Assembly (NCBI RefSeq): GCF_003316695.1
Contig: NZ_PDKB01000005.1
Span: forward strand, 1-64,000
DNA: 64,000 bases
Reading direction: 5' to 3'
From: Aliarcobacter vitoriensis
GTDB taxonomy: Bacteria; Campylobacterota; Campylobacteria; Campylobacterales; Arcobacteraceae
Shown here: one piece after another, positions 1 to 64,000 of the stretch
How positions within the stretch are numbered: position 1 is the first letter of the stretch
How the letters are laid out: each line of letters starts with the position of its first letter
Translations under genes and position numbers: made by a program
The notes under the pieces: model-generated
Seen by the model: only the letters and a program-made list of their open reading frames with translations
The model's database searches: none
Told to the model about the DNA's origin: nothing

Positions 1-2
1 TA

Positions 3-152
3 ACTTTTAAAGATTCACACGATAGATTTTTAATACTTGATAAAAAAGAGATATATCATTTGGGAGCTAGTTTGAAAGATTTGGGTAAAAAATGGTTCGC
101 TTTTTCTAAAATGAGTTTAGATATAGAGGATATTTTGAGTAAATTAAAATAG
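3..152 (+). CDS. C-terminal end of an ORF6N-domain-like protein (partial)
   Basis: Only the last 49 codons lie in the window; the frame is open from base 3 and stops at 150-152. The peptide has the run DRFLILDKKEIYHLGASLKD followed by LGKKWFAFSKM. From memory this resembles the C-terminal part of ORF6N-domain proteins, a family of phage- and island-associated DNA-binding proteins. The start and the N-terminal domain lie outside the window, so the family call is tentative. Confidence 0.5.
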   Translation, partial: TFKDSHDRFLILDKKEIYHLGASLKDLGKKWFAFSKMSLDIEDILSKLK

Positions 153-172
153 ATATTTTGTTACATATTGAA

Positions 173-212
173 ACACAAGAAAAGAATTTCAAAATTCTTT
201 TCTTATTTGTGT
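173..212. terminator. Bidirectional hairpin between convergent genes
   Basis: A long inverted repeat pairs ACACAAGAAAAGAATTT with AAATTCTTTTCTTATTTGTGT. It lies between the gene ending at 152 and the minus-strand gene ending at 257. A T-rich stretch follows on the plus strand. It would serve as a terminator for both converging genes. Confidence 0.65.
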
Positions 213-256
213 CCGTTTTTTGTAATCTCAAACGTTTAATATATAGAAGAAACTTT

Positions 257-1204
257 TTAAAAAATCTCTATCTCACAAACAACTTGTGCATGGTCACTTT
301 GTTTTAAACTTCCATTTTGATTTTTTTGTAAGTGTTCATCAAAAACTTTATAAGAAATTATTTTTTTTAGTTCTTTTGATACAAAAATATAATCTAAAAC
401 ATTTCCTTTCCCAGCAAAATAGCTTGTAGAAGTTCTTTTTAAACCTTTAAATTCTGGATGAGGATTGTAGATTTTTGGTTTAAAAAGATTGTAAGCATCA
501 AAAAGTAAATAGCTATTTTCTTTCAAATTTTTATTATAAAACTTGAAGTTTGTAAGGGCATCAATCGTTATAGAAAACTCTTTATCATTCAAATCGCAAA
601 CCAAAATAGTAGAAATTTTTGAAGATTTTATATCAAAAAATAGATTTTTAGCTTCATTTATTCTTTGTTTCAAAGAAAGAGAGTAGTTATTTTTGAGTGC
701 TATTTCTACTTTTTTTAGTTTATCTTCTAGGGAATCATTTTGTGTAAAAATATATTCAAATTCATTTAATCTATTTGATTTTAGGTGTGTGACATAAAAA
801 TAAATCTCTTTTTTATCTTGTAGTTGTATTTTTGCTTTTATTGGTTCTCGTGCAAAATGAAAGCCATCTTTTCTTTGCACTTTTTCGATTGATATAATTG
901 GAAACTTTGAAGCTATTGCTACAGTTGTACTTATAAAAACAGTTGGATTTTTACTATTATATTTAGGAGAATCAACAACTTTAAAATATGAAAAACCACA
1001 CTCTTTAAGTAAATTTTTTAAATCTTCACTTGAGAAAACTTCTTGAAAACCTATGATATCACAGTTCATTTTAGAAATTTGTTGTTTTATCCAAAGCTTT
1101 TTTTCTTCCCAATCATTTGGGTTAAATTTGTCTTTTTTAGTATAAAAATAGAAGTTTGGATTACAAAATTGGAAAAGGTTAAATGTAGCAACTTTTAAAA
1201 TCAT
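257..1204 (-). CDS. Endonuclease/exonuclease/phosphatase (EEP) family protein
   Basis: The 315-residue protein has the EEP fold signatures: an N-terminal KVATFNLF strand, a metal-binding glutamate in IIGFQEVFS, the YVTHLKSNR histidine strand, LVCDLNDKE near residue 200 and a C-terminal SDHAQVVCE, the catalytic SDH motif. Family members are Mg-dependent phosphodiesterases acting on nucleic acids, nucleotides or phospholipids; the substrate cannot be read here. No signal peptide is evident, so it is probably cytoplasmic. It is a single gene convergent with the upstream partial gene. All key residues appear intact. Confidence 0.8.
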   Translation of the reverse strand: MILKVATFNLFQFCNPNFYFYTKKDKFNPNDWEEKKLWIKQQISKMNCDIIGFQEVFSSEDLKNLLKECGFSYFKVVDSPKYNSKNPTVFISTTVAIASKFPIISIEKVQRKDGFHFAREPIKAKIQLQDKKEIYFYVTHLKSNRLNEFEYIFTQNDSLEDKLKKVEIALKNNYSLSLKQRINEAKNLFFDIKSSKISTILVCDLNDKEFSITIDALTNFKFYNKNLKENSYLLFDAYNLFKPKIYNPHPEFKGLKRTSTSYFAGKGNVLDYIFVSKELKKIISYKVFDEHLQKNQNGSLKQSDHAQVVCEIEIF

Positions 1205-1309
1205 CTTGAAATATTAACTAAAAGAGATTAAGAAATCATTAAGATTTAGATTAAAAATCATTAAAAATATATTGTAATAATTTCAAACATTAAAAATAAG
1301 GAGTATTAT

Positions 1310-1741
1310 ATGATTTCAGGTAAAAAAATAGTTTCAAGTATGATATTAGCTACACTTTTAGGTGGAGCATTATATGCAAATTGTGATGTAAATAAAGGTC
1401 ATAATAAAGGTGATAAAACACATTTCTCAAAAGATAAATTTCATAAAAAATCTGAAAATGGTCATTTCTTTGGAATTTTTAAAGAGTTAAATTTAACTTC
1501 TGAACAAAATGAAAAAATCAAAAAAATTATTGAAGATAGTAGAAAAGATAATAAATCTATAAATGAAGCATTTACAAAAGATAGTTTTGATAAAGATAAA
1601 TATAGTAAAATAGTAAGTGAGAAAAGAGATAATATGCTAAAATCACAAGCAGAAGTTCTTGAAAAATCTTACGCAATATTAACGCCAAAACAAAAAGAGC
1701 AGTTAAAAGTTTTACTAGATTTAAAAGCAGAAAAGAAATAA
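1310..1741 (+). CDS. Spy/CpxP-like periplasmic LTxxQ protein
   Basis: The 143-residue protein has a signal peptide (KKIVSSMILATLLGGALYA). A His/Lys-rich stretch follows, then two LTxxQ-type motifs, LTSEQNEKI near residue 62 and LTPKQKEQL near residue 126, separated by charged helices. Spy/CpxP proteins are periplasmic stress proteins that bind unfolded protein or metal and are often controlled by the adjacent two-component system. It sits 9 bp before a response regulator and its kinase, with a strong SD (AAGGAG) before ATG. The histidines near the N terminus may bind metal, which is inferred. Confidence 0.75.
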   Translation: MISGKKIVSSMILATLLGGALYANCDVNKGHNKGDKTHFSKDKFHKKSENGHFFGIFKELNLTSEQNEKIKKIIEDSRKDNKSINEAFTKDSFDKDKYSKIVSEKRDNMLKSQAEVLEKSYAILTPKQKEQLKVLLDLKAEKK

Positions 1742-1750
1742 GGATAAGTT

Positions 1751-2431
1751 TTGATAAAAATTGCAATGATAGAAGATGATTTAGAGTTAGCAGAAGTTCT
1801 ATGTCAATATTTAAAGCAATTTCATATCGAAGTTACAAATTTTGAAGAGCCATTTTTGGCTCTTTGTGATTTGAAAATACACAAATATGATTTGATAATC
1901 TTAGATTTAACTTTACCAGGTATGGATGGATTAGATGTTTGTAAAAAAATAGTTGATGATTTTGATATTCCTATTATTATTTCTAGTGCAAGAAGTGATA
2001 TTACAGATAAAGTAACAGCTTTAAAATTAGGAGCTGATGATTATTTGCCAAAACCTTATGACCCTAGAGAATTAGAAGTAAGAATAAAGACTATTTTACG
2101 AAGATTTAATCACTCGAAAATAGAAGATGAAGATAAAACTAGTAAAAATTTCCTTTTAGATGAAGAAAAAAGAGAGATAACAAAAAATAAAAACTATCTA
2201 AAATTAACCGCTGCTGAATATGAGATATTGTCATTACTTATCAAAAGAGAGAGTTTTATTGTAAGTAGAGAAGATATTTTTGAAAATTCAGATATTTTAA
2301 ACCAAGATTATGAAAATTCTGGCTCACTAGCAGTTATTATAAATAGAATTAGAAATAAAATAGAAGATAATCCAAAAGAGCCAAAATATCTTCAAACTAT
2401 TCGTGGAATGGGATATAAATTTTTACAATGA
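1751..2431 (+). CDS. OmpR-family response regulator
   Basis: This 226-residue regulator has a receiver domain (acidic pocket MIEDD, phosphoacceptor in LIILDLTLPG near residue 52, lysine in LPKPYDPRE) and a C-terminal winged helix ending RGMGYKFLQ. The start is TTG at 1751, preceded by AAGGA at the end of the Spy-like gene; no ATG fits the receiver N terminus. It overlaps the kinase gene by 4 bp (ATGA). The pair resembles the ArsRS acid-response systems of Campylobacterota. The upstream periplasmic gene is a likely target. Confidence 0.88.
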   Translation: MIKIAMIEDDLELAEVLCQYLKQFHIEVTNFEEPFLALCDLKIHKYDLIILDLTLPGMDGLDVCKKIVDDFDIPIIISSARSDITDKVTALKLGADDYLPKPYDPRELEVRIKTILRRFNHSKIEDEDKTSKNFLLDEEKREITKNKNYLKLTAAEYEILSLLIKRESFIVSREDIFENSDILNQDYENSGSLAVIINRIRNKIEDNPKEPKYLQTIRGMGYKFLQ

Positions 2432-3657
2432 ACAGGCAATCAATATTTTTTACAATAGTTGTAAGTTTTATAATATCTATTTTTTTGGTAATTATAAGTT
2501 TTATAGTCCTTTTGACAAATAACTATCAAGAACATGAAAAACAGATATTTGATAAATATTTTTCACTTTCAAAAATGATAAATAGAGCAGAATTTAATTT
2601 CAATGAGAAATTTATAAAAAATCTTGAAGAGATGAATTATAAAGTTTATATAAAAAATAGTGAAATTGAAGATGTTAAAGATAACACAAATTTGATAGTT
2701 TTTTATGAAAGAGTTCATCCAAAGCATGGAGATATTTTTCGAATTTTAAAAGATGATGAAAACTTTTATGTTTATTCAAAAGTAAAAGATGGTGAATTTT
2801 TGATAAAAGATGAAAATAGTCCAAGCAATGATGGACAAATATATATTATTTTAGTATTTTCTATTTTGCTTGTTACTATTGTAATTTTATATTTGATGAC
2901 TTTAAGAAAGCTTGTTCCTTTACGAATTTTACAAGATAAGGTAAAAAATTTAGGAGATGAAAATTTTGATTTTGAGTTTAATCAAACTTCTTCGAAAGAT
3001 GAAGTTTCACAACTTTCAATGGAATTTAAAAAATCAGCTTTAAAGCTTAAAAATTTAAAAGAAGCTAGAAATGTTTTTATAAGAAACATTATGCACGAAC
3101 TTAAAACTCCTATTACAAAAGGAAAATTTTTAACTCAATTAGAACAAAATGAGCAAAATAATGAAAAATTGAAATCTGTTTTTGATAGGTTAGAATCTTT
3201 GATAAATGAGTTTGCAACTATTGAAGAACTTATTTCTTCAGCTGATAATATAGAAAAGAGAAATTACTTTTTAGATGATATTATTGATAATGCAAAAGAT
3301 ATTTTGATGCTTGAAGATGATAGTGTAGTTTGTGAGTATGAAAATAGAAAATTAAATGTAAATTTCAAACTTTTTAGTATTGCATTGAAAAATCTAATTG
3401 ATAATGGTATAAAATACTCTATTGATAGAAAAGTAATTGTGAAAAATGAAGATGAAAATATCATAGTAGAAAACTATGCAGAAGAGTTGAAAGAACCATT
3501 TTCTCAATATTTAGAGCCATTTTATGCAAATCAAGGGAAAAAGGACTCTTTTGGTTTGGGACTTTACATAGTAAATAATATTTTAAAAGCAAATGGATAT
3601 ATTTTAAAATATGAATATAAAAATGGCTTAAATAGATTTATTTGTGTAAAAGGATAG
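2428..3657 (+). CDS. ArsS-like sensor histidine kinase
   Basis: The 409-residue membrane kinase has TM1 near residues 8-30, a sensor loop of about 100 residues and TM2 near 137-159. A HAMP-like linker and the H-box IMHELKTPITKGKF follow, the last typical of ArsS-type kinases. The ATPase domain has N-box NLIDNGIKYS and G-box FGLGLYIV. The catalytic domain is compact, and no separate DxGxG box is obvious. It is translationally coupled to the regulator upstream. By position it probably senses a periplasmic signal and controls the Spy-like gene. Confidence 0.85.
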   Translation: MNRQSIFFTIVVSFIISIFLVIISFIVLLTNNYQEHEKQIFDKYFSLSKMINRAEFNFNEKFIKNLEEMNYKVYIKNSEIEDVKDNTNLIVFYERVHPKHGDIFRILKDDENFYVYSKVKDGEFLIKDENSPSNDGQIYIILVFSILLVTIVILYLMTLRKLVPLRILQDKVKNLGDENFDFEFNQTSSKDEVSQLSMEFKKSALKLKNLKEARNVFIRNIMHELKTPITKGKFLTQLEQNEQNNEKLKSVFDRLESLINEFATIEELISSADNIEKRNYFLDDIIDNAKDILMLEDDSVVCEYENRKLNVNFKLFSIALKNLIDNGIKYSIDRKVIVKNEDENIIVENYAEELKEPFSQYLEPFYANQGKKDSFGLGLYIVNNILKANGYILKYEYKNGLNRFICVKG

Positions 3658-3660
3658 AAA

Positions 3661-4815
3661 ATCTACGATATAGCGATAATTGGAGCAGGTGCAAGTGGTT
3701 TGATGTTTGCTTCGAATTTAGATAAAAATAAATATAAAAATATTTGTTTAATAGAAGCAAATACTAAAATAGGGCAAAAGATTAAAGTTTCTGGTGGAGC
3801 AAAGTGTAATATTACAAATGAGTTTGTAACAAAAGATAACTATTTGGGTGATAAAAGTTTTATAGAGAATATATTAGATATTTTTTCAAAAGATGACTTA
3901 CTAAAATTTTTAAATAAAAACCAAGTTTTTCCAAAAATAAATCCAAAAATTGTCAAAGGAACATATTTTTGCAACTCTAGTCAAGATGTTATAGATATGT
4001 TTTCTTTGATTACAACAAATATAAAAAAATATTTGGATACAAAAGTTTTAGATGTAGATTTTGATAAATGTTTTAAGATAAAAACATCAAGAGGATTAAT
4101 CGAAGCTAAAAAAGTTGTAGTTGCAAGTGGTGGATTATCTTTTCCTAGTTTAAATGCTAGTTCTATTGCTTTTGATATTGCACAAAAATTTTCTCATACA
4201 ATCATAAAACCAGAACCAGCATTAGTTGGTTTTACAGTTCAAAAAGATCAGTTTTGGTTCAAAAACTTAAGTGGAATTTCATTGGATGTAAAAATATATA
4301 TTGATAAAAAAGAGATTGAAGGAAGTATGCTTTTTGCTCATAAAGGTTGTTCTGGTCCAGCAATTTTAAGTAGTTCTTTATATTGGAAAAAAGGAAAAAT
4401 GACAATAGACTTTTTACCAAATCAAAAGTTAGATAAATTTTTCAAGGGTAATAAAAATATTTCATCAGCATTTCCTTTACCTAAAAGGTTTATGCAAGAG
4501 TTTTTAATATCTCAAAATTTAGAAGATAAATCTATATCAAAATTAAGTATTGAAGAGATAGAAAAATTAAAATTACTAAAAAATTATGATTTTAGTCCAG
4601 CAGGAAATTTTGGCTTTTCAAAAGCAGAAGTTACTAAAGGTGGAATTTGTACAAATGAAATAAATAATATTACTTTTGAGAGTTTAAAACAACAAGGATT
4701 ATATTTTATTGGTGAATGTTTAGATATTACAGGAGAACTTGGTGGATTTAATTTTCAAATGGTTTTTGCTCAAGGTTTTATTTGTGCAACGCAATTAAAT
4801 AATATCAAGTATTAA
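3661..4815 (+). CDS. YhiN/HI0933-family FAD-dependent oxidoreductase with a non-ATG start
   Basis: The protein has the dinucleotide-binding motif AIIGAGASGLMFA at its extreme N terminus, KVSGGAKCNITN, and a C-terminal ITGELGGFNFQMVFAQG, as in the HI0933/YhiN flavoproteins, whose function is poorly defined. The first TTG (3700) and ATG (3703) lie inside or after the GxGxxG motif, so they cannot be the true start of a working protein. In the correct frame, between the stop at 3655-3657 and TTG 3700 there is no ATG, GTG or TTG. An SD (AGGA, 3651-3654) sits 6 nt before ATC at 3661, which I take as the start. About 384 residues result, close to the family length. Confidence 0.8.
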   Translation: MYDIAIIGAGASGLMFASNLDKNKYKNICLIEANTKIGQKIKVSGGAKCNITNEFVTKDNYLGDKSFIENILDIFSKDDLLKFLNKNQVFPKINPKIVKGTYFCNSSQDVIDMFSLITTNIKKYLDTKVLDVDFDKCFKIKTSRGLIEAKKVVVASGGLSFPSLNASSIAFDIAQKFSHTIIKPEPALVGFTVQKDQFWFKNLSGISLDVKIYIDKKEIEGSMLFAHKGCSGPAILSSSLYWKKGKMTIDFLPNQKLDKFFKGNKNISSAFPLPKRFMQEFLISQNLEDKSISKLSIEEIEKLKLLKNYDFSPAGNFGFSKAEVTKGGICTNEINNITFESLKQQGLYFIGECLDITGELGGFNFQMVFAQGFICATQLNNIKY

Positions 4816-4866
4816 GTTATTTTTAGGTAATCTATTGCCAATTTTAACAAATATAGGGTGGTTTTT

Positions 4867-6267
4867 ATGTTTTTTGGAAATAAAGATAATGAGAAAAAGA
4901 TATCATTGTTACAACAAGAGATAGAAAATTTAAAAAGAGATTTGGACAATAAGACTCAAGAGATTGAAAATATTAAAGATAATTCAAAAGAGTTACAAAA
5001 GGTTGCATCTTCAAAAGATGATATGATAGATTTATTTAAGCATATAGCTTCTATATCTCAAGAAGAGGGTTTAGTTGTTTTTGATGAAACTGATAAAGTA
5101 TTTTTTGTCAATGAAAATACAAAACAAAATTTAAGTGATTTTTCTCCAATATTAAATGCTTTAAGAAACAGTGAAGACAGTGTTGTTTTAGAAGAGTGTG
5201 AAGTAAATATTATGGTAAAGAAATATGGTAATTATAATATTGTATCTTTACGAAAAACATCTATTCATGACAATAAAGAAGATGGACTTCTTTCAAGACA
5301 CAATAAAAATATGACAAAATCTTTAAGTGATACACAAAATACTTATTTAGGACTTCTTGAAGAACTTCAAGAAATGCAAAAAGAATCAAATGAAACTGCA
5401 AGTGGTTCTACTGATGGTTTACATTTAATCAAAGAGATAGTTTTAGATACAGATAATTTACATCATGAAATTGCTAGTGAAAATGAGGTTGTAAACTCTC
5501 TTGTTTCAAAAAGTAAAGATATCGCACAAGTTATAAATATAATTCAAGAAATAGCTTTCCAAACAAATATATTGTCTTTAAATGCAGCCGTAGAAGCAGC
5601 AACAGCAGGTGAAGCTGGAAAAGGATTTGCAGTTGTTGCACAAGAGGTTAGAAATCTAGCAAGTAGAAGTGCTGATGCTGCAAAACAGATAAAAGATGTT
5701 GTTACTACTATTCAAATTGAAACAGAAAAGATAAAAGGTAGTTCAGATGTTGTTACAAGTGTTGTAAATGAGACAAAAAATAGAATAAATTCACTAAGTA
5801 AATTGATGTATACTTTCCAGAAAAACTCAAATAGAGGAGTTTATGAGGTAGAGAGTATTTCAAATAAAATATTTATCAACCTTGCAAAACTTGACCACGT
5901 AATTTATAAAAATAATTTATACCAATTAATTTTTGGAAATGAGAATAACTTTAATCCAGTAGATCACCATAATTGTAGATTAGGAAAATGGTATGATACA
6001 GGTTTAGGAAAAGAACAATTTAGTTTTGTTCCTTCATATAAAGGTTTAGAAAAATATCACCATACAGTTCACCATGAAGCAAATATTTTAGCAAAAGAGT
6101 GTTCAGGAAATAGTGTGTCGTGCTCAAAACAATTGATTGAAGATAAGATAGATTTAGTTGAAAAAGCAAGTCAGCAAGTATTTATATATTTAGAAAAAAT
6201 TCTTGAAGAAAAGAATGAAGCAGTTATGAAAGAAGCTACAAAAAAACTATTTGAAGGAGAAAAATAA
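4867..6267 (+). CDS. Soluble methyl-accepting chemotaxis protein with C-terminal CZB domain
   Basis: About 466 residues with no transmembrane segment. The N terminus is a coiled coil ([16 protein letters not shown]), then a PAS-like stretch near residues 60-130, the receptor signalling hairpin ([35 protein letters not shown]) and a C-terminal chemoreceptor zinc-binding domain with [17 protein letters not shown] and HHTVHHEA supplying His/Cys ligands. CZB receptors sense zinc or hypochlorous acid. GTG at 4858 is an alternative start, but ATG at 4867 suits the GGGTGG ribosome site. It heads an operon with a CheY-like regulator and two kinases. Confidence 0.85.
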
Positions 6268-6268
6268 T

Positions 6269-6643
6269 ATGAATAAAAAATATTCAATAGCATTAGTAGA
6301 TGATGAAATAGAAATTTTGGATATGTTAAATAGATATTTATCTCGAAATCCAAATTTTACTATTTCATCTTTTTCAAATCCAGTATCTTTTTTAAGTAAT
6401 ATGGATAGTAGTAAATATGATGTTGTTTTACTTGATATTATGATGCCACAGATGAATGGTATAGAAGCTTTAGAAAAAATAAAAGATAAAGATGAAGACC
6501 AAAAGGTGATTATGATGACAGCATATTCTACTTTAGATAAAGTTCTTAAATCACATAAAATTGGGGCAACAAATTATGTTATGAAGCCTTTTAGTTCTCT
6601 TGATGCTTTAGAAAAAAAGATAATTGAAGTTTTAAAAGACTAA
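6269..6643 (+). CDS. Single-domain CheY-like response regulator
   Basis: A 124-residue stand-alone receiver: acidic pocket LVDDE, phosphoacceptor in VVLLDIMMPQMNG near residue 52, MMTAYS and the lysine in MKPFSS. There is no output domain. ATG at 6269 follows a good SD (AAGGAGA). The gene starts 1 nt after the stop of the CZB chemoreceptor gene and ends 2 nt before a PAS kinase gene, so it probably carries the phosphoryl signal for this signalling cluster. Confidence 0.88.
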   Translation: MNKKYSIALVDDEIEILDMLNRYLSRNPNFTISSFSNPVSFLSNMDSSKYDVVLLDIMMPQMNGIEALEKIKDKDEDQKVIMMTAYSTLDKVLKSHKIGATNYVMKPFSSLDALEKKIIEVLKD

Positions 6644-6645
6644 TT

Positions 6646-8559
6646 ATGAACAATAAAAACCTAATTTTTAGGTGTTTTATATATTTTATTATAATATTTG
6701 TCATTATATTTTTTGTATTAGATTATTTGAAAAAAGATGATTTAAATAGAGTTACAAAAAATTATGAAGAAACTACTTTAAAAAATTATAATATATATTT
6801 AGATGAGTTAAAAAAAACTGCTGAATTTATATATTTTAATGAATTTACAAAAGATAAAAAGCTAATACGTGTTTTTCAAAATGAAAACATAGAAGAACTA
6901 TCTATAAAATTATATGATGAGTTTGAACCAAATTTTGCTTATTATAAAACTCTAGGTGTTTTTGATATAAGTTTCTATTCTAATCAAAAAAAGCATATTT
7001 TAAATTTTAAAGATATAAATTTTCAAGACAATTTTCTTTCATCTTTAGTTGGAGATGTAATATCAACAAAAAAAGATATTATGGAGTTTAAAAATAGACA
7101 AAATGACACTTTTATAGTGTTTTTAAAACCAATAATAGATGATAAGCTAAATTTAGTTGGAGTTGTAAATATAGAGTTTGATTTTAATACTATTTTAGAA
7201 AAATTAAATGACAGTTTAAACTTAGAATATAAAAAAGCTATTTTGGATAAAACAGTAGTTAAAAGTGATGAGTTTTTAGAAATTTTTAAATCATCTTATT
7301 ATGATAATAGTATATTTTTACAAATGAACAATATAAAAGATAGTGAAAGTATAAAAAAAATATATGATTTTTATGATTTATTACTTATATCTTTGATTGC
7401 TATTTTGGTTTTATTTATTTATATTTTTTATAAAATGAAGCTATTGCAATTTCAAAAAGATTTAATACAACATAATTATGATGAACTTTTTACTCAAATT
7501 GACAATTATGTTTTGAAGTTAGATACTAATTTAAAAGGTGAAATTACATATGCAACAAACTATTTTTGTAAATCTTCTGGTTTTTCACAGGATGAAATTA
7601 TTGGAAATAATGTAAATATTTTAAGACATCCTGATATTTCTTCTAGTTTTTATAGAAATATGTGGAGTGATTTAAAAGCTACTAAAAATTGGCAGGGTGA
7701 AGTTAAAAATAGAGATAAATTTGGAAATACTTATTGGGTTAAAGCAGTTCTTTTCCCAAGATACAACTTTAAAAATGAGCATATAGGTTTTAGTTCTATT
7801 CGAACAGATATAACATCAACAAAACAGTTAGAAAAAACAAATAGATTATTAAAAGAAGATTTATCTAGCAAATTAAACGATTTAAGAATAAAAGATGAAA
7901 AAGTTTTAAATTCAACAAAAGTTGCTTTGATGTCAAAAATTTTAGATTCATTTTCTCATCAATGGCAACTTCCTATATCTAAAATATCATTTGAGCTACA
8001 AAAATTAAATAAAGATATTTTAGAAAAAAGTAGTTTAAATGATATAAAAGATAGTATAGAAGTAGAATTAAAAGAGCTTTCAGATATGTTAAATGAAACA
8101 AAGATAATATTTACTTCAAGGGATAGTACAAATTCAAACCTTTTTGAAGTGATAAAAGAGACCATAGAATCTTTAAAATATGATAATATTGAAATTAAGT
8201 ACGATATAGATGAATTTATAAATATAAATGTTGCAAATAGTGAGTTGAAAAAAATTATTAGTAATATATTAGGAACTATAATAGAACAAGCTAAAACATA
8301 TTCAATTTCAAAAGCTACAATAAAACTAAATATGGAAAATGATAGCAATGACACAGTTTTAAAAATAGAGGATAATATTAAAGATATTAGAAAAAAAGCC
8401 TATTTAGACAATATTTTAAAATTTGAAGATGAGAAATATTTTGATACAAAATTATATTTAGCAAAACTTTTAATAGATAAAAATCAAGCAATTTTTTGGT
8501 GTAATAATAGTTTAGAAAAAACTTCATACTATATAAAATTTAAAAAGAATAAAAAATGA
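6646..8559 (+). CDS. Membrane PAS-domain histidine kinase with a degenerate ATPase domain
   Basis: The 637-residue protein has TM1 near residues 7-24, an extracytoplasmic sensor of about 200 residues, TM2 near 245-262 and an Aer-like PAS domain (NILRHPDISSSFYRNMW, NWQGEVKNR, YWVKAV). An H-box-like segment FSHQWQLPISKI follows. The C-terminal ATPase-like domain has only weak N-box (NILGTIIEQA) and G1 (KIEDNIKD) remnants and no glycine-rich lid. It may be a pseudokinase or signal adaptor for the kinase encoded next, which it overlaps by 4 bp. Confidence 0.75.
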   Translation: MNNKNLIFRCFIYFIIIFVIIFFVLDYLKKDDLNRVTKNYEETTLKNYNIYLDELKKTAEFIYFNEFTKDKKLIRVFQNENIEELSIKLYDEFEPNFAYYKTLGVFDISFYSNQKKHILNFKDINFQDNFLSSLVGDVISTKKDIMEFKNRQNDTFIVFLKPIIDDKLNLVGVVNIEFDFNTILEKLNDSLNLEYKKAILDKTVVKSDEFLEIFKSSYYDNSIFLQMNNIKDSESIKKIYDFYDLLLISLIAILVLFIYIFYKMKLLQFQKDLIQHNYDELFTQIDNYVLKLDTNLKGEITYATNYFCKSSGFSQDEIIGNNVNILRHPDISSSFYRNMWSDLKATKNWQGEVKNRDKFGNTYWVKAVLFPRYNFKNEHIGFSSIRTDITSTKQLEKTNRLLKEDLSSKLNDLRIKDEKVLNSTKVALMSKILDSFSHQWQLPISKISFELQKLNKDILEKSSLNDIKDSIEVELKELSDMLNETKIIFTSRDSTNSNLFEVIKETIESLKYDNIEIKYDIDEFININVANSELKKIISNILGTIIEQAKTYSISKATIKLNMENDSNDTVLKIEDNIKDIRKKAYLDNILKFEDEKYFDTKLYLAKLLIDKNQAIFWCNNSLEKTSYYIKFKKNKK

Positions 8560-10982
8560 AAGCATCTTTTTATATAAAACTTTTTGGAGCTTTTTTAGCT
8601 CTTATTGTGATTTTATTATTTTTAATTACTCTTAGTTTGAATAATTTTTATTTATCATATAGTGAAAAAAAAGAGTCTGTAAAAATAGATACTATCTTAG
8701 AAACCAAAATAGATAAATTTTCATCTTATATTAAATTTTATGACAATAAATTGGTTTTCATAGAATCTATATTGTCAAAACAAAATAATTTAGAAGAGAT
8801 AAAACATCTTATAGAAAAAACTATATTTGAAGATACAAATATTTTGGATTTTAAAATAGTTGGTTTTGATTCAAAAGAATTTTTAAAAATTGAAAATTTG
8901 CAAAATAATGAAAATACAAATAAAAATGTAAGATTAGAGTCACTTTTTTTTGAAGAATATTTTAAAACTTTACAATCTTTGAATAGATATCAGATTTATC
9001 ATTATTGTGATACTAAAACAAATCAAGTATTAAATTTTGCAATTAGAGGTACAAATAATTTTTATATTTTTAAAGTTGATATGAAAAATATTTTAGAAGA
9101 TGTTACAAACTCTTTTTCTAAAAAAATATTTATAAAAGATACAAAAGGCAATTTTATAGATAATTTTGATTTAGAAATATTAAATGATAGTGAATATATA
9201 TCAAAAAAAGTTTATTTGGAAGACAATATATATTTTACATTTTTTATAAAAAAATCAGTAATTGAAGATGATTTTATAAAAGAGTATTATAAATATATTC
9301 TTATTGCTACATTTATCTTGGCATCAATTTTAGCACTTATTTTTACTTCAATTATTACTAAAGAGAGCAATAAAATAGAATTAGAAAATCAAAAATTAAA
9401 TTTTGATATAAATAAAACAGATATCACTTTAAGTGAAAATCAAAAGATTATGGATAGCTATATTATGTTTATCCAAATTGACAATGATGGAATAATCTTA
9501 AAAGTTAGTCAAGCATTTTGTGTTTTTCTAGGATTTTCAAAGAGTGAATTAATAGGTAATAGTTATAAAATCTTTTTCTATAAAGATATACAAAAATCTT
9601 TTAGAAAAGCTATAAACAATCAAGATATTAAAGAAAATTATAAAATTACAAATTTAAAAGGTAAAACAAAAGCAAGTGAAGATTTTTGGGTTGATTTGTT
9701 TATTGAAGAGTATATTTTAGATGATGAATCAAGAGTTTACAATATAGTTTGTCAAGATGTAACTGATAAAAAAAGAACATATCTTTTATATAAAAATCTA
9801 AATATGAAAATTGAAGAGTATGATGCAATCTTTGAAAATGTACATAGCGGAGTAGCACTTTTAACATTAGATTTAAAATTTGTTAAAGTAAATAATCAGA
9901 TGAGTGAACTTTTAGGTTTTAGCAAAAAAGAGTTGCTGGATATTACACCTTTGGATATAGTAAATAAAAGTTCAAGGAATATTTTGAAAAATATTTTAGA
10001 TGATATAAAAGAGTTTACAAATATATCAAAATTAGAACATATTTTTATAAGAAAAGATGGAACAGCAATACATTTAGAACTTTCTCTAATTTTGATGCTA
10101 AAAAAACAAAGAATAATATTTATTATAAATTCCTTAGAAGATAAAAGAGAATTACAAGAAGTAAATGCAAATTTAGAAAGTACAATTAAAAGTGAGATTG
10201 AAAAAAGTAAAGTAAAAGATGAAATACATCATAAAGAGCAATTAAAGAGTGCAAAACTAAGCTATATTGGTATATTGTCAGCTGGAATCACACATGAAAT
10301 AAATACACCTTTGACATATATAAAAGGTAATTTAGAACTTATGCAATATGATATTGAAGATTTGCCAAATTGTCCAGAAAAACAAAGAATGTTAAATGAT
10401 AGTAAAAAGATAAAAGATGGTATAAATAGAATAGCCAATATTGTTGAATCTATGAGAGAAATTTCTCATTCAAATGAAGAAACAAGAGGTGATTTTAATA
10501 TATATGCTACTTTAAATACAGCTTTAACAATGGCTCACAATAGAGCAAAGCATATTAGTAAAATTTATTTAAATGGAGATTTATTTAGTATTGATAATAT
10601 AAATAATGATAAATTCTCTTTTTATAGTTTTATTCAAAAACAAAGAGTTGAGCAAATTTGGATTATAATTATAAACAATGCTCTTGATGAGTTGATTAAG
10701 ATTGAAGATTATGAAAAAAGAGAACTTAAAATAGATATCTTTGAAGAAGAAAATTTTATAGTTGTCAAATTTAAAGATAATGCAAAAGGTTTAAGTCAAG
10801 AGATTATGAAAAAACTTTTTGAACCATTTACTAGTTCTAAAGAATCTGGTGGAATGGGAATAGGTTTATCTATTGCTAAGAAAATTGTAGAAGAGCATAA
10901 AGGAAGTATAAATGCATATAATGAAAATGGTGCAGTTTTTGAAGTAAGATTAAAAAAATATAAAGAAGAAGAAAATATATGA
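8556..10982 (+). CDS. PAS-PAS sensor histidine kinase
   Basis: An 808-residue membrane kinase with TM1 near residues 8-28, a sensor of about 200 residues and TM2 near 245-265. Two PAS domains follow (around LGFSKSELIGNSYKIFF and LLGFSKKELLDITPLDIV), then a complete kinase core: H-box AGITHEINTPLTYIKGN, N-box IIINNALDEL, G1 KFKDNAKGLS, F-box KLFEPFTSSK and G2 GMGIGLSIAKK. It is translationally coupled to the degenerate kinase upstream and overlaps the ymdB-like gene by 4 bp. The probable partner is the CheY-like regulator at 6269. Confidence 0.85.
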   Translation: MKASFYIKLFGAFLALIVILLFLITLSLNNFYLSYSEKKESVKIDTILETKIDKFSSYIKFYDNKLVFIESILSKQNNLEEIKHLIEKTIFEDTNILDFKIVGFDSKEFLKIENLQNNENTNKNVRLESLFFEEYFKTLQSLNRYQIYHYCDTKTNQVLNFAIRGTNNFYIFKVDMKNILEDVTNSFSKKIFIKDTKGNFIDNFDLEILNDSEYISKKVYLEDNIYFTFFIKKSVIEDDFIKEYYKYILIATFILASILALIFTSIITKESNKIELENQKLNFDINKTDITLSENQKIMDSYIMFIQIDNDGIILKVSQAFCVFLGFSKSELIGNSYKIFFYKDIQKSFRKAINNQDIKENYKITNLKGKTKASEDFWVDLFIEEYILDDESRVYNIVCQDVTDKKRTYLLYKNLNMKIEEYDAIFENVHSGVALLTLDLKFVKVNNQMSELLGFSKKELLDITPLDIVNKSSRNILKNILDDIKEFTNISKLEHIFIRKDGTAIHLELSLILMLKKQRIIFIINSLEDKRELQEVNANLESTIKSEIEKSKVKDEIHHKEQLKSAKLSYIGILSAGITHEINTPLTYIKGNLELMQYDIEDLPNCPEKQRMLNDSKKIKDGINRIANIVESMREISHSNEETRGDFNIYATLNTALTMAHNRAKHISKIYLNGDLFSIDNINNDKFSFYSFIQKQRVEQIWIIIINNALDELIKIEDYEKRELKIDIFEEENFIVVKFKDNAKGLSQEIMKKLFEPFTSSKESGGMGIGLSIAKKIVEEHKGSINAYNENGAVFEVRLKKYKEEENI

Positions 10983-11803
10983 GAATAGGATTTATAGGCG
11001 ATATAGTAGGACGTCCAGGAAGAAAAATAATAAAAGAAAATTTACAAAGTATAAAAGATGAGTTTAAAATAGATTTTATAATTGCAAATGGTGAAAATGC
11101 AAGTCATGGTTTTGGCTTAACACTAGATAGTTCAAAAGAGTTGTTTAGAAGTGGTATTGATGTGATAACTGGTGGAAATCATAGTTTTGATAAGAAAAAA
11201 GATATGAAAGTCTTACTAGAAGAAGGAAATGTTTTACGACCTGCAAACTATCCAGATGGTGTTATTGGAACAGGTTTAAAAATTTGTGATGTAAAAGTTG
11301 GGCAAAATATAGAAAAACTAGCAGTTATAAATCTAATGGGGCAATATTCAATGCCTATAGTTGATAATCCATTTAATTTAGCAACAAAGCTAATTAAAGA
11401 TTTAGAAGAACAAAATATAAAAAATATTTTTATAGATTTTCATGGTGAAGCAACAAGTGAAAAAAGAGTTATGCTTATGATGTTTAAAGGTAAAGTAAGT
11501 GCTATTTGTGGAACTCATACTCATATTGGAACAGATGATTTGCAAATCTTTGAAAATACTGCATATTTAACAGATATTGGACTTACTGGTTGTTATGATA
11601 ATGTGATAGGAATGGATAGTTTTGCCCCAATTCAAAGAGCAACTTTAGGTATTGGAGGACATTTTGAAGTTCCAAACTCTTGTAAATCTATTTTACAAAT
11701 TATGGTTGTTGATATACAAGATGGTCTTGCTTCAAAAAGTTTTAAAATAAAAAAATATTGCAATAGCAGCGAACTTCATATTAGCAATGCAATTATTGTT
11801 TAA
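10979..11803 (+). CDS. YmdB-family metallophosphoesterase
   Basis: The 274-residue protein begins MRIGFIGDIVGRPGRKII and contains IANGENASHGFGLT, ITGGNHSFDKK, DFHGEATSEK and GTHTHIGTDD. These are the metal-binding Asp/Asn/His residues of the TIGR00282/YmdB family, which includes 2',3'-cyclic-nucleotide phosphodiesterases affecting RNA turnover and biofilm in Bacillus. Length fits the family. The ATG overlaps the end of the kinase gene. The physiological substrate here is not shown by the sequence. Confidence 0.88.
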   Translation: MRIGFIGDIVGRPGRKIIKENLQSIKDEFKIDFIIANGENASHGFGLTLDSSKELFRSGIDVITGGNHSFDKKKDMKVLLEEGNVLRPANYPDGVIGTGLKICDVKVGQNIEKLAVINLMGQYSMPIVDNPFNLATKLIKDLEEQNIKNIFIDFHGEATSEKRVMLMMFKGKVSAICGTHTHIGTDDLQIFENTAYLTDIGLTGCYDNVIGMDSFAPIQRATLGIGGHFEVPNSCKSILQIMVVDIQDGLASKSFKIKKYCNSSELHISNAIIV

Positions 11804-11853
11804 TCATAGTTTAGATAAAATCTAAGAATATTTGCTTAAAAAAGGTTGAATTA

Positions 11854-12645
11854 ATGATTATAATTCCTCAAACAAAAGGTGGTGTTGGTAAATCTACTGT
11901 CGCTATGCAAGTGATTGCACCATATTTGTATAAAAAGCATGGTAAAAAAATTACCTATATTGAAATTGACGATGAAAATAACGATTCAAGATCATTTACA
12001 AGAACTGAAATTGTAGATAAAAGAATGCTTGGAACAAATAGAATAAATGAATTAGATGAATTGATTTTAATGGATGATAATCATGAAGTTATCGTTGATG
12101 TTGGTGGAAATAAAACATCTTCTTTAGTTTTAGATGAGATAAAAAAAGTTGGTTCATTTGGAAATGTTAAATGGATTATTCCATTAGGTGATGGTGAACT
12201 TGATGGAAAAAATGCTATCGCAACTATGAAAAAAATTAAAAAAATAGAGAAAAATCCTGAAGAGAATTTAATTTTTGCTCTCACTAGATCTATATCAATG
12301 GAAGAAGATTATTATAGTGAACAATTCATAAACTTTTTTGGTCATAAATATCTTGATTCAAACTCTGTAATTTGTGATTTTGTAAAAGAACCAAAATATT
12401 TTCCAGTTCAAAATGATAAAATAATTACTATGAGTAGATATTTAGGAAGTACTGTTTGGGAAATGGCTTATAATAATACAGATTTTGCTAAAAAAGCTAT
12501 TGAAGCAAAAGAGTTAGGAGATGTTGAGTCTGCTAGAAAGTATCTATTTTTTAGGAGAATACAAACAGAAGCAAAAGATTATGTAATAAATACTTTAAAC
12601 AAAATATTTTGTGATTTGGATAAATGGATAGAGATTAAAAAATGA
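11854..12645 (+). CDS. ParA-like P-loop ATPase
   Basis: The 263-residue protein starts MIIIPQTKGGVGKSTVAMQV, a deviant Walker A (KGGVGKS) of the ParA/MinD class, followed by YIEIDDENNDSRSF and EVIVDVGGNKTSS as Walker A' and B-like strands. No parB-like gene lies beside it; instead it overlaps by 4 bp a short gene for a membrane-anchored protein. Such orphan ParA proteins often position a cell component or plasmid; the cargo is unknown. No plasmid or phage gene lies nearby, so it looks chromosomal. Confidence 0.7.
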   Translation: MIIIPQTKGGVGKSTVAMQVIAPYLYKKHGKKITYIEIDDENNDSRSFTRTEIVDKRMLGTNRINELDELILMDDNHEVIVDVGGNKTSSLVLDEIKKVGSFGNVKWIIPLGDGELDGKNAIATMKKIKKIEKNPEENLIFALTRSISMEEDYYSEQFINFFGHKYLDSNSVICDFVKEPKYFPVQNDKIITMSRYLGSTVWEMAYNNTDFAKKAIEAKELGDVESARKYLFFRRIQTEAKDYVINTLNKIFCDLDKWIEIKK

Positions 12646-12890
12646 GCGAAATGAGTTTCAAACAAGCAAAAGAGCTTGTTGAAAGAATGGAGTTTAGTGA
12701 AATAGCTATTAGAAAATCTATTGATAATTTAGAAAAAGCATCTAATAGTTTTGAAGAAAGTCTAAAACTTCAAGATGATATTGTAAATAAACTTCCTTAT
12801 GCTGATAAAAAACTTTCAATTATGAAAATTGCAGTTTCTTTGAATCTAGGTTTAATCTTAGGTATTCTAATAGGAAAATATCTTTTATAA
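12642..12890 (+). CDS. Small coiled-coil protein with C-terminal membrane anchor
   Basis: 82 residues, not recognised. Residues 1-60 are charged and helical (KQAKELVERMEF, IDNLEKASNSFEESLKL), and residues 63-82 form a hydrophobic segment ending LGLILGILIGKYLL. It is translationally coupled to the ParA-like ATPase (ATGA overlap), so it may be that protein's partner or membrane tether. This role is inferred from position only. Confidence 0.55.
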   Translation: MSEMSFKQAKELVERMEFSEIAIRKSIDNLEKASNSFEESLKLQDDIVNKLPYADKKLSIMKIAVSLNLGLILGILIGKYLL

Positions 12891-12914
12891 AAATAAAATA
12901 GGAAAAATATATTA

Positions 12915-13625
12915 ATGGAAAAACAAGAAAAAATAGTATCGATGTTCAATAACATTGCACCAACTTATGACACTGCAAATAGAGTTTTATCAATGGGAAT
13001 AGATAAATCTTGGAGAGATAAAGCTTGTAAAAAAGCTTTTGAACTTTATGGAAAAAATAGTATTGATAAAATAGTTGATGTTGCTTGTGGAACTGGAGAT
13101 ATGATACTTTTTTGGAAAGAAGTTGCAAAGAAAAAAAACATTGATTTAAAAAATATTGTTGGAGTTGATCCAAGTGTTGGTATGATGGAAGTTGGTAAGA
13201 AAAAACTTCCAGAAGTAGATTTTATAGAAGCTTTTGCAACTTCTATGCCAATTGATATCCAAAGTGCAGATATTATTTCTATTTCTTATGGAATTAGAAA
13301 TGTTGTACAAAGGCAAGAAGCGTTTATAGAATTCGCAAGAGTTTTAAAAAAAGATGGATTAGTAGTAATTAGTGAATTTACAAAAAATAAAAAAGAGAAC
13401 TTACTTGACCATATAACAGCTTTTTATATGGATAAAGTTTTACCAACAGTTGGTGGAATAATATCAAAAAACAAAGAAGCTTATAGATATTTACCAGATT
13501 CAATTGATGAGTTTTTAACAACAGAAAATCTTTGCAAAGAGCTAAAAAATGCTGGTTTAGAACCAGTTTATGTAAAAGCATTTTCTATGAATATTTCAAC
13601 ACTTATAATTGCAAAAAAAGTTTAA
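12915..13625 (+). CDS. ubiE: UbiE/MenG demethylmenaquinone methyltransferase
   Basis: A 236-residue class I SAM methyltransferase: FNNIAPTYDTANRVLSMGID near the N terminus, SAM-binding VDVACGTGDM near residue 57, VGVDPSVGMMEVG, and the family motif SYGIRNV near residue 120. It C-methylates demethylmenaquinone in menaquinone synthesis. Its stop codon shares one base with the xseA start. Both the length and the UbiE signature motifs fit. Confidence 0.92.
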   Translation: MEKQEKIVSMFNNIAPTYDTANRVLSMGIDKSWRDKACKKAFELYGKNSIDKIVDVACGTGDMILFWKEVAKKKNIDLKNIVGVDPSVGMMEVGKKKLPEVDFIEAFATSMPIDIQSADIISISYGIRNVVQRQEAFIEFARVLKKDGLVVISEFTKNKKENLLDHITAFYMDKVLPTVGGIISKNKEAYRYLPDSIDEFLTTENLCKELKNAGLEPVYVKAFSMNISTLIIAKKV

Positions 13626-14818
13626 TGAATCCAATTAGCGTATCAACTTTAAATACTCAAATAAAATCTCTTCTTGAAACAACATTTATGCAAATTTGTG
13701 TTGAAGGGGAGATTTCCAATCTTACAATTCATAGTTCAGGACATATTTATTTTTCTATAAAAGATGAAAACTCTACAATATCTTGTGTTATGTTCAAAGG
13801 AAATACAAAATATCTAAAGTTTGAACTTGAAAATGGACAAAAAGTTCAAGTAACAGCAAGTATAACTGTATATGTCCCAAGAGGAAATTATCAGTTACTT
13901 TGTACAAAAATAGAGCCATCTGGAGTTGGAAATTTGGCTTTTGCTTTTGAACAACTAAAAATAAAACTTCAAGCAAAAGGATATTTTGAACAAAGTATCA
14001 AAAAAACTCTTCCAAAATATCCTAAAAAAATAGCAATTGTTACAAGTGCCACAGGTGCTGCAATAGAAGATATGAAAAAAGTTGCTAGTAAGAGATGGGC
14101 TTTGTGTGAACTCATATTAGTTCCAACTTTGGTACAAGGAAATGGCAGTATTGAAGATATAGCTAGTTCAATAAAATATGCTGATAAATTAAACTGCGAT
14201 ATTGTGATTGTAGGTCGTGGTGGTGGAAGTATTGAAGATTTATGGGCTTTTAATAGTGAAATTGTTGCAGATGCTATTTTTCAAGCAAAAACACCAATTA
14301 TTTCAGCCGTTGGACATGAGATTGACTATTTGATAAGTGATTTTGTAGCTGATATTCGAGCTGCAACTCCATCAAATGCTATGGAAATAGCACTACCTGA
14401 TATTAATGAACATATTTTATATCTTGACAGTTTTGTTATCGAATTTCAAAATAGATTAAAAATGATTTTTTCAAATAAAGAACAAGAGTTAATAAATACA
14501 AGAAAACTTTTAGAGCAAAACTCTATTGAGTCAAAGTTTAGTTTTATCTCTTCTCAAATTAAACTTGTCAAATCATCTTTTAATAGTAGTTTTTCTCAAA
14601 AGATTCATATTTTTCAAAATAGTTTAGATAATCTAAAATCAAATTATGTATTGAATCATCCAGAAAAAAAAGAAAAAAATGGTTTTGTACAAATTTCAAA
14701 AGATAATAAAATTGTATCATTAGAAGATTTGAAGATTGGGGATAGTTTAGAACTGCAAACTGTAAATATAATAGCAGATTGTAAGATTACTAATTTAAGT
14801 AAACAAAAGGTAAAATAG
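13625..14818 (+). CDS. xseA: Exodeoxyribonuclease VII large subunit
   Basis: About 397 residues: an N-terminal OB-fold (CVEGEISNLTIHSSGHIYFS, ISCVMFKG) and the catalytic core (KIAIVTSATGAAIEDM, IVIVGRGGGSIEDLWAFN, ISAVGHEIDYLISDFVADIR), then a coiled coil. With XseB it degrades single-stranded DNA. I chose ATG at 13625, which overlaps the ubiE stop, over an upstream in-frame start inside ubiE, because it gives the standard MNPISVSTLN N terminus. No xseB is visible beside it. Confidence 0.93.
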   Translation: MNPISVSTLNTQIKSLLETTFMQICVEGEISNLTIHSSGHIYFSIKDENSTISCVMFKGNTKYLKFELENGQKVQVTASITVYVPRGNYQLLCTKIEPSGVGNLAFAFEQLKIKLQAKGYFEQSIKKTLPKYPKKIAIVTSATGAAIEDMKKVASKRWALCELILVPTLVQGNGSIEDIASSIKYADKLNCDIVIVGRGGGSIEDLWAFNSEIVADAIFQAKTPIISAVGHEIDYLISDFVADIRAATPSNAMEIALPDINEHILYLDSFVIEFQNRLKMIFSNKEQELINTRKLLEQNSIESKFSFISSQIKLVKSSFNSSFSQKIHIFQNSLDNLKSNYVLNHPEKKEKNGFVQISKDNKIVSLEDLKIGDSLELQTVNIIADCKITNLSKQKVK

Positions 14819-14855
14819 TTCAATTTTATTAATTGTGCTTTAAAGAGGGGATAAT

Positions 14856-15332
14856 ATGGAAAATAGTTCAAATAAAAACATTAGTCCAAATGTAACAGAA
14901 TTTATGACATTTGAATTAGGTAAGATGAAGTATGCAATTGAGTTGCCAAAGATAAAAGAAATTTTAACATATCCAGATAATATTACGATTTTGCCAAACA
15001 CTTCTGAATGGGTAAAAGGTCTTATAAATTCAAGAGGTGAGGTTGTTCCTATTTTAGATATTAGGATTAAATTTAAAACAGGTCCTGCTATATATGATGA
15101 AAATACTTCTATTATAACAGTTATCACTGAAGATAAAAGAATGATAGGAATAGTTGTAGATCTAGTTGATGATGTTCAAAAAATAGATACAAATATGTTA
15201 GCACCTGTTGCAGAAATGGGTACAGGTATTCCAGCAAAATATCTAAAAGGTTATGTAAGATTGAACGATAGCAAAATGCTAGTTCTTATGGATATCGAAA
15301 AAGTTGTTTGTAAAGAAGAGTTAGAGGATTAA
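14856..15332 (+). CDS. cheW: Chemotaxis coupling protein CheW
   Basis: A 158-residue CheW-like protein: EFMTFELGKMKYAIELPKIK, WVKGLINSRGEVVPILDIRI near residues 48-70 and IGIVVDLVDDV. CheW links chemoreceptors such as the CZB receptor at 4867 to the kinase CheA. It has an AGAGGGG ribosome site. It stands alone and ends against a convergent cyclophilin gene. Confidence 0.9.
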   Translation: MENSSNKNISPNVTEFMTFELGKMKYAIELPKIKEILTYPDNITILPNTSEWVKGLINSRGEVVPILDIRIKFKTGPAIYDENTSIITVITEDKRMIGIVVDLVDDVQKIDTNMLAPVAEMGTGIPAKYLKGYVRLNDSKMLVLMDIEKVVCKEELED

Positions 15333-15343
15333 TTTAATCCTCT
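15322..15343. terminator. Shared terminator of cheW and the cyclophilin gene
   Basis: The palindrome TAGAGGATTAA/TTTAATCCTCTA overlaps the stop codons of both convergent genes. T-rich sequence follows on the plus strand and A-rich sequence precedes it, so it could act in both directions. Confidence 0.65.
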
Positions 15344-15879
15344 ATTTTTATAGATATAATTTTTACATCTTCTATTGGTTTATCACCACCATATTTCCCA
15401 CTTGTTTTTACATTTTCAATTTCTTTTACAACATCAAATCCATCAATAACATATCCAAAAATAGTATGATAACCATTTAACCAATATGTTGCTGCAGTTG
15501 TAATAAAAAATTGGCTGTTGTTTGTATTTTTACCTTTATTTGCCATTGCTAAAATGTATGGTTTATCAAAAAGAGCATTTTTAGAAAATTCATCTTCAAA
15601 ATCTTTATTCCAAATAGACTCTCCTCCAATTCCAGTTCCTGTTGGATCACCACCTTGAAGCATAAACCCTTTTATTACTCTATGAAAAATTTGACCATCA
15701 TAATAACCATTTTTTGAATGTGTTATAAAATTTTCAACAGCCTTTGGAGCGATCTTTGGTCTAAGTTCAACTTTTATAATACCTTTTGATGTTTCAAAAA
15801 TAGCAACAGGGTTCTTTTCTAAATTATTTGCAAATACAAATAGCGAAAAAGAGAAAATAAATAGCAATATTTTTCTCAT
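15334..15879 (-). CDS. Exported cyclophilin-type peptidylprolyl isomerase
   Basis: A 181-residue cyclophilin with signal peptide (KILLFIFSFSLFVFANN). The isomerase core has APKAVENFITHSKNGYYDG, IFHRVIKGFMLQGGDPTGTG, NSQFFITTAATYWLNGYHTIFG. It catalyses cis-trans proline isomerisation, here probably in the periplasm. The catalytic arginine (FHRVIKGFM) and the QFFIT stretch are present. It is divergent from panD and convergent with cheW. Confidence 0.9.
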   Translation of the reverse strand: MRKILLFIFSFSLFVFANNLEKNPVAIFETSKGIIKVELRPKIAPKAVENFITHSKNGYYDGQIFHRVIKGFMLQGGDPTGTGIGGESIWNKDFEDEFSKNALFDKPYILAMANKGKNTNNSQFFITTAATYWLNGYHTIFGYVIDGFDVVKEIENVKTSGKYGGDKPIEDVKIISIKIED

Positions 15880-15966
15880 AATCTTTTATCCTTTTAATAT
15901 GATTTTATATGAAATTAGTATAGTATATTAGCTTTAAAAAAAAATAAAAAGTTAAGGATTTTTTAT

Positions 15967-16350
15967 ATGACATTTGAGATGTTATACAGCAAAATTCATA
16001 GAGCAACAGTTACAGATGCAAATTTGAACTATGTTGGTTCTATTACGATTGATGAAGATTTAATGAATGCTGCAAAGTTGAAAGTTGGGCAAAAAGTTGA
16101 TATTGTAAATATTAACAATGGTGAGAGATTTCAAACTTATATCATAAAAGGAAAAGCAGGTTCAAAAGATATGTGTTTAAATGGAGCAGCTGCTAGAAAA
16201 GTTGAAATTGGCGATAAAATAATCGTTATTGCTTATGCAACATATAATGAAGCAGAACTTGAAAACTATAGTCCAACAGTTGTTTTAGTAGATGATAAAA
16301 ATAATATTGATTTAATTACAAATAAACTTGAAGGTGGAAAATATGTTTGA
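15967..16350 (+). CDS. panD: Aspartate 1-decarboxylase
   Basis: A 127-residue Pan[21 protein letters not shown] then SITIDEDLM. The Gly-Ser pair is the self-cleavage site that generates the pyruvoyl cofactor. [22 protein letters not shown] and [10 protein letters not shown] complete the fold. It makes beta-alanine for pantothenate and coenzyme A. It overlaps the YbaB-family gene by 8 bp. Confidence 0.95.
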
Positions 16351-16663
16351 TGGAATTGATTTAAAAAACTTAAATCTTGGTGATATGATAAATAAATTTC
16401 AAGATATGGCACAAAATGCACAAAGTGAAAATGCTTCTAAAATTTTTACATCAAAAGCTGGTGGAGGAATGGTTGAAATTTCTGTAAATGGAAATTCAGA
16501 AGTTGTTGATTTAAAAATTGATGATTCATTACTAGAAGATAAAGACTCTTTACAAATATTGTTAATTTCATGTATGAATGATATTATCAAACAAAGTGAA
16601 GAGAATAAAAAAATGATGGCTATGAACTTGATGGGAAATCTCGGTTCTTTTGGACAGAAATAA
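16343..16663 (+). CDS. YbaB/EbfC-family nucleoid-associated protein
   Basis: 106 residues from the ATG at 16343, whose SD (AAGGTGG) lies inside panD. The protein has the YbaB layout: a helical N terminus, the strand segment [22 protein letters not shown], and a C-terminal helix. Family members bind DNA and are often encoded near recombination genes, though here the neighbours are panD and ispA. An earlier in-frame TTG at 16328 is less likely because it lies before the SD. Confidence 0.85.
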
Positions 16664-16664
16664 A

Positions 16665-17528
16665 ATGCAAGAACTTTTAGAAACTTTTGAAGAGTATTTA
16701 TTAGCAAATCTTCCAAAATCAAAAACTATTCATCCACATTTTGAATTAGCTTTGGGTGATATGCTAAAAGCTGGAGGTAAAAGATTTAGACCTATGTTGT
16801 TACTTAGTGTTGTAAAATCTAAAAAATCACTTTTAGTAAAAAATAGTCTAAGTGTTGCTTTAGGAGTTGAATTTCTACATACATATTCTTTGATTCACGA
16901 TGATTTACCAGCTATGGATAATTCTGATTTAAGAAGAGGATTTCAAACTTTACACAAAAAATATGATGAAGTAACAGCTATTTTGGTTGGCGATGCTTTG
17001 AATACGGAAGCTTTTAAATTAATTGCAAATGCTTCTCTTCACAATGATATAAAAATAGAACTTATCAAATCTTTGTCACAAAATGGTGGAATAGATGGAA
17101 TGATAATTGGACAAGCAATAGATTGTTATTTTGAAAAGCAAAAACTATCTTTAGAAGATTTGGAGTTCTTGCATATTCATAAAACAGCAAGGCTTATAGC
17201 AGCTAGTCTTAAAATGGGAGCAATCATTTGTGAATATGAGAAAGAAATACAAGATAAACTTTATGATTTTGGTTTAGATTTAGGTCTTTTATTTCAAATT
17301 CAAGACGACATTATAGATGAAACTTGTAGTTCTGAAGAAGCTGGAAAAACTACTCAAAATGATAGTTTTAAAAACTCGTTTGTAAATCTTTTAGGACTTG
17401 ATGAAGCTAAAAAAAGTGCTGATAAATTGGCTTTAAAATGTATAGAAACTTTGGATAGTTTTGAAGATAATTTGAAAGAATCTTTAGAAGAACTACTTTT
17501 AAAATATATAAATAGACATAAACTTTAG
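16665..17528 (+). CDS. ispA: Polyprenyl (farnesyl/geranyl-type) diphosphate synthase
   Basis: About 287 residues from ATG 16665. It has GGKRFRPMLLL, the first aspartate-rich motif in IHDDLPAMDNSDLRRG, GDALNTEAF and the second motif in FQIQDDIIDE. It condenses isopentenyl diphosphate with allylic diphosphates. The chain length of the product is inferred from the short IspA-type layout rather than proven. The start lies 1 nt after the YbaB-family stop, so the genes are probably co-transcribed. Confidence 0.9.
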   Translation: MQELLETFEEYLLANLPKSKTIHPHFELALGDMLKAGGKRFRPMLLLSVVKSKKSLLVKNSLSVALGVEFLHTYSLIHDDLPAMDNSDLRRGFQTLHKKYDEVTAILVGDALNTEAFKLIANASLHNDIKIELIKSLSQNGGIDGMIIGQAIDCYFEKQKLSLEDLEFLHIHKTARLIAASLKMGAIICEYEKEIQDKLYDFGLDLGLLFQIQDDIIDETCSSEEAGKTTQNDSFKNSFVNLLGLDEAKKSADKLALKCIETLDSFEDNLKESLEELLLKYINRHKL

Positions 17529-17547
17529 TTAAAATGACTCAAAGATA

Positions 17548-17576
17548 TTGACAAAATTTAAAAAATTTTATAAAAT
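17548..17576 (+). promoter_or_regulatory. Sigma-70 promoter of groES-groEL
   Basis: TTGACA at 17548-17553 and TAAAAT at 17571-17576 are separated by 17 bp, a near-ideal promoter, directly followed by the CIRCE operator. It lies 75 bp before groES. Confidence 0.8.
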
Positions 17577-17603
17577 TTGGCACTTGGAATTTACAAGTGC
17601 TAA
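17577..17603 (+). promoter_or_regulatory. CIRCE operator (HrcA site)
   Basis: TTGGCACTT, nine bases, then AAGTGCTAA: the CIRCE inverted repeat TTAGCACTC-N9-GAGTGCTAA with three mismatches. It overlaps the expected transcription start of groES, so HrcA would repress the operon until heat shock. Confidence 0.85.
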
Positions 17604-17650
17604 ATTCTAAGCTAAATAAAAAAATAAATATAATAAAAAAGGAAGACAGT

Positions 17651-17908
17651 ATGAATTTTAAACCACTAGGTGAAAGAGTTCTTGTTGAAAGAACAGAAGT
17701 AGAAAATAAAACAGCAAGTGGAATTATAATTCCAGATAATGCTAAAGAAAAACCACAAACTGCAAAAGTTGTAGCTATTGGTAATAAAGTAGAAGATGTT
17801 AAAGTTGGTGATGTTATTGTTTTTGAACAATATAGAGGAACTGAACTTAAACTTGAAGAAAAAGAGTATCTTATTTTAAATATTGAAAATGTTATAGGAG
17901 TTATGTAA
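17651..17908 (+). CDS. groES: Co-chaperonin GroES
   Basis: 85 residues: [20 protein letters not shown], the mobile loop [30 protein letters not shown] and the end [10 protein letters not shown]. It caps GroEL during protein folding. ATG at 17651 follows a strong SD (AAAAGGAAG). Regulated by the CIRCE element upstream. Confidence 0.96.
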
Positions 17909-17978
17909 TAACATACGTTGCATAGCAACTTATCCATTTACATAAAATTGTTTAAAATAGAAAATAAAATTGAAATAA

Positions 17979-19631
<1,653 letters not shown>

Positions 19632-19652
19632 TAAAACATCATAAAAATTTTT

Positions 19653-19686
19653 AAAAAGAGAGTGATTTTTTGCTCTCTTTTTTTTT
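19653..19686 (+). terminator. Rho-independent terminator after groEL
   Basis: The stem AAAAAGAGAG/CTCTCTTTTT with a ten-base loop (TGATTTTTTG) is followed by a long T run, 21 bp after the groEL stop. Confidence 0.88.
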
Positions 19687-19770
19687 GCTAAATTTTACGA
19701 TTTATATTTAAAATTATTATTTTATATAAATCAATTTTATGTGATTCTAACAAGAAATATACTTAATTTT

Positions 19771-19785
19771 GTTACCAAAAGTAAC
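19771..19785. promoter_or_regulatory. Palindrome upstream of the TonB receptor gene
   Basis: GTTAC-CAAAA-GTAAC lies 111 bp before the receptor start in an otherwise AT-rich leader. It could bind a regulator. It is not a clear Fur box, and I found no convincing Fur box in 19700-19895. Confidence 0.3.
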
Positions 19786-19895
19786 TCCAACTAACAAATT
19801 TGAAAATTCTTTTGTAAAAATTGTCCATTTTTTTCATTTAAATCGTCTTACTATATAGAGAAACAAATTCTCAAAATTAATACAAAGGATTTAAG

Positions 19896-22293
19896 ATGAA
19901 AAGAAGAGTTTTCATGTCAGTTGTAACATCTTTGATGTTAGGAAGTTCTTTTGCAAATGCAAAAGATATAAGTTTGCAAGAAGCAGTAGAGAATATAGTA
20001 AAGAAATATAATGTAACATATATTTCAAAATCAAAAGATTTAAAAAATAAGATAGTAGATTCAGAAAAGTTAGGTTTCGGGGGGGGGTACGGTATTAAGT
20101 AATCTAAATAGTGTATTAGAAGAACATAATCTCAAAGCTATACAAGAAAATGATGTGATATATATAATAGAAAATCCCCAATCATCATATAAAAAAGTAG
20201 GTAAAACTTATATCTTAGATGAAGTTTCTGTAAAAGATAATAAAGAAAATAGCTATACAAGAACTCAAGACAACTCTGCAACTGGTATGAATTTATCTTT
20301 AAAAGAAACTCCACAATCAGTTTCAGTTATCACTTCAAAAAGAATGGAAGATCAACAATTAAATAATCTAAATGATGTTCTAAGAAAGATACCTGGCGTT
20401 ACGGTAGATTCACAAGCAAGTAATACAGGTTTTGCTCAAATTTATTCTCGTGGATATGAAATAAAAAATATTCAAATAGATGGAGCAATGAGTTCAAGTA
20501 ACAATGCATATTACAAAGGCAATGAGAGTATGGATAGTACAATTTATGATTCTGTTTCAGTCGTTCGTGGAGCAACTGGACTTTTAACTGGTGCTGGAGA
20601 TCCTAGTGGAAGTATAAATTTAGTACGCAAAAAACCAACAAAAGATTTTCAAGCATCAATTGAAGCACAAACAGGAAGATGGGATAAATATAGAGGTGTA
20701 GTAGATATCGCTGGAGGATTTAATGAAGATGGAAGTATAAGAGGAAGATTTATAGCAGTTCATGATCAAGGTGGATATTTCAATCCCTTACTTGATAAAC
20801 AAAATAGCACTTTATATGGTGTTATAGAAGCTGATTTAGGTGATTCAACTACAATATCAGGTACTTGGGAAAGAGCAGAAGCAGAAAATAATGGTACTTA
20901 TTATGGAACAGAAGCAAGTATATTTTTTATGGATAGTGGATGGGGGAAAGTTGGATTATCAAATTTTGATAGATATACTTGGACAGCAGCAGATTGGACA
21001 AAGGTTGAAACTACTAAAGATACATATACTCTATCTTTAAATCATCATATCAATGACTCTTGGAAAATAGATACAACTTATCATTACAAGGAATATGAAA
21101 ATAAGAGCAAATATGGTATTTGTAGGTTATGGACTAACTATTGTAATGAGTATTATGAGGATATAAGCAAAAATCAGAAAGATAAAGATAAAGCTCATTC
21201 ATTGGATGTAAAACTAAACGGTACTTTTGAGCTATTTGGTCAAACTCATGATTTAGTAGCTGGATTTAATGGGCAAAAAATCAAAAATAATGCTATAACT
21301 CTTAAAAAATCTGATGTCTCATTACAAGATATTAAAATAATTAATAATAAAATTGTAGTTCCTGAACCAACTTGGGGTGGAATATCAAGGGCAAATAATA
21401 CTGAAACACAACAATATGGAGTATTTATTTCAACTAAATTAAATTTTACAGATGATTTATCGGCAATTTTAGGTGGTAGATATAGTGAATGGAAAACTGA
21501 AAAAATAAATAATATTAATAATAAAGTTACAGATGATAGAAAATTTGATAATTTTTTACCATATTTAGCTTTAACTTACGATCTTACGGAAAATATTACA
21601 ACTTATGCTAGTTATACAGAGATATTTAATCCACAAAATTATAAAGATAAAGATGATAAATTTCTTGATCCAGAAACTGGATTTAACTATGAAGTAGGTT
21701 TAAAAGGTGAATGGTTTGATGGAAGATTAAACTCTAGCATTGCACTATTCCAATCAGGAAAAGATAATCTTGCAGTAACAGATTATATCAATGGTAAAGA
21801 TGGTGAATGCCATAGAACTTCAACTGGTGTTTGTGCATCTAAAGCAGAAGATGATACAAAAAACAGAGGTTGGGAGTTTGAAGTTGCAGGAGAAATCACT
21901 CCAAATTGGCAACTACAAGCTAGTTTTTCTTCTTCTAGTTTAAGAAAAAGCAACAAAGAATTAATAAGTAATACTAAAACAGCAAATCTATTTACAACTT
22001 ATAAAGCAACATCTTCATTAACAATAGGTGGTGGTCTTAGTTGGCATGATAAATTTTCAAGTGATAGTATAAAAAACTCTTATATTAATATCGGTCGTGA
22101 AGATTTAGTTGGAGAAGCTGAACAAGATGATTATTATGTGGTTGATTTAATGGCAAACTATGAATTCAATAAAAACCTAAGTTTACTTGTAAATATCAAT
22201 AATGCTTTAAATAAAGAGTATAAAACTAATTTTGAAAAATACGCTTATGGAGAAGAGAGAAATTGGATGGCTACTTTGAAATATAAGTTTTGA
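19896..22293 (+). CDS. TonB-dependent siderophore-type receptor, split by a poly-G frameshift (phase OFF)
   Basis: The first frame (19896-20102) encodes a signal peptide (SVVTSLMLGSSFANA) and the start of an STN domain (DISLQEAVENIVKKYNVTYI), then ends just after nine Gs at a TAA. The other frame continues from the tract (GTVLSNLNSVLEEHNLKAIQ, the rest of STN) through the plug (ETPQSVSVITSKRMEDQQLN) and the beta-barrel to a terminal NWMATLKYKF, where the last Phe fits outer-membrane insertion. An 8- or 11-G tract would join both into one protein of about 799 residues. FpvA/FhuE-like receptors with STN domains import ferric siderophores and signal to sigma factors. No sigma/anti-sigma pair is adjacent. 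Confidence 0.85.
20079..20087 (+). repeat. Nine-G homopolymer tract inside the receptor gene
   Basis: Nine consecutive Gs (TTTC-G9-TACGG). With n Gs the downstream frame is read only if n leaves remainder 2 on division by 3 (8 or 11), so the 9-G state is OFF. Such tracts vary by slipped-strand mispairing in Campylobacterota. Confidence 0.9.
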
Positions 22294-22321
22294 TTTATTT
22301 TCAGTATATTTGAAAATTTTA

Positions 22322-22366
22322 TTGACATTATAATTATTAATAGATATAATTCTCATTATTTAAATT
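22322..22366 (+). promoter_or_regulatory. Promoter of the comEA-like gene, possible Fur-like site
   Basis: TTGACA (22322-22327), 17 bp, then TATAAT (22345-22350) form a consensus promoter 29 bp before the ATG. The sequence ATAATTCTCATTATTT overlapping the -10 resembles part of a Fur box; that part is weak. Confidence 0.65.
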
Positions 22367-22378
22367 AAAGGAGATAAG

Positions 22379-22714
22379 ATGAAAAAATTTATGGTATTAC
22401 TGATGTTATGTAGTTCCTTTTTGTTTGCAATTAATTTACAAACTGCTTCAAAAGAAGAACTTATGGGGATAAAAGGAATAGGTGAGAAAAAAGCTGAACA
22501 AATACTAGAATATAGGAAGGTTAATAGTATTAAATCACCAGAAGATTTGAGAAATATCAAGGGGTTTGGAGATTCTATTATTAACAATGTAAAAAATGAT
22601 GTAAAAGCTAAAGGCTCATCAAATAAAGGTGATGAAAAAGAAGTAAAAGATTCTAAAGAAAAAGAATCAAAACAAGATAAAAAATCTAAAAAAGATAATG
22701 AAACTAAAAAGTAA
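22379..22714 (+). CDS. ComEA-like exported helix-hairpin-helix protein
   Basis: 111 residues: signal peptide (FMVLLMLCSSFLFA), then one HhH pair (INLQTASKEELMGIKGIGEK and SPEDLRNIKGFGDSIINNV), then a Lys/Glu/Ser-rich tail of about 35 residues. ComEA proteins bind incoming DNA in the periplasm during natural transformation. The core is as short as in other epsilon-type ComEA proteins. The charged tail may be flexible. It has its own promoter and terminator. It is notable because another transformation gene, comM, is interrupted in this window. Confidence 0.8.
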   Translation: MKKFMVLLMLCSSFLFAINLQTASKEELMGIKGIGEKKAEQILEYRKVNSIKSPEDLRNIKGFGDSIINNVKNDVKAKGSSNKGDEKEVKDSKEKESKQDKKSKKDNETKK

Positions 22715-22728
22715 TCTTTTGATTTTTT

Positions 22729-22768
22729 AAGATAGTTTAAGAGCAATTCTCTTGGCTATCTTTTTTTT
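22729..22768 (+). terminator. Terminator after the comEA-like gene
   Basis: AAGATAG pairs with CTATCTT around an inner AAGAG/CTCTT stem, followed by eight Ts. Confidence 0.8.
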
Positions 22769-22836
22769 GATATTATGAATTCAAAAAACTAAAACATAGC
22801 TCATAGATGTATCACAATTTGTTAAATAATCTATAT

Positions 22837-22854
22837 TTGGTGGAGATGTGCGGG
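22837..22854. repeat. Distal attachment-site repeat of the ssrA island
   Basis: TTGGTGGAGATGTGCGGG is an exact 18-bp copy of the 3' end of ssrA (30340-30357), in the same orientation and 7.5 kb away. This is the expected product of integration at the tmRNA 3' end. Confidence 0.88.
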
Positions 22855-22965
22855 GAAAGTAATTCCAAAACTCCTTTAAATACGGCTAAATAAGGGCTAC
22901 AAATCAAAAAAAACATTTAAAAAATCATCTTGTGATATATAGAAGGGATACACCATTGGAGAAAA

Positions 22966-24765
22966 ATGGCAAACTTTCTATATAAAAGAAGTGGAACTTA
23001 TTATTTTCACAAAAGAGTATCTTTTGATAACAACTCTTTTCTAATTAGACAATCATTAAAAACTAAATGCTACAATAGTGCGAAAATTTTGGTTAGTTTA
23101 CTTAATTTTCAAATTCATAAAAATCTATTAAAAGGGCATTTAATGACAAAACAAGAGATAGAAGATATAACATATAAATATTTTACTGATGGATTAGAAG
23201 AGTATGAAAAATTAGAAGATTTAAGGCATGAAGCAAATACGACAACTATTAGGGGAACAACTTATGAAGGCAGCACAGAAAAGGCTATCATAAACAAACT
23301 GAATGAGTTTCAAGCTATTAATGAAAAAAGAGATTTTAAAGAAGTTAAAAATATTATAGATAATCAAATAATCCCAAGAAGTGGAATTAATGAAAATATA
23401 ATTGAAGAGTTAAAAAAACACAAAGAGTTCTATTGGAAGATGTTTAAATATGAGATTGAATTATTAAATACTGATTTATCAAGATATTATAGCTACTCTC
23501 CAAAAATGGAACAAGAAACACAACAATCTCAAATATACATAAATGAAGAAAAAAAAGATATTCCAGATTTTTATGAACTTATGGAAGAGATTAAAAGATA
23601 CTATAAAGAAAAAAGAAAATTAAAAGATGAAACAATAAATACATATATAGAAACTTTTGGAATTATTAATGAAGTTTTCCCAAATAAAAAACTAAATGAA
23701 CTAACTTTAAAAGATTGTGAATATTTAGAAAATATAATTGTAAATCTCCCTAAAAATAGAAAAAAAGGCAAACTAACAAGAGATTTGAATATTGAAGAAC
23801 AAACAGAACTAATTAAAGATATTTTAAATCAAAGAAATAATGATATATATTTATTAGAATATGAAAATATACAAGTGATAGAACATGACACCATAAATAA
23901 CTACTTCGACAGGATTAAATTTTTTATTAAATATTGTTCTGAAAAATATGATTTTAAAAATCCAGTGAATCAATTTGTTTTAGAAAGTTTCAGAATAACA
24001 AAAGACCCAAGCATGGATAGATTTTTACTAAGTGATGATGAAATAGTTAAAATATTTAATGAATTCGATTATCTAAATAATAGAATATTATACACATTAA
24101 AAAATGACCCTTTGAAAGTTTTTGGAATATTTCTTACTATGTTCTTAGGATTAAGACCTAGTGAAATAGGGCAATTTATGATTGCTGATTTAAAAACTAC
24201 TAAACATAGTAAAACTGGTGAGTTAATATATTATTTAGAAGTTTCAAAAGAAAATCAAAGTGATAATAAAAGCTTAAATGATGTAAAAAGTAATAAAACA
24301 ATATATGCTAAAAGAAAACTTCCTTTAACGAAACTATTGATTGAAAAATTACGGCTTTTAGATTTTATAAATTATAGAAAGAAAAATAAACACACTTTTA
24401 TTTTTGTGGATGAAGAAAAAGGAAAAGAAACTAAGAATCTCATAAAATCAACCATTAGAAGATGTGAAAGTAGATTTAATGACAAAATCAAAAAAATAGA
24501 TATTGAAGATAAAGAAAAAAAATCTTATTACTCACTAAGACATAGTTTCGCAAATAAAATAAAACATATGCCCGAAACATTAAAAGATAAAAGGGGAGAA
24601 AGTTTAATGGGGCATACACGAAATGACACAGAACTTTTTAATCGATATGGAAACAAATATTTTGAGCCTGATTTTTTAGTGGAAATATTGGAAAAAGTAG
24701 AGTATAAAGGATTAAATGTAATCTTAGATAAAGTGAACTTTTCTATTGGAAAGCTTTTGGAATAG
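22966..24765 (+). CDS. Tyrosine recombinase (island integrase)
   Basis: 599 residues. The N terminus (MANFLYKRSGTYYFHKRVSF) resembles the arm-binding head of DUF6538-type integrases. A long central SAM-like core-binding region follows, then the catalytic domain: MFLGLRPSEIGQF with the first Arg near residue 395, SLRHSFANKI with His-x-x-Arg near 525, LMGHTRND near 548 and the Tyr nucleophile in FNRYGNKY near 560. It lies 112 bp inside the distal att repeat and should integrate the island at ssrA. It is longer than most integrases because of the middle region. Confidence 0.88.
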   Translation: MANFLYKRSGTYYFHKRVSFDNNSFLIRQSLKTKCYNSAKILVSLLNFQIHKNLLKGHLMTKQEIEDITYKYFTDGLEEYEKLEDLRHEANTTTIRGTTYEGSTEKAIINKLNEFQAINEKRDFKEVKNIIDNQIIPRSGINENIIEELKKHKEFYWKMFKYEIELLNTDLSRYYSYSPKMEQETQQSQIYINEEKKDIPDFYELMEEIKRYYKEKRKLKDETINTYIETFGIINEVFPNKKLNELTLKDCEYLENIIVNLPKNRKKGKLTRDLNIEEQTELIKDILNQRNNDIYLLEYENIQVIEHDTINNYFDRIKFFIKYCSEKYDFKNPVNQFVLESFRITKDPSMDRFLLSDDEIVKIFNEFDYLNNRILYTLKNDPLKVFGIFLTMFLGLRPSEIGQFMIADLKTTKHSKTGELIYYLEVSKENQSDNKSLNDVKSNKTIYAKRKLPLTKLLIEKLRLLDFINYRKKNKHTFIFVDEEKGKETKNLIKSTIRRCESRFNDKIKKIDIEDKEKKSYYSLRHSFANKIKHMPETLKDKRGESLMGHTRNDTELFNRYGNKYFEPDFLVEILEKVEYKGLNVILDKVNFSIGKLLE

Positions 24766-24769
24766 AAGA

Positions 24770-25021
24770 TTATTTAAAAAATTCTTCTATTGGAATATTG
24801 AAAGATTTGGAAATCTTATATAAATGTTCTAAGTTAAAATGTTTTTCATATTTATTATTTTCACAGTTTGAATAAAAAGCTATTGATTTGATACCTATAT
24901 CAAGTGCTACTTTTTCTTGTGAACAACCTTTTTCTATTCTATATTTTCTCACATTATTTGAAATGTTTTTATAAAAATCATGTATCTCTTCTTTTGAACT
25001 GTTACTAAAATCTATTTCCAT
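24770..25021 (-). CDS. Xre-family HTH regulator
   Basis: 83 residues with an Xre-type HTH: VRKYRIEKGCSQEKVALDIGI, then LEHLYKISKSFNIPIEEFFK. It is divergent from the small zinc-ribbon membrane gene, and paired inverted repeats lie between the two starts. It probably controls the island genes, repressing its own promoter. Confidence 0.8.
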   Translation of the reverse strand: MEIDFSNSSKEEIHDFYKNISNNVRKYRIEKGCSQEKVALDIGIKSIAFYSNCENNKYEKHFNLEHLYKISKSFNIPIEEFFK

Positions 25022-25026
25022 TTAAT

Positions 25027-25097
25027 TTATCCTATAGAGTAAAAATAATTTAAACTTTATTCAGATAAAATACATATGTCTTTATTCTATAGGATAA
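25027..25097. promoter_or_regulatory. Divergent control region with inverted operator pair
   Basis: TTATCCTATAGA at 25027-25038 and its exact reverse complement TCTATAGGATAA at 25086-25097 flank the divergent promoters of the HTH regulator and the next plus-strand gene. Each arm holds the palindrome CTATAG. They are probably binding sites of the adjacent HTH regulator. Confidence 0.65.
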
Positions 25098-25116
25098 AAA
25101 ATTAAAAAGGGGAAAA

Positions 25117-25497
25117 ATGCCAATATGTAAAAATTGTGGTAAAAAATATTTATATCTTTCTTTAGGAAGTAGTGATTATTGTGAAAATTGCCAACCAGAG
25201 TTGAGTTTTAGCGATGAAGGTATTGAAGATATAAAAAAAGAAAATAAAAAAGTAGATAAAAATTCAAAACAAAAAATAGAAGATAGCCAAACTTGTGGGA
25301 TTGTATCTTGTGTGTTAGGTATTTTATCACTTTTTACTGGAGCGATAGGGATAATTTTTGCCATTATAGGGCTTATTTGTGGTCTTAAAAACTCAAAAAA
25401 TGCTTTTGGAATAATAGGAATAATTGTTTCAAGTATATATCTTATAGTATTTTTACTTGGTGCTTTAGGCCTTGTTTCAATTTTGGCTATGAGTTAA
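25117..25497 (+). CDS. Zinc-ribbon membrane protein (DUF4190-like)
   Basis: 126 residues: N-terminal zinc ribbon (CKNCGKKY ... CENCQ), a charged linker, then two hydrophobic segments (GIVSCVLGILSLFTGAIGII, near 67-90, and GIIGIIVSSIYLIVFLLGAL). The membrane part resembles DUF4190, found in bacterial membrane proteins of unknown function. It is the first gene under the divergent operator, and three small membrane or secreted proteins follow it. Confidence 0.6.
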   Translation: MPICKNCGKKYLYLSLGSSDYCENCQPELSFSDEGIEDIKKENKKVDKNSKQKIEDSQTCGIVSCVLGILSLFTGAIGIIFAIIGLICGLKNSKNAFGIIGIIVSSIYLIVFLLGALGLVSILAMS

Positions 25498-25522
25498 AAA
25501 TAAATCAATAAAAAGGAAATTT

Positions 25523-25684
25523 ATGAGTTATGAAAAAATAGTTATAGTTTTATTAGTTTCAATAATAGGAGTATCTGCTAAAAATTTATTTATGGATAAT
25601 TCTGGTGCAATAGATTCTTTAGCAATAATTGTATGTGCAGTAGGAGTTATTTTAATTCAAATAAAAACAAGAAATCAAGAATAA
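25523..25684 (+). CDS. Small membrane protein, unknown
   Basis: 53 residues, MSYEKIVIVLLVSIIGVSAK then a short loop and a second hydrophobic stretch (SLAIIVCAVGVILIQI). SD AAAAGGAAA precedes the ATG. Not recognised. It lies between the zinc-ribbon protein and the lipoprotein, in the same direction. Confidence 0.6.
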   Translation: MSYEKIVIVLLVSIIGVSAKNLFMDNSGAIDSLAIIVCAVGVILIQIKTRNQE

Positions 25685-25701
25685 ATTAAAAAAGGGGAGA
25701 A

Positions 25702-26301
25702 ATGAAAAATTTGTTATTAGTAGCATTGTTAATGCTAGGATTGTTGTTTAGTGGTTGTTCTTCAAAATCAGACCCATCTTCAAATATAAATCAAGGAAAT
25801 TCAGCGAGTTTTGCTGGTGGTTTGTTATCAAGTGGAAATCCTATTTTAATGGGAGTTGGAGCATTGGTTGGAGCTGTTGGTATTGTTGGTATAGAAAGTG
25901 GAGATAATAGAGAACAATATAATTCTTTAAATCAAGAGCAAAAAGAAAAATATGTTCAACTTATGCAACCTTGTATGAGAGAACTTAATATTATAAAAAT
26001 AAATACACATTGGAAATATGAAAAACTTTCTCAAAATGAAAAAGATAAACTTTATAAAAGACCTATGATAGAAACTTTATCAACAAGAGATTTTGATAGA
26101 GGATTTGTATGGAGAAATGGATTAGATAAATTTTCAGAATATAGAGATGTTTGCCACCCACAAGCCATAAAAGAAATTCTAGGTGAACAAACACAAACTG
26201 TTCCAGTTTTGGAAACTAAAGAAACAACAGAAAATGAAGCAATAGAAAACCAAACTCCTACTTTAAGCAATGATGAAAAAGTAGAAGAAAATAAGAAATA
26301 A
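25702..26301 (+). CDS. Island lipoprotein, unknown function
   Basis: 199 residues with a lipoprotein signal and lipobox (LLMLGLLFSGCSSKS, Cys near residue 19). A Gly-rich hydrophobic stretch follows (GGLLSSGNPILMGVGALVGAVGIVG), resembling a glycine-zipper segment, then a conserved-looking domain with EKYVQLMQPCMREL and FDRGFVWRNGLDKF, and an acidic tail. Probably membrane- or envelope-attached. No family recognised. Confidence 0.6.
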   Translation: MKNLLLVALLMLGLLFSGCSSKSDPSSNINQGNSASFAGGLLSSGNPILMGVGALVGAVGIVGIESGDNREQYNSLNQEQKEKYVQLMQPCMRELNIIKINTHWKYEKLSQNEKDKLYKRPMIETLSTRDFDRGFVWRNGLDKFSEYRDVCHPQAIKEILGEQTQTVPVLETKETTENEAIENQTPTLSNDEKVEENKK

Positions 26302-26327
26302 AAAATTAGTTAAAAAAAGGGTTTAAA

Positions 26328-26579
26328 ATGGAAAATAAAGAAGAATTATTAAAACTAGAAATAGAAAAACTAAAATTAGAAAATGAGAATCTTAAATTAA
26401 AAAATACAAATTTAACTGTTTTCCCTATATATGAGAATAAAGTTATTAAAAGTAATTCTTATTCATATAAAGAAGAAGTTGAAACTCCTTCTGAAGGATT
26501 AAATAATCATCAAATAGCTCTTATATTAATCCCAATTATTGGATTTATTGTAGTATCTTATTTAATATTTACATCATAA
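26328..26579 (+). CDS. Coiled-coil protein with C-terminal membrane segment
   Basis: 83 residues: a leucine-heptad coiled coil at residues 3-30 (ELLKLEIEKLKLENENLKLK), a short linker and a TM segment (IALILIPIIGFIVVSYLIF). Not recognised. It is the last gene of the small membrane-protein group and is followed by a hairpin. Confidence 0.55.
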   Translation: MENKEELLKLEIEKLKLENENLKLKNTNLTVFPIYENKVIKSNSYSYKEEVETPSEGLNNHQIALILIPIIGFIVVSYLIFTS

Positions 26580-26669
26580 AATAAGAAGTTCTTTTTATTA
26601 GTTATTTTATTCCTACTTCATCGCATTTTTAAAAACAATCAACTTTTAACTAAAAAATATCTTATAACA

Positions 26670-26700
26670 ATATAAGCCCTTAGAAAGGGTTATATTTTTA
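26670..26700 (+). terminator. Hairpin after the small membrane-protein genes
   Basis: TATAAGCCCTT-AG-AAAGGGTTATA followed by TTTTTA, about 90 bp after the last gene. Confidence 0.65.
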
Positions 26701-26830
26701 TAGGATACTTTATGTATAAATATATAATCAAAAATTAAAAAACACTTTATTATTGTTAAGCTAAAAGCAATAATAAAAGTAAGTATGGGTGGCACCATAT
26801 TTTTTAATTTCTGATTTTGAACTTGTGGGA

Positions 26831-26943
26831 GCTTCCTTATCTCTGTTTAAAAAATTAAACAGAGATAGGAAGCGATACAAAAAATCGCACTTGCGAAAAG
26901 ATATATCGAGAAAATGGGCATTTAGCAATGTCCATTTTTGCTA
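26831..26943. other. Cluster of strong hairpins in a 625-bp non-coding stretch
   Basis: Between the genes ending at 26579 and starting at 27205, I see GCTTCCTTATCTCTGTTTAA pairing with TTAAACAGAGATAGGAAGC (26831-26873, one bulged T). GCGAT/ATCGC (26872-26888) and ATGGGCATT/AATGTCCAT (26914-26935, overlapping TAGCAA/TTGCTA to 26943) follow. A short frame here has no recognisable product. The structures could be a small RNA or part of an origin region. The rest of the stretch shows nothing else. Confidence 0.45.
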
Positions 26944-27204
26944 TATTTTGTATAAAAACACACTAAAAACTGACAAATGCTCCACTATTCAATAACTAGC
27001 CAAACTTATAAACTGCCCCTTTGAATTTTGAGTTTTTTTATTTCTGCTTTTACCTTGCCTTTTAACTCTTCGTTATTACACTTTGGCATTTCGTGATATT
27101 GCCTTAAAAATAAATCACAGGTCTAAACCACAGTTAAGAAATAATTTATATTTTAAACATCTTTTAGGTGTTCAGTATATAAAAATATAAAGGAGTTATA
27201 AAAT

Positions 27205-27570
27205 ATGTTCACTCAAAAAAAGAAACAATATTATTCAAATATTTTGGGATTTAAAAATTCAGATGATTTTGAAAACTTTGCTAAGAGATATTTAAAATAT
27301 CTCCAAAATCAAACATTTACAAAAAATCGTGTTATGGCAGGATTTTTCATCTTGCTTGAAATTCAAAAAGAAACAATATCAAAAAATAAATCTCTGATAA
27401 ATTTGGAAAATATAAAAAATCAACATATAAAAAAATACTCAACTCTAATTTTAGATTTAAGAAAAAATGGAAGTGGTAGCCAATCAATAGAAAAATATTT
27501 ATATGAAAATCACAGAGTAAAAGTAAGTAGGGGAACGATAGAAAAATTTTATAAACAAAATAATCTTTAG
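27205..27570 (+). CDS. Small island protein with possible C-terminal HTH
   Basis: 121 residues, not recognised by family. The C-terminal part (LRKNGSGSQSIEKYLYENHR then VKVSRGTIEKFY) looks like a helix-turn-helix of the kind that reads repeated DNA sites. It has a good SD (AAAGGAG). It ends 12 bp before a recombinase gene, so it may be an accessory factor for it; this is inference. Confidence 0.5.
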   Translation: MFTQKKKQYYSNILGFKNSDDFENFAKRYLKYLQNQTFTKNRVMAGFFILLEIQKETISKNKSLINLENIKNQHIKKYSTLILDLRKNGSGSQSIEKYLYENHRVKVSRGTIEKFYKQNNL

Positions 27571-27582
27571 TTTGTTTATAAT

Positions 27583-28446
27583 ATGGCAAATCTAAAAGGT
27601 GGAACATTTGAAAAGCAAATTAAAGATGCTTTCCACAGATTGGAAGCATTTGGAATTGGAAGAGTTGGAAAAAGCGATAATTTAACTCATTCTGACAAAT
27701 TAGCCGAAAAAAGGGAAATGTATTTAAAAGATATAACATCTTTTTTTAAATCCCAAAATCTAAATAATAAACTAAATACACTTTTTACAAAAGAAAATCT
27801 TAATAACTTTTTTAATTCAAGATTAGAAAATCTATCTTCAAAAACTCAAGAGAATTATTTAAGGGGCTTCTCCAGTATGCTTAAAGGATTGGAACAACAA
27901 AATATTTATATTCCTTTACAACTAGAAGATAAAGATTTTTTTAACGATAGAGTATCAATTATCAAAGATGAAGCAGATATTATCATCGAAAATAGATATA
28001 TTGAAAATGTTGATAATGTAATAAAAAGTTTATATGAAGATAGGGCAATATCGGGCTTAATTGCTGAAATTCAATATAACCTAAGTATAAGACAAAGTGA
28101 AGCCTTTAAACTTGTAAAAAATCCAACTCTATATTTAGATAGTGGTTATGTTGTCAATTTAGTAGGAAAAGGTAATCATAAATATAATCCTAAAGAAATA
28201 TCATTTGAACTAGAACAGAAACTTTTAAATAATAAAGATTTTTTAATAGATAAATCAACCTATTATAGCGATTTAAAAAGTTATGATATATCTTCTCATG
28301 ATTTTAGATTTACAGCTGCTCGTGATAAATTTGAAGATATGTTAAAAAGTGGAATTAGTGAAAAAGAAGCAAAATTACAAGTAAGCCAGGAACTAAACCA
28401 TAAAAGGGAAGCTATCACTAATTATTATTTAAAACGAACAGAATAA
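27583..28446 (+). CDS. Second, short tyrosine recombinase-like protein
   Basis: 287 residues. A core-binding region (SKTQENYLRGFSSMLKGLEQ) is followed by a catalytic-like domain: LSIRQSEAFKL (first Arg), VNLVGKGNHKYNP (Lys strand), HDFRFTAARDKF (His-x-x-Arg) and LNHKREAITNYYLKR (His and Tyr). It is shorter than the integrase at 22966. It may resolve dimers or assist integration. No SD is obvious, and a TATAAT abuts the ATG, so a leaderless transcript is possible. Confidence 0.7.
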   Translation: MANLKGGTFEKQIKDAFHRLEAFGIGRVGKSDNLTHSDKLAEKREMYLKDITSFFKSQNLNNKLNTLFTKENLNNFFNSRLENLSSKTQENYLRGFSSMLKGLEQQNIYIPLQLEDKDFFNDRVSIIKDEADIIIENRYIENVDNVIKSLYEDRAISGLIAEIQYNLSIRQSEAFKLVKNPTLYLDSGYVVNLVGKGNHKYNPKEISFELEQKLLNNKDFLIDKSTYYSDLKSYDISSHDFRFTAARDKFEDMLKSGISEKEAKLQVSQELNHKREAITNYYLKRTE

Positions 28447-29027
28447 AAGGCTTTTATTTAGGTTTTGTTTTACTTGTTTTTAGCTTTAGCTAAAAATAGC
28501 CCCGTTTGGGGATTTAAGGGTAGGGGCTATAAAACAAAATAATCCCCGAATTAAAAACTTATCAAAAAAATATTTATCTTCTTATCAATTTATAATCTTC
28601 ATGTAAATATTTAATTTTTATCTTTAAAAAAGATGAAATATTAACTATCCATTCAAAAAAATACCTCTCTAAGCCCGATATAATGGCACTTTGAAGCCAA
28701 AAAAATGTTTTTATTATTAATTAATATATATTCTTATTTATTTATATATTTTATTATTTAAGATTAATATTTATTCTTTATTCTCTCTTTTTTATCCTTA
28801 CTATTTGCTATCTTCAATTATCTTTTATTTCTTCACTTGGTGTTAATTTTAAATAATACAGTAAGACCATCTACAATGAACATTTTTTTTTACTTTTTTT
28901 TAAAGAATTTTTCATTTTTTTTACTAAATCTAACTTTTACAAAAAATCACTCTTATAACAATAAAAATATGTATTAAATTCTATTCCAACACCTTTCAGG
29001 GTTGCTCCAAAAAAAAGGAGTAAGCCC
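28447..29027. other. Non-coding 580 bp upstream of rep
   Basis: Two hairpins follow the recombinase: TTTTTAGC/GCTAAAAA (28477-28496) and TAGCCCC/GGGGCTA (28497-28529), likely terminators. A TATAAT at 28679-28684 is a candidate promoter. The rest is very AT-rich with no gene; I saw no clear iterons. A strong SD (AAAGGAG) precedes the rep gene. Confidence 0.5.
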
Positions 29028-30185
29028 ATGACAGTTTTAAATAAATATAAAAATGAAGATGAACAACTAAAAGAACTTTTATTAAAAAATCTTCCTAAAA
29101 GAACAAAAGCAGGAAATGAAAAACATTTATCAAATATTTACCAATACCCAACTATAAAAGCATTAAACAAATATAAATTTATTAATTTTAATACAAAAGA
29201 TAGAATAAGTTTTCTAATATTTGATATAGATAAGTTTGAAGATAAAACAGCAAAAGAGCATTTTAAAAATATATATAATTTCTTAGATTTTATAACAGAT
29301 AATATAGGGATAGAACCAACTTATATCCTGGAAACAAACAAAGGATTCCATTTTGCCTATCATTTAAAAAATCATATATTTACTCATCAAAGAAAACCAC
29401 TTAAATATGTGATGGATATAAAAGTAGCAATAACGAGATTATTAAGATGTGATGAAATAGCTTCCCATAGATTGTATGGAGTATGGAGAAATCCATTATT
29501 ACATAACTTTTATTTTTCTCAAAAAATCAATTATGAATTGAATGATTTTAAAAAATATATTCCAAAATCTGAATTTACAAATACACCTTTAAGATTAAAA
29601 GTAAAAGTTGATGAAAATGAATTAATAGAAGGACAAAGAAACAAAACCTTATTTAAATATGCTATGAAATATGCTAAAGGTAAAAAAGTATTAAATAAAG
29701 ATGATATATTAAACTTTTTAATAAATATAAATAATTCCAAAAATGTTGGATTAGGAAATATAGAATTAATACAAATTTCAAACTCCACTTTCAAATATTG
29801 GCAAAATGGAAAAATACTCTATGGAACAATGAAAGATGAAAATTTAAAAGTTGTAAATAGTGGTGTCATGGAATTTGAAAAAATGAAAAATTTATCTTAT
29901 GATGAATACTTAGAAGAAACAAAAATAAGACAACAAAAAGCAGCAAATAGAACTCTAAAGTTAAGAGATAAAGAGAAAAATAAAAAGCAATTATTAGAAG
30001 CAAAACAAGATTATATTTCAAAATTACAAACACAAAAAGAGAATCTAGTAATAAATGCTATCTTAGAACTACAAGAACAAAAACTAAAAGTAAATATTGC
30101 TTCAATTTCAAAAATTGCTAAGATTGACAGACGAACAGCTAAAAAATATTTCTTGAATTATTTGAATTATGAAAAAGTAAGTTAA
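29028..30185 (+). CDS. Primase-like plasmid replication protein
   Basis: 385 residues. The N-terminal half has features of archaeo-eukaryotic-type primases of plasmids: FLIFDIDKFED (metal-binding Asp pair near residue 62), ETNKGFHFAYHL near 105 and HRLYGVWRNPLLH near 148. The C-terminal part is a charged coiled coil followed by an HTH (NIASISKIAKIDRRTAKKYF). It probably starts replication of the excised island. The catalytic Asp pair is intact. Confidence 0.65.
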   Translation: MTVLNKYKNEDEQLKELLLKNLPKRTKAGNEKHLSNIYQYPTIKALNKYKFINFNTKDRISFLIFDIDKFEDKTAKEHFKNIYNFLDFITDNIGIEPTYILETNKGFHFAYHLKNHIFTHQRKPLKYVMDIKVAITRLLRCDEIASHRLYGVWRNPLLHNFYFSQKINYELNDFKKYIPKSEFTNTPLRLKVKVDENELIEGQRNKTLFKYAMKYAKGKKVLNKDDILNFLININNSKNVGLGNIELIQISNSTFKYWQNGKILYGTMKDENLKVVNSGVMEFEKMKNLSYDEYLEETKIRQQKAANRTLKLRDKEKNKKQLLEAKQDYISKLQTQKENLVINAILELQEQKLKVNIASISKIAKIDRRTAKKYFLNYLNYEKVS

Positions 30186-30305
30186 GAGTTTTTTATAAAC
30201 TTTAATATAAGAAAATATTTGATAATATGAAATAAAAAAAAGTGTGATACTTCTATGTGATACTTTTGATTTTTTAGATGTAAAATTGATAAAAACCAAT
30301 TTATT

Positions 30306-30329
30306 AAGCCCCATTATTTGGGGTGTTTG
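30306..30329 (+). terminator. Hairpin after rep, before the ssrA 3' end
   Basis: CCCC-ATTATTT-GGGG within AAGCCCC...GGGGTGTTT, 120 bp after the rep stop. Upstream, GTGATACTT occurs twice (about 30243 and 30256), of unknown meaning. Confidence 0.5.
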
Positions 30330-30339
30330 AAAAGTGTAA

Positions 30340-30357
30340 TTGGTGGAGATGTGCGGG
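30340..30357. repeat. ssrA-proximal attachment-site repeat
   Basis: TTGGTGGAGATGTGCGGG, the tmRNA 3' end and adjoining base, identical to 22837-22854. Confidence 0.88.
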
Positions 30358-30738
30358 ATCGAACCGCAGTCTTAAAACAGCTCATAAAAGCGTCTACATG
30401 CTTAGCAAAGTTGAAAAATTTCACTCTATAGCAACTCAACTTCCAAAAGCAACTATAAAGCTAAGATTTAAAATTTCTCTTCAAAGTTCAATCAATCCTT
30501 TAAAGATAATCTATCTAGTGTGAACCAGCAATAATCTACATAGATAGAATCTGTAGTGCCAGTCTCCAAAGACTCAAGCCGTTAGGCGAGTCAGTAAGTT
30601 GTTAAACTTACGCAGCTTTTGCGTAAGCTGGAGCGTAATTTGTATTGTTTGCGTCTAAAAAAAATGAACCGCGTAACGGCATGTTCAGGCCGACATGCAA
30701 CTAATACTCACTGCTCTAATCGATACCAAGTCATCCCC
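30341..30738 (-). ncRNA. ssrA: tmRNA (transfer-messenger RNA)
   Basis: The minus strand begins GGGGATGACTTGGTATCGAT and ends GATCCCGCACATCTCCACCA, with encoded CCA and a tRNA-like T arm (GGTTCGATCC). The tag frame at 30608-30652 reads ANNTNYAPAYAKAA then TAA, very close to tags of related Campylobacterota. It rescues stalled ribosomes. The island ends exactly at its 3' end and leaves the gene intact. Confidence 0.95.
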
Positions 30739-30878
30739 AATATAAAACGTAATTCTACATAAATAAATTTAAAACTATGTTAATTTTGTAATTATATGTA
30801 ATTAAATGGTTACTAAATACTATTTTTTTATTATAAAATAGTTATAATCAATACATAAAAATATTTGGAGTATTTAAT

Positions 30879-32081
30879 ATGAGTAAAAAAGGTATTTTAA
30901 TAATTGGTGCTGGTGGCGTAAGTAGGGTTGCCACTGTGAAATGTGCAATGAATATTGACACTTTTGAAAAAATCACTTTAGCTTCAAGAACTGTTTCAAA
31001 ATGTGAAGCAATTGCTGGGGATATTTTAAAGAATCAAGGTGTTAAAATTGATGTAGCTTCAGTTGATGCAGATAGTATTGATGAATTAGTAAAATTAATA
31101 GAAAAAGTAAATCCAAAGTTAGTATTAAATGTAGCTTTACCTTATCAAGATTTGACAATTATGGATGCTTGTACGAGATGTAAAGTTGATTATGTGGATA
31201 CTGCAAATTATGAACATCCAGATGAAGCAAAATTTGAATATAAACTTCAATGGGCAAGAGATAATCAATTTAAAGAAGCTGGAGTTATGGCACTTTTAGG
31301 TTCTGGATTTGATCCAGGTGTTACAGGTGTTTTTTGCGCTTATGCTCAACAAAATTTATTTGATGAAATTCATACAATAGACATTATGGATTGTAATGCA
31401 GGTGACCATGGGTATAAATTTGCTACAAATTTTAATCCAGAAATAAATCTTAGAGAAGTTTCTGCAAATGGTAGATATTGGGAAAATGGAGAATGGATAG
31501 AGACAAAACCACTAGAAATAAGAGTTGATCATGATTATCCAGAAGTAGGAATAAAACCATCATATTTACTATATCATGAAGAGTTAGAATCATTAGTAAA
31601 AAATATCAAAGGTTTAAAAAGAATTAGATTTTTTATGACTTTTGGAGATAGTTATATTCAACATATGAATTGTTTACAAAATGTTGGAATGCTAGGAATT
31701 GAACCAATTGAACATAAAGGTGTAATGATTACTCCAATTGAATTTCTAACTACATTATTACCAGATCCAGCTAGTTTAGGTCCACGTACAGTAGGACGAA
31801 CAAATATTGGTTGTATTATTGAAGGCATCAAAGATGAAAAACCAAGAAAAGTTTATATTTACAATGTTTGTGACCATCAAGAGTGCTATAAAGAAACGGG
31901 AGCACAGGCAGTTAGCTATACAACAGGTGTTCCAGCAATGATTGGTTCGAAATTACTTTATAAAGGTATTTGGAAAAATACTGGAGTATTTAATATAGAA
32001 GAGTTTGATGCAAAACCATTTATGGATGAGTTGATGACACAAGGTCTTCCTTGGAAAATTTTAGAGTTAGATGCAAAATAG
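30879..32081 (+). CDS. Carboxynorspermidine dehydrogenase
   Basis: A 400-residue saccharopine dehydrogenase-like protein: ILIIGAGGVSRVATVKCAMN (NAD(P) motif), LASRTVSKCEAIAGDI, NVALPYQDLTIMDACTRCKV, and LGSGFDPGVTGVFCAYAQQ. It couples aspartate semialdehyde to diaminobutane or diaminopropane, making carboxy(nor)spermidine. The next gene encodes the matching decarboxylase, which supports the call. SD TTGGAG precedes the ATG. Confidence 0.9.
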   Translation: MSKKGILIIGAGGVSRVATVKCAMNIDTFEKITLASRTVSKCEAIAGDILKNQGVKIDVASVDADSIDELVKLIEKVNPKLVLNVALPYQDLTIMDACTRCKVDYVDTANYEHPDEAKFEYKLQWARDNQFKEAGVMALLGSGFDPGVTGVFCAYAQQNLFDEIHTIDIMDCNAGDHGYKFATNFNPEINLREVSANGRYWENGEWIETKPLEIRVDHDYPEVGIKPSYLLYHEELESLVKNIKGLKRIRFFMTFGDSYIQHMNCLQNVGMLGIEPIEHKGVMITPIEFLTTLLPDPASLGPRTVGRTNIGCIIEGIKDEKPRKVYIYNVCDHQECYKETGAQAVSYTTGVPAMIGSKLLYKGIWKNTGVFNIEEFDAKPFMDELMTQGLPWKILELDAK

Positions 32082-32082
32082 T

Positions 32083-33231
32083 ATGAATAAAAATTATGAG
32101 ATTTTAGATAGCTTTGAAAAACTTCCAAGCCCTGCTTATGTTTGTGAAGAACAACTTTTAGAAAAAAATTTAAGGCTTTTAAAAAAAGTTCAAGAAGAAG
32201 CGGATATTAGTATACTTTTAGCATTAAAAGGTTTTGCTATGTACTCAACTTTTGATTTATGCAAAAAATATTTAAAAGGTTGTTGTGCTTCTGGACTTCA
32301 CGAAGCTATTTTGGCAAAAGAAGAGTTTGGAGGAGAAGTTCATACTTATAGTCCAGGATTTAAAGATGAAGAAATTGATGAAATTATTTCTATTTCAAAT
32401 CACTTAGTTTTTAACTCTTTTAGTCAATTAAAAAGATTTAAAGATAAGGCTTTTGGAAAAGCATCTTTAGGAATTAGATTAAATCCTGAATATTCAAGTG
32501 TTGAAGTTGATTTATATAATCCTTGTGCACCATTTTCAAGAATGGGAACTACAAAAGCAAATTTTGATGAAACACAACTTGAATTTTTAGATGGTTTTCA
32601 TTTTCATGCACTTTGTGAACAAAATGTTGATGCACTTGAAGGTGCACTTGCAGCTTTTGAAAGAAATTTCTCTCAATATTTTGATAAATTAAAATGGGTT
32701 AATTTTGGTGGAGGACATCATATTACAAGGGCTGATTATGATGTAGAAGGATTGATAAAACTTTTAAAAAGTTTTAAAGCTAGATATCCACATCTAAAAG
32801 TTTATATGGAACCAGGTGAGGCTATTGGTTGGCAAACTGGATATTTAGTTGCAACTGTTCTTGATATTATAGAAAATGGAATGAATTTAGCAATTTTGGA
32901 TACAAGTGCAGAAGCACATATGCCAGATACTTTAGCAATGCCATATCGTGCAATGATAAGAAATAGTGGCGTTGCAAATGAGAAAAAATATACTTATAGA
33001 TTGGGTGGAAACACTTGTTTATCAGGAGATATTATAGGAGATTATTCTTTTGATGAAGAGTTAAAAGTTGGAGATAAAATTATTTTAGAAGATATGATTC
33101 ACTATACAATGGTAAAAACAACAACTTTTAATGGAATAAAATTACCATCAATAGTTATAAAATCTAAAGAAGGTAATTTTAAAGTTATAAGAAATTTTGG
33201 ATATGAAGATTATAAAATAAGACTTTCATAA
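32083..33231 (+). CDS. nspC: Carboxynorspermidine decarboxylase
   Basis: About 382 residues, a PLP-dependent alanine-racemase-fold decarboxylase: SILLALKGFAMYSTFDL (PLP lysine), ASGLHEAILAKEEFGGEVHT, FHFHALCEQ, VNFGGGHHITRADYD, and YMEPGEAIGWQTGYL. It completes spermidine synthesis from carboxyspermidine. Starts at 32071 and 32083 are both possible; 32083 avoids overlap with the dehydrogenase gene, which ends 1 nt earlier. Confidence 0.92.
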   Translation: MNKNYEILDSFEKLPSPAYVCEEQLLEKNLRLLKKVQEEADISILLALKGFAMYSTFDLCKKYLKGCCASGLHEAILAKEEFGGEVHTYSPGFKDEEIDEIISISNHLVFNSFSQLKRFKDKAFGKASLGIRLNPEYSSVEVDLYNPCAPFSRMGTTKANFDETQLEFLDGFHFHALCEQNVDALEGALAAFERNFSQYFDKLKWVNFGGGHHITRADYDVEGLIKLLKSFKARYPHLKVYMEPGEAIGWQTGYLVATVLDIIENGMNLAILDTSAEAHMPDTLAMPYRAMIRNSGVANEKKYTYRLGGNTCLSGDIIGDYSFDEELKVGDKIILEDMIHYTMVKTTTFNGIKLPSIVIKSKEGNFKVIRNFGYEDYKIRLS

Positions 33232-33252
33232 AATTTACATAAGGATAGGAAA

Positions 33253-34176
33253 ATGGGACACGATAGAGGATTGGTTAAACAAACATTTGAAGATAAAGAT
33301 GTTATTGATACTCAAGAAAATATTGAGCATGGTCAAGATAAAAAAAGAAAAAGGGTTAAATTAAAAGAAGAGATACAAGATGGAGAGCAAAAAGTTCAAG
33401 TTTGGATAAAAAAAGAGACTTTAGAATATCAAAAAAAACTTACGAAACTACAAATTGAACTTTTAAAACTTCAAAATTATGTTAAATCTAATGGACTAAA
33501 AGTTTTGATAATCTTTGAAGGAAGAGATGCTGCTGGAAAAGGTGGAACAATAAAAAGAATCACTGAACACTTAAATCCAAGAGGAGCAAGAATAGTGGCT
33601 TTAGAAAAGCCAAGTGATACAGAAAGAACACAGTGGTATTTTCAAAGATATACACAGCATCTGCCAAGTGCTGGAGAGATAGTATTGTTTGATAGAAGTT
33701 GGTACAATAGAGGTGGAGTTGAACCTGTTATGGGCTTTTGTACAAAAGAAGAACATCAACAATTTTTAAGAGATGTTCCTGAATTTGAAAAGATGCTTGT
33801 AGAATCTGGAATAATATTATTTAAGTTTTATTTTTCTGTATCAAAAAAAGAACAAGAAAAAAGATTTAAAAAAAGAGAAACTGATCCATTAAAACAACAT
33901 AAATTATCACCAATAGATAAAGAATCACAAAAGATGTGGGATAAATATACATCAGCAAAATACTCTATGCTTATGGCATCTCATACACAAGTTACTCCAT
34001 GGATTATAGTAAAAAGTGATAATAAGAAAAAAGCTAGAGTAAATTGTATTCGACATATGTTAAATTCTATAAATTATGATAAAAAGTCTAAAGAAGATAT
34101 TTTTGAAATAGATAAAAAAATTATTATTGGTGGAGCTTTAGAGCTTGAAAATATGCAAAGAGAACAATTATCATAA
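33253..34176 (+). CDS. ppk2: Polyphosphate kinase 2 family protein
   Basis: 307 residues. P-loop IIFEGRDAAGKGGTIKRI near residue 90, GARIVALEKPSDTERTQWYF, and Walker B-lid region FDRSWYNRGGVEPVMGFC. PPK2 enzymes transfer phosphate between polyphosphate and nucleotides, typically making GTP or ATP from NDPs. It is a single-domain type with an N-terminal charged extension of about 60 residues. A second ppk2 begins 9 bp later. Confidence 0.92.
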   Translation: MGHDRGLVKQTFEDKDVIDTQENIEHGQDKKRKRVKLKEEIQDGEQKVQVWIKKETLEYQKKLTKLQIELLKLQNYVKSNGLKVLIIFEGRDAAGKGGTIKRITEHLNPRGARIVALEKPSDTERTQWYFQRYTQHLPSAGEIVLFDRSWYNRGGVEPVMGFCTKEEHQQFLRDVPEFEKMLVESGIILFKFYFSVSKKEQEKRFKKRETDPLKQHKLSPIDKESQKMWDKYTSAKYSMLMASHTQVTPWIIVKSDNKKKARVNCIRHMLNSINYDKKSKEDIFEIDKKIIIGGALELENMQREQLS

Positions 34177-34185
34177 AGGTTTGTA

Positions 34186-35316
34186 ATGAATTTAAATGAA
34201 TTTGAATTAACAATACAAAATGGATTGTATATATCCAAGGATGAACACCCTAAATATGGTAAAAAATATATAGCAAGATTTCAGTATGATAAAAAAAGAT
34301 ATGTTAAAGTTTTAGGATATACAATAAGAGATAATATTACTTTAAATAAAGCTATTGAGCTTATTGAGAATTTTAAAAATTCTGTTATGAAAGATACAAA
34401 ATTACCTGCAAAAACTGCATCAAAAGTATTAAAAGAAGTTCCTAAAAAACCAGTAAATAATAGATTAGAAGAACTTCAAGATGAGAATAAATATCTTAAA
34501 TCTTTATTAGGCGATTATAAAAAATTGGATAAAGAAGTTTTAAATGAAGGTGTTCAAAAAATATATGATTTACAAAGTTTAAAACCTTATCAAATTGAAC
34601 TTATAAAACTTCAAGATTGGCTTGAAAAAGTAAATAAAAGAATGATTATTATCTTTGAAGGAAGAGATGCTTCTGGAAAAGGTGGAGCAATAAGAAGAAT
34701 TACAAGATATATGAATAACAAGCACTATCGTGTTGTAGCTCTTGGAAAACCAACAGAGACACAGAAAAATCAATGGTTTTTACAGAGATACATAACTCAT
34801 TTTCCAACTGGTGGAGAGATAGTTTTATTTGATAGAAGTTGGTATAATCGTGCTATGGTTGAACCAATTTTTGGATTTTGTACAGCTGAAGAACATGAAA
34901 TCTTCATGGAAGATATTGTAAATTTTGAACAAGATTTAGTTAGACAAGGAATGATTCTAATCAAACTATATTTTTCTGTTTCAAAAGAGGAACAAAAAAG
35001 AAGATTTGATCGAAGAATAAATGATCCTTTAAGACAATGGAAATTTTCAGAAGTTGATATGCAGGCACAAGATTTATGGGATGAATTTAGTGAGAAAAAG
35101 TATGAGATGCTTAGACGAACTACCTCAAGAAGTGCTCCTTGGCATATCATAAGAAGTGATGATAAACATTTAGCTAGATTAGAAGCTATGAAAATAATTT
35201 TAAATTCTGTTGATTATGATGGAAGAAATTATTCTTTAAATTTTGAAGCAAATGAAAATATAAATATTTCAGTTCAAAAAGAGCTACTTCAAATGAGAAA
35301 AACTAAAGATTATTAA
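34186..35316 (+). CDS. Second PPK2-family kinase with an N-terminal extension
   Basis: 376 residues. Residues about 130-370 are a PPK2 domain with P-loop IIFEGRDASGKGGAIRRI and FDRSWYNRAMVEPIFGFC. Residues 1-65 (GLYISKDEHPKYGKKYIARF, KRYVKVLGYTIRDNITLNKA) resemble the AP2-like arm-binding head of tyrosine integrases, and a coiled coil follows (NRLEELQDENKYLKSLLGDY). The tandem copy is diverged, not recent. The head may place the enzyme on DNA or on a partner; this is inferred from resemblance only. Confidence 0.85.
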   Translation: MNLNEFELTIQNGLYISKDEHPKYGKKYIARFQYDKKRYVKVLGYTIRDNITLNKAIELIENFKNSVMKDTKLPAKTASKVLKEVPKKPVNNRLEELQDENKYLKSLLGDYKKLDKEVLNEGVQKIYDLQSLKPYQIELIKLQDWLEKVNKRMIIIFEGRDASGKGGAIRRITRYMNNKHYRVVALGKPTETQKNQWFLQRYITHFPTGGEIVLFDRSWYNRAMVEPIFGFCTAEEHEIFMEDIVNFEQDLVRQGMILIKLYFSVSKEEQKRRFDRRINDPLRQWKFSEVDMQAQDLWDEFSEKKYEMLRRTTSRSAPWHIIRSDDKHLARLEAMKIILNSVDYDGRNYSLNFEANENINISVQKELLQMRKTKDY

Positions 35317-35335
35317 TCTTTAGTTTTTCTTTTTA
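35298..35335 (+). terminator. Terminator after the ppk2 pair
   Basis: AAAAACTAAAGATTA pairs with TAATCTTTAGTTTTT, followed by CTTTTT. The stem includes the last codons and stop of the gene. Confidence 0.8.
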
Positions 35336-35416
35336 CTACATTAAAAAACTTTTTAGTAAAGCCTTAGTAAATTTTCGGTAAAATATTTGTTAAAATTTTA
35401 ATTCGGAGTAAGTTTA

Positions 35417-36718
35417 ATGGAATTTAAAGCAAATAGAGTTGATGAAGCAAATGTTGAAATAACTGCAACACTTTCAAAAGATTTAATTGAAAAAAACTTA
35501 GATAAAGTAGCACAACAAGCTGCTAAAACTATGAATATTCAAGGATTTAGAAAAGGTAAGGTTCCTGTTGCTGTTGTAAAACAAAGATATGCGGATAAAC
35601 TTTTAGAAGATGCACAAGTTGAAGCTGTTAGAAAAGTTTTAAATGAAGGGTTAAAACAATTAGATATTAAAAATTCAGATTTAATTGGTGAACCAAGTAT
35701 TACTAAATTTGATAAAAAAGACAATGGAAGTGTAGAGATAGAAATATCTGTAGCTTGTAAACCACAAATTGATTTAGGTGATTATAAATCTTTAGTTCCT
35801 GCTGTTAAAGATATTGAAGTTGGAATAGAAAAAATTGATGCAAGATTGACTGAAATTGCATCTTCATCTGCACCTTTAGAAAAAATTTCTAGAAAAAGAG
35901 CAGTAAAAGATGGAGATTATGCGGTAATTGATTTTGAAGGTTTTGTTGATAATGTAGCATTTGAAGGTGGAAAAGCTGAGAAATATCCATTACACATTGG
36001 TTCAGGTTCATTTATCCCAGGATTTGAAGAACAAGTTATTGGAATGAAATATGAAGAGGAAAAAGATGTTGTTGTAACTTTTCCAAAAGAGTATCAAGCA
36101 AAAGATTTAGCTGGTAAAGAAGCTATATTTAAAGTAACTTTACATGAAATTCAAGAAAAAGCAGCTCCTGAACTAAATGATGAGTTTGCACAAAAAATGT
36201 TACCAAATGAAAAAGATGTAACAATTGATACTTTAAGAGAAAAAATAAAAGAGCAAATGGTTGCACAAGATAAAGCTACATATTATAGAGAAGAAGTTAA
36301 ACCTACATTCTTAGAAGCTTTAGTTGAAAAAATTAACTTTGCTTTACCAAAAACAGTAGTTGAGCAAGAAGTAAATTTTGCATTAAATAACAAAATTAGA
36401 ACAATGAGCGAAGAAGAAATTAATGAATTAAAAGAAGATGCTTCTAAAGTTGAAAAAATAAGAGAAGAATTAAAATCTGATGCAACAAATTCTGTAAAAG
36501 CTACATTTATCATTGATGCTTTAGCAAAAGCTGAAAGTGTTGATGTAACTGATCAAGAAGTTACACAGGTTTTATATTTTGAAGCATTACAAATGGGACA
36601 AAATCCACAAAATGTAATAAAACAATATCAAGAAGCTGGTTACCTACCTGCTATTAAAATGTCAATGATTGAAGAAAAAGTTACTTCAAAATTATTTGAT
36701 GAAAAATTAGGAAAATAA
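35417..36718 (+). CDS. tig: Trigger factor
   Basis: 433 residues: ribosome-binding signature [12 protein letters not shown] near residue 40, an FKBP-type PPIase domain ([35 protein letters not shown]) and a C-terminal helical chaperone arm. It binds nascent chains at the ribosome exit. It is followed by clpP 14 bp later, as in many bacteria. Confidence 0.95.
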
Positions 36719-36732
36719 TTTTAGGAAATAAA

Positions 36733-37317
36733 ATGAGTTATATACCTTATGTAGTTGAAAAAACTGGACGTGGTGAACGAAGTTATGATATTTATTCAAG
36801 ACTTTTAAAAGATAGAATCATCATGTTAAGTGGAGAGATAAATGATGCTGTTGCTTCAACAGTTGTAGCTCAGCTTTTATTTTTAGAAGCTGAAGATCCA
36901 GATAAAGACATTTATCTATATATCAACTCTCCAGGTGGAGTAGTAACAAGTGGTATGTCAATTTTTGATACTATGAATTATATTAAACCTGATGTTTGTA
37001 CTATTTGTATCGGACAAGCTGCATCTATGGGTGCATTTTTACTTTCAAGTGGTGCAAAAGGTAAAAGATACTCTTTACCAAATTCAAGAATTATGATTCA
37101 TCAACCTTTAGGTGGAGCAAGAGGTCAGGCAACTGATATTCAAATTCAAGCAAAAGAGATTCAAAGATTGAAAGATACTTTAAATGGTATTTTAGCTAGT
37201 CAAACTGGACAAGATGTTCAAACTATCGAAAAAGATACAGATAGAGACAATTTTATGAGTGCAGATGAAGCTTGTAAATATGGGCTTATTGATGAAGTGA
37301 TTTCAAAACACAAATAA
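36733..37317 (+). CDS. clpP: ATP-dependent Clp protease proteolytic subunit
   Basis: 194 residues: [20 protein letters not shown], the catalytic Ser in [13 protein letters not shown], the His in [18 protein letters not shown], and the Asp in [13 protein letters not shown]. It forms the degradation chamber used by ClpX/ClpA. It lies in a tig-clpP-def operon. Confidence 0.96.
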
Positions 37318-37326
37318 GAAAGAGTT

Positions 37327-37842
37327 ATGATTAGAGAAATTATTACATATCCAAATAAATTACTTCGAACAAAATCTGAAGATGTAGTAAAGTTTGATGA
37401 AGAACTTCACACTCTTTTAGATGATATGTATGAAACTATGATGAACGCTTCTGGAGTTGGACTTGCAGCTATTCAAGTTGCAATTCCACTTAATGTTTTG
37501 ATTATAAATATTCCAAATGAAGAAGATATTCAAGATAAGGCTGAGTTAATAGAAGCTATAAACCCAGTTATTACTCACAAAGATGGTGTTCAAATATATA
37601 AAGAGGGTTGTCTAAGTGTTCCTGAATATTATGAAGAAGTAAAAAGAGCTCAGCATATAATTGTTGAATATTTCAATAGATTTGGAGAAAAGCAAACTAT
37701 GGAATGTGAAGACTTTTTAGCAGTTGCTTGGCAACATGAAATGGAACATTTAACTGGGCATCTTTTCATAGAAAACCTATCATATACAAAAAGACAAAAA
37801 TTTGAAAAAGAGTATAAAAATAGAAAAAAATCTAAAAGATAA
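37327..37842 (+). CDS. def: Peptide deformylase
   Basis: 171 residues with all three motifs: GVGLAAIQV, EGCLSVP and QHEMEHLTGHLF, giving the Cys/His/His metal site. It removes the formyl group from new proteins. It starts 9 bp after clpP. Confidence 0.96.
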   Translation: MIREIITYPNKLLRTKSEDVVKFDEELHTLLDDMYETMMNASGVGLAAIQVAIPLNVLIINIPNEEDIQDKAELIEAINPVITHKDGVQIYKEGCLSVPEYYEEVKRAQHIIVEYFNRFGEKQTMECEDFLAVAWQHEMEHLTGHLFIENLSYTKRQKFEKEYKNRKKSKR

Positions 37843-37850
37843 TTTCTATT

Positions 37851-38225
37851 TTAAATACTTTTATATGTAATATTCGCTACTAAAACTATCAAAAATGAAT
37901 TAAAAACTATCCAAACTCCCCAAAAAAATATCTTTTCAAATCTTGAAGCAAAAATATCTCTAAAATGAATAGGACAAGATTTAAAAGCCATAAATATCGC
38001 AAATACAATAGAAAAAATAAAACTATAAATATTAATTTGTGAAAAAAGAACAGTGAAAAATACTAAAAATGGTGTAAAAACATTTAATGCAAAAAGCTTT
38101 GCATAAGATTTTCTTCTTTTATCTCCATTGAAATATCCCACTGTAAAACCACAATTTGGACAGATTGTTCCTAATCTTGATAATATTTTATTGTTACAAT
38201 CTGGGCAATCTATAAAATCTGACAT
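37851..38225 (-). CDS. Zinc-ribbon membrane protein, unknown
   Basis: 124 residues: an N-terminal zinc ribbon (CPDCNNKI ... CPNCGFTVGYF), then three hydrophobic segments (LNVFTPFLVFFTVLF, YSFIFSIVFAIFMAF, FFWGVWIVFNSFLIVLVANI). No family identified. It is convergent with def and divergent from comM. Confidence 0.6.
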   Translation of the reverse strand: MSDFIDCPDCNNKILSRLGTICPNCGFTVGYFNGDKRRKSYAKLFALNVFTPFLVFFTVLFSQINIYSFIFSIVFAIFMAFKSCPIHFRDIFASRFEKIFFWGVWIVFNSFLIVLVANITYKSI

Positions 38226-38308
38226 AAAATTTCCTAAAATTTTTTGCCAATTATAGCTATATTATTTTAAATATAGTACTATAATAAAAACATTTTATGA
38301 GAAAGATA

Positions 38309-38464
38309 ATGAAAATAATAAAATCAGCAAGCCTTGATACAATAGATGCTATTTCCATAGATGTAGAATCAACATTTACAAGAGGAATGCCAAGTTTCAC
38401 AATAGTAGGTATGATAAGTACAAGTATAAGTGAGTCCAAAGACAGTGTCAATTATCTTAGTTAA
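38309..38464 (+). pseudogene. comM: comM, 5' part, cut by the Tn7-like element
   Basis: 44 codons from ATG 38309 plus the split Asp codon give the YifB/ComM N terminus (ASLDTIDAISIDVESTFTRG, FTIVGMIST, ISESKD). The frame then runs into the transposon left end and stops at 38462-38464 after DSVNYLS. Removing the transposon with one GACAG rejoins it exactly to the 3' part at 61300. ComM is a branch-migration helicase used in natural transformation. Confidence 0.93.
38441..38445. repeat. Target-site duplication, left copy
   Basis: GACAG, matching 61300-61304. Tn7-family elements make 5-bp duplications. Confidence 0.92.
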
Positions 38465-38523
38465 TTGTATTTTATCAAATAAATTTGTACAAAAATTATA
38501 ATATTCCAAATTTATTAGATAAT
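38446..38523 (+). other. Left transposon end with candidate TnsB-binding repeats
   Basis: After the terminal repeat, TTTATCAAATAAATTTGTAC (38471-38490) is followed by an inverted copy CCAAATTTATTAGATAAT (38506-38523). The shared core TTATCnAATnnnTTTG also recurs in the right end. Multiple sites of this kind are expected at Tn7-like ends; assignment is by pattern only. Confidence 0.55.
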
Positions 38524-39018
38524 ATTACTCTTAATAATTTACTAAAAATACGCATTTTATTGTGCTCATTTTAATTTATTTAAATGATATTTATTTTAAG
38601 TTTAAATCTATTATTTTACAAAAAATTATCCATAATTACTTAAATAGTTTTTATCAGATTTAAGCTTATTGTGAATAATATTAATATTATATTAGGCTAT
38701 ATAATAAGTTTGGACATAAATGATTTAAACTCTTTTTTTATTTATTAACATCATTGAGCACTTTTTTTATATTTTATTGTTATACAATCTATCTTAATAA
38801 TTTGTGACTATTTTTTAAAATAAAATTAAGTAAATTCGATTGTTAATTAAATCTTTTGTATAATCATTAGCCATAAGTATATTCCTACATTCAAAATATA
38901 AATTGTATTATCAAATATATGTGATTACATTAAGAACACATTCATATCTGTTTTTTTATAATGATTTACCCTAAACTTAAATATTCCTTGTAATGATGAA
39001 ATATTAACAATTAATTAT
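38515..39018 (+). repeat. Copy 1 of a long diverged direct repeat
   Basis: From TTAGATAATATTACTCTTAA through TTTAAGCTTATTGTGAATAA to AATATTAACAATTAATTATC this stretch matches 44520-44929 over most of its length, with point changes and small indels. No gene is intact in it. It begins about 70 bp inside the transposon left end. Confidence 0.7.
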
Positions 39019-39080
39019 CAATAAAAAGATTTATCATACTTTAATTGGAAATTTTAGGAGTTAGTTTTAGAATAGAATAG

Positions 39081-39215
39081 CAAGCAAGAAAATCAATATT
39101 TGAATATATAGAAGTGTTTTATAATAGAGAAAGGTTGCATAGTTCAAATGATAATTTGTCTCCAGTAGAATTTGAAGAAAAACAAAAATTGTTACAAAAA
39201 GAAATGGTGGCTTAA
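39081..39215 (+). pseudogene. Relic of an IS3-family transposase (C-terminal end)
   Basis: 45 codons to TAA at 39213-39215: [20 protein letters not shown] then [11 protein letters not shown]. This is the C terminus of IS3-type OrfB (the IEVFYNRxRxHS signature). The frame is stopped directly upstream and no inverted repeat or orfA remains, so it is a remnant. Confidence 0.72.
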
Positions 39216-39219
39216 TAGT

Positions 39220-39482
39220 TTATCTTTTTTGTATGTTTCTCTGTTGACAGATCAATACAAACCATAAATAGTTATCTCTTGAAATTTGCATATAATCATG
39301 CTTTAATGTGATTTCTTTATTAGTTACTTTATTTAATATCTTGATTCCTTTTTTAAATATTTTGTACTTGCTTCAAGTTCTTTTGATTTATTTATGTATA
39401 AGACTCTTTGATTATGTAAATATTGTTTATATGATTGTTTCTTTATTTTAAAAGAATTAGAGCTAGCCCAAAAATCTTCCAT
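39220..39482 (-). pseudogene. Frameshifted unknown reading frame
   Basis: The minus strand reads MEDFWASSNSFKIKKQSYKQ ... EASTKYLKKESRY then stops near 39336, and a second frame continues with NKVTNKEITLKHDYMQISRD ... to a stop at 39220-39222. Composition looks coding, but no family is recognised. The remaining bases to 39687 show nothing beyond an AT-rich leader for the next gene. Confidence 0.35.
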
Positions 39483-39687
39483 TAGCAAACTTTTTGTATT
39501 TGCTAATTTATTTTAAGTTAATGAAATTGGATTTTTTGGTTTATTTTGTTTTAATGATATTATTTAGAAAATATGTGATATACACTTTTTATAAAATAAG
39601 ACAAGACTTATAAAATTACTATAATAAATTTGATATAATAATTTAAATATGTATTCCTGCATAATTATATAAATATAGGGGATTATT

Positions 39688-40878
39688 TTGGAAAATTTTG
39701 ATGAAACAAATTATTTTGAAGATAAAGATGAAATAAAAGACGATGAAGTACTAGAAATACCTAAGGAAATTAGAAGATTAAATATTGAAACACATGATTA
39801 TCCAATTGAAGTCTTAGTAAAAAAAATCCAAGATAAAGATATCATATTAAGACCTCATTATCAAAGAGATTTTATATGGGATAGAACAAAATGCTCATTA
39901 CTTATAGAATCAATTTTATTAAATATACCATTACCTCCTGTATATCTTGCAGAAGAAGAGGATGGTTCTTTAAGTGTAATTGATGGGTTACAGAGATTAC
40001 ATACTTTTTTAGATTATTTTGAAAATAAATTTTCATTAACAAAAATGGAGGGAGAAGGTTTAGTTGAATTAAATAAACTAACTTATTCTGGACTTCAAAA
40101 AGATTTTCCTAAAGCAAAAAGAATATTAAATAAAGGAAATATTAGAACTATTACAATAAGTAAAGATTCTGATCCTGATATAAAATATGATATATTTGAA
40201 AGATTAAATTCTGGTTCAGTAAAATTAAATGATCAAGAAATTAGAAATTGTATTTTTCATGGTAAATTAAATGATGCAATTATGGGAACATACAATTTAG
40301 AAGAACAAATTTACAATAATAATGGATTAAGACACAATAAAGTAATTCAACAATCAATGAATTTAACTGAAGCTCATCCTAGATACTTAGATGCAGAAGT
40401 TGTAATAAGAATATTAGCAATGATGAAATATCATAATAATTTACAAACAAAATATAAAAACTCAATGAAATTATTAATTAATGATTATATGAAAGAACAT
40501 AAAAATTCTTCTGATCATGATATTGATTTAATTAAAACTGAATTTGAAAATACAATGAATAAGGTATTTTCAGTTTTTGAAGATAAAACTTTTAAAAGAT
40601 ATTCTGATACAGATGTTGAGAAAACATTAAATCGTTCAATTATGGATTGTATAGTTGTTACTTTTAAAGATAGAAAAATTGAAGATTTAATTACTAAAAA
40701 ATTTGATATCGTTAAGTTAATGGATGAAATGCTAAATGACAAAAATAACAAATATATAGGTAGAATAACTTCTTCATCTTTTAGAGACTTAGTTACAAAA
40801 TGGACTTCAAGTAAAAATGTTTTAAAAGATAGGCTAGAATTGTGGGATTTAAATTTTAATAGTTTAATGGATAGTTAA
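39688..40878 (+). CDS. DUF262 (GmrS/ParB-like) protein
   Basis: 396 residues from TTG 39688 (SD AGGGGA just upstream). The DUF262 core is clear: ILRPHYQRDFIWDRTKCSLL near residue 55, IPLPPVYLAEEEDGSLSVID and GLQRLHTFLDYF near residue 100. The usual DGQQR is DGLQR here, so the nucleotide-handling site is altered by one residue. FERLNSGSVKLNDQEIRN completes the fold. DUF262 proteins occur in type IV restriction enzymes (GmrSD) and phage-defence genes. It is 1 nt from a HEPN gene, implying a two-gene unit. Confidence 0.82.
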   Translation: MENFDETNYFEDKDEIKDDEVLEIPKEIRRLNIETHDYPIEVLVKKIQDKDIILRPHYQRDFIWDRTKCSLLIESILLNIPLPPVYLAEEEDGSLSVIDGLQRLHTFLDYFENKFSLTKMEGEGLVELNKLTYSGLQKDFPKAKRILNKGNIRTITISKDSDPDIKYDIFERLNSGSVKLNDQEIRNCIFHGKLNDAIMGTYNLEEQIYNNNGLRHNKVIQQSMNLTEAHPRYLDAEVVIRILAMMKYHNNLQTKYKNSMKLLINDYMKEHKNSSDHDIDLIKTEFENTMNKVFSVFEDKTFKRYSDTDVEKTLNRSIMDCIVVTFKDRKIEDLITKKFDIVKLMDEMLNDKNNKYIGRITSSSFRDLVTKWTSSKNVLKDRLELWDLNFNSLMDS

Positions 40879-40879
40879 G

Positions 40880-41536
40880 ATGAGTCATTTTTCTTCATAT
40901 TTAGCGTGTAGAGAAGAATTAAAATCTATTTTAAATATAATAGAATATATAGAAAGTATTTCTCCAGATGAAAATACATTAAATACTATTAATAAGGGTA
41001 ATGCAATTATTTTAGGTAGTATATTCGAAAGTTTTAATGAAAATATTATTCAAGAATATATTGATCAATTAATAATTAAATTTAATAATGGATTAATAAA
41101 ATTTGATGCCTTATCTACAGAAATTCAAAAGTATATTTCTAAAAAAATTGTTATGCAACATCATAAAAAAGAGTTTTCTAGTATTCATCCTAATGAAGCA
41201 TTTGAAATGATTAATAAGTTTATGATTCATATTGGTCAAAATAATCAAAATTCTTTTATTATTAATAATGAATTAGATGAAATAAATAAGTTCAACTTTG
41301 GAAAACATGGAGAAACTGAACTAAAAAAACTTTTTAAAAGAATAGGATTTGATTCTTTGAAAATTAGATTTAATATTCTAAATGATTTTTTCTTCATAAG
41401 AAATACTATTGTACATACTGAAAATATAAATGGATCAATTACAACAAATTCTATAACTAGTTCCGAATTAAAAAAATACATTAAGTACTTTAAAATGTAC
41501 GCTAGATATATAAATAGTATATTATCTAATAGATAA
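40880..41536 (+). CDS. HEPN protein, MAE_28990/MAE_18760-like
   Basis: 218 residues, mostly helical. It has a HEPN-type RNase motif R-x4-H in FFIRNTIVHTEN near residue 173, and KGNAIILGSIFESFNENIIQ near residue 40, as in MAE_28990-type HEPN proteins. Such proteins are proposed RNases or toxins. The start is 1 nt after the DUF262 stop, so the two are translationally linked; together they may form a defence module in which the DUF262 protein senses and the HEPN acts. Roles are inferred. Confidence 0.68.
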   Translation: MSHFSSYLACREELKSILNIIEYIESISPDENTLNTINKGNAIILGSIFESFNENIIQEYIDQLIIKFNNGLIKFDALSTEIQKYISKKIVMQHHKKEFSSIHPNEAFEMINKFMIHIGQNNQNSFIINNELDEINKFNFGKHGETELKKLFKRIGFDSLKIRFNILNDFFFIRNTIVHTENINGSITTNSITSSELKKYIKYFKMYARYINSILSNR

Positions 41537-41569
41537 TTATTACTAGATACTTTTTCAATATAGCAATAT

Positions 41570-41640
41570 TAAAAGGCTAAGGCACACTTCGCCCTAAAGT
41601 GCTTTTGACTACGTCAAAGTGTGATTAAGGTAAACATTAA
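41570..41640. other. Possible oriT remnant
   Basis: GGCTAAGGCACACTTCGCCC ... AAGTGCTTTTGACTACGTCAAAGTGTG contains nested CACTT/AAGTG arms and is richer in G+C than its surroundings. It sits beside the decayed relaxase gene. The reverse strand shows GAAGTGTGCCTTAG, loosely like MOBQ nick regions. The call is inference. Confidence 0.3.
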
Positions 41641-41701
41641 TAATCCTTTCGCCTCTCGTTGCATTTAATTAAATAGTAAAGCAATCAATAAAGCTATCTT
41701 T

Positions 41702-42470
41702 CTATCTCATAGTTTTTTTGTTGCTTTTGGCTTTTAAAATACTTTTGAAAAATGAAATTAAAATCAATGTTTGATTCTGAAGCTTATTTATCTTTTTAGT
41801 TTGTTTCTCTATTATTTGCTTATCTTTTATTTGTTTAAGCTCCAAATTTTGAATTAATTTTTGATTTTGCAAATCTTTTTGTATTATTTTATAGTTTTCA
41901 TTTTTCAAATGTTGATTTTCTCTTTTTAAATGTGTAATTTCATTTAGTTGAATATTAAGAGGTTCTTTAATCTTATCTACTAATTTGTTAAACATTATAT
42001 TTCTATCTTCAACTTTATAAAAAGTATTACCTAATAATGGAGTTTCTTTTTTAGTATGTTCTTTTACAATTTTTGCAATATCATTCTTTAAAGATTTTTC
42101 ATAGTTTTCTACATTTTCAACTTCAATTTTTTTATCTTTTATACTATTTTCTAAAGCTTTATATTCTTGTCTTTTTTGTTTTTCGAGTTGTTGTAATTGT
42201 AAATATTGTTCATTAAATTCTTTATATTCCAAATCAAACTTTTGGTATAAATCTCTTTGCTTTTTCATTTAATTTTTTTGTTTATTAATTTCAGTATAAA
42301 TATTTTTAAGTTCTTTTCTGAGTATCGATATCGACAAATAAAGACTTTAATTGTTTTTGTTTTTGCTGCTTGATATAATCTTCTCTACTTAAATGTTCTT
42401 TTTTTGTAGCAAACTTTGAAACACCTCTTTTAAAATCAAGATTAACTTTTTGAAAACTATCTTGGGGTCA
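41702..42470 (-). pseudogene. Relic of a plasmid relaxase (Mob type)
   Basis: The downstream frame (41702-42268, 188 codons) is a long coiled coil (YLQLQQLEKQKRQEYKALEN ... HLKRENQHLKNENYKIIQ). Upstream, another frame reads VNLDFKRGVSKFATKKEHLS then REDYIKQQKQKQLKSL before a stop, which resembles the region after the catalytic part of MobA/MobL or Mob/Pre relaxases. The catalytic N terminus is missing. It suggests that a small plasmid was once captured. Confidence 0.5.
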
Positions 42471-42839
42471 TTACATAATACCATACAATGTGTAACAAGT
42501 ATTAATTTACTAAATTCATAAAAAAGTAATTATAAACACTATAAAACAAAGTTTTTTAAAAAAAGTAAAGTACCAAATAAAGATTATATTTATTCTTAAA
42601 TAGATAGTAAACAATGTCAAAGATTTTATTTATATAAGTTTAAAAATTTATCTTTTAATAAGGATTTTTTTCATATTATTAGACCAATAAGCTCTAGGTT
42701 CACCCTGAATAGGGATTGCCTCTCTCGTTTTATCGATGATGATGCCTTGAGTATGGCTTTTTCTGACATATCTCAGAGTGTTTTTTACTTTTCTTTTTTT
42801 ATATTATTTTATATGCCTTATTTAGAGTATCCTGTTTGT
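42471..42839. other. Non-coding stretch with a small unknown relic
   Basis: On the minus strand a short open stretch (about 42660-42800) reads LRYVRKSHTQGIIIDKTREA then IPIQGEPRAYWSNNMKKILI, with higher G+C and coding-like composition but no start. It may be a fragment of a mobile-element protein. Nothing else is seen. Confidence 0.3.
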
Positions 42840-43936
42840 TTATATCGTTAGATATTTCAATTTTTCTATTAAGTGATTATTATATTTACTATTTTTGATT
42901 TTTAGTTTAAGTTTTTTTAGAAAATAACTTCGTATATATAATTCAATAATTTTAATATCACTAGAATTTTTCATTGTATTTAGATTTCTGACATATTCAA
43001 TGAATATTTGATCTATTTCTGCATCAAATAATATTTCATCAGATAATTCTTTGTGTAATTCTCCAGGATGAATAGTTTTGGTTAATTCTTTTTTAAAATT
43101 CAATTCTGAGGGGTTAATCTCTTCAGCAGTTTGTGGATTAATTGCATATACCAAATTAATATCACTTCCATCATATGTATTCGATAAACATATAATATAA
43201 CGGGCAATACCAAATAATTCAACATATGCATTGATTATATTTTTATTACTAAAAACATATACACAATGTAAAGGTGTAGCAAAAGGTCTATTTTCAATAA
43301 AGATATAATTATTATACTCTATACAGTTGTTAACATCATTTTCTAAAAAATCTTTTGCGACTTTACAATATTCTAATGTACTCCCATTATTATGAGTAGA
43401 AAGGAGTGCTAATGCTGATTTTACTATTGATTTTGAAAAGTTTGATTCAAGTTCGGGAATATTTAAATTAAATGATGTATTTATTTTTATTTCTTCATTG
43501 GTTACAAAATCTTTTTCTTTTATTGTTTCCTTTGGTATTATACCTAATTTTTTTAATTGTTCTAAATATTGATTTCCTCTTTTTTTATTAGGTGCAGTAA
43601 TAAAAATTTTTCCATTCTCTTCATCATAAGTATATTCAGGTTCTATTTGTTCAATTTTATTTGAATTTATAAGAAAATTATTATTTGAAAGTGTGTCCTT
43701 AACTTTAATATCCTGAACTTTACCTCTATCTCTTTTAATATTGAACATTACAGATAAAATTTCCCCAAAATTTTTATCTATAGCATGATCCCATTCTTTA
43801 CCTGTTGTTGTATTACAAGTTTTACAAATAAAACCTTTGACTTTTTTTTGGCCACCTATACTATTTTTAATAATATGTTCACCCGAACAGTGTCCTTATT
43901 TAATTTCTTATCACATAAAAAACATCTTGTAGCCAT
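42840..43936 (-). pseudogene. HNH-endonuclease-like gene with a frameshift
   Basis: Starting at ATG 43936 the frame reads MATRCFLCDKKLNKD and then stops. One base is missing near 43890: the next frame continues SGEHIIKNSIGGQKKVKGFI then CKTCNTTTGKEWDHAIDKNF and runs through the 302-codon remainder to 42840. CxxC, the GEHI segment and CKTCN form an HNH-type zinc/nuclease site. The rest of the protein is intact, so the shift is recent or a sequencing error. Its role as an accessory nuclease is a guess. Confidence 0.6.
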
Positions 43937-44519
43937 TTATTTATATTCCTTAATCTTAATATAACTATCGAATATCGATTATATTTGAAATAGCATAAAA
44001 TTAACAAATAGCATACATAAAAAGTGTGTCATATAGCAAAATGCTTACAAACACATTGAGGTGTTTGTATAGAGGTTACTATAAAAAACATTTGAAATTG
44101 AGTTTTTTTATCTATGTTTAATGTGAATATCTAGACGATAATAGTACATAACTTATTTATATCGAGTTGATATTGAAATAACCCTGTAAAATGTGATAAG
44201 ATAGAAATCTTATAAAAAATATGTAATTCATATATGGTATTTAGAAAAAAGATGATAGAGAATTCTTAGGTTGTTCAAGTTATTATAAAACAAGTTGTAA
44301 ATATACTCAAAATTTCCAGATAAATAATTTAAGCATATTTCATAACTCATTAAGAATAAATTAATATTTTAGTGTTGGAAATTTACTATTTAATTATTCT
44401 ATTATTTAGAAAATAATAAATATTCAAATTAATAGTTTATACCTATAAAAATAATTATGAGATATACAAAATAAAAAATCTATACTTAGAAAAACATAAA
44501 GTCAAGAATTTAGGGAGTG
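43937..44519. other. AT-rich non-coding stretch with one hairpin
   Basis: TACAAACAC-ATTGAG-GTGTTTGTA at 44046-44069 is a perfect hairpin. AATCTATACTTAGAAAAACA occurs at about 44477 and again at about 44969, flanking the second long repeat. No gene is seen. Confidence 0.5.
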
Positions 44520-44929
44520 TTAGATAATATTTTTCTTAATAATTGATTAAAATACACATTTTATTGATATCTACTTTAAGTTTAAATGTATTATTTTACC
44601 AAAAAATTATCCCTAAGTACTTAAAAATGGTTTTTAACAGATTTAAGCTTATTGCGAACACTATTAAGATTATATTAAGCTATATAAGAAGTTTGGAAAT
44701 AAATGATTTAAACTCTTTTTTTATATTTTATTATTATATAATGCATATTATAATTTGTGATTATTTCTTAAAATAAAATTAAGTAAATTAGATTTTTAAT
44801 TAATGTACCATTTTAAATTGCATTACCAATATATGTTCTTATATAAAGATCACCTTTATATCTATTTTTTTATAATAATTTAGCTTCAATAAATATACCT
44901 TGTAATTGATAAAATATCAACAATTAGTT
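44520..44929 (+). repeat. Copy 2 of the long diverged direct repeat
   Basis: It matches 38515-39018 in the same orientation. A 77-codon frame within it (PKYLKMVFNRFKLIANTIKI) has a frameshifted counterpart in copy 1 (RFKLIVNNINIILGYIISLD), so the repeat could descend from a gene. No family is recognised. It lies directly before the leader of the STAND gene, whose -10 (TATAAT) is at 45025-45030. Confidence 0.7.
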
Positions 44930-45084
44930 TATAATATGCTACAACCAGTATAAAAATATTCAAATTAATAATCTATACTTAGAAAAACAAGAATAAAATA
45001 TTTATTTTTAGGAGAAGATTGTAATATAATAGATATATATTAAATATAAAATTTTAAATAACAATAAAAGGATTTATTGATAGT

Positions 45085-48000
45085 ATGAAAGTTAATATAG
45101 ATAAGGTTAGATATAGTAGAGCAGGACATGATTTCCATTTATTATGGACTTCAAGACGTTCTCTACAATTATTAAATCCGAAATCTGATTTGGTTGCAGT
45201 TTCAATTGAAGGGATCTCCCCTGAAGAAGAATTTATAGATGAAAAAGGTCTATTATCTATTGATACTGCTGAATATGATACTTCCGAAAATATAGCTGAA
45301 GCTTCAAAGATTAGATATTTTCAATTGAAATATTCGACTACAGATTCAACTAAAGAGTGGACTGCTAGTACATTATCTCCTAGACAAAAGAATCATCCTA
45401 AAGGTACAATAAATTCATTTGCTAAAAAATTTAAAGAAAATATTGATAAATATGGAGTAGATTTTGTTCTATCTAAATATGAGTATTATTTCGTAACAAA
45501 CAGACCTATTGATGATAATATTAAAAAGCTTTTAAAGTTAAATAGAAAGAATAAATTAGAAGATGGAAATGAAGAATTTACACAAGAAATTCAAAAAATA
45601 TATAAACGTTTTTTAGAAGATTCTGAACTGATAAAAGAAGAATTTCATAATTTTTTATTAATATTTGATTTTTTGGATACAGAAGATACAAGGTATTATC
45701 AAGAACAAAAGCTTAATCAAGAAATTAATGATTTTATTCCAAGTTTTGATATGGATGTTTCAATAAAGCTAAAAGAGTTAATAAATTCAAGAGCAATGCC
45801 AGAATATGAAAATGATCCTGTAATTAGAAAAGAGACTGTTTTTTACGCTTTTGGGATAACTAAACTTGAGGATATTTTACCAGCTCAATCATCTTTTAAT
45901 ATCTTAGAGAATTATATTCATAGAGTACAAGAAAGAGAAATTGCAAAGTGTATATTAGAATCTAAATATCCTGTTGTAATTCATGCATCAGGTGGTGTAG
46001 GTAAATCAAGTTTTGCACAAAATTTATCATATTTAATGCCAAAGAATAGTAAATGTGTTATTTTTGATGGATTTGCAAATGGTGCATATAGATCACCAAA
46101 AGATCAACGACATTTACATAAGAATGGATTGATTCAAATAATTAATGAGTTTGCGATCCAAGGATTATGTTTACCTTTACTACCAAGAAATACAACAACT
46201 GACGAACTTTTAAAAGCTTTTTATAATAGATTAGAACAGATTGTATTTGAAGTTAAGAGTCATGATGAAAATAGTATTGTTATAATTATTTTAGATGCTG
46301 CAGATAATACACAAACTGCTGCTTTAGAGTTTGGGCTACAATCATCTTTCTCAAATGATCTTTTAGGAATTCCCTTACCTAATGGTTGTAAAATAGTAGC
46401 TTTATCGAGAACTGAACGATTAAATATATTGAATTTAAAAGAAAATGTATTAAAGATTAAATTAAATTCTATGACATTTGAAGAAACTAAAGAATATCTT
46501 CAAAGTAAATTTAAAAATATTTTAGATAAAGATATTGAATCATTTAATAAATTTACTTTTGGTAATCCTCGTGTTCAATCTTATTTATTAGATTCAGGAC
46601 GTTCATTAAATGAGATAATAAAACTATTAGGTCATAAAGGATTAAGTTGTGAAGACCTTATAGAATTACAAATAGAACAACATTTAAATAATTTACAAGA
46701 ACAACAGGTATATAAAAAAGAGGAAATAAATTTACTCTGTGAATCTTTAGCTATATTACCACCAATGGTACCAATGGACATATTAGCTAAAGCTAGTAAT
46801 ATTGACAAAAGTTTAATTGTAAGTTTTTCAGCTGATTTAGGATTAGCACTATTTATTAAAGGAGAGAATGATAGTATACAGTTTAGAGATGAACCTGTAG
46901 AGACATGGTTTAAAAAAAGATTTAAAGCTACGAAAAATACATATGAATTACTTTCTTCTAGGCTTTATGATTTAAAGGATTCAAATCCATATGTTGCTAT
47001 AACCATTCCTAGATTATTATATGGAGCCAAGCGATATGATGATTTGTATAATAATATATATTCAAATAATTTAGATATTACTGATCCTATTCAACGACAA
47101 TCAATTATTATAGAAAATGTCACTTATTCTATTAAAATTGCTAGTCAACAAAAAGATTTTTTAAATTTAAATAGATTACTTTTAGAGCTTTCAAAAGTTT
47201 TATCTATAAAAGATAGAGGCTTAGAATTTATTTTTAATAATGCTGATTTAATAGCTACATTGGTAGGACCTGAATTTATTAACGATTTTTTATATAGAGA
47301 AAAACAAATTGATAAAGCAGGAATCATATATGCTAGTAGTGCATTGATGTTGTCTATGAACCCACTTTATCATTCTGAATCAAGAATATTTTTAAGACTT
47401 ACTCAAGAATTTTTAAAAGAATGGGTTAATTATTCCAATAATGAAAGATATGAACATCGTATTGAAAATAGAGATAGAGCAAATATTACTCTGGCATATC
47501 TATACACAGAAGGTATAGAAAAAGCAGTTTATGAGTTAAATAGATGGCTTGATGATTCTGTAAAATTTGAATCTATCAAAATAGTAATACAACATTTGAT
47601 AGAACATCAAAAAATTAGTTTGATAGAAGAATTATTAAATTATACAAGTTTGAAAAATATTAATATGATGTTCGCAATTATGGTTCAATTACATCATTAT
47701 AATTTACCAGTATCTAAAAAAATTATTTTTATAGCTTTGAGAACTTTACAAAAAATTAAAAGTAAAATAGATAATACTCTTTTAGAAACAGTTATTCAAT
47801 TAGCACTTAAAAATAGGCTAAATAAAAAGTCTATATTAAAACTTATAACCAAATATTTACCAAAAGGTGAAATACATAAAATTTCATACAATTATGAAGA
47901 TAGAGGTAGACTTTTTCTATTCTATCATGTTATTTATAAGCTATTAAAAGATGAAACTTTAGATCTAAAAGATTTTATAAATAAAGATTCTGAAGACAGT

Positions 48001-51000
48001 AAACAATATTTTTTAAAAGCTCTTTTCCATATTTATAAATTATATGGAGAAATTATTTCGCAACGTAAGAATCTTTTAAAAGAAGAATATATAGAGGAAA
48101 TTAAACAATGTTTGAGTAAATCTTCTGTTGATGAATGGAGATTTGAGAATAACTATAATTTAAGAGATATACCTTATATAATTACATATATTACTACTGA
48201 TATTTTGTTATTGATTGATAGTATTGAACATTATAGTATTGTTTTAGAATATCTTAAAAAAAGAAAAAATTATGTTCCCCACCATGTTTTTATAAATATT
48301 GCTCAAAAAATATTATATAAAGACAAAAATATAGCATTAAAGTTTATTCAAGAAGCATATAATTCTACTGTTTCTATTAAGATTAGATCACAAGACTCAA
48401 ACAACCTTGTAGAGTTAGCAAGAGCTATACTTCCTATATCAAAAGTCGAAGCTCAAGCGTATTTTGAATTAGCATTAGAATCTAATTTAAACCTAGGCGA
48501 TGATGCTAGAGCTAGATTAAACTTATTATGCAACATTACAAATAAACTTGATAGAACTGATAATTGTCCTAAATTAGCTTATGAATTCCTGAGAGTGTCA
48601 GAGTTAGTGTATCATTTTGATGGTCATAAATTTCAATGGGATATTATAATCAATGCAATCTATAATATAGATACTCATTCAAGCTTAGCTATTGCAAGTA
48701 GATTAAAAGATAGAAATATAGTAGATTTCTATGAAACCTTAGCTGAAATCCTTAATAAATTACTTCAAGATAACTATATTTCTGCACAAACATTTACTTC
48801 AATGATTATTCTTATACAAAACTATGGGTATGGATTTCATAAATCTATAAAGATATTATCTAAGAAAGATATTGATAATGATTTATTTACAAGTCTTATT
48901 TCTAAGCTTATTAAAAATATGTTACTTGAAAACAATGGAATAGATTCATATTATATTAAAAAAATCCAGAATATCTTAAAAGAAAAAAATATTAAAAATA
49001 AAGATATTGATTTTTATTTAGAATATAATGAAGAAGATGCTTATAAAAGTAATTTTGAAAAAGATGATGATGTTATTGATTGGGATAATATTTTTAAACA
49101 ATTTGATTGTCTTACTTCTGAAAATATACAAGAAGCTTATCATTATTTTAGAGAAAACACTAAATATGTGGATCACATTTATTTTTTTAAAGAGATGAGA
49201 AAAAGAATTAATTTTGATAATAGAAAACATAATTTAGATAGCTTTGTTAATTGTGATTATGGTATTAAAATTATAATTGAACAAATTGCAGAGTATTATG
49301 AAGATTGGAAGGATAGTGTTGCAATAAGAAAATATATACCAAAACTTATTGAAAATATTTTTCTTAATCAGTCTGGTCTAATTTTAAATTCTTATTGGTT
49401 AGGTGAGAGTTTAAATATTGCTGTAAAGTTAACGGGGAAATCTAGAACAAATTTGATTTTAATATTATTAGAAAAAGGTTTAGAGAATATTCAATCATAT
49501 TCATATGAAACTATTTTAAGACTAGTAAATGAATTTAAAAATCTAATAACTTCTGAAGAGACAAAAGAACTATTGACTTTTGGAATTGAACAATTTAAAG
49601 AAGATTTAGAAGATGACAGTAGTGATGGAATTTGGCAAGACAATTTAATTCCTCCATCTAATATTAATGATACTTTGGGTGCATTTATTTATATTGCTTT
49701 AGGTTCTACAAAAGCTGAAGATAGATGGCGAACTATGTATACTATTAGGATGTTGTGTGAATTTGAAGAAAAAGAAATTATAAACTCTATTTTAAGACAG
49801 TTAGAAAACTATAATATTTCTTTTATAGACAAGCATTTTAAATTTTATGATTTACATGCAAAACAATATCTTTTTATTGCATTGGCTAGAGTAGCACTTG
49901 ATGATTCTAAAATTTTAAGACCATATTCTAATATATTTAAATACTACTCAATAGATTGGCTTTCTCATGCACTAATAAGAAAATATTGTGTTGACATAGC
50001 ACTATTAATTGAAAAGCAGTTTCCAAAGACTTATACATTAAAAGATTTGGAAGAAATAAAACAAAAAACAATTTCAAAATTTCCAAAACAAATTATTACT
50101 AGAAAAGGAAGATATTCTAAAAAAAGAGTAGAAGTAAAAAGATATAAACGTTTACGTTTTGGAATAGATTGGGAACCATATTGGTTTGAATATTTAGCAA
50201 ATGCTTTTAGTATAAGTATTTCAGATATTTCACAAATGATTGAAAACTTGATCATTGATGATTGGGGTTATGATGAAAAATTTGAACATTGGGATTATGA
50301 TTTAAGATCTAAATATAAAATATTTGAAGATGATATGAAAACTAATATATGGAAAAGTTACTACCCTAAACAAGATAGATTAAGTTTTTATATAACTTAT
50401 CATGCAATGTTTTGTGTTGCAGGTAAATTATTTGATAATAATCCAATTTTTTATGATGAGGAATATGAAGATAATCTATGGGAAGATTTTTTATCAAGAC
50501 ATACTCTTACAAGAAGAGATAATAAATGGGTGTCAGATAGAAAAGATTTTTTTCCTACTAATTTATATCGAGATTATAAAGAATTGTTAAAAGATAATAA
50601 CTGGCAATTCTCTGTTACACATAATGATTTTGACAAAGTTTTAAGATTTAAAGAAAATGATTTTCAATATTTACCGATTTATGGAAGTTGGGAATATAGT
50701 AATGAAGAGATTTCAATTGAAAGTGTATTTGTTAACGAAACAAGCTCTCATGCATTATTAAGGGCACTTCAAACGGTTGAAAATCCTAGAGATTTTTATT
50801 TAGCACCTGATCAAGACAGAAGAATTGTACAAAAAGATCAATTTGAAATGTTTGGTGTTATTGAAAATTGTGTTTCTTTAGATTTAAAACTAGATCAATT
50901 TGATTCATTGGCAAAAATTCGTTATCCTGGAATAAAACCAGCAGAATATATTATTAAAAAGTTTGAACTTCAATCAGATGTAGAAAATAGGATTTGGAAA

Positions 51001-51261
51001 AATGCTCAAACAGATGTATTTATTTCTGAGTTATGGAGTGATAGGGGGAAAAGATTGCAAGTAAATTATGATTCTTTATTATATATGCTATCTGTTATGA
51101 AAAAAGATTTGTTGGTTAATGTTGAAATAAAACGAGAGAAAAGATCTTACCATATAACTTATGATTCTGATAAAATTTATTATCCTCCTTATTTTAAACT
51201 ATATTTATTTAAAAAGGATGGTACTATTCATGAACTCTACAAAAATTATAAAATTAGGTGA
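45085..51261 (+). CDS. Giant STAND NTPase with putative N-terminal nuclease (Avs-like)
   Basis: 2058 residues. Residues 1-100 (AGHDFHLLWTSRRSLQLLNP, VAVSIEGISPEEEF, IDTAEYD, YFQLKYS) look like a PD-(D/E)xK nuclease: acidic residues, then a Q-x-K at 80-82, as in Cap4/DUF4297-type effectors. A STAND/NACHT NTPase follows: Walker A ASGGVGKSSFAQ near 303, Walker B IVIIILDAADN near 400, and VALSRTERLNIL. The remaining ~1400 residues are helical repeats, the usual target sensor. Avs proteins of this layout sense phage proteins such as terminase or portal and then cut DNA. The exact Avs type is not assigned. Confidence 0.75.
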   Translation: MKVNIDKVRYSRAGHDFHLLWTSRRSLQLLNPKSDLVAVSIEGISPEEEFIDEKGLLSIDTAEYDTSENIAEASKIRYFQLKYSTTDSTKEWTASTLSPRQKNHPKGTINSFAKKFKENIDKYGVDFVLSKYEYYFVTNRPIDDNIKKLLKLNRKNKLEDGNEEFTQEIQKIYKRFLEDSELIKEEFHNFLLIFDFLDTEDTRYYQEQKLNQEINDFIPSFDMDVSIKLKELINSRAMPEYENDPVIRKETVFYAFGITKLEDILPAQSSFNILENYIHRVQEREIAKCILESKYPVVIHASGGVGKSSFAQNLSYLMPKNSKCVIFDGFANGAYRSPKDQRHLHKNGLIQIINEFAIQGLCLPLLPRNTTTDELLKAFYNRLEQIVFEVKSHDENSIVIIILDAADNTQTAALEFGLQSSFSNDLLGIPLPNGCKIVALSRTERLNILNLKENVLKIKLNSMTFEETKEYLQSKFKNILDKDIESFNKFTFGNPRVQSYLLDSGRSLNEIIKLLGHKGLSCEDLIELQIEQHLNNLQEQQVYKKEEINLLCESLAILPPMVPMDILAKASNIDKSLIVSFSADLGLALFIKGENDSIQFRDEPVETWFKKRFKATKNTYELLSSRLYDLKDSNPYVAITIPRLLYGAKRYDDLYNNIYSNNLDITDPIQRQSIIIENVTYSIKIASQQKDFLNLNRLLLELSKVLSIKDRGLEFIFNNADLIATLVGPEFINDFLYREKQIDKAGIIYASSALMLSMNPLYHSESRIFLRLTQEFLKEWVNYSNNERYEHRIENRDRANITLAYLYTEGIEKAVYELNRWLDDSVKFESIKIVIQHLIEHQKISLIEELLNYTSLKNINMMFAIMVQLHHYNLPVSKKIIFIALRTLQKIKSKIDNTLLETVIQLALKNRLNKKSILKLITKYLPKGEIHKISYNYEDRGRLFLFYHVIYKLLKDETLDLKDFINKDSEDSKQYFLKALFHIYKLYGEIISQRKNLLKEEYIEEIKQCLSKSSVDEWRFENNYNLRDIPYIITYITTDILLLIDSIEHYSIVLEYLKKRKNYVPHHVFINIAQKILYKDKNIALKFIQEAYNSTVSIKIRSQDSNNLVELARAILPISKVEAQAYFELALESNLNLGDDARARLNLLCNITNKLDRTDNCPKLAYEFLRVSELVYHFDGHKFQWDIIINAIYNIDTHSSLAIASRLKDRNIVDFYETLAEILNKLLQDNYISAQTFTSMIILIQNYGYGFHKSIKILSKKDIDNDLFTSLISKLIKNMLLENNGIDSYYIKKIQNILKEKNIKNKDIDFYLEYNEEDAYKSNFEKDDDVIDWDNIFKQFDCLTSENIQEAYHYFRENTKYVDHIYFFKEMRKRINFDNRKHNLDSFVNCDYGIKIIIEQIAEYYEDWKDSVAIRKYIPKLIENIFLNQSGLILNSYWLGESLNIAVKLTGKSRTNLILILLEKGLENIQSYSYETILRLVNEFKNLITSEETKELLTFGIEQFKEDLEDDSSDGIWQDNLIPPSNINDTLGAFIYIALGSTKAEDRWRTMYTIRMLCEFEEKEIINSILRQLENYNISFIDKHFKFYDLHAKQYLFIALARVALDDSKILRPYSNIFKYYSIDWLSHALIRKYCVDIALLIEKQFPKTYTLKDLEEIKQKTISKFPKQIITRKGRYSKKRVEVKRYKRLRFGIDWEPYWFEYLANAFSISISDISQMIENLIIDDWGYDEKFEHWDYDLRSKYKIFEDDMKTNIWKSYYPKQDRLSFYITYHAMFCVAGKLFDNNPIFYDEEYEDNLWEDFLSRHTLTRRDNKWVSDRKDFFPTNLYRDYKELLKDNNWQFSVTHNDFDKVLRFKENDFQYLPIYGSWEYSNEEISIESVFVNETSSHALLRALQTVENPRDFYLAPDQDRRIVQKDQFEMFGVIENCVSLDLKLDQFDSLAKIRYPGIKPAEYIIKKFELQSDVENRIWKNAQTDVFISELWSDRGKRLQVNYDSLLYMLSVMKKDLLVNVEIKREKRSYHITYDSDKIYYPPYFKLYLFKKDGTIHELYKNYKIR

Positions 51262-51796
51262 AAAAATTGTTGATGAGCTATTATTGAGTGATGGAGTTGA
51301 TACATTATCAAAATGGATGGCTCACTATATTGCAGAACTTATTGAAAAAGCTAAATATGCTGAAGGTGAAGAAAAAGAGAAATATGAAAAAGAATGTTTT
51401 GAAACTATTTTAAAACTATGGGGAGAAATGTATAAAGTTCCTAATGCAAAAGCCCCTTTATCTCGTTTTGAAAAAATTTATGAACTTTGTGATGAAATGA
51501 TGTCTAAAGATAAATATAGATATTTCCATGCAAAACATGAAGATGACTCAAATGAATTTTTAGTATTAGCAAAAGTAGTAGATAAATTATCTAAAAAAAT
51601 TGTTCAAAATGCATTTTTTCTTGCATATCAAGATGCTGTGAAAGAAGAAAAAGAATGGCTAGAATTTGATATAGTAGCTGATATACAAGAACTAAGACAA
51701 ATAGATAATTTATTTAAAGATAATTGTGATATTGATCAAAAAGAAAAAGAAGAGTGGATATCTACAATTAATAAATTATTAGAAATAATAGATTAA
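51230..51796 (+). CDS. Small helical partner of the STAND NTPase, unknown
   Basis: 188 residues from ATG 51230, preceded by AAGGATG inside the 3' end of the STAND gene, so the genes overlap by 32 bp. The protein is charged and helical (TLSKWMAHYIAELIEKAKYA, EKECFETILKLWGEMYKVPN) with no membrane segment. No family is recognised. Tight overlap suggests that it is made with the NTPase as a regulator, chaperone or antitoxin; the role is inferred. Confidence 0.6.
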   Translation: MNSTKIIKLGEKIVDELLLSDGVDTLSKWMAHYIAELIEKAKYAEGEEKEKYEKECFETILKLWGEMYKVPNAKAPLSRFEKIYELCDEMMSKDKYRYFHAKHEDDSNEFLVLAKVVDKLSKKIVQNAFFLAYQDAVKEEKEWLEFDIVADIQELRQIDNLFKDNCDIDQKEKEEWISTINKLLEIID

Positions 51797-51859
51797 ATTT
51801 ATTATTTAATATAATATCAAATTAATTTGTATAAAGTTATTTTTTATGTATAATAACTT

Positions 51860-53623
51860 ATGAGATTTGAAAATAAAGAATTTATACCTTACAAATTCCC
51901 ATATGAACATAATTACAGAAATTATGCCCAATTTGTTATTTCTAATGATGTAGATTTTAGCAAAAATGATTATTATGTATATTTAATATCTAATCCTCTT
52001 AAATTTAATTACCAAAAAACTAATAATAATTATTATGTATTTGTTGCAATATTAGTTCAAAATAAGGAAACAAAAGAATTTTCTATAAAACTGGAAAAAT
52101 TTGATTTTAAATCTATACTTCAATTAAATATTTTTGGAAAGATTAATCCATTGGGAGATGTTTCTTTATTTGAAGATATTGATGATAAGTTCAACAAACT
52201 AATATATGAAACGAAAATAAATATCTCAGATACTACTCAGTTTGAGAAATTTAGTTTAGAACAAGTGGTTGCAAGATTTAATATCCTAAAAAGAGCAGAT
52301 ATTCATAAATTAAATCATTTTAAAGATTTAGAGTTTTATTTGTATCATGTAGATGGTAAAAAAATATTAATTCCCGCAATGGAGATACTTAAATATTTTT
52401 ATTTATTTAATTATACTTACCAAGATGAACCTAAAAGCCATTTTTGCCAAGATATATTAACACCAATTGGCATTTTAAATAGTTTAAATATTAATAAATA
52501 TGATTCATCGAAAAAACACTATGAGTTAGAAATTAATGGAAATTATAGTGAAAATGATATTTATAAGATTTTATTTTTTATTACTAATAAAAAAAGGTTA
52601 CAGCAATATTCAAGTGTAGAAAATATTTATAGAAAAACAAATATTATTAGTGCAATGTTACCTAGAGAAGATTTAAGATTAATGGCTAGAGTTTTTGATT
52701 ACAAAAAAATAGATTTACTTCTAATTTTAAATATTGTAACGCATAATTTTGATTATACAAAAGATTTTCCAGATAATTTTACATGTGAGTATAGACATCC
52801 AAAATCGCAATTTAAAGAAAAAGATGAGAATAAAAGGGATTCATCTAAAGATGTAAAAAAGAAAGCTCGTAAAAATACTAATTTAGAAACAAATGATGAT
52901 TTATATGGAAATAATGAGCTTGAATATGAGGAAGAAACTCTTTCAACCTTCAAATTAAATATAAATTGTGAAAAAGCTTCTGAACCTATAAACTTGAATC
53001 TTACAAAGATTGTTGATAAACAAAAAAAACAACAAGGTGGAAAGAAAAAGAAAGATTATTCGGATTTAAAAGATACCCCTTTAACATCAAAAGAAAATAA
53101 AGGTAGTAGTGATGAAGCAATATCTAAAAAAGAAGATAATAATGAAGAAGAAAGTGATTCAAATAAAAATGATTTAAATTTAATAGAAATTTTAAATCAT
53201 TTAAAAAATAATATAGATTTTAAATTGGTTGATGAAAAAACTTTTAAATTTCCTGAAGTTCTTAATAAAAAAGGTGAAAAAGTTAAAAAGAGTTTTATGT
53301 TTATAGATGAAAAAAATCAAATAAGACGTAAATATTATATTGCTAAATTAAAATATAAAAATAGTAATGATATATATATTATTGAATTACAGCGCAGATT
53401 GAATAAAGAACAAAAATCATTTTTAATCATAAATAAGAATTCTGAAACAATAGATAGTTTGGATAGACAATTTATTTCTAAAGAATTAGTTGATCTAGCA
53501 AAAAATGGAAATAGAATTTGGTTTTCTTCAAATATAGAATTATTAGAAAAGGAATATTTTATATTAATGCATAGAGGTAATGTTAGTTCTTTTGAAGAAA
53601 AATTAATTATGAAATTAAGTTAG
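51860..53623 (+). CDS. TnsE-like protein
   Basis: 587 residues. From memory the layout parallels Tn7 TnsE: an N-terminal half with KKILIPAMEILKYFYLFNYT (compare the IPQLELARSLFLINSYF stretch of TnsE), ISAMLPREDL, an acidic/lysine-rich linker (about residues 310-440) and a C-terminal domain (LIEILNHLKNNIDFKLVDEK, KFPEVLNKKGEK, IYIIELQRR). TnsE directs Tn7 into replicating DNA through the sliding clamp and recessed 3' ends. Here the gene lies in the cargo, opposite in strand to tnsABC-tniQ and next to a helicase gene. No SD is seen; TATAAT at 51849-51854 ends 5 nt before the ATG, so the mRNA may be leaderless. Homology is not verified. Confidence 0.6.
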   Translation: MRFENKEFIPYKFPYEHNYRNYAQFVISNDVDFSKNDYYVYLISNPLKFNYQKTNNNYYVFVAILVQNKETKEFSIKLEKFDFKSILQLNIFGKINPLGDVSLFEDIDDKFNKLIYETKINISDTTQFEKFSLEQVVARFNILKRADIHKLNHFKDLEFYLYHVDGKKILIPAMEILKYFYLFNYTYQDEPKSHFCQDILTPIGILNSLNINKYDSSKKHYELEINGNYSENDIYKILFFITNKKRLQQYSSVENIYRKTNIISAMLPREDLRLMARVFDYKKIDLLLILNIVTHNFDYTKDFPDNFTCEYRHPKSQFKEKDENKRDSSKDVKKKARKNTNLETNDDLYGNNELEYEEETLSTFKLNINCEKASEPINLNLTKIVDKQKKQQGGKKKKDYSDLKDTPLTSKENKGSSDEAISKKEDNNEEESDSNKNDLNLIEILNHLKNNIDFKLVDEKTFKFPEVLNKKGEKVKKSFMFIDEKNQIRRKYYIAKLKYKNSNDIYIIELQRRLNKEQKSFLIINKNSETIDSLDRQFISKELVDLAKNGNRIWFSSNIELLEKEYFILMHRGNVSSFEEKLIMKLS

Positions 53624-53661
53624 AGATATTGAGTGAAAATTTATTTTTATATGTGGATTTA

Positions 53662-53670
53662 CCCCCCCCC
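53662..53670 (+). repeat. Nine-C homopolymer tract upstream of the helicase gene
   Basis: ATTTA-C9-TATATGAC lies 61 bp before the helicase ATG and 25 bp before a TATAAT (53696-53701). It is outside any coding frame, since the helicase frame is stopped at 53705-53707. A change in length could alter promoter strength. Confidence 0.75.
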
Positions 53671-53695
53671 TATATGACAAAATAGATTGGTTTGA

Positions 53696-53701
53696 TATAA
53701 T
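53696..53701 (+). promoter_or_regulatory. Candidate -10 box of the helicase gene
   Basis: TATAAT 30 bp before the ATG, in the context TTTGATATAAT. The SD is AGAGG just before the start. The region where a -35 would fall abuts the poly-C tract. Confidence 0.5.
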
Positions 53702-53731
53702 TTTTAAATAACATTTATAATAGAGGTAGAT

Positions 53732-56209
53732 ATGATTGATATTGAAAAATATTTTAATAAAATTATTAGATATTTTGATTTATATACAAAGAAAGATATA
53801 GATAAATTGGATTTAGAACATCAAAATGAAAGACAAGATTTGAAATTGGTGTGTAACAATAAAATACAAGAAATTAAAACATCTTATAATAATCAATTAA
53901 AAGAAATTGGAATAGATTATAACAATAAACTAGCAAAAGTAGAATCAGTATATAAAAATAAATTAGATGAGACTATAATATTTTATGAAAATGAATTGTG
54001 TATAAATAATTTAGAACGTATAAAATTTCAAGAAATAATAAAAGAGAATGAAAAGGCTATAAATAAATTTAGTTTAAATATGCCTATATTACAATTTATT
54101 GAATCATCACCAGAAATAGCTAAAAATCTTTATACAATTGAGTTCTTTGTAGATGATGAAGAAATTAAAGAATTCATTCTGTCAAAAAAACTTGGAAATC
54201 CAACTCCAGAGCAATGGGAAGTGATTTTATGTAAAAATAGTACACAGCTTGTTGCCGCAGCTGCTGGTTCTGGAAAGTCTACTACAATGCTTTTGAGAAT
54301 TTTAGTTCTTATTAAATATGCCAATGTAAATTCAAATGAAATAGTAGTGTTTTCTTTTACAAAAAAATCTTGTGAAGAACTTCGAGGTAAACTTAAAGAA
54401 CATGTTAAAAAAGCAGAATTAAAAATTGATGAATTATCTATTGAGAGAATGATTAGAACATTTCATTCTAAAGTTTATGAAGTAGCAAAAAAATCAGGCA
54501 TTTTAGGTTCATATAAATTATTTGAATTTATTAAAGATAGTGATGAAGAAGATACTGAGGATGAATCAGATATTGAAGTTGACAATATATTTAATAATAG
54601 TAAGTTGAGTTTAGTACAAAAAAATATTTTAAAAGAGGTTTACACAAAAGCTTATCATGAAGATAGTAATTTTAAAAAATTGATCCATGAAATATTTTTG
54701 AAGAGTAATTTAAATAAAACTTCATTAAAAATAGAAAATCCAAGCATGGACTATATTCAATTTTGTTTATCTTTTTCAAAAGCATTATCTCAAACCTTTG
54801 AAAAAATTTATCAAACAACTTATGATACAAGTATTAAGAAAAAGGCTTTTTCTAAATATATAGATAATGCATTTTTTTATTATCATATCTATTTAAAAAA
54901 TTTAGATATATATCTAATCTTTAGTCCTGATAAAGATATTTTAAATACATCAGAGTTTGAAGATGTCAAAGTAGAGAATAGTAAAAATGGGAAATTATAT
55001 GAATTAAAATATGCTATAAATTCACATAAAAAAGTTTTTGGTTATTGTGATTTGAGAGCTATTTTTGTAGAAAGTCAACAACAGCTAAATGATATACTTT
55101 TAGTAGATAAAATATATGATAAGAAAGAAGATGATGATATTCCTATTCTTTTTGATATTAAGGTGAGTTCTTTATTCCGAACAAGTTTAATTTATGAATT
55201 TTTCTATACACTTATAAGTTTTATTGAAAGTACAGGTATTTATTTTGAACAATTAGAACAACTTAAGGATAAAATATTAGAAGATAATACTTTAGATAAA
55301 GAGCATCAAAATATATTCGTAGCTTTAATGATTTATTGGAAGTTTATGAAACAATATTTTATCGAAAATAAAATATATCAGTTTTCAAATTTGCTAAAAT
55401 ATCTTTCTGAAAATAATATTCAATATTTTGAATTCGCATCTGCTTCTCTTCGAAGTATGAAAAATATATTAATAGATGAGTTCCAAGATATATCACCAGA
55501 GATTGTATCATTTATTCGTGGTGCTCAAAATTATTTATATACACAAGAACAAAAAATATCTTTGATGTGTATTGGAGATGATTGGCAAAGTATTTATGGA
55601 TGGAGAGGTAGTACTCCATCATATTTGATTGATTTTAATAAACACTTTAATTGTGAACATGATGAGCTTGTTATGTCGTATAATTTTAGGTCTTCTCAGG
55701 ATATCCTTTCAAAAGCAGAACTGATTCTTAATAAAACAAAAATGAAGTTAGATAAAACTGTAATTGCACATAATGATTATCGTGATAGTGAGTTTATAAA
55801 AGTATCACTTAACAATAATCCCAATAATTTAGATTATAAAAAAATAATTGAAGATATTAATAAAAGAATTAATGAAATTAGAACAGAATGGTCTGATGCA
55901 ATTATTTATATTTTATGTAGACAAAATCAAAAAAAATTAAATGGAATAAAAGGTGCAGATAAAATTATGACATATCACTCTTCAAAAGGTTTAGAAGCTG
56001 ATATATGTTTTTTAGTAGGTGATTGTGACTATAAAGAAAAAGATATTATTCGTAATTTAATATATCGTCTTGCTAAATATGAACAAACATATGATGAAAG
56101 CCAACGAGATGAATCATTAAGACTAGCCTATGTAGCTGCAACAAGAGCAAAAAGGAAAGCATATTGGTACGGACTAGAACAATCAGAGTTTAGTCATATA
56201 TTTCAATAG
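53732..56209 (+). CDS. UvrD/Rep-family SF1 helicase with N-terminal coiled coil
   Basis: 825 residues. Residues about 20-115 are a coiled coil (LKLVCNNKIQEIKTSYNNQL). The SF1A motifs follow: Walker A AAAAGSGKSTTMLL near 177, VVFSFTKKSCEELRGKL, DEFQD near 582, GDDWQSIYGWRGS, SYNFRSSQDI, TYHSSKGLEADICFLVG and YVAATRAKRKAYW. The stretch between motifs Ia and II is about 350 residues, long for this family. It unwinds DNA with 3'-5' polarity by family rule. It follows the TnsE-like gene by 108 bp and converges on the tns genes, overlapping the last by 7 bp. Confidence 0.85.
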   Translation: MIDIEKYFNKIIRYFDLYTKKDIDKLDLEHQNERQDLKLVCNNKIQEIKTSYNNQLKEIGIDYNNKLAKVESVYKNKLDETIIFYENELCINNLERIKFQEIIKENEKAINKFSLNMPILQFIESSPEIAKNLYTIEFFVDDEEIKEFILSKKLGNPTPEQWEVILCKNSTQLVAAAAGSGKSTTMLLRILVLIKYANVNSNEIVVFSFTKKSCEELRGKLKEHVKKAELKIDELSIERMIRTFHSKVYEVAKKSGILGSYKLFEFIKDSDEEDTEDESDIEVDNIFNNSKLSLVQKNILKEVYTKAYHEDSNFKKLIHEIFLKSNLNKTSLKIENPSMDYIQFCLSFSKALSQTFEKIYQTTYDTSIKKKAFSKYIDNAFFYYHIYLKNLDIYLIFSPDKDILNTSEFEDVKVENSKNGKLYELKYAINSHKKVFGYCDLRAIFVESQQQLNDILLVDKIYDKKEDDDIPILFDIKVSSLFRTSLIYEFFYTLISFIESTGIYFEQLEQLKDKILEDNTLDKEHQNIFVALMIYWKFMKQYFIENKIYQFSNLLKYLSENNIQYFEFASASLRSMKNILIDEFQDISPEIVSFIRGAQNYLYTQEQKISLMCIGDDWQSIYGWRGSTPSYLIDFNKHFNCEHDELVMSYNFRSSQDILSKAELILNKTKMKLDKTVIAHNDYRDSEFIKVSLNNNPNNLDYKKIIEDINKRINEIRTEWSDAIIYILCRQNQKKLNGIKGADKIMTYHSSKGLEADICFLVGDCDYKEKDIIRNLIYRLAKYEQTYDESQRDESLRLAYVAATRAKRKAYWYGLEQSEFSHIFQ

Positions 56210-56649
56210 ATTTTTTTTGTTAATAATTCATTTATTTCTACTTTGAATTTTTTTAATACAGAATACATAATTGAAATCTCTATAATTGATTCTTGTGAAG
56301 TTAAGAAACCTGGATATAGTTCAGATTCATAAGAATTTATTTTTTTATCAAGTTGAACTAAACAGTTTTGTAAAGTATTTTTTTGTTTTAGTATTTTGAT
56401 ACATTCAAATAAACAATCCTCATAAGCATTTAATTCACAACAATATTCATGTATGAATTCATTTTTTACTTCTTTAGGATAAGGTGTTATATCATCATTT
56501 AAAATATTATTTATTGATGATTTTCTTTTAATAACTAAATCTAAATAAAATATTACCAATTTATGTATTTCAGAATAGTCTATATTTTTTTGTGAAAGTT
56601 CCATTCTTATACATTCATAATTTTCATCATTTAGCATTTGATCGAGCAT
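56203..56649 (-). CDS. Unidentified fifth gene of the tns operon
   Basis: 148 residues, helical, no recognised domain (CIRMELSQKNIDYSEIHKLV, HEYCCELNAYEDCLFECIKI, SIMYSVLKKFKVEINELLTK). It begins 32 bp after tniQ ends, on the same strand, in the place of tniE in comM-inserted elements. It may be an accessory to target selection. It is not TnsE-like in length or sequence. Confidence 0.55.
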   Translation of the reverse strand: MLDQMLNDENYECIRMELSQKNIDYSEIHKLVIFYLDLVIKRKSSINNILNDDITPYPKEVKNEFIHEYCCELNAYEDCLFECIKILKQKNTLQNCLVQLDKKINSYESELYPGFLTSQESIIEISIMYSVLKKFKVEINELLTKKIY

Positions 56650-56681
56650 AATATATATCCAGCTATTGATTTGTTTTCATA

Positions 56682-57602
56682 TTAAAAATACCATCTTGTA
56701 GAGATAGTGTTATATTGAATATTTGATAAATACCATGCAGGAATATTTTGTTTTTCATACCTATATTTATCTAATATTCGATTTATGTTTGAAAATTTAT
56801 TTTTTTTATAAAATCGATTTATTCTTGATGGAAAATTTTGTAGTAATACAATTGAGTAAGAAAGTAAAAAAGATAAAGTTCTTGGTTCTAATGTTTCAAT
56901 ATATTTAATTTTAATATTTCTACTTTTCATTACATTTTTAACAATAATTCTAAGTAAATAAAATAATCCAATTGAATAGTAGTATCTTTGATTAATTTTG
57001 TAGTATCCAGATTCTAAAATTTTTAATAGTTTTTCTTGTATTTTAATATGGAATGAATTTGATTTGATTTTAACTATTTCTGATTTTATTAAATCAAATC
57101 CACAATTATGACATTCTGAAAGTTTTTGTTCATAATACAAATTTGGATATTTCAACCCTTTTTTACAGTTTGGACAATGATTTTGTAAGAAACATAAATG
57201 TTTTTCACAAATATTTACAATCATTAATCTCCATTCTTGTTTCAAATAATTGTTTTCTTCTAAGCACTTAGGGCAAAACCTTGTACTATAAAAAATATTT
57301 TTATAAGAAGTACTTGAAATAGGTGATATCCATCGTTTTCTACCTTTTATATCAATATTTTCTTCTAAAAAACCATTATACTTTCTAAGTTGTAATTCTT
57401 CAATATTAGATAATTTTGTTATTTCATAAAATGTATTTAACTCAATTTTTGAGAAATTATATAAATCAAAATCTCTTTCATAAAATCTTTTAAGTTTAAA
57501 TAATTTATCTACAATAACAGAAATTCTTGTATAGTTAGCTCTTGAAATTCTAAATAACCAAGATGTTAATAATTCATCATAATAAGGAGTTGGAATATTC
57601 AT
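56682..57602 (-). CDS. tniQ: TniQ/TnsD-family target-selection protein
   Basis: 306 residues. The TniQ start (PTPYYDELLTSWLFRISRAN) is followed by zinc-finger pairs (CPKCLEENNYLKQEWRLMIV, CEKHLCFLQNHCPNCKKG, CHNCGF) and a helical C terminus. TniQ/TnsD proteins bind the attachment site and recruit TnsC; this one should recognise comM. It is shorter than Tn7 TnsD (about 508), as in TniQ-only elements. It begins 3 bp after tnsC. Confidence 0.85.
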   Translation of the reverse strand: MNIPTPYYDELLTSWLFRISRANYTRISVIVDKLFKLKRFYERDFDLYNFSKIELNTFYEITKLSNIEELQLRKYNGFLEENIDIKGRKRWISPISSTSYKNIFYSTRFCPKCLEENNYLKQEWRLMIVNICEKHLCFLQNHCPNCKKGLKYPNLYYEQKLSECHNCGFDLIKSEIVKIKSNSFHIKIQEKLLKILESGYYKINQRYYYSIGLFYLLRIIVKNVMKSRNIKIKYIETLEPRTLSFLLSYSIVLLQNFPSRINRFYKKNKFSNINRILDKYRYEKQNIPAWYLSNIQYNTISTRWYF

Positions 57603-57605
57603 AGC

Positions 57606-58484
57606 TTACCTTTTTCTCATAGATGGTTTAGTAAAATTTATTGAATTAAGTACATCAATATCTATTTTTTCTTTTCCATTTCTAAGTGCAAAAATTGATG
57701 CTTTTTGTAATATTCTTGCAACTTCACCAATTAATCCTTCACTCATATTATAAATTAATTTGAAAAGTTCTTTTTCATATAAATTTGATGCTTCCTTTAA
57801 AGGAATAGTGCTTTCAAAACTAAGTAATAGTTTTGCAAAATTAATATCTGGATTCCATTTTTTTAATTCAATAGGTTCAAATCTATTTGCAAGTTGTGGG
57901 TCAGCTGTTATAACACTTTGTACTTCCCAAACACCAACACCTACTATTGGTATTTGCATATCTGTACTTAGATGTTTTACTGCTGTTAAGAATTTCTTTT
58001 GTTGTATTATGTTTCCATGAAAAATATCTTGAAATTCATCTATTATAATCATTTTAGTTTCTACATCACTCATGACTTTTTTTAATTGAGCTTCTTTTCT
58101 TGAAGCTGATTCATTTACTGTATAAGGCATATAGTATGCATCTAAAAGTTTTTCATATAAAGCATTATGACTTGGTGAAATAGGTGCTGAGATTTTAATA
58201 ACTGGAATTTTATTAGTAATATCTAAATATCTTTGATGATTATTCATAAATCTATTAATAATAGTTGTTTTTCCATTATTTGTATCACCAATAATAAGTA
58301 ATCCTGGAATTCTTTCTTTATCTGGATAATCAAATAAATCTTCTAATTCATTAAGAATATTATTTGCTTGTGGATATGGAATCCAAACTTGTTCTTTACA
58401 TTTTTTTATTCTTTCATCTATTGATTTATCTAAAAATTCTTTTGCTATATCAGTAAGACTATTATAATGATTTGTACTTAACAT
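57606..58484 (-). CDS. tnsC: TnsC/TniB-like AAA+ transposition regulator
   Basis: 292 residues: Walker A GDTNNGKTT at 66-74, Walker B MIIIDEFQDIFHG near 147, and sensor-like VGVGVWEVQSVI with an arginine further on (LANRFEPIEL). TnsC forms filaments on target DNA and bridges TniQ to the TnsAB transposase. It is short, like TniB. tnsB lies 8 bp upstream. Confidence 0.87.
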   Translation of the reverse strand: MLSTNHYNSLTDIAKEFLDKSIDERIKKCKEQVWIPYPQANNILNELEDLFDYPDKERIPGLLIIGDTNNGKTTIINRFMNNHQRYLDITNKIPVIKISAPISPSHNALYEKLLDAYYMPYTVNESASRKEAQLKKVMSDVETKMIIIDEFQDIFHGNIIQQKKFLTAVKHLSTDMQIPIVGVGVWEVQSVITADPQLANRFEPIELKKWNPDINFAKLLLSFESTIPLKEASNLYEKELFKLIYNMSEGLIGEVARILQKASIFALRNGKEKIDIDVLNSINFTKPSMRKR

Positions 58485-58492
58485 AAATATTC

Positions 58493-60442
58493 CTAAAATT
58501 CAATAGAGTCATCAATATCATCGAGTATGATATTTTTATTTTTAGAGATAGAAGAATCATCAATTCCACTAAAAGGGGTTACTTTTTCTAAATCAAACCA
58601 TTCTTCTTTAATGGGTGTATTTTTATTAAGTAAAGGTTCTGAATTAAAATCATTATTTGAAATTAATATTTTATGAATACTATTTTTTTCATGAGTATTC
58701 TTGTTGAGTTTATTTACTCTGTCAATATTTTTTCTATGGCTTTTTGTCTTATTCTTTGCTTCTTGAGCAATTTCTCTAAGTTTTATAAGTGCTTCAAAAA
58801 TCTCATTTTCATCATATTCTATATTTTTCTGTTTTTTTAAATACTTTTGTGCAGCTGTAAATTCCCAAATAGATGTTTTTGGTAATCTTGAATTTCTATA
58901 TGGAAGTTGATAATATTTTTTTGAATCAGGGTTGTAAAACCAGATTTTACTAATATCTCTTGGGTCTCTTCTTATAATAAATTTTCTTTTGATTTTTTTA
59001 CCTCTTATCATTTCAAATGATTCAATCCATACATTAAGATAATAATAAATTGTATCAAGTTGAATACCATATTTTTGAATAGTTCTTTCAAATTTTGGAA
59101 GTAAATTTATTTGTAAAAGTTGTTTGTCTTCAACAATTTTTGGTAATCCTTTTGGTGGTTGAGATGGTGTTCCCATAATTCCATCACGATATTTTTGAAT
59201 AGGAGACATTTCTAATTGAGAATGTATATTTTTATGATATACATCTGCAATTAAAAGAGTAAGCCATTTTTCAAATTCATTAAGAGTCATATTGGCTTTT
59301 TTTTCAGAGTTATAATTTTTACGTTCAGAAATGTTTCCAAAAGTCGTAGCTTCAAGTGCATGAATATAATCATTTAAAGTTCCAAGTAGTCTTTCAATAT
59401 GAGCTCCATATCGAGGTCTTGCAACTGGACGCCAGATTATATCAATTCCATATTCTTCACAAGTGTGTTGCAAATCAATTCCTCTAAATTCTTTTGCATT
59501 ATCCATATGTAAAGCTTTTGGAATACCCCAAACATTCCAATCTGATGTAAATTGATATTTTTCTTTAATTTCATCTTTAGGTACTATTGCATTATATAAA
59601 GCCTGACCTGTACCAAAATATCCTGGTGCTTCAAATGAAATATAAAATCCTGCAACCATTCTTGAATATACATCTATAGCTACTGTAATCCAAGGTCTAC
59701 CTAATTCTTGTCTATATTCATCATCAACAAGAATAATATCAACTTTTGTATGGTCAATTTGTAGTATATGAAGAGGATATAAGCCATCAGGATACTCTTT
59801 TTTATTAATATCTAATTTTTCTGCTTCATTTTTACCAATACGTTTTTTTAAAACTAATTTTTCAGATAGTGAATTAACTCTTCTTCTTACCGTAACTTCA
59901 GATGGTGGTTTTATTTTTACATTTTTACATCTGATAACAACTTCTTCATAAGTTCTTGAAACAGTTGGTTTTAAATTAGTGAGGTAATATTCTTTTAGAA
60001 CAATATCAATAATCTCGTCTTGCTCATTTGTTAATCTACTTTGACCTTTTCCACCTTTTATTTTTGTTTGAACAAGTGAACTTAACTGCCCAGTTGAATT
60101 ATAATCTCTTAGCCAATTATAAAGAGTAGTTGGTGATACTTCTAATTCTTTCGCTCTTTTTTCAATTTCTTTTCTTGAATTAAGCCCTATAAGTGGTTTT
60201 ATTGCCTCATATCTTTTTCTAGCTTCGTCCAGTTTTTTCTTAGGTATTAAAGATAAATCTTCACATACATTTATTTTTTGCATATCTAAAGGTTTAGATG
60301 CTAAATCTTTAATTGCAATACGTTCTGTTTCAAATGTTGCAGTGCTTTTTGCAAAAACATAGTTAAAATCTATAATTGATATAATTACATACTCATTGTT
60401 AAGTTTGTAAACTTTATTTCCTTCTCTTATTTCTAAACTCAT
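58493..60442 (-). CDS. tnsB: TnsB-like DDE transposase
   Basis: 649 residues. An HTH (SPTTLYNWLRDYNSTGQL, near 103-120) precedes the RNase-H-like core: Asp230 in ILQIDHTKVD, Asp314 in ALHMDNAKEF and Glu350 in YGAHIERLLG. A C-terminal beta-barrel and a charged tail follow. TnsB binds the ends and joins 3' ends to the target. It overlaps tnsA by 4 bp. Confidence 0.92.
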   Translation of the reverse strand: MSLEIREGNKVYKLNNEYVIISIIDFNYVFAKSTATFETERIAIKDLASKPLDMQKINVCEDLSLIPKKKLDEARKRYEAIKPLIGLNSRKEIEKRAKELEVSPTTLYNWLRDYNSTGQLSSLVQTKIKGGKGQSRLTNEQDEIIDIVLKEYYLTNLKPTVSRTYEEVVIRCKNVKIKPPSEVTVRRRVNSLSEKLVLKKRIGKNEAEKLDINKKEYPDGLYPLHILQIDHTKVDIILVDDEYRQELGRPWITVAIDVYSRMVAGFYISFEAPGYFGTGQALYNAIVPKDEIKEKYQFTSDWNVWGIPKALHMDNAKEFRGIDLQHTCEEYGIDIIWRPVARPRYGAHIERLLGTLNDYIHALEATTFGNISERKNYNSEKKANMTLNEFEKWLTLLIADVYHKNIHSQLEMSPIQKYRDGIMGTPSQPPKGLPKIVEDKQLLQINLLPKFERTIQKYGIQLDTIYYYLNVWIESFEMIRGKKIKRKFIIRRDPRDISKIWFYNPDSKKYYQLPYRNSRLPKTSIWEFTAAQKYLKKQKNIEYDENEIFEALIKLREIAQEAKNKTKSHRKNIDRVNKLNKNTHEKNSIHKILISNNDFNSEPLLNKNTPIKEEWFDLEKVTPFSGIDDSSISKNKNIILDDIDDSIEF

Positions 60443-61149
60443 AATAAATATCCTTCAAATACTAGACCTTCAAGATGAGATTTATAAAGTTTTTCATCAT
60501 AAGGTCTTAGTTGTAATAATTGTGTTTCAAGTGTAAGTTTCTCATACATATTAACAATTAATATTTTTTTTCTAATCATTGCCCAAATTGTTGAAATCAT
60601 TGAAAGTTGTTTAAATTTATCACTACTATATTCTTCTAATAATTGTTGAATTGTAATTTGTGGTATGAATAAATTATAGATTATTTCATAATTCTCTATT
60701 GATAAATCTTCATAATTTAATAAAAAATTTACATTAAATTTATATTCACCACTTTTAATATAAGGACATCTATCAGTAAAAAATTTAAAATCTACATTTT
60801 TATTCTTAAGATAACTAATCATTGCCTTATATTTTTGTTTTTCAGTTGAGAATATTTTTTTTAATTCATTGTAATATTTAACTTCTATAATAATGTTATT
60901 GTATTTTGGTGGAGTTTCTATATAAAAATCTGGAGTATATGTATATCTTTTATTATCAATAAAATATTCAATTGTAATTGGTTGTTCAAGTATTTTTATA
61001 ACAAAATTCTCAAATTCAAATAAATATAAGAAATCTCTTTCAAGTTTTGATTCAAAGCTAATCATTCTATTTGATTTCTTACTAGGAATTTTACCTGTAA
61101 TATTTCTATAATTCTTTGGTATTTTTCTTGATGGTTCATTTAAATTCAA
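60439..61149 (-). CDS. tnsA: TnsA-like endonuclease
   Basis: 236 residues from TTG 61149, with AAGGAG just upstream. The PD-(D/E)xK core has Glu33/Glu37 (SFESKLERDF), Asp74 (TYTPDFYI) and Glu89-x-Lys91 (IIIEVKYYN), then a C-terminal domain that would contact TnsC. TnsA cuts the 5' strands, so the element is expected to move by cut-and-paste. It is the promoter-proximal tns gene, 150 bp from the right end. Confidence 0.9.
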   Translation of the reverse strand: MNLNEPSRKIPKNYRNITGKIPSKKSNRMISFESKLERDFLYLFEFENFVIKILEQPITIEYFIDNKRYTYTPDFYIETPPKYNNIIIEVKYYNELKKIFSTEKQKYKAMISYLKNKNVDFKFFTDRCPYIKSGEYKFNVNFLLNYEDLSIENYEIIYNLFIPQITIQQLLEEYSSDKFKQLSMISTIWAMIRKKILIVNMYEKLTLETQLLQLRPYDEKLYKSHLEGLVFEGYLL

Positions 61150-61178
61150 ACTTTTCTCCTTTTTAAAATATTTAATTT

Positions 61179-61299
61179 AATTTGATAAATATAAACTTAG
61201 TACAATATAATTCGATAAATAATCCAAACAAATTAGATAAAATTTCTTATTAATATTGATATTTTTCAATTTTAATCCAATTTACTTTAATAATTGATA
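61179..61299 (-). other. Right transposon end with candidate TnsB-binding repeats
   Basis: AATTTGATAAA (61179-61189), GTACAATATAATTCGATAAA (61200-61219) and CCAAACAAATTAGATAAAA (61224-61242) share a core with the left-end sites, and the terminal repeat TTTACTTTAATAATTGATA closes at 61299. The tns promoter must lie here too. Confidence 0.55.
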
Positions 61300-61304
61300 G
61301 ACAG
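61300..61304. repeat. Target-site duplication, right copy
   Basis: GACAG, identical to 38441-38445. Confidence 0.92.
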
Positions 61305-62673
61305 AGTCAAATCAGCTTTATTGGTAAATAATTTTAAATTTCCACCTCTAAAAATAACTGTAAATTTATCTCCTTCTGAAATATCAAAAAAAGGAACACA
61401 TTTTGACTTGGCTATTGCTTTACAAATAGCACTTTTTGATGAACAAAAGCTAAAATTTGATGATTTTTATTTTTTTGGAGAGTTGGCACTCGATGGAAGT
61501 ATAAAAGATACAACATTGATTTTTCCTATGGTTTTATCTTTGGTTAAACAAGGATTATTAAAAAAAGTTGTTGTTTGTGAAAATAGTGCAATAAAACTAT
61601 CAAATATACCAAATATTGAAATTTATGTAGTAAATAATCTAAATAGTGCCATAGAGTTTGTAAAAACTGAAAATAAAGAGAGATTTTTATATAAAAAAGA
61701 GATTTTAGAATATAAAACTATTGAATTAAATGGTGAGAAATATTTTTATGATACAAATTATACAGAAGATTTTAGATATGTTTTAGGGCAAGATATGGCT
61801 AAATATGCAGCTATGATTTGTACAGCTGGAAACCACAATTTGATTATGGAAGGAAGTCCAGGATGTGGAAAGTCTATGATTGCAAAAAGATTGCAATATA
61901 TTTTAGCTCCTATGAGTTTAGAAGAGATTTTGGAAAAAGCAAAACTTCAAGCACTTGATTTTAAAGATGTAGATTTTTATCCAATAAGGGCTTTTAGAAG
62001 TCCTCATCATACAGCGACAAAATCTTCAATTTTAGGTGGAACAAATTCAAAAATGGGCGAAGTTGCACTAAGCAACAATGGAATTTTATTTTTTGATGAA
62101 TTACCACACTTTCCAAGTAATATTATAGAAGCTTTAAGAGAACCACTTGAAGATAATAAAATTTTAATCTCAAGAGTAAATAGTAAAGTGCTTTATGAAA
62201 CAAAATTTATCTTTGTTTCAGCACTCAATCCTTGTCCTTGTGGAAATAGGCTCTCTAGTGTGAAAGAGTGTAGGTGCAATGAACTTGAAATTCAAAGATA
62301 TAAAAATAGGCTTAGTGAACCATTTTTGGATAGGATTGATTTGTATTTGGTGATGAATGATAGTTTTAATGACAATAAAAATATCGTAAGTTCAGCCGAA
62401 CTTCACGAAAGTGTTATAAAAGCTTTTATCAAACAAAAAAGTAGGGGACAAAAAGAGTTAAATGGAAAACTAAGTGATGAAGATATAAAAAAGTATTGTA
62501 TTTTAGATGATGAAAGTAAAGAAATACTTGAAAAAGCAAGGATAAACTACTCACTATCTTTTAGAAGTATAAATAAAGTTTTAAAAGTAGCAAGAACTAT
62601 TGCAGACTTGAATAACAATGATATTATCACTAAAAGTGATTTATTAAAAAGCTTAAATTTTAGAAGAAGGTAA
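61300..62673 (+). pseudogene. comM: comM, 3' part, separated by the Tn7-like element
   Basis: 457 codons: DRVKSALLVNNFKFPPLKIT, LSPSEISKKGTHFDLAIALQ, Walker A EGSPGCGKSMIAKRL, FRSPHHTATKSSILGG, DELPHFPSNIIEALREPLED, LNPCPCGNR and the C-terminal Mg-chelatase domain (RFLSEP-like RLSEPFLDRIDL, SLSFRSINKVLKVARTIADL). With the 5' part it would make 501 residues, the usual ComM length. A TTG at 61294 in the transposon end opens the same frame, but it has no clear SD. All catalytic motifs are present in this part. Confidence 0.92.
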
Positions 62674-62675
62674 TA

Positions 62676-63389
62676 ATGATTGAAGATGAGAAAATAGATT
62701 ATGATAAAAATCCAATTGAAATTAAAGATTATAATACTTTGTTTATGTTCTTAGTTAATATAAGTTTAATTCCGGTTTTAATATTTGTTTATATAAATCA
62801 TAAATATAATCCAGGAGAAATTAGTGAAGCTTCATTGTATAGAAATTTATTTATTATTATTCCGTTTGCTATGAGTTTTTATATGGTACCTTATATAAAA
62901 TCAAGAGGAAAGCGAAAAATAGTTTTAACTAATACTGATATTAAATTTATGCACGAAAACAAGATCATAGAAGAGATTAAAATTTCTGAAATAACAAATA
63001 TTAAGAAAACATATATTGATATGTATCATAAAAGCCAAAACTTAAAATCTTATCAAAGATTTGGGTTACTTATAGTTTTTCCTTTAATAGCAATACTCTC
63101 AGATTCTTATTATATATTATTGATTATTCCATTCATGCATATTTTTTTAGTAATTACAAAATATTTATTTCATAAATTAAAAGATGAAAATTATAAATAT
63201 AAATTTTTTGATGCAATATTAGTTTATTCTGGTGATAAATTTATAAATATTTTACCTACTACAAATAATGAATATGAAAAAGTTAGAAAATATTTTTTGG
63301 ATAAAAATTTAGGTGATATTCAGAATAAAAATATTTATTTTAAATTATTTGAACATTCATTTGAAAGAATAAAGTTTGATAGACACTAA
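62676..63389 (+). CDS. Membrane protein, unknown
   Basis: 237 residues: four hydrophobic segments (TLFMFLVNISLIPVLIFVYI, LFIIIPFAMSFYMVPYI, FGLLIVFPLIAILS, YYILLIIPFMHIFLVI) and a soluble stretch between the second and third (KIVLTNTDIKFMHENKIIEE) that resembles a bacterial PH-like fold. No family assigned. It starts 2 bp after comM. Confidence 0.6.
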   Translation: MIEDEKIDYDKNPIEIKDYNTLFMFLVNISLIPVLIFVYINHKYNPGEISEASLYRNLFIIIPFAMSFYMVPYIKSRGKRKIVLTNTDIKFMHENKIIEEIKISEITNIKKTYIDMYHKSQNLKSYQRFGLLIVFPLIAILSDSYYILLIIPFMHIFLVITKYLFHKLKDENYKYKFFDAILVYSGDKFINILPTTNNEYEKVRKYFLDKNLGDIQNKNIYFKLFEHSFERIKFDRH

Positions 63390-63447
63390 TATAAAGCCTT
63401 ATAGAAATTATGTTACTATTACAACTATTTATTAAAAAAGGCAAATA

Positions 63448-64000
63448 ATGACAAAATGCGGATATGTTTCAGTTGTAGGACGACCAAATGCAGGTAAAAG
63501 TTCTCTTCTAAATTGGCTTGTTGGTGAAAAAATAGCGATGGTTTCACACAAAGCAAATGCTACAAGAAAAAGGTCAAATATCATAGTTATGCACGAAGAT
63601 GACCAAATTATATTTGTAGATACTCCAGGAATTCACGAAACAGAAAAACTTTTAAATCAGTTTATGTTAGATGAAGCATTAAAAGCTATGGGTGATTGTG
63701 ATTTGATACTATTTTTAGCTCCAGTTACTGATAGTTTAAAATATTATGAAGATTTTTTACAAAAAAATAAAAAAAATACAAAACACATATTACTTTTAAC
63801 AAAAATAGATTTTATAAACAATGATGAATTGATGGTAAAACTAAAAGAGTATGAAAAATATCAAGATAGATATGAGGCGATGATACCAATATCTATAAAA
63901 CGAGCTACAAAAAAATCTGATATTTTAGATGAGGTTGTGAAATATTTGCCAGAACATCCATATTTATTTGACCCAGAGATTATGACAACTGAACATTTAA
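63448..64000 (+). CDS. era: GTPase Era (partial, 3' end outside the window)
   Basis: The first 184 codons: G1 VVGRPNAGKSSLLNWLVG, G2 KANATRKRS, G3 FVDTPGIHE, G4 LLTKIDF and G5 IPISIK, the layout of Era, which assists 16S rRNA maturation. ATG at 63448 follows an AAAAGG-type SD. The KH domain would lie beyond the end. Confidence 0.9.
   Translation, partial: MTKCGYVSVVGRPNAGKSSLLNWLVGEKIAMVSHKANATRKRSNIIVMHEDDQIIFVDTPGIHETEKLLNQFMLDEALKAMGDCDLILFLAPVTDSLKYYEDFLQKNKKNTKHILLLTKIDFINNDELMVKLKEYEKYQDRYEAMIPISIKRATKKSDILDEVVKYLPEHPYLFDPEIMTTEHL

Follow-up and report, generated by a model that had tools for sequence, protein, structure and literature searches.

The window, that is the whole stretch of 64,000 nt analysed here, comes from a 2.43 Mb draft genome of 66 contigs (G000; the gene under study is on contig C55) and carries one member of what is probably a lineage-specific family of siderophore-type TonB-dependent receptors, in which at least 26 copies of a ~480-bp cassette have been spread by recombination and the genes are phase variable by slippage at a tract of nine Gs (G9). 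Slipped-strand replication at the tract would shift the reading frame, leaving each receptor independently ON or OFF. In this assembly the commonest length, G9, together with the flanking frame sets nearly all of the receptors OFF; by default most would stay silent, any one receptor being deployed by a minority of cells. Recombination between paralogs has spread and homogenised the cassette, joining it to different plug-barrels near the TonB box, as is shown by mosaic haplotypes and by the unrelated front ends of counterpart barrels, and a second class of genes would switch by a tract in the leader instead. Candidate benefits could be varied siderophore uptake and the evasion of phages or bacteriocins.

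Results

The receptor gene in the window

According to the first-pass annotation, the tract throws a TonB-dependent siderophore receptor out of frame in the window while the frame downstream is intact, and both parts hold (Table 1). The tract starts 183 nt after the ATG, and no second disabling mutation was seen in the gene's own sequence. The arithmetic, by which eight or eleven Gs would give an in-frame product of ~799 residues, was reproduced by computation.

Table 1. Features of the receptor gene and its front cassette, in positions of the window.
Feature	Position	Strand	Basis
Shared front cassette (promoter, leader, STN-like domain with tract, TonB box)	19759..20247 (approximate limits)	+	Identity profile of 18 gene copies
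Palindrome GTTACCAAAAGTAAC, at the cassette's upstream edge	19771..19785	.	Sequence
Candidate ECF-sigma-type promoter GTCC...CGTCTTACTA	19823..19853	+	Pattern count (26 in G000, 3 in G014, 0 in 29 other genus genomes)
Frame-0 reading from ATG 19896: 68 codons covering the signal peptide and the first portion of the STN-like domain, up to the stop (TAA 20100-20102)	19896..20102	+	Translation
G9 tract, proposed switch	20079..20087	+	Sequence, tract counts
Downstream frame: remaining STN-like domain, TonB box, plug and barrel; 734 codons, intact to TGA 22291-22293, C-terminal LKYKF	20089..22293	+	Reading frame and domain models
TonB-box-like segment YILDEVSV; front ends have been joined to other barrels close to it	20209..20232	+	Position; breakpoint region from identity profiles

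The identification as a siderophore-type receptor is supported by family models. The gene scores 308.1 bits with the TonB-siderophore model TIGR01783 (NCBIfam cut-off 223.5), and its plug (74 bits) and 22-strand barrel (175 bits) both exceed the Pfam cut-offs. Siderophore transport is predicted from these families, and among solved structures the closest in sequence are those of the ferripyoverdine, alcaligin and FhuE receptors. None of the substrate equivalog models was reached by the window gene, FauA and FhuE scoring high but below their cut-offs, and every haem or haemoglobin model stayed below its own.

The placement of the tract in an STN domain can be kept in part. The Pfam STN model, which passes in three of three FecIR-linked receptors tested in G000, matched neither the pieces of the window gene nor its in-frame homolog in the sister species, but a profile-profile comparison of six tract-family front ends with six FecIR-linked front ends of G000 gave a match (65 columns, 96.2%, E 2.5e-9), and the domain is here named STN-like. 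At E 1e-8 its profile matches 4 of 104 family genomes (G000, G014, G003 and G085). The copy in G003 is an intact one that lacks the tract, so that the domain may predate the tract.

G-tracts in the genome and the genus

A run of eight Gs matches the window at four places, which make up two tracts, against a mean of 0.03 in shuffled sequences. The whole of G000 has 33 tracts of at least eight, where ~0.5 would be expected from the dinucleotide frequencies of the window; 30 are G9, two G10 and one G8, and there are four more of seven. By their flanks, 22 of the 33 (class A) occupy one homologous place in the STN-like domain of a single receptor family. Another eight (class B) are in the leaders of other receptors, which places 30 in receptor genes and three elsewhere. 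The count in the other 30 genomes of the genus ranges from none to six (it is zero in 13 of all 31), and the tract together with its flanks was present in one of 104 family genomes, G000 itself.

The window gene has several properties of an SSR contingency locus: the mononucleotide tract lies within the reading frame and is long beyond chance, its length sets the frame of an otherwise intact gene, and homologs differ in length with both states seen, between species and paralogs only.

Two of the G000 tracts outside receptor genes are L063 (G8, C2:89180-89187) and L092 (G9, C65:19537-19545), the latter being followed by an open frame of 242 codons. Elsewhere in the genus, G029, G023, G007 and G022 have two to six tracts each, of lengths up to 11; three of those in G007 were fetched, and none lies within any receptor read here.

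A shared front cassette

The first-pass annotation had dealt with one switching gene. That gene is real, but it is one of a family in which a single exchangeable cassette is present in at least 26 copies. Among 18 genes that have it, identity is high from ~320 bp before to ~160 bp after the tract and near background outside. The ~480 bp comprise a palindrome, a promoter-like element, a signal peptide, the STN-like domain and a TonB-box-like segment; these names are our assumption, as are the ECF label of the promoter and the TonB-box label of YILDEVSV. The promoter pattern occurs in G000 and its sister species G014 only among the 31 genomes of the genus (Table 1). Its copies in G000 correspond to 18 complete genes and eight cut by contig ends, with breaks in the assembly falling at the cassette.

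Every one of the 18 complete class A genes has the same 183 nt between ATG and tract, and all are out of frame (OFF) in this assembly, 17 at G9 and one (L065) at G10; tract length and register are identical in 17 of the 18. Each keeps a downstream frame of 707-735 codons without a second lesion. Two copies at contig ends, L069 and L081, are also out of frame but in a different register, with one additional base ahead of the tract.

Among the class B genes, L070 (762 aa) and L084 are in frame at G9, and L061, L073, L082 and L085 are out of frame. L077 has a stop 147 codons past the tract, and in L088 (G10; C63:110175-110184, minus strand) the class B leader is not followed directly by a receptor frame and seems to have been orphaned. 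The counterparts of L073 and L084 in G014 are without a tract, and tracts therefore come and go.

Carriage of the cassette as plasmid cargo was considered and ruled against, as its DNA had no match in 72,556 plasmid records; the receptor protein has only distant matches in that collection (<60% identity). When other carriers were sought in genome contigs, in which the genome itself is possibly absent, the peptide pattern was found in ten stretches, none of them confirmed, and a second scan gave no stretch. Upstream of the window gene is what we take to be a groEL-like gene, and behind the receptor there is presumably a short helix-hairpin-helix-like ORF and then an integrase-like one (22966-24765), which had no match in the plasmid collection.

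A repeated 3' element, a common sequence around ggtttcaaag, was seen in 8 of 21 downstream flanks inspected (behind L062, L072, L080, L067, L076, L090, L091 and L093).

Recombination and exchange of front ends

The cassette contains three two-state blocks, for which the 18 genes between them show all eight combinations; of 4005 informative site pairs, 2063 have all four gametes. None of 1000 permutations made neighbouring sites as compatible as they are (0.325 vs 0.514), which is what recombination predicts. Cassette relatedness follows barrel relatedness only weakly (Mantel r 0.13, p 0.06).

The barrels of L062, L071, L065 and L068 have counterparts 79-88% identical in G003, G012, G013 or G014, these being assigned by identity, with synteny looked at for one locus only. 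For seven of eight counterpart pairs, identity is 0.15-0.4 in the 40 residues after the tract, 0.55-0.85 in the next 20 (the TonB box) and 0.8-1.0 in the 20 that follow. On these profiles, front ends and barrels have evidently been re-paired near the TonB box, the counterpart barrels bearing unrelated front ends. In the eighth pair (L071 with L205 of G003) the counterpart has the same front-end type, without the tract. Long recent conversions of barrels (at least 120 bp at 95%) were found in no pair among 38 sequences; the longest exact run shared by barrels is 92 bp for assigned genes and 127 bp for two contig starts.

There are eight FecR matches in G000, all on contigs other than C55 and seven of them in FecI-FecR pairs; no such pair was found beside the window gene. 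Each of the seven has its best partner in G014, one to one (65-81% identity). Six are near a tract-less receptor, and the seventh, at the end of contig C2, is beside a cassette copy. This last pair had suggested a FecI/FecR dedicated to the tract family, an idea that was dropped because its G014 counterpart serves a tract-less receptor with a native front end and the pairs match seven to seven. At this locus the FecIR region of G000 (84% DNA identity to G014) runs into the tract cassette at the C2 end. Its downstream flank (93%) is found at the end of contig C5, where it follows a receptor truncated at the tract; from these flanks we infer that the two ends join. The G000 and G014 barrels at this locus are not counterparts (57%), and barrels have therefore been exchanged too. 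By eye, the promoters of some FecIR-linked receptors look similar to that of the cassette.

More tentatively, it is possible that the silent receptors store plug-barrels and that recombination near the TonB box moves these between cassette and FecIR-controlled loci, which would rewire ligand-sigma factor sensing and amount to an antigenic-variation-like system for nutrient receptors. Consistent with this, the barrel of the FecIR-linked L179 in G014 matches that of the silent L062 in G000 (84%), and L155, at the orthologous FecIR locus of G000, keeps an L179-type front end (69%) and is not among the three best barrel matches of L179. Within G000, silent and FecIR-linked barrels that are 77-79% identical overall also have stretches of 92 and 83 bp in common without a mismatch, where ~24-26 bp would be expected.

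Selection and probable switching

Selection rather than decay had been proposed for the window gene, and the family as a whole argues the same, all 18 complete cassette genes having kept their downstream frame. In nine comparisons of silent genes with counterparts in other genomes, one of which uses a G014 copy that is itself out of frame (438k, see below), dN/dS is 0.145-0.291, similar to the 0.167-0.235 of four control comparisons among intact counterparts, although two of the nine values (L065 and L068) exceed the control range. Nine paralog pairs inside G000 give 0.26-0.53. Selection on an intact yet out-of-frame receptor is well supported.

Both states of the proposed switch are seen between species. 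L070, in frame at G9, is 88% identical over 515 aa to L163, its counterpart in G014, which is out of frame at G8. One class A copy in G014 is in frame at G10, with a product of 785 aa; another (1461k) is out of frame at G8 and its barrel is further damaged. The third (438k, C1:437756-438113) is out of frame with its barrel frame open, has its tract interrupted by an A and is probably frozen OFF. Comparison of genes and species, with one draft genome per species, makes phase variation the best reading, as the first-pass annotation had it; its further element, reversible switching within one strain, is a step that we infer.

Loss of mismatch repair was considered as a cause and rejected, as G000 is not set apart from its relatives: MutS was found in 31 of 31 genus genomes, and the MutL_C and DNA_mis_repair models matched none of the 31, each of them matching 11 of 14 control genomes. 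Mismatch repair in the genus may be unusual, or its MutL may be too divergent for the models. With MutS present, mismatch repair may dampen slippage.

Uniform tract length and alternative explanations

The 33 tracts of G000 are tighter around G9 than those of Campylobacter, with 30 at this length (binomial P ~2e-6 against 52%, in a test that assumes an independence which gene conversion between cassettes breaks). According to the available text of two reports, a length of 9 accounts for 53% of Campylobacter poly-G/C tracts (PMC6321876), and G10 was commoner in one set of C. jejuni colony measurements (PMC4965091). We read G9 as a preferred length that was homogenised by recombination, with the flanking frame making most genes OFF by default. 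A fixed slippage signal or an effect of the assembly would account for its uniformity as well.

The serious rival is programmed recoding, in which G9 would be a fixed signal at which transcriptional slippage or ribosomal frameshifting yields some full-length receptor from unchanged DNA. This would account for 30 of 33 tracts being G9, for the one length and register in 17 of 18 complete cassette genes and for a purifying selection similar to that on intact counterparts. It is weakened by loci that differ in register or length, namely L065 at G10, L069 and L081 with their extra base, L070 and L084 in frame at G9 and the G014 copy in frame at G10, and we consider it unlikely. Slippage during elongation is moreover usual on A/T runs rather than on G runs.

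That the true lengths vary or are in frame, and that G9 is what the assembly reports, is quite unlikely. The draft is indeed broken at the cassette, contigs C12 and C66 beginning inside the tract, but lengths of 7, 8 and 10 are reported as well, two receptors are in frame at G9, and the single-contig G014 genome has the same tract family at lengths 8 and 10; the tracts, cassette and frames exist regardless. A family of decaying pseudogenes is highly improbable. Some members are damaged (the broken barrel of 1461k and the interrupted, out-of-frame tract of 438k in G014, the early stop of L077 and L088 with its leader only), but none of the 18 complete cassette genes has a second lesion downstream, and dN/dS is similar to that among intact counterparts. 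Slippage at G9 in an exchangeable cassette remains our preferred explanation.

Relation to known systems

Phase-variable iron receptors are already known as single genes or small sets, going by the parts available of two reports (PMC3786947, PMC2651432). The closest known system is hgp of Haemophilus, with one to four genes: the available text on H. influenzae describes one to four haemoglobin receptor genes per genome with CCAA repeats (PMC2651432). The likeness lies in related iron or haem receptor genes that each have a repeat in the coding sequence, and recombination between paralogs has been postulated for hgp in the same text. The repeats there are tetranucleotides, whereas here at least 26 cassette copies have a mononucleotide tract and an STN-like domain. 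The window gene itself falls outside hgp, as its repeat is poly-G and it passes the siderophore model and not the haem or haemoglobin models.

HmbR and HpuAB of Neisseria are likewise outer-membrane iron receptors, phase variable through poly-G tracts within the reading frame (PMC3786947, from the part available), but are two separate haemoglobin receptors and not a large family with a common exchangeable front cassette. The poly-G phasome of Campylobacter resembles the present set in having tracts of around 9 within reading frames, tens per genome (PMC6321876 and PMC4965091, as far as available). Recombination is named there as one way for a tract to reach a new gene, and is one of four origins proposed for the phase-variable loci (available text of PMC6321876). 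The words TonB and siderophore are absent from the main text of PMC6321876, however, whereas here 30 of 33 tracts are in receptor genes. Invertible regions near SusC/SusD of Bacteroidales also vary outer-membrane transporters, but by DNA inversion rather than a homopolymer tract (available part of PMC10939037). With FecIRA the family shares the STN-like domain ahead of the plug and an ECF-like promoter, and G000 has its seven FecI-FecR pairs; the window gene is however without an adjacent pair, and the seven, one to one with those of G014, include none shown to be dedicated to the tract family.

A large cassette-borne family of phase-variable TonB-dependent receptors was not among the literature matches listed, in which subscription journals are thinly covered. 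If the proposal is right, this is a large phase-variable set of nutrient receptors whose switch has spread as a cassette by recombination, and iron sources, phages or bacteriocins are predicted to shift receptor repertoires within clonal populations. The available text on Arcobacter butzleri RM4018 reports it to be without G:C tracts (PMC2147049), a statement that would need qualifying if G000 belongs to that family, as we take it to.

The second tract of the window, a G9 on the minus strand (53662-53670), is located between ORFs 51860-53623 and 53732-56209. The latter presumably encodes a UvrD-type helicase, and a promoter rather than a frame could be varied here.
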